The position numbers and the translations under genes were made by a program. The notes under the pieces are model-generated. The model did not search any database, was not told where the DNA came from, and saw only the letters and a program-made list of their open reading frames with translations. Below are positions 1-10,219 of a DNA stretch of 10,219 bases, piece after piece (within the stretch, counting starts at the first letter, position 1; every line of letters begins with the position of its first letter). Origin of the DNA: Spirochaetales bacterium Spiro_01 (lineage in GTDB: Bacteria > Spirochaetota > Spirochaetia > Sphaerochaetales > Sphaerochaetaceae); the NCBI GenBank assembly GCA_001604265.1, contig LVBC01000078.1, positions 1 to 10,219 on the forward strand. The letters are read 5' to 3'.

Positions 1-1661
1 CTGGTCTTCCGGACCCTGAGACGGGCAACTACCTCATAACTCCAGAGGCCTTTGCAGAGGAGATGAGGGGCTTTCTCGAGCTCGGTGTGGATATAGTCGG
101 TGGCTGCTGTGGAACGACTCCCGCCTTCATCAGGGCACTTGCAGCGCTCCCAAGGAAGATTGGAACCAGAACAAAGGCCACTAGGCGCGGTGTCTGCTCT
201 GCTTCGCACATGAGTGAATTTTCTGGAGTGAAGGTCATCGGAGAGAGGATAAATCCTACCGGAAAGAAGCGCTTCCAGCAGGCTCTGAGAGAGCATGACA
301 TGAACTACATAATGGAGAGAGCGATCGAGCAGGCAGAGGCAGGAGCGGACATCCTGGATATCAACGTAGGAGTTCCGGGTCTCGATGAGAAGGCGCTCAT
401 GAAGGAGGTCGTTCAGGCAGTCCAGAGTGTCGTCGACCTTCCTCTCCAGATAGACTCCTCCAATACAGAGGCCATCGAGGTCGGTCTCAGATACACGAAT
501 GGAAGGGCAATCGTAAACTCTGTGAATGCAGAGGATGAGAAGCTCGATGCAGTTCTCCCTCTTGCAAGGAAGTACGGTGCGGCCGTTGTCGGCCTTGCCA
601 TCGGAAAGAACCTTCCAAGGAGTGCAGAAGAGAGGTTCTCCTTTGCAAAGAGGATAATGGAGAGGGCACTCGAGAGCGGAATCGAGAAGGAGGATATTCT
701 CATAGACTGCCTCACGCTGACGATATCTGCCCAGCAGGAGCAGGCTGCAGAGACACTTAGGGCTGTAAGACGAGTGCACGAGGAGCTTGGTCTTCACAAC
801 GTACTTGGAGTCAGCAACATCTCGTTCGGTCTTCCGGAGAGAAGCCACATAACGACAAGCTTCCTGACACAGGCGATGCTCTGTGGACTCGACTTTCCGA
901 TCGTCAATCCGAACAGCACTGCGATCATGGATGCTGTTGCAGCCTTCAAGGCCATCTCCGGTGAGGATAGAAGCTGTACAGACTACATCGAACGCTTTGT
1001 GAACGCAGAGAAGAAGGAGATGGCACCAAAGGTCTCTGGCGACATGACGATAGCAGAAGCGGTGCTGAAGGGGCTTGCCCAGGAGACAGAGAATCTCACA
1101 AGGGCAAAGCTTGAGACGATGAGCGAGCTTGATGTGATAAACAGGGAGCTCATACCTGCACTCGATCAGGTCGGATTGAGGTATGAGAAGCAGGAGATAT
1201 TCCTTCCACAGCTCATAAATGCGGCGAACGCGGCCTGCAAGGGCTTCGATCTCATAAAAAAGCGCATCGCAGGACGAAGTGGCGAAAGCATCTCGAAGGG
1301 AAAGATAATCATCGCGACCGTCGAGGGCGACATACACGATATCGGAAAGAATATCGTCAGAGTAGTCCTTGAGAACTACGGCTATCAGGTGATCGACCTT
1401 GGAAAGGATGTTCCTGTAAGCACAGTAGTCGAGAGGATGATCAAGGAGGATGTACACCTCGTCGGACTTTCTGCCCTGATGACGACGACTGTCGAATCGA
1501 TGAAGCGGACCATAGAGGCGATAAGGAGAACAGGGCACGAGTGCACGATATTCGTAGGTGGCGCAGTGCTCACTGAAAAGTATGCGATGGAGATAGGCGC
1601 GGACTACTACTCGAAGGATGCGAAGGCCGCTGTGGATATTGCAAGGAAGGTGCTGGGATGA
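1..1661 (+). CDS. metH: Cobalamin-dependent methionine synthase, 5'-truncated by window edge
   Basis: The enzyme transfers the methyl group of methyl-tetrahydrofolate to homocysteine through a cobalamin cofactor, giving methionine in the cytoplasm. The frame is open to the left edge (first full codon at base 3), and the residues before the first ATG at 63 continue the homocysteine-binding domain, so that ATG is internal. In order, the sequence shows the end of the homocysteine domain with the zinc-ligand motif GGCCGTTP (about 102-125), the pterin-binding domain (from about 230; VIGERINPTG, DINVGVPG, QIDSSN), and a B12 cap plus Rossmann domain with DIHDIGKN, whose cobalt-ligand His codon is at 1335-1337. 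The protein ends just after the B12 domain, so the C-terminal SAM-dependent reactivation domain of E. coli MetH is absent. The stop overlaps the next start (ATGA, 1658-1661), indicating one operon. Family assignment is secure; the missing N-terminus is outside the window. Confidence 0.95.
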   Translation, partial: GLPDPETGNYLITPEAFAEEMRGFLELGVDIVGGCCGTTPAFIRALAALPRKIGTRTKATRRGVCSASHMSEFSGVKVIGERINPTGKKRFQQALREHDMNYIMERAIEQAEAGADILDINVGVPGLDEKALMKEVVQAVQSVVDLPLQIDSSNTEAIEVGLRYTNGRAIVNSVNAEDEKLDAVLPLARKYGAAVVGLAIGKNLPRSAEERFSFAKRIMERALESGIEKEDILIDCLTLTISAQQEQAAETLRAVRRVHEELGLHNVLGVSNISFGLPERSHITTSFLTQAMLCGLDFPIVNPNSTAIMDAVAAFKAISGEDRSCTDYIERFVNAEKKEMAPKVSGDMTIAEAVLKGLAQETENLTRAKLETMSELDVINRELIPALDQVGLRYEKQEIFLPQLINAANAACKGFDLIKKRIAGRSGESISKGKIIIATVEGDIHDIGKNIVRVVLENYGYQVIDLGKDVPVSTVVERMIKEDVHLVGLSALMTTTVESMKRTIEAIRRTGHECTIFVGGAVLTEKYAMEIGADYYSKDAKAAVDIARKVLG

Positions 1662-3415
1662 ACATAAAAGAGTACTTACAGAACAACATACTCCTCTTCG
1701 AGGGAGCAATGGGTACCTACCTCTCTTCTCTGGGAAGGACCTATCGCAAGAGCCCTGAGGAGGCGGTCCTCGACAGCCCCGAGCAGGTTGCGGCCATACA
1801 CAGAGAGTACCTGGAAGCGGGAGCACGTGCTCTCAAGACAGATACATTCTCTGCAAACAGGCTGAACTATCCCGAGAGTGCTGCTGCAATCATAGAAAAG
1901 GCCTGCAGCATCGCGCTGAAGGAGGCCGAGAGCTACAGTGCCTTTGTCTTTGCAGATATCGGTCCCATCGAATTTGCAGAGGAGAAGGGCGATGCGGCAA
2001 CAGAGTTCAAGTGGGTCGCGGACCGCTTCCTTGAAAACGGTGTTACCAACTTCCTCTTCGAGACGAACTCCTCCCTGGAGGGGCTTGAGACTGTCGCTGC
2101 ATACATCAAATCGAGAAATCCGGACTCGTATATAATCGTCTCATTCGCAATACTTCCGGATGGCTTTACCCGCTATGGTCTGTTTGCAAAGGACCTTATC
2201 GAGGTCGTGAAGAGGAACGTGTACATCGACTCATTCGGCATGAACTGCGTCCAGGGTGCTACACACATGAAGGAGACACTCTCCAAGCTCGATATAGGCG
2301 AGAAGGTGATCTCTGCAATGCCGAATGCAGGCTATCCGATCGTCGTTGGGCACAGGACAAGGTACGATGGGGACCCATCCTTCTTTGCACAGTCCGTCCT
2401 CGACATGGCAAGACTGGGAGCCAGAATACTCGGTGGCTGCTGCGGAACCACACCCTCTCATATCAGAAGGGTACATGAACTTCTCTCCAGACAGGGAGTC
2501 AGAGTCAAGGAGAGGAAGAGAAGCGAGAGTGCAGGAATAATAGACCGGGTTGTAAGCCCTTTCTGGGAGAAGCTCATGCGGGGTGAGAAGGTGATCGCTG
2601 TAGAGCTCGACCCACCTGAGATCGCTTCGATGGACAGGTTCATGGGAGGTGCCTGGAACCTCAAGAGCTCCGGAGTCGATATCATCACAATCTCGGACTG
2701 CCCGATCGCAAGAGCAAGAATGGATTCGAGCCTTCTTTCGTGCAAGGTCAACAGGGAACTGCACATGGAGTCCCTTCCGCACCTGACCTGCCGTGACAGG
2801 AATCTCAATGCGACAAAGGCGCTACTGCTCGGGCTCTATGCAGAAGGGATCAGGAATGTGCTTCTCGTGACCGGGGATCCTATTCCCACAGCAGAGCGAG
2901 ATGAGGTGAAGAGCGTATACCAGTTCAACTCCAGGAAGCTTGCTGCCTTTGTAAGCGCACTTGGACAGGAGAGTCTGCCCTCCGGCTTCCATATCTTCGG
3001 CGCTCTGAATGTCAATGCGACGAACTTCGACTTCCAGCTGAAGCTTGCGAAGGAGAAGATACAGAACGGGATGATCGGCTTCCTGACCCAGCCTGTGCTG
3101 AGCCTGGAGGCTCTTGAGAACCTGAAGAGGGCCCACGAGGAGCTCGATGCATTTATCCTGGGCGGCATGATACCTGTAGTCAGCGAGAAGAATGCCCGCT
3201 TCATGGACAGCGAGATAAATGGCATCAGGGTCTCACAGAGGATAATCGACGAGTACCGGGGAAAGGATAGGGATGAGTGCGAGAAGCTTGCAGTCGAGAT
3301 GACTGTCCATATCGCGAAGGAGATTTCTCCATACGTCGATGGCTACTATATCATCACACCATTCCAGCGGGTCTCCCTGATGACCCAGATCGTCAGGAAT
3401 ATCAAAAAACTGTGA
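1658..3415 (+). CDS. Bifunctional homocysteine S-methyltransferase / 5,10-methylenetetrahydrofolate reductase
   Basis: A 585-residue fusion with the architecture of Bacillus YitJ. Residues 1 to about 285 form a homocysteine S-methyltransferase barrel: it starts with LFEGAMGT and carries the three expected zinc-ligand cysteines, C197 (GMNC) and C261/C262 (GGCCGTTP). Residues from about 300 to 585 form a methylenetetrahydrofolate reductase (FAD) barrel with the acid residue E316 (VELDPPE), HLTCRDRN at 375-382 and LVTGDP at 403-408. The reductase makes 5-methyl-tetrahydrofolate, the methyl donor for the MetH encoded just upstream. The start is set by ATGA overlap with metH and by AAGGAAGG seven bases ahead. 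The odd point is that the upstream MetH also has a homocysteine domain, so the operon encodes two. Whether the N-terminal half makes methionine, uses another donor such as S-methylmethionine, or only supports MTHFR cannot be told from sequence. Confidence 0.93.
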   Translation: MNIKEYLQNNILLFEGAMGTYLSSLGRTYRKSPEEAVLDSPEQVAAIHREYLEAGARALKTDTFSANRLNYPESAAAIIEKACSIALKEAESYSAFVFADIGPIEFAEEKGDAATEFKWVADRFLENGVTNFLFETNSSLEGLETVAAYIKSRNPDSYIIVSFAILPDGFTRYGLFAKDLIEVVKRNVYIDSFGMNCVQGATHMKETLSKLDIGEKVISAMPNAGYPIVVGHRTRYDGDPSFFAQSVLDMARLGARILGGCCGTTPSHIRRVHELLSRQGVRVKERKRSESAGIIDRVVSPFWEKLMRGEKVIAVELDPPEIASMDRFMGGAWNLKSSGVDIITISDCPIARARMDSSLLSCKVNRELHMESLPHLTCRDRNLNATKALLLGLYAEGIRNVLLVTGDPIPTAERDEVKSVYQFNSRKLAAFVSALGQESLPSGFHIFGALNVNATNFDFQLKLAKEKIQNGMIGFLTQPVLSLEALENLKRAHEELDAFILGGMIPVVSEKNARFMDSEINGIRVSQRIIDEYRGKDRDECEKLAVEMTVHIAKEISPYVDGYYIITPFQRVSLMTQIVRNIKKL

Positions 3416-3421
3416 TGTCCC

Positions 3422-3450
3422 TTGTCGCTTCCTTCAATCTAAGGTAATAT
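3422..3450 (+). promoter_or_regulatory. Candidate sigma-70-type promoter for the leader peptide and metA
   Basis: TTGTCG (3422-3427) and TAATAT (3445-3450) are separated by exactly 17 bases, each matching the consensus hexamers at 4 of 6 positions. A start near 3457 would give a leader of about 22 bases before the Met-rich ORF. The match is moderate, and metA could instead be read from upstream. Confidence 0.4.
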
Positions 3451-3476
3451 CTGACGTATATTCAGAAGGAGGCGAC
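3424..3476 (+). repeat. 12-bp inverted repeat in the metA control region
   Basis: The left arm GTCGCTTCCTTC (3424-3435) and right arm GAAGGAGGCGAC (3465-3476) are complementary at 11 of 12 positions. The one difference would be a G.U pair in RNA, so all 12 positions pair as RNA. The 29-base spacer holds a smaller 5-bp inverted repeat (AATAT 3446-3450, ATATT 3458-3462). The right arm contains the whole Shine-Dalgarno of the Met-rich leader ORF. It could be an RNA stem hiding that ribosome site in transcripts read through from the upstream operon, or a pair of operator half-sites around the promoter. Confidence 0.7.
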
Positions 3477-3478
3477 AT

Positions 3479-3532
3479 ATGGATTACAGACTTTATTCTA
3501 TGGCTTCCCTCATGATGCCTTTCGGGGCATGA
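3479..3532 (+). CDS. Met-rich 17-residue leader peptide upstream of metA (putative attenuator ORF)
   Basis: The short ORF reads MDYRLYSMASLMMPFGA and then TGA. It has a near-perfect ribosome site, AGAAGGAGG, with six bases between GGAGG (3468-3472) and the ATG. Met occupies codons 1, 8, 12 and 13, far above normal Met frequency. Codons 12-13 (3512-3517) lie in the 5' arm of the hairpin at 3509-3533, and the stop codon (3530-3532) lies in its 3' arm. The next gene is metA, a methionine-pathway gene. Together these are the hallmarks of a ribosome-mediated transcription attenuator sensing methionyl-tRNA: a ribosome paused on codons 12-13 would sit on the terminator stem and let polymerase through. 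The regulatory role is inference. The ORF, its ribosome site and the overlap are direct readings. Chance occurrence cannot be excluded without homologues. Confidence 0.6.
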   Translation: MDYRLYSMASLMMPFGA

Positions 3533-3545
3533 GTTTCATTTTTTT
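3509..3545 (+). terminator. Intrinsic terminator / attenuator hairpin before metA
   Basis: CTC (3509-3511) pairs with GAG (3531-3533), and ATGCCT (3515-3520) pairs with GGGCAT (3525-3530) around a TTCG tetraloop (3521-3524). One ATG triplet (3512-3514) is bulged. A T-rich run, TTTCATTTTTTT, follows at 3534-3545. This has the form of a Rho-independent terminator. It ends transcripts from the metH operon, from the leader promoter, or both. It lies 54 bases before the metA start, so metA expression must pass it unless there is a promoter in 3546-3599, where none is evident. Confidence 0.7.
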
Positions 3546-3599
3546 CCACAAAGTCATAAAACAACAATCACTGCAAACAGGGAACACAAGGAGTGAACC

Positions 3600-4535
3600 A
3601 TGCCTATTCTTCTACCAAAAGACTATCCACATTCAGATGAACTGAAAAGAAAGAACGTATTCGTGATGACGGATACCAGAGCCTCCTCTCAGCAGATAAG
3701 GCCGCTGAAGATAGGAATCCTCAATCTGATGCCTACGATAGAGACGACCGAGATCCAGCTGATGACGATGCTGGCAAATACTCCGCTGCAGATAGACCTG
3801 AAGCTCATAATGATGGAGACGGACCATAGGAAGGCTGAGGACATGAACCACCTCAAGCAGTTCTATGTAAAGTTCGACGATGTCCTGAATGACAAGTTCG
3901 ATGGTCTTATCATCACAGGTGCACCCGTCGAGAAGCTACCGTTCGAGCAGGTAGACTACTGGGATGACCTTGCACTCTTCATGGATAACTCCAGAAAGAA
4001 CGTCTTCTCAACTGTCCACATCTGCTGGGGCTCCCAGGCCGGTCTCTATCGCCACTATGGCATAGAGAAGAAGATGCTTACGAACAAGCTTTTCGGCGTC
4101 TTCAACCATCAGCTGCTGCACAAGAACTATGACAACCCACTTACAAGGGGTTTCGATGACAGGTTCCTTGTTCCACATTCGAGATTCACTATGGTCGATA
4201 TCGATGCCGTGAAGGCGAACCCGAATCTTGAGATACTGGACGAGTCGTACTTTGCAGGTCCCCATATAATAGCAACGAAGAACAAGCGCCAGGTCTTCCT
4301 CAATGGCCACTGGGAGTACGACAGGGGAACGTTGATGAGGGAGTACAACAGGGACCTCGGCCTCAAGGCGGAGAGCGCTGTTCCTCCATACAACTACTTC
4401 GTCGCGGACAAGCCAGACTTCGGCGTGGAGGTCACCTGGAAGGCGCATGCCAACCTCTTCTACTCGAACTGGCTGAACTTCGTATATCAGGGCACACCCT
4501 ACGATCTCGAGGAGATGGAAAGCATCGAAGAGTGA
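3600..4535 (+). CDS. metA: Homoserine O-acetyltransferase (MetA family)
   Basis: The enzyme acylates the hydroxyl of homoserine, the first committed step from homoserine to methionine, in the cytoplasm. At 311 residues it is near the family's usual length. It carries the catalytic Cys142 in HICWGSQA and the His237/Glu239 pair in NGHWEYD. Residue 111 is Glu (ITGAPVEKLPF). In characterised MetA proteins Glu at this site goes with acetyl-CoA and Gly (E. coli) with succinyl-CoA, so the name homolog's 'succinyltransferase' label is probably wrong here. AAGGAG at 3588-3593 gives good spacing to the ATG. It follows the metH/MTHFR operon in the same direction but sits behind its own leader and terminator, which suggests separate, methionine-responsive control. 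The product would need an O-acetylhomoserine sulfhydrylase or cystathionine gamma-synthase, neither of which is in the window. Confidence 0.95.
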   Translation: MPILLPKDYPHSDELKRKNVFVMTDTRASSQQIRPLKIGILNLMPTIETTEIQLMTMLANTPLQIDLKLIMMETDHRKAEDMNHLKQFYVKFDDVLNDKFDGLIITGAPVEKLPFEQVDYWDDLALFMDNSRKNVFSTVHICWGSQAGLYRHYGIEKKMLTNKLFGVFNHQLLHKNYDNPLTRGFDDRFLVPHSRFTMVDIDAVKANPNLEILDESYFAGPHIIATKNKRQVFLNGHWEYDRGTLMREYNRDLGLKAESAVPPYNYFVADKPDFGVEVTWKAHANLFYSNWLNFVYQGTPYDLEEMESIEE

Positions 4536-4538
4536 AGA

Positions 4539-4568
4539 AAGAGCACCATGGACCTACCTGGTGCTCTT
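4539..4568 (+). terminator. Hairpin after metA, probable terminator
   Basis: AAGAGCACCA (4539-4548) and TGGTGCTCTT (4559-4568) form a perfect 10-bp stem with a 10-base loop, starting four bases after the metA stop. The following bases (CTTGACGAATC) do not form a proper T-run, so termination may be inefficient or factor-assisted. Its place between metA and the next promoter supports the terminator reading. Confidence 0.55.
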
Positions 4569-4596
4569 CTTGACGAATCTACCGGTCTTTATTTTA

Positions 4597-4622
4597 GAGT
4601 GCAAATATAATACATTGCACTC
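4597..4622 (+). promoter_or_regulatory. Perfect inverted repeat framing a TATAAT box (operator-like promoter)
   Basis: GAGTGCAA (4597-4604) and TTGCACTC (4615-4622) are perfect 8-bp inverted arms with a 10-base centre that contains TATAAT (4606-4611). The right arm ends directly before the ATG at 4623. A -10 box here would start transcription about 3-5 bases before the ATG. No good -35 hexamer was found at 16-18 bases upstream. A dimeric regulator bound to the arms would cover the -10 box, suggesting repression or an unusual activator. The site is seen; the regulator is unknown. Confidence 0.55.
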
Positions 4623-5444
4623 ATGGCATACAGATTGATCCTTACAGATGTCGATGGAACACTTATACACTCTGACCTCACGATAGGCGAGAGGACGAAG
4701 GAGGCCCTGAGAAGGGCCGACAGGATGGGAATCCGAACTGTGATCTCTACAGGAAGGTTCCTCCGCGGGGTAGAGTTCCTGGGCCGCGAGCTTGGCTTCG
4801 ATCCGATATTCTCCTGTGTGAATGGAGCGCTTATAAAGGATGGCGAGAAGTATCTCAGCCTCATTCCGATAGACAGGGAGACCTATGAGAAGGCAGCTCG
4901 GATAGCCCATGGAAGGACCAGATGTCTCATGGCCTTCGGAGAAGAGAGCTATGGGATATTTGCAGACGACTACTTCTTCGATTTCCAGACCCGGCTCTTC
5001 AAGTTTTCAGGAATCCCAATGGACCTGAGAGACTACGATGCAGTTACAGAGGCACTCGGTTCCCCGATTCTCAAGCTGCTTGTGAAGGACACGGATCCAG
5101 AGCCGATAGACAAAGTGCTGCAGGATTTCATAGACAGTGGACTTGGAAGCACTGCAAACCTCGTCAAAAGTGGAAACGGAATCATCGAGGTCATCAGAAA
5201 GGGGGTCGGAAAGGGACTCTCTGTAGATATCCTTTCGAAGTACTTCAATATCGACAAGAGTGAGATCATTGCCTTTGGCGACTACGATAACGATATCGAG
5301 ATGCTGAGGGAGGCAGGCCTTGGTGTTGGCATGGCAAATGGTTCCAGGGCCCTCCTGGCTGCAGCCGACTACATAACGACCTCGAACGACGAGGATGGAA
5401 TTGCAGATGCACTCGAGAAGCTCGTCTTCTCGAAGCAGTGCTGA
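4623..5444 (+). CDS. Cof-type HAD-IIB family phosphatase
   Basis: A 273-residue haloacid-dehalogenase-family hydrolase of the Cof/YidA group, which typically dephosphorylates sugar phosphates, nucleotides or cofactors such as FMN in the cytoplasm. Motif I is DVDGT (D9 nucleophile, D11 acid/base), motif II is STGR (S42-R45), and motif IV is GDYDND (219-224) for Mg2+ binding. A cap domain fits the middle, about residues 85-190. The start fits the family because motif I begins at residue 9, yet no Shine-Dalgarno precedes it, and the -10 box at 4606-4611 would place the transcript start nearly at the ATG. The gene is therefore a candidate for leaderless translation. It heads the six-gene run to 8480 (12 bases to the next gene). 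Substrate cannot be predicted. Confidence 0.9.
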   Translation: MAYRLILTDVDGTLIHSDLTIGERTKEALRRADRMGIRTVISTGRFLRGVEFLGRELGFDPIFSCVNGALIKDGEKYLSLIPIDRETYEKAARIAHGRTRCLMAFGEESYGIFADDYFFDFQTRLFKFSGIPMDLRDYDAVTEALGSPILKLLVKDTDPEPIDKVLQDFIDSGLGSTANLVKSGNGIIEVIRKGVGKGLSVDILSKYFNIDKSEIIAFGDYDNDIEMLREAGLGVGMANGSRALLAAADYITTSNDEDGIADALEKLVFSKQC

Positions 5445-5456
5445 GGGGGAGTATCC

Positions 5457-5942
5457 ATGGAGAAACTGGTCATACGACATGCAGAGAGAAGGGATGCTCG
5501 ATTGATGCATGAGCTGATACTGGGCCTTGCAACCTACGAGAGGAGACCTCAGGATGTCACAGGAAGCATCGAGAATCTTCTCTACTGGGTCTTCGATAGA
5601 AGGATATGCACCTTCCTTATCGCCGAAGTGGATGGCGAAGCTGCAGGCTATGCAATCTACTACCCGGTATTCGGCTCCTTCTCTGCAAGGGGAATGGTCC
5701 ATCTGGAAGACATCTTCCTCTATGAGCGCTTCAGGGGAAGGGGCCTTGGAAGGGCCTTCATGGCAGAGGTCTGCAGGAGTGTGCTCGAACAGGGGTACAG
5801 TGGAATGGAGTGGAGCAGTCTCGACTGGAACAGACCCTCAATCGACTTCTATCTGCACCTGGGTGCAGAGATGGAGACGGGCCGAGTATACCTCGGCTTT
5901 GATGAGGAGCAGCTGAAGAAGGTTGCAAGTGAGATAGGATGA
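5457..5942 (+). CDS. GNAT family N-acetyltransferase, diamine-acetyltransferase-like
   Basis: A 161-residue single-domain GNAT enzyme, the usual length for the family. It transfers acetyl from acetyl-CoA to an amine. The acetyl-CoA loop is RFRGRGLGRA (91-100), following the strand LEDIFL (83-88). The C-terminal part has SSLDWNRPSIDFY (120-132), a pattern common in the spermidine/spermine (diamine) acetyltransferase branch, with Y132 as the likely general acid. A polyamine substrate is thus plausible but not shown. GGGGGAG lies just ahead of the ATG. It follows the HAD gene by 12 bases, and its stop overlaps the start of the permease gene (ATGA, 5939-5942), so it belongs to the same transcript and is probably translationally coupled to the gene that follows. 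Confidence 0.88.
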   Translation: MEKLVIRHAERRDARLMHELILGLATYERRPQDVTGSIENLLYWVFDRRICTFLIAEVDGEAAGYAIYYPVFGSFSARGMVHLEDIFLYERFRGRGLGRAFMAEVCRSVLEQGYSGMEWSSLDWNRPSIDFYLHLGAEMETGRVYLGFDEEQLKKVASEIG

Positions 5943-6847
5943 AGGAACGCACTCAGGGCAATCTCATACTTCTCATAGTTGCCTTCATCTGGGGCAGTAC
6001 CTTCGTAGCTCAAAGCTCTGCGATGGATTACATCGGACCCTTTGCATACAACCTTTCAAGGAACGTCGTAGCCTGTATCGTCCTTCTACCTGTATTGTTC
6101 CTCTTCTGCAGGAAAAAGGGCGATCCGATCTCCTGGATCAGGATAGATGGCATTACCTTGAAGGGAGGAATCTTCTGTGGAGCTGCCCTTTTCGGTCTTT
6201 CAAGCTTCCAGCAGATAGGAGTGTCCTTCACCAGCGCAGGCAAGGCAGGCTTCATAACCACACTCTACATCGTGCTTGTCCCTCTCTTTGGCCTCGTGCT
6301 CGGAAAGAGGGTCGGAAGACTCATCTGGGTCTGCATCGCGCTGGCAATTTCAGGTCTTTTCATGCTTTCTGTAAAGGAGGACTTCACTCTCTCCTCCGGC
6401 GATCTGCTTGTACTCGTCTGTGCCTGCTTCTGCGCAATAAGGATATTGATGATCGACCACTTCGTCCTTGAAGGAGCAGACAGCGTGAAGATGTCGTTTC
6501 TCCAGTTCATTGTCGCCGGAACACTTTCAGCCTTTGCCATGCTCCTTTTCGAGCAGCCGACGTGGAGTGCAATTCTTGATGCCCGCTTCACGATTCTATA
6601 TGCAGGCGTGCTCTCGAGCGGAGTTGCCTACACGCTGCAGATAATCGCACAGAAGAGGACAGAGGCCACAGTGGCTAGTCTGATCATGAGTCTTGAATCG
6701 ATATTCGCAGCACTATCAGGATGGCTTGTGCTCAATGAGATTCTCTCTCTGAGGGAGATAATGGGCTGCGCTCTTGTCTTTGCTGCTGTGATATTGGCAG
6801 AACTTTCCTCATCCAGAAAGGTAGAAATCGCCTCCTCCTTGGAGTAG
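5939..6847 (+). CDS. EamA-family (DMT superfamily) permease
   Basis: A 302-residue inner-membrane protein whose hydrophobic pattern fits ten transmembrane helices arranged as two EamA repeats (about 7-145 and 150-290). The family hallmark IWGSTFVAQ appears in the first helix region, and the second repeat begins near the stretch LVLVCACFCAIRILM. DMT permeases of this size usually export amino acids, nucleobases or other small metabolites. The substrate here is unknown; the nearby thyA-folA and GNAT genes give only weak hints. The start is fixed by the 4-base ATGA overlap with the acetyltransferase gene. The last codons (TCCTCC, 6833-6838) can pair with the ribosome site of the next gene. Confidence 0.9.
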   Translation: MKERTQGNLILLIVAFIWGSTFVAQSSAMDYIGPFAYNLSRNVVACIVLLPVLFLFCRKKGDPISWIRIDGITLKGGIFCGAALFGLSSFQQIGVSFTSAGKAGFITTLYIVLVPLFGLVLGKRVGRLIWVCIALAISGLFMLSVKEDFTLSSGDLLVLVCACFCAIRILMIDHFVLEGADSVKMSFLQFIVAGTLSAFAMLLFEQPTWSAILDARFTILYAGVLSSGVAYTLQIIAQKRTEATVASLIMSLESIFAALSGWLVLNEILSLREIMGCALVFAAVILAELSSSRKVEIASSLE

Positions 6848-6864
6848 AATCCAATATTGGAGGA
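6833..6864 (+). promoter_or_regulatory. Hairpin hiding the tautomerase ribosome site
   Basis: TCCTCCTTGGA (6833-6843) can pair with TCCAA (6850-6854) and GGAGGA (6859-6864), giving 11 bp with a TATT bulge and a GTAGAA loop. The GGAGG of the next gene is in the 3' arm, and the permease stop TAG (6845-6847) lies at the loop. A ribosome finishing the permease would open the stem, so the pairing would couple the two genes' translation. The centre also makes a perfect 12-bp DNA palindrome, TCCAATATTGGA (6850-6861). Function is inferred. Confidence 0.5.
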
Positions 6865-6867
6865 ACT

Positions 6868-7095
6868 ATGCCGTACATTGCTATAAAGTCGTATCCCAAG
6901 GATGAAGAGACAAGAAAGAGGTTCGTCGACAAGGTCTATGAGGACATGAAGGAGATTCTCGGCGTACCTGACAAGGCCATCACGATTTCATACGAGTTCA
7001 TTGAACCTGAGAAGTGGCAGGAGAGCGTAGTCAAGAAGGAAGTCGAACCGAGGATGGACTCTGTAATGGTCCTCTCGGGTGAGAAGAGATACTGA
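6868..7095 (+). CDS. Tautomerase-superfamily small protein (PptA/YdcE-like)
   Basis: A 75-residue protein of the 4-oxalocrotonate tautomerase superfamily. After Met removal the N-terminus is Pro, the catalytic base of the family (MPYIAIKSYPKD). Length and the later EPEKWQESV segment recall E. coli PptA/YdcE (77 residues) more than the classical 62-residue 4-OT. The classical enzyme's Arg pair is not obvious. Such proteins act as cytoplasmic oligomers interconverting keto and enol forms of small acids, but the natural substrate of the PptA group is unclear. TTGGAGGAACT gives a strong ribosome site that may be masked by the hairpin with the end of the permease gene. It sits 20 bases after the permease and 23 before thyA, so it is part of the run. 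Confidence 0.85.
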   Translation: MPYIAIKSYPKDEETRKRFVDKVYEDMKEILGVPDKAITISYEFIEPEKWQESVVKKEVEPRMDSVMVLSGEKRY

Positions 7096-7118
7096 GGGAG
7101 CTTTTCGGGAGGAGAAGA

Positions 7119-7949
7119 ATGTCAAGAGCGGACCAGATTTTCATTGAGAATGTAAAAGACATACTTGCAAACGGTTTTTCTGATGAGGGGCTTGATGTAA
7201 GACCTCATTGGGAGGATGGAGAGCCGGCACATACGATAAAGAAGTTCGGCATCGTCAACAGATACGACCTCAGAGAGGAGTTCCCGATCCTTACAATAAG
7301 AAAGACCTTCATGAAGTCCAGTATCGACGAGCTTCTCTGGATCTGGCAGAAGAAGTCCAACAGGATCGCGGATCTCCACTCCCACGTCTGGGATGAGTGG
7401 GCCGACGAGAATGGTACGATCGGCAAGGCCTATGGCTACCAGCTGGGCATCAAGCACCAGTACAGGGAGGGCATGTTCGACCAGGTCGACAGGGTCATCT
7501 ACGACCTGAAGCACAATCCCCAGTCCAGAAGGATATTGACCAATATCTACAACTTCGAGGACCTGCACGCAATGCAGCTCTATCCATGCGCATACTCGAT
7601 GACCTTCAACGTCTCAGGAAGGACACTCAATGGAATCCTGAATCAGCGCAGCCAGGATATGCTTGCCGCCAACAACTGGAATGTCGTCCAGTACTCTGTT
7701 CTGCTCTACATCCTGGCCCAGGTCTGCGACCTTGAAGCCGGTGAGCTTGTACATGTGATCGCAGATGCCCACATCTACGACAGGCACATTCCTATCGTCA
7801 AGGAGATAATCGAGAACGAGCAGTATCCGGCTCCGAAGTTCGTGATGAACCGGGATATCAGGGACTTCTACCAGTTCACAAGGGATGACTTCAGGCTCGA
7901 AGGCTACGTTGCGAACACCAAGAAGTACGATATCCCAATAGCCATCTGA
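7119..7949 (+). CDS. thyA: Thymidylate synthase
   Basis: ThyA methylates dUMP to dTMP using 5,10-methylenetetrahydrofolate and releases dihydrofolate. At 276 residues it matches the usual length. The nucleophile is Cys157 in LYPCAYS; QRSQDM and NNWNVVQY supply the conserved substrate-binding Arg, Asp and Asn; and HIYDRH closes the dUMP site. The wording around the active site (PCAYS rather than PCH, NNWNV rather than LPFN) belongs to a ThyA variant I associate with Clostridia and other anaerobes rather than the E. coli type. GGGAGGAGAAG precedes the ATG. The dihydrofolate it makes is recycled by the folA product encoded 18 bases downstream, the classical pair. The dependence on 5,10-methylenetetrahydrofolate also makes it a competitor of the MTHFR domain encoded at 1658-3415. 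Confidence 0.96.
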   Translation: MSRADQIFIENVKDILANGFSDEGLDVRPHWEDGEPAHTIKKFGIVNRYDLREEFPILTIRKTFMKSSIDELLWIWQKKSNRIADLHSHVWDEWADENGTIGKAYGYQLGIKHQYREGMFDQVDRVIYDLKHNPQSRRILTNIYNFEDLHAMQLYPCAYSMTFNVSGRTLNGILNQRSQDMLAANNWNVVQYSVLLYILAQVCDLEAGELVHVIADAHIYDRHIPIVKEIIENEQYPAPKFVMNRDIRDFYQFTRDDFRLEGYVANTKKYDIPIAI

Positions 7950-7967
7950 TAGAGAGCAGAGTACAGC

Positions 7968-8480
7968 ATGCAGGCGATTCTACATTGCGACAGAGAGTGG
8001 GGCATCGGGAAGAATGGGACACTTATGTTCTCCATTCCAAAGGACATGAAGTTCTTCAGATCCACGACACTTGGAAAGGTGGTCGTCATGGGCTCAAGGA
8101 CCCTCGATTCCTTTCCCGGAGGAAAGCCCCTGAAGAAGAGGACCAACATCGTCCTCTCGACAAGAATAAGCGAGGAAAGGGCCAGAGAGGATGGCTTTGT
8201 CCTGGTCCGCTCGAAGTCCGAGCTCTTTTGCGAGCTGAAGAAGTACGACAGCGACGACGTTTTCATCATAGGAGGCGCACAGCTCTACTACACGATGCTT
8301 CCGTACCTGGACAGGGTGCTTGTCACAAAGGTGGATGCTGTGGGCGGTGCCGATACCTTCTTCCACGATCTTGACAGCGACCCGGACTGGCGCCTTGAGA
8401 AAGAGAGCGAGAGTGTGGAGGATAATGGGTACAGTATCCGCTTCTGCACCTACGTGAACCTGAACAGAAGACTCTTCTGA
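7968..8480 (+). CDS. folA: Dihydrofolate reductase
   Basis: FolA reduces dihydrofolate, here made by the adjacent ThyA, to tetrahydrofolate with NADPH. It is the target of trimethoprim-type antifolates. The 170 residues fit the family (about 160-170). Seen are the Met20-loop region REWGIGKNG (9-17), the catalytic acid D26 in FSIPKDMKFF, the NADPH-binding stretch VVMGSRTLDSFPGGKPL (39-55), and IGGAQLY (101-107). W11 sits in the loop before GIG, where E. coli has a smaller residue. The start is set by homology, because only a weak purine stretch (AGAGAGCAGAG) precedes the ATG. Translation may depend on ribosomes arriving from thyA. It is the last gene of the run, followed by a strong hairpin. 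Confidence 0.95.
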   Translation: MQAILHCDREWGIGKNGTLMFSIPKDMKFFRSTTLGKVVVMGSRTLDSFPGGKPLKKRTNIVLSTRISEERAREDGFVLVRSKSELFCELKKYDSDDVFIIGGAQLYYTMLPYLDRVLVTKVDAVGGADTFFHDLDSDPDWRLEKESESVEDNGYSIRFCTYVNLNRRLF

Positions 8481-8486
8481 TTGAAA

Positions 8487-8519
8487 GAATATGGGCCCCG
8501 TTTCAAACGAGGCCCATTC
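8487..8519. terminator. Bidirectional terminator between convergent folA and dapB
   Basis: TGGGCC (8492-8497) pairs with GGCCCA (8511-8516), a C/A mismatch follows, and CGTT (8499-8502) pairs with AACG (8506-8509) around a three-base loop. GAA (8487-8489) and TTC (8517-8519) can extend it. The next bases are ATTCTGTCTTC on the + strand and ATATTCTTTC on the - strand, so it can serve both genes. It begins seven bases after the folA stop and ends 19 bases before the dapB stop. Confidence 0.75.
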
Positions 8520-8537
8520 TGTCTTCATCAGATTCCA

Positions 8538-9296
8538 TCAATTCCTGAAGAAGTCCGAAAGGAAGTCATCCATGCAGTAGACGCCCGGCTTCTGCTCGAT
8601 GATCCAGGAGGCGGCCTTTACAGCGCCGTTTGCAAATCCCTCCCTCGTCCTTGCCGAGTGCTGGATCGTGATAGTATCCTCAAGTGCATCGAAGGTGACT
8701 GTGTGGATGCCTGGAACCTCTCCGATCCTCTGGCTTGTCAGCGATATCTCATCCTTCTGGGCATTCAGATTCGTAGTGTACCTGGTCTTTCCGTCAAGCT
8801 CGTCTACAAGGACGTTCGCGATCATGATGCCGGTTCCGGAGGGTGCGTCGAGCTTGTGGCGGTGGTGCACCTCGTTGACTGCGACACTGTAGTTGTCCAG
8901 CTTGTTGAAGAGCTGTCCGGCTCTCCTGATTATCTCCATTGTGACTGCAACACCGAGCGAGTAGTTTCCGGACCAGATGAGCTTTGCTCCTGTTCCTTCT
9001 GCCATGGCCTTCACCTCATCGAGCCTGTCGTACCAGCCGGTAGTACCGATGACTGCAGGAATCGCATTGTCGATGTAGAACTTCATGTTGTCGATGATAG
9101 TCTTTGGGGAGGAGAAGTCGATAAGACAGTCGAAATCCTGCTTCTTGATGTACCTCACCTCCTGCACAGTGACATTCTTGTCGTTCGAGAAGGGGTCCAC
9201 TATGACCTTTACATCATGTCCAGCCCTGTCTGCTGCCAGGTGGATCATCTTTCCCATCTTGCCATAACCAACGATTGCAATTCTCATGGTGTCCAT
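8538..9296 (-). CDS. dapB: 4-hydroxy-tetrahydrodipicolinate reductase
   Basis: DapB reduces the product of DapA with NAD(P)H in the diaminopimelate/lysine pathway, feeding cell-wall and lysine synthesis. The protein starts with the Rossmann motif IVGYGKMGKM, has IGTTGW in the middle, and carries the active-site signature VHHRHKLDAPSGTG, in which His and Lys are the usual catalytic residues. The 252-residue length is typical. Two starts are possible. The ATG at 9296 has AAGGG six bases upstream. The ATG three codons later (9287), giving MRIAIVGYG, has AAAGGA about eight bases upstream and agrees better with the usual N-terminus of the family. It is alone on the - strand, convergent to folA and divergent from the CobW-type gene. 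It has a long upstream region with hairpins. Confidence 0.95.
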   Translation of the reverse strand: MDTMRIAIVGYGKMGKMIHLAADRAGHDVKVIVDPFSNDKNVTVQEVRYIKKQDFDCLIDFSSPKTIIDNMKFYIDNAIPAVIGTTGWYDRLDEVKAMAEGTGAKLIWSGNYSLGVAVTMEIIRRAGQLFNKLDNYSVAVNEVHHRHKLDAPSGTGIMIANVLVDELDGKTRYTTNLNAQKDEISLTSQRIGEVPGIHTVTFDALEDTITIQHSARTREGFANGAVKAASWIIEQKPGVYCMDDFLSDFFRN

Positions 9297-9338
9297 CCTT
9301 TGCCCTTGAAGGCGGCCAGAAGGCTCCGATCTGGTCCA

Positions 9339-9360
9339 GTTGCCCTTCGAAAAGGGAAAC
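9339..9360 (-). promoter_or_regulatory. Hairpin with UUCG loop in the dapB leader
   Basis: On the - strand, GTT-T-CCCTT-TTCG-AAGGG-C-AAC forms an 8-bp stem with one mismatch and a UUCG tetraloop. Next in the same transcript come a CCAGA/TCTGG stem (+ strand 9314-9335 region) and a short GCCTT/AAGGGC stem covering the AAGGG ribosome site. The series suggests a structured leader that could modulate dapB translation. It is too short, and lacks the recognisable core, to be called a lysine riboswitch. Confidence 0.35.
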
Positions 9361-9391
9361 CAGAAGAGCGGTATTCTGTCTTGCGGTACAT

Positions 9392-9397
9392 ATTATA
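9392..9397 (-). promoter_or_regulatory. Candidate -10 box for dapB
   Basis: The - strand reads TATAAT here, a perfect -10 hexamer. Transcription would start near 9385, giving a leader of about 90 bases before dapB. No convincing -35 hexamer was found 16-18 bases further upstream. Confidence 0.35.
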
Positions 9398-9411
9398 GGA
9401 ATATCTTCTTC

Positions 9412-9458
9412 TTGGATATCCATTAGCAGAAAAAAATATACTGTTACCCAGGGTTAAC
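9412..9458 (+). promoter_or_regulatory. Candidate promoter and palindrome upstream of the CobW-type gene
   Basis: TTGGAT (9412-9417) and TATACT (9437-9442) could form a weak promoter with a long 19-base spacer. Directly after it is GTTACCCAGGGTTAAC (9443-9458), an imperfect palindrome placed where the transcript would start, as operators often are. COG0523 genes are commonly controlled by zinc-responsive repressors, but I do not recognise this sequence as a known Zur or AdcR box. The rest of 9297-9527 shows only the dapB leader and no gene. Confidence 0.3.
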
Positions 9459-9527
9459 TATTTTTATCCAGACTCTAGCCGAGAGGTGAATAAATTGTTA
9501 TCTTTGCTCTGTTGAAAGAGGTTAATA

Positions 9528-10219
9528 ATGGCTAGAAAGGAAAAAACACCAATTACTCTTCTCTGTGGATATCTTGGAGCTGGCAAGACCACACTTCTCA
9601 ATAGGGTCCTGAACAATCAGCAGGGCTACAGAGTCGCTGTAATTGTAAATGATATCGGTGAAGTGAATGTCGATGCTTCCCTTATCAAGGAGGGTGCCCA
9701 TATCACCGATACAAGCGACATCGTTCCTCTTACGAACGGCTGTATCTGCTGCACTCTCAAGAGCGAGATGGCATCCAACATCGAGAAGATGATCAGGACC
9801 GGCAAGTACGACTACATCATGATCGAGGCATCAGGTGTATGTGAGCCAATGCCGATCGCACAGGAGCTCGAGCTCATCAAGAACGGTCGCCTGGACAATG
9901 TCGTAGGTGTCGTGGATGCTGCAAGACTTGTAGACGAGTTCGCTGGTGGCGAGAAGCTTCTCAAGAAGGACGAGATCGAGGAGGAGGATATCGAGAGTCT
10001 CCTCGTTCAGCAGATCGAGTTCTGTTCGACACTCATCATCAACAAGATCGACCTTGTCTCCGAAAGCGAGCTTGCAACTGTAAGAAAGGTCATCGACGCA
10101 CTCCATCCTGGCGTGAAGGTCATCGAGACAAGTCAGGGCAATGTGCCTGTCGAGGATATACTTGCAACTGGTTCCTTCGACTTCGAGCAGGTCTATGCCA
10201 GCGCTGGCTGGTGCAAGCT
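9528..10219 (+). CDS. CobW/COG0523 G3E-family GTPase, truncated by window edge
   Basis: The reading frame from ATG 9528 stays open to the right edge (230 full codons). It shows Walker A GYLGAGKTT (14-22), the metal-binding CxCC motif NGCICCTL (C72, C74, C75), the ExxG-type element IEASG (99-103), and the guanine-specificity motif NKID (172-175). These define the G3E GTPase branch that includes CobW and zinc chaperones. The proteins bind Zn or Co and use GTP hydrolysis to deliver metal to client enzymes in the cytoplasm. AAAGAGG with six bases of spacing supports the start. The C-terminal CobW_C domain would lie outside the window. The client is unknown. A B12-dependent MetH nearby makes cobalt thinkable and the zinc-dependent methyltransferase makes zinc thinkable, but neither is shown. 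Confidence 0.92.
   Translation, partial: MARKEKTPITLLCGYLGAGKTTLLNRVLNNQQGYRVAVIVNDIGEVNVDASLIKEGAHITDTSDIVPLTNGCICCTLKSEMASNIEKMIRTGKYDYIMIEASGVCEPMPIAQELELIKNGRLDNVVGVVDAARLVDEFAGGEKLLKKDEIEEEDIESLLVQQIEFCSTLIINKIDLVSESELATVRKVIDALHPGVKVIETSQGNVPVEDILATGSFDFEQVYASAGWCK

Follow-up and report, generated by a model that had tools for sequence, protein, structure and literature searches.

Sequence comparison shows that a family of methionine leaders, not described before, exists in the spirochaete family to which the DNA analysed here belongs, and that one member lies ahead of metA in the stretch under study (the window, 10,219 nucleotides at full length). On balance, the leader in the window is likely to be a methionine attenuator of metA that is read by the ribosome. 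A wider reading is quite possible, though tentative: a spirochaete leader class, likewise not described before, that would sense Met-tRNA, control methionine uptake across the family, and have been recruited once to metA. Leaders of this class would have no antiterminator and two clusters of Met codons in fixed register (typically MMM-SS-MMM-P), a parked ribosome would open a hairpin, and a second hairpin between the Shine-Dalgarno (SD) sequence and an anti-SD stretch would limit reading to the first ribosome.

The leader and hairpin ahead of metA

The window covers bases 1-10219 of contig C36, from a genome that is 62.7% complete. Its genes run in the order metH, a fused homocysteine methyltransferase/MTHFR gene, a 184-base gap, metA, and a HAD hydrolase gene (Table 1), and positions 7119-9296 hold genes for thymidylate synthase and dihydrofolate reductase, with dapB on the opposite strand. 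The metH gene is probably split over two contigs, with its 5′ end at the end of contig C245 (L160). The open reading frame (ORF) that precedes the metH start there probably encodes the activation domain, and a search of this 5′ end with covariance model R2, described below, found no leader of this kind.

Table 1. Features of the metA region, numbered from the first base of the window
Feature	Position	Strand	Details
metH part (methionine synthase)	63-1661	+	cut off by contig start
Bifunctional homocysteine S-methyltransferase / methylenetetrahydrofolate reductase	1658-3415	+	553 bits, cut-off 453
Candidate promoter	3422-3450	+	TTGTCG (3422-3427), 17 nt, TAATAT (3445-3450); predicted start near 3457
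13-bp inverted repeat	3423-3477	+	arms 3423-3435 and 3465-3477; -20.3 kcal/mol, predicted
Leader SD	3466-3472	+	AAGGAGG; SD match length 7; ATG 6 nt away
Leader ORF	3479-3532	+	MDYRLYSMASLMMPFGA; ATG 3479-3481, 17 sense codons, TGA stop 3530-3532; read from the sequence
Covariance-model match	3485-3547	+	R1, R2 (window copy among training copies), R3 (built without it)
Anti-SD	3503-3508	+	GCTTCC; predicted pairing with GGAGGC (3468-3473), forming hairpin H1
Hairpin H2	3509-3533	+	CTCATGATGCCTTTCGGGGCATGAG; Met codons 12-13 inside 5′ arm, TGA inside 3′ arm
T-rich tail	3534-3545	+	TTTCATTTTTTT; directly 3′ of H2
metA, homoserine O-acyltransferase	3600-4535	+	best NCBIfam match MetA_acetyl, 399 bits, under cut-off 460.5

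The initial annotation described a 17-codon ORF with a strong SD sequence and Met at codons 1, 8, 12, and 13, and the sequence reads exactly so. The hairpin and T-run that it placed across this ORF, 54 bases before metA, are also present, and 67 bases separate the leader stop from the gene. H2 has a predicted energy of -9.0 kcal/mol alone and -10.0 kcal/mol with flanks. One of the tandem Met codons was said to be bulged and the other paired, which agrees with the predicted fold, as either ATG pairs with CAT in two registers (-6.6 and -7.4). The predicted H1 pairing in the window is a run of 6 pairs, the family median being 8.

The element exceeds chance expectation. An ORF with an SD sequence (SD-ORF) overlapping a hairpin and T-run was found in 2 of 116 upstream gaps of at least 70 nt in 468,435 bases of the same genome (~29% of it), namely the window and one weak case, and in 1 of 318 gaps in 716,032 bases of other loci. 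A rival account would make H2 an ordinary terminator of the metH-metF operon and the ORF a chance one, with metA under a promoter of its own. It draws on the fact that H2 and its T-run form the only such hairpin found in the 184-base gap between the fused gene and metA, and on the best promoter in the gap being no better than shuffled sequence: the candidate in Table 1 is the top site in 3400-3599, yet its score of 8.13 is within the shuffle range (median 7.31, 90% 9.20). Past the hairpin, no promoter-like site in the gap rises above shuffles, the best score being only 2.89 (shuffle median 3.87). This account is very improbable, given also that the independent model R3 ranks the window first in 468 kb and that the SD sequence, Met codons, and H1 are common to other copies. 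Promoter spacing ahead of the metQ leaders is similar, judged by eye only.

The inverted repeat upstream of the leader would hide the leader SD only in RNA that starts upstream of 3423, that is, in transcripts reading in from metH-metF. Stems of 13 pairs occurred in 14 of 1000 dinucleotide shuffles of this region, and the candidate -35 hexamer falls within the 5′ arm of the repeat. Inverted repeats can protect against read-through, as in IS10; this role was considered for the 13-bp repeat, which was seen in the window copy, and the reading was not used.

A leader family in front of methionine-uptake genes

A pattern search of the window's own genome gave 43 matches compared with 9 in a backwards control. 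Loci were examined for 30 of the 43; the hairpin scan was positive only in the window, and a second leader, on contig C77, was recognised by eye. This leader, MSNNVLMMYAGFSMMCPSRA, precedes a MetQ-like gene and ends like the window leader, with ATGATG..GGGCATGA. Six close orthologs of the gene (69-78% identical), which together with C77 represent three genera, all carry a leader: MRNNFSTAIMMSSMMMPFGA, MNNYKNSTMSYMCMLSMMMPLWA, MNNYKNSTMSYMCMLSMMMPIWA, MKKINSSVMFSMCMLSSMMMPFWA, MNTMNNSMMSYMCQLSMCMPCRA, and MKKEYLFIMSSMCMVSSMMMPFGA. The stem GATGATGCCC..GGGCAT..YATC, or a shifted version of it, is predicted in all seven metQ-type leaders, and the 45-nt stretches around it have predicted energies of -10.3 to -13.2 kcal/mol.

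The C77 MetQ-like protein (L288:1862-2776, minus strand) looks circularly rearranged. Its C-terminal region (~195-300) matches the start of MetQ profiles, its two parts match ordinary MetQ genes separately and in swapped order, and the layout is common to the six relatives.

Three covariance models were used, with E-values that are rough because calibration was short. R1, built from eight leaders (the seeds) and applied at E ≤ 0.01 with strict filters, found matches in 55 of the 394 class genomes, each of them a member of the window's family. R2, built from 68 copies and applied at E ≤ 0.05, matched 85 of 139 family genomes, 47 of the 75 good-quality ones, and 9 of 22 genera; two of the 85 genomes depend on E-values above 0.02. 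R3 was built from 59 copies, leaving out the window, C77, and the other seeds, on an alignment made with R1. Within the 468,435 bases of the window's genome, R3 scores highest at the window (32.5 bits, E 9.9e-5), followed by C77 (30.2 bits, E 3.5e-4), while its third match, at 18 bits, is at chance level. The window thus belongs to the leader family by its match to a model built without it, although its copy is divergent compared with the six other seeds, the metQ leaders of other genomes, which R3 recovers at 42-72 bits.

The copies described below number 69, being 71 R1 matches less L422 (at the same place as L331) and a second, 19.2-bit match in L372. L418 was retained, with 17.5 bits and E 0.7 in R1 and E 1.7e-5 in R2 at the same place, and L391 and L392 share one leader, leaving 68 distinct peptides. 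In tblastn comparisons the next gene resembles the L363 MetQ gene in 59 copies, the rearranged C77 MetQ gene in 7, and MetA in 1, with 2 like none of these. The next genes of L363 and L405 score best against MetQ models and that of L386 against oligopeptide-binding models, all under the curated NCBIfam cut-offs, and L403 resembles L386. By these similarities, 66 of the 69 copies are predicted to precede MetQ-like methionine-uptake genes, two peptide-binding protein genes, and one metA. The distance from leader stop to gene is 67-145 nt in 67 loci, L386 and L421 not being counted. Leaders ahead of an oligopeptide-binding protein gene were seen in two genomes of one genus, L386 (G116:C45) and L403 (G019:C29), and because of these two the regulated set may include peptide uptake.

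Anatomy of the leaders

Every one of the 69 copies contains a Met-rich ORF in which three or more Met codons follow the start and which has a tandem pair; the presence of the pair is partly by construction, as tandem ATGs are built into the models. The median leader is 20 codons long, Met makes up 27% of the codons after the start, and 67 of the 69 copies have an SD match of at least 5. ATG triplets within the leader ORFs number 361 in frame and 8 and 24 in the other two frames, or 319 against 6 and 21 in the 61 non-seed copies; no probability is drawn from these counts, given the relatedness of the copies and the inclusion of the ATG run in the models.

The Met codons form two clusters with a gap between them. 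Relative to a Pro codon, Met frequency is 0.87, 0.96, and 0.96 at positions -3 to -1, 0.00 at -4, 0.13 at -5, and 0.67, 0.52, and 0.71 at -6 to -8; in the window, a single upstream Met (codon 8) takes the place of the upstream cluster. The gap is a pyrimidine stretch (TCCTCC, TTCTCC, CTCTCC, etc.) complementary to the leader's own SD sequence, with a pairing run of median 8 and mean 8.17 pairs, whereas other stretches of these ORFs average 4.54. The predicted H1 duplex has a median energy of -12.1 kcal/mol in 66 copies, L386, L421, and L403 being excluded from the energy comparison. The same anti-SD stretch can pair weakly with the SD of the downstream gene (predicted median -5.2 kcal/mol compared with -2.7 for other stretches, 66 copies), which would suit translational control of the kind known from erm leaders, where a parked ribosome frees the downstream SD. 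Since the anti-SD pairs far better with the leader's own SD and the predicted openness of the downstream SD is unchanged by a parked ribosome (0.41, 0.43, 0.44), we consider this the least probable of the explanations weighed here, with hardly any likelihood.

Judged from codon usage and stop positions, the H2 stem is held at the RNA level. The Pro codon is CCC in 65 of 69 copies and the Ala codon GCA in 66 of 66, and the codon before Ala is always NGG (AGG, GGG, CGG, or TGG), so that Arg, Gly, and Trp interchange. The stop is TAA in 26 leaders, TGA in 25, and TAG in 18; in L398, L412, and L419 it comes right after MMMP, inside the loop, and the stem is retained. Covariation is absent in the alignment of eight copies and slight in that of 59 (6 of 561 cells, with a score above all 500 shuffles), an alignment that was fitted to the structure and consists of related copies. 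Another hairpin, GGTCC..GGGACAT, was seen by eye between leader and gene in L363, L365, L366, and L330, and not in L371 or ahead of metA.

Proposed mechanism and direction of the response

From the leader family, its Met codons, their frame, the predicted folds, and the next genes, all read from sequence, we infer termination, ribosome parking, and a direction of response. The RNA would start about 20 nt before the leader ORF. In H1, the leader SD would be paired with the pyrimidine stretch that immediately precedes the Met run, shutting out ribosomes that arrive late and leaving the decision to the first. With Met-tRNA in short supply, this ribosome would park where the 5′ arm of H2 holds the tandem Met codons, in fixed register; H2 could then not form, and RNA polymerase would continue into metA. 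With Met-tRNA plentiful, H2 would form either before the ribosome arrived or after it had departed, and transcription would terminate early.

The initial annotation had a ribosome at the tandem Met codons covering the 5′ arm of the stem, and the register of the Met run, fixed in 69 of 69 copies, bears this out. The Met (or Met/Cys) run before Pro begins one (60 copies) or two (9 copies) codons after the first codon whose ribosome footprint reaches the Pro codon. Predicted H2 pairing in the eight seeds is at most 0.04 from the first codon of the run onward, L333 being low (0.05) even without a ribosome. Because of the fixed register and this low pairing, a ribosome waiting on the Met run would keep H2 open.

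Readthrough at low methionine is the likeliest direction, held with moderate confidence. It is preferred because of the next genes and the described behaviour of amino-acid leaders, which give readthrough when their amino acid is low (PMC1183508). The geometry points the other way. Toy models of coupling, run with 36 and with 72 parameter sets, have readthrough fall under starvation in 35 and 72 of them, respectively, and rise in none. With usual footprints for ribosome and polymerase, a polymerase at the T tail in the window leaves a ribosome room only to about codon 13, so an unstarved ribosome that keeps up would also cover H2. As the toy models never give the proposed sign, shut-off at high methionine requires the first ribosome to arrive late, the decision to come at a later point, for instance through Rho, or some further step. 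Suppression is reported to be far lower for terminators within the first 100 bp of a coding region, where coupling has yet to be established (PMC4824070).

The sign of the toy models is that of coupling as in pyrBI, where transcription terminates unless a ribosome follows closely, so that abundant Met-tRNA would give readthrough and starvation termination. The stem lies inside the ORF, as it does in pyrL, and it is reported that terminators close to stop codons are repressed by ribosomes and that pyrBI requires them (PMC4824070 and PMC10135430). Shut-off at low methionine would, however, make little sense for next genes that resemble those of methionine uptake or synthesis, and the Bacillus subtilis bmrB leader, which also has its terminator in the ORF, shows the opposite sign, slow translation switching the genes on (PMC4191407). 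Coupling of the pyrBI kind is therefore unlikely, while still deserving some weight. Readthrough at low methionine remains the preferred direction.

The terminator score of H2 in the window is -15.4, compared with 24.9 to 42.3 for six E. coli attenuators. It is near the median of gene-end hairpins in the same genome, 47% of which score no higher, and the H2 stem is weaker than 88% of them; this comparison used hairpins within 150 nt of gene ends, with 58 of 339 ends having one. Tails across the family are enriched in T from +3 to +8 (frequencies of 0.28 to 0.77 by position) but interrupted; the median score is -44.3, and 3 of 69 copies score at least -15. With T tails this imperfect, H2 may fall short of intrinsic termination in most copies. 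A Rho-dependent arrangement would accommodate such weak terminators: a departing ribosome would expose a C-rich, G-poor stretch for Rho loading, and a parked ribosome or an altered fold would keep Rho away. In 64 of the 69 copies, which come from many related genomes, the 45 nt following the leader stop contain more C than G, compared with 69 of 160 comparable stretches of the window's own genome. The arrangement is nevertheless improbable, as the C-rich stretch lies past a ribosome parked on the Met run and the T tail of the window copy is among the better ones. Returning to the proposed attenuator, no antiterminator pairing common to the eight seeds was found between 25 nt before the ATG and 6 nt past the stop, and L333 and L335 have private alternatives.

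metA in other genomes

A metH match was found in only the window's genome among the 16 of its genus, and metA in 3 of the 16 (one a fragment) and in 85 of 139 family genomes. Up to 300 nt upstream of 154 distinct metA genes, from these genomes and 80 named loci, were scanned; a hairpin with T-run was found in 31, an SD-ORF in 24, and the two overlapping in one, the window. The expectation that relatives would keep a Met-rich leader and terminator ahead of metA was thus not borne out, with the window alone among 154. The part of the initial annotation that stands is a methionine leader with an overlapping hairpin and a conserved pattern, conserved ahead of metQ-like genes instead.

No such leader lies upstream of metA in the nearest relative with a full metA (G003, 86% identical). 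A search of 81 family metA loci with R3 gave nothing better than E 0.19, at chance level, and a search of 80 named metA loci from mixed phyla with R2 gave two 17.9-bit matches (E 0.64), neither of them at metA. Six genomes of the neighbouring genus have both the fused gene and metA, in every case on separate contigs, and metA was not next to the fused gene in five loci read 350 nt beyond it. From these metA comparisons, the layout of fused gene, leader, and metA is private to the window's genome among those examined. DNA homologs of the gap were found in 2 of 61 and 2 of 139 genomes, in each case the window's own genome and a 31-base match in a G006 coding sequence. An alignment of the nearest metA's promoter and SD sequence to the leader start was weak (14 of 1000 shuffles in a short test, 110 of 500 in a wide one) and was not used.

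Relation to known regulators

Methionine genes are usually under SAM riboswitches, T-boxes, or repressors, and SAM riboswitches and T-boxes precede the same kind of target genes in the same role. Rfam gave no match to the element in any of the eight copies searched (the window, C77, and six others), the few sub-threshold matches lying elsewhere. The only match to the SAM riboswitch RF00162 in the window's genome is sub-threshold and inside a long ORF, presumably hexokinase-like by reading, and RF00162 is above its cut-off in 4 of 61 relatives. No methionine leader-peptide attenuator was found in the accessible text of the literature searched, with subscription papers outside its scope. An Actinobacteria survey reports no such RNA element for methionine (PMC1262725), and a 2010 paper, which added Firmicutes, describes leader peptides as known until then from Proteobacteria and Actinobacteria alone (PMC2965389).

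The leader resembles E. coli thrL, trpL, leuL, ilvL, and pheL in having a short SD-ORF, codons for the amino acid of the next gene, and a hairpin with a T-rich tail; the control codons match the amino acid made or imported by the next gene, as assigned by similarity. It differs from these five in its amino acid, in a stem that overlaps the ORF and its stop, in the lack of an antiterminator common to the seeds, and in its far weaker terminator score. The stems of the five E. coli attenuators start 22-47 nt after the leader stop, whereas that of the window starts 23 nt before the last base of the stop, confirming the overlapping-ORF type of geometry first described for it. The leader is set apart from the trp type because its stem precedes the stop and no common antiterminator was found. 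It would therefore work like an amino-acid leader attenuator but without two of the defining features of the trp type.

In the E. coli pyrBI leader, pyrL, the ORF likewise contains the terminator stem. This leader responds to UTP by way of polymerase pausing (PMC10135430), whereas here Met codons lie in the stem and the stop at its end. The pyrL stop is 27 nt past the stem; the window stop ends 1 nt before the stem end, and those of the 69 copies range from 13 nt before to 2 nt after it. B. subtilis bmrB likewise has a terminator within its leader ORF, with readthrough reported on slowed translation, but it senses ribosome-targeting drugs and is modelled with an antiterminator, and no run of codons for a single amino acid is noted in the accessible part of that report (PMC4191407).

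Significance

The distribution of the leader suggests that one regulator moved from an uptake gene to a biosynthesis gene. Because metH and metA are so rare in the genus, many of its members may be methionine auxotrophs that need the leader-preceded uptake genes. Because methionine starts every protein, a shortage of it should affect initiation at the same time as the control codons, and the system has the oddity that its geometry predicts a different sign from its biology. If the proposed reading is true, a family-wide methionine leader of spirochaetes would add one amino acid and one phylum to leader attenuation.
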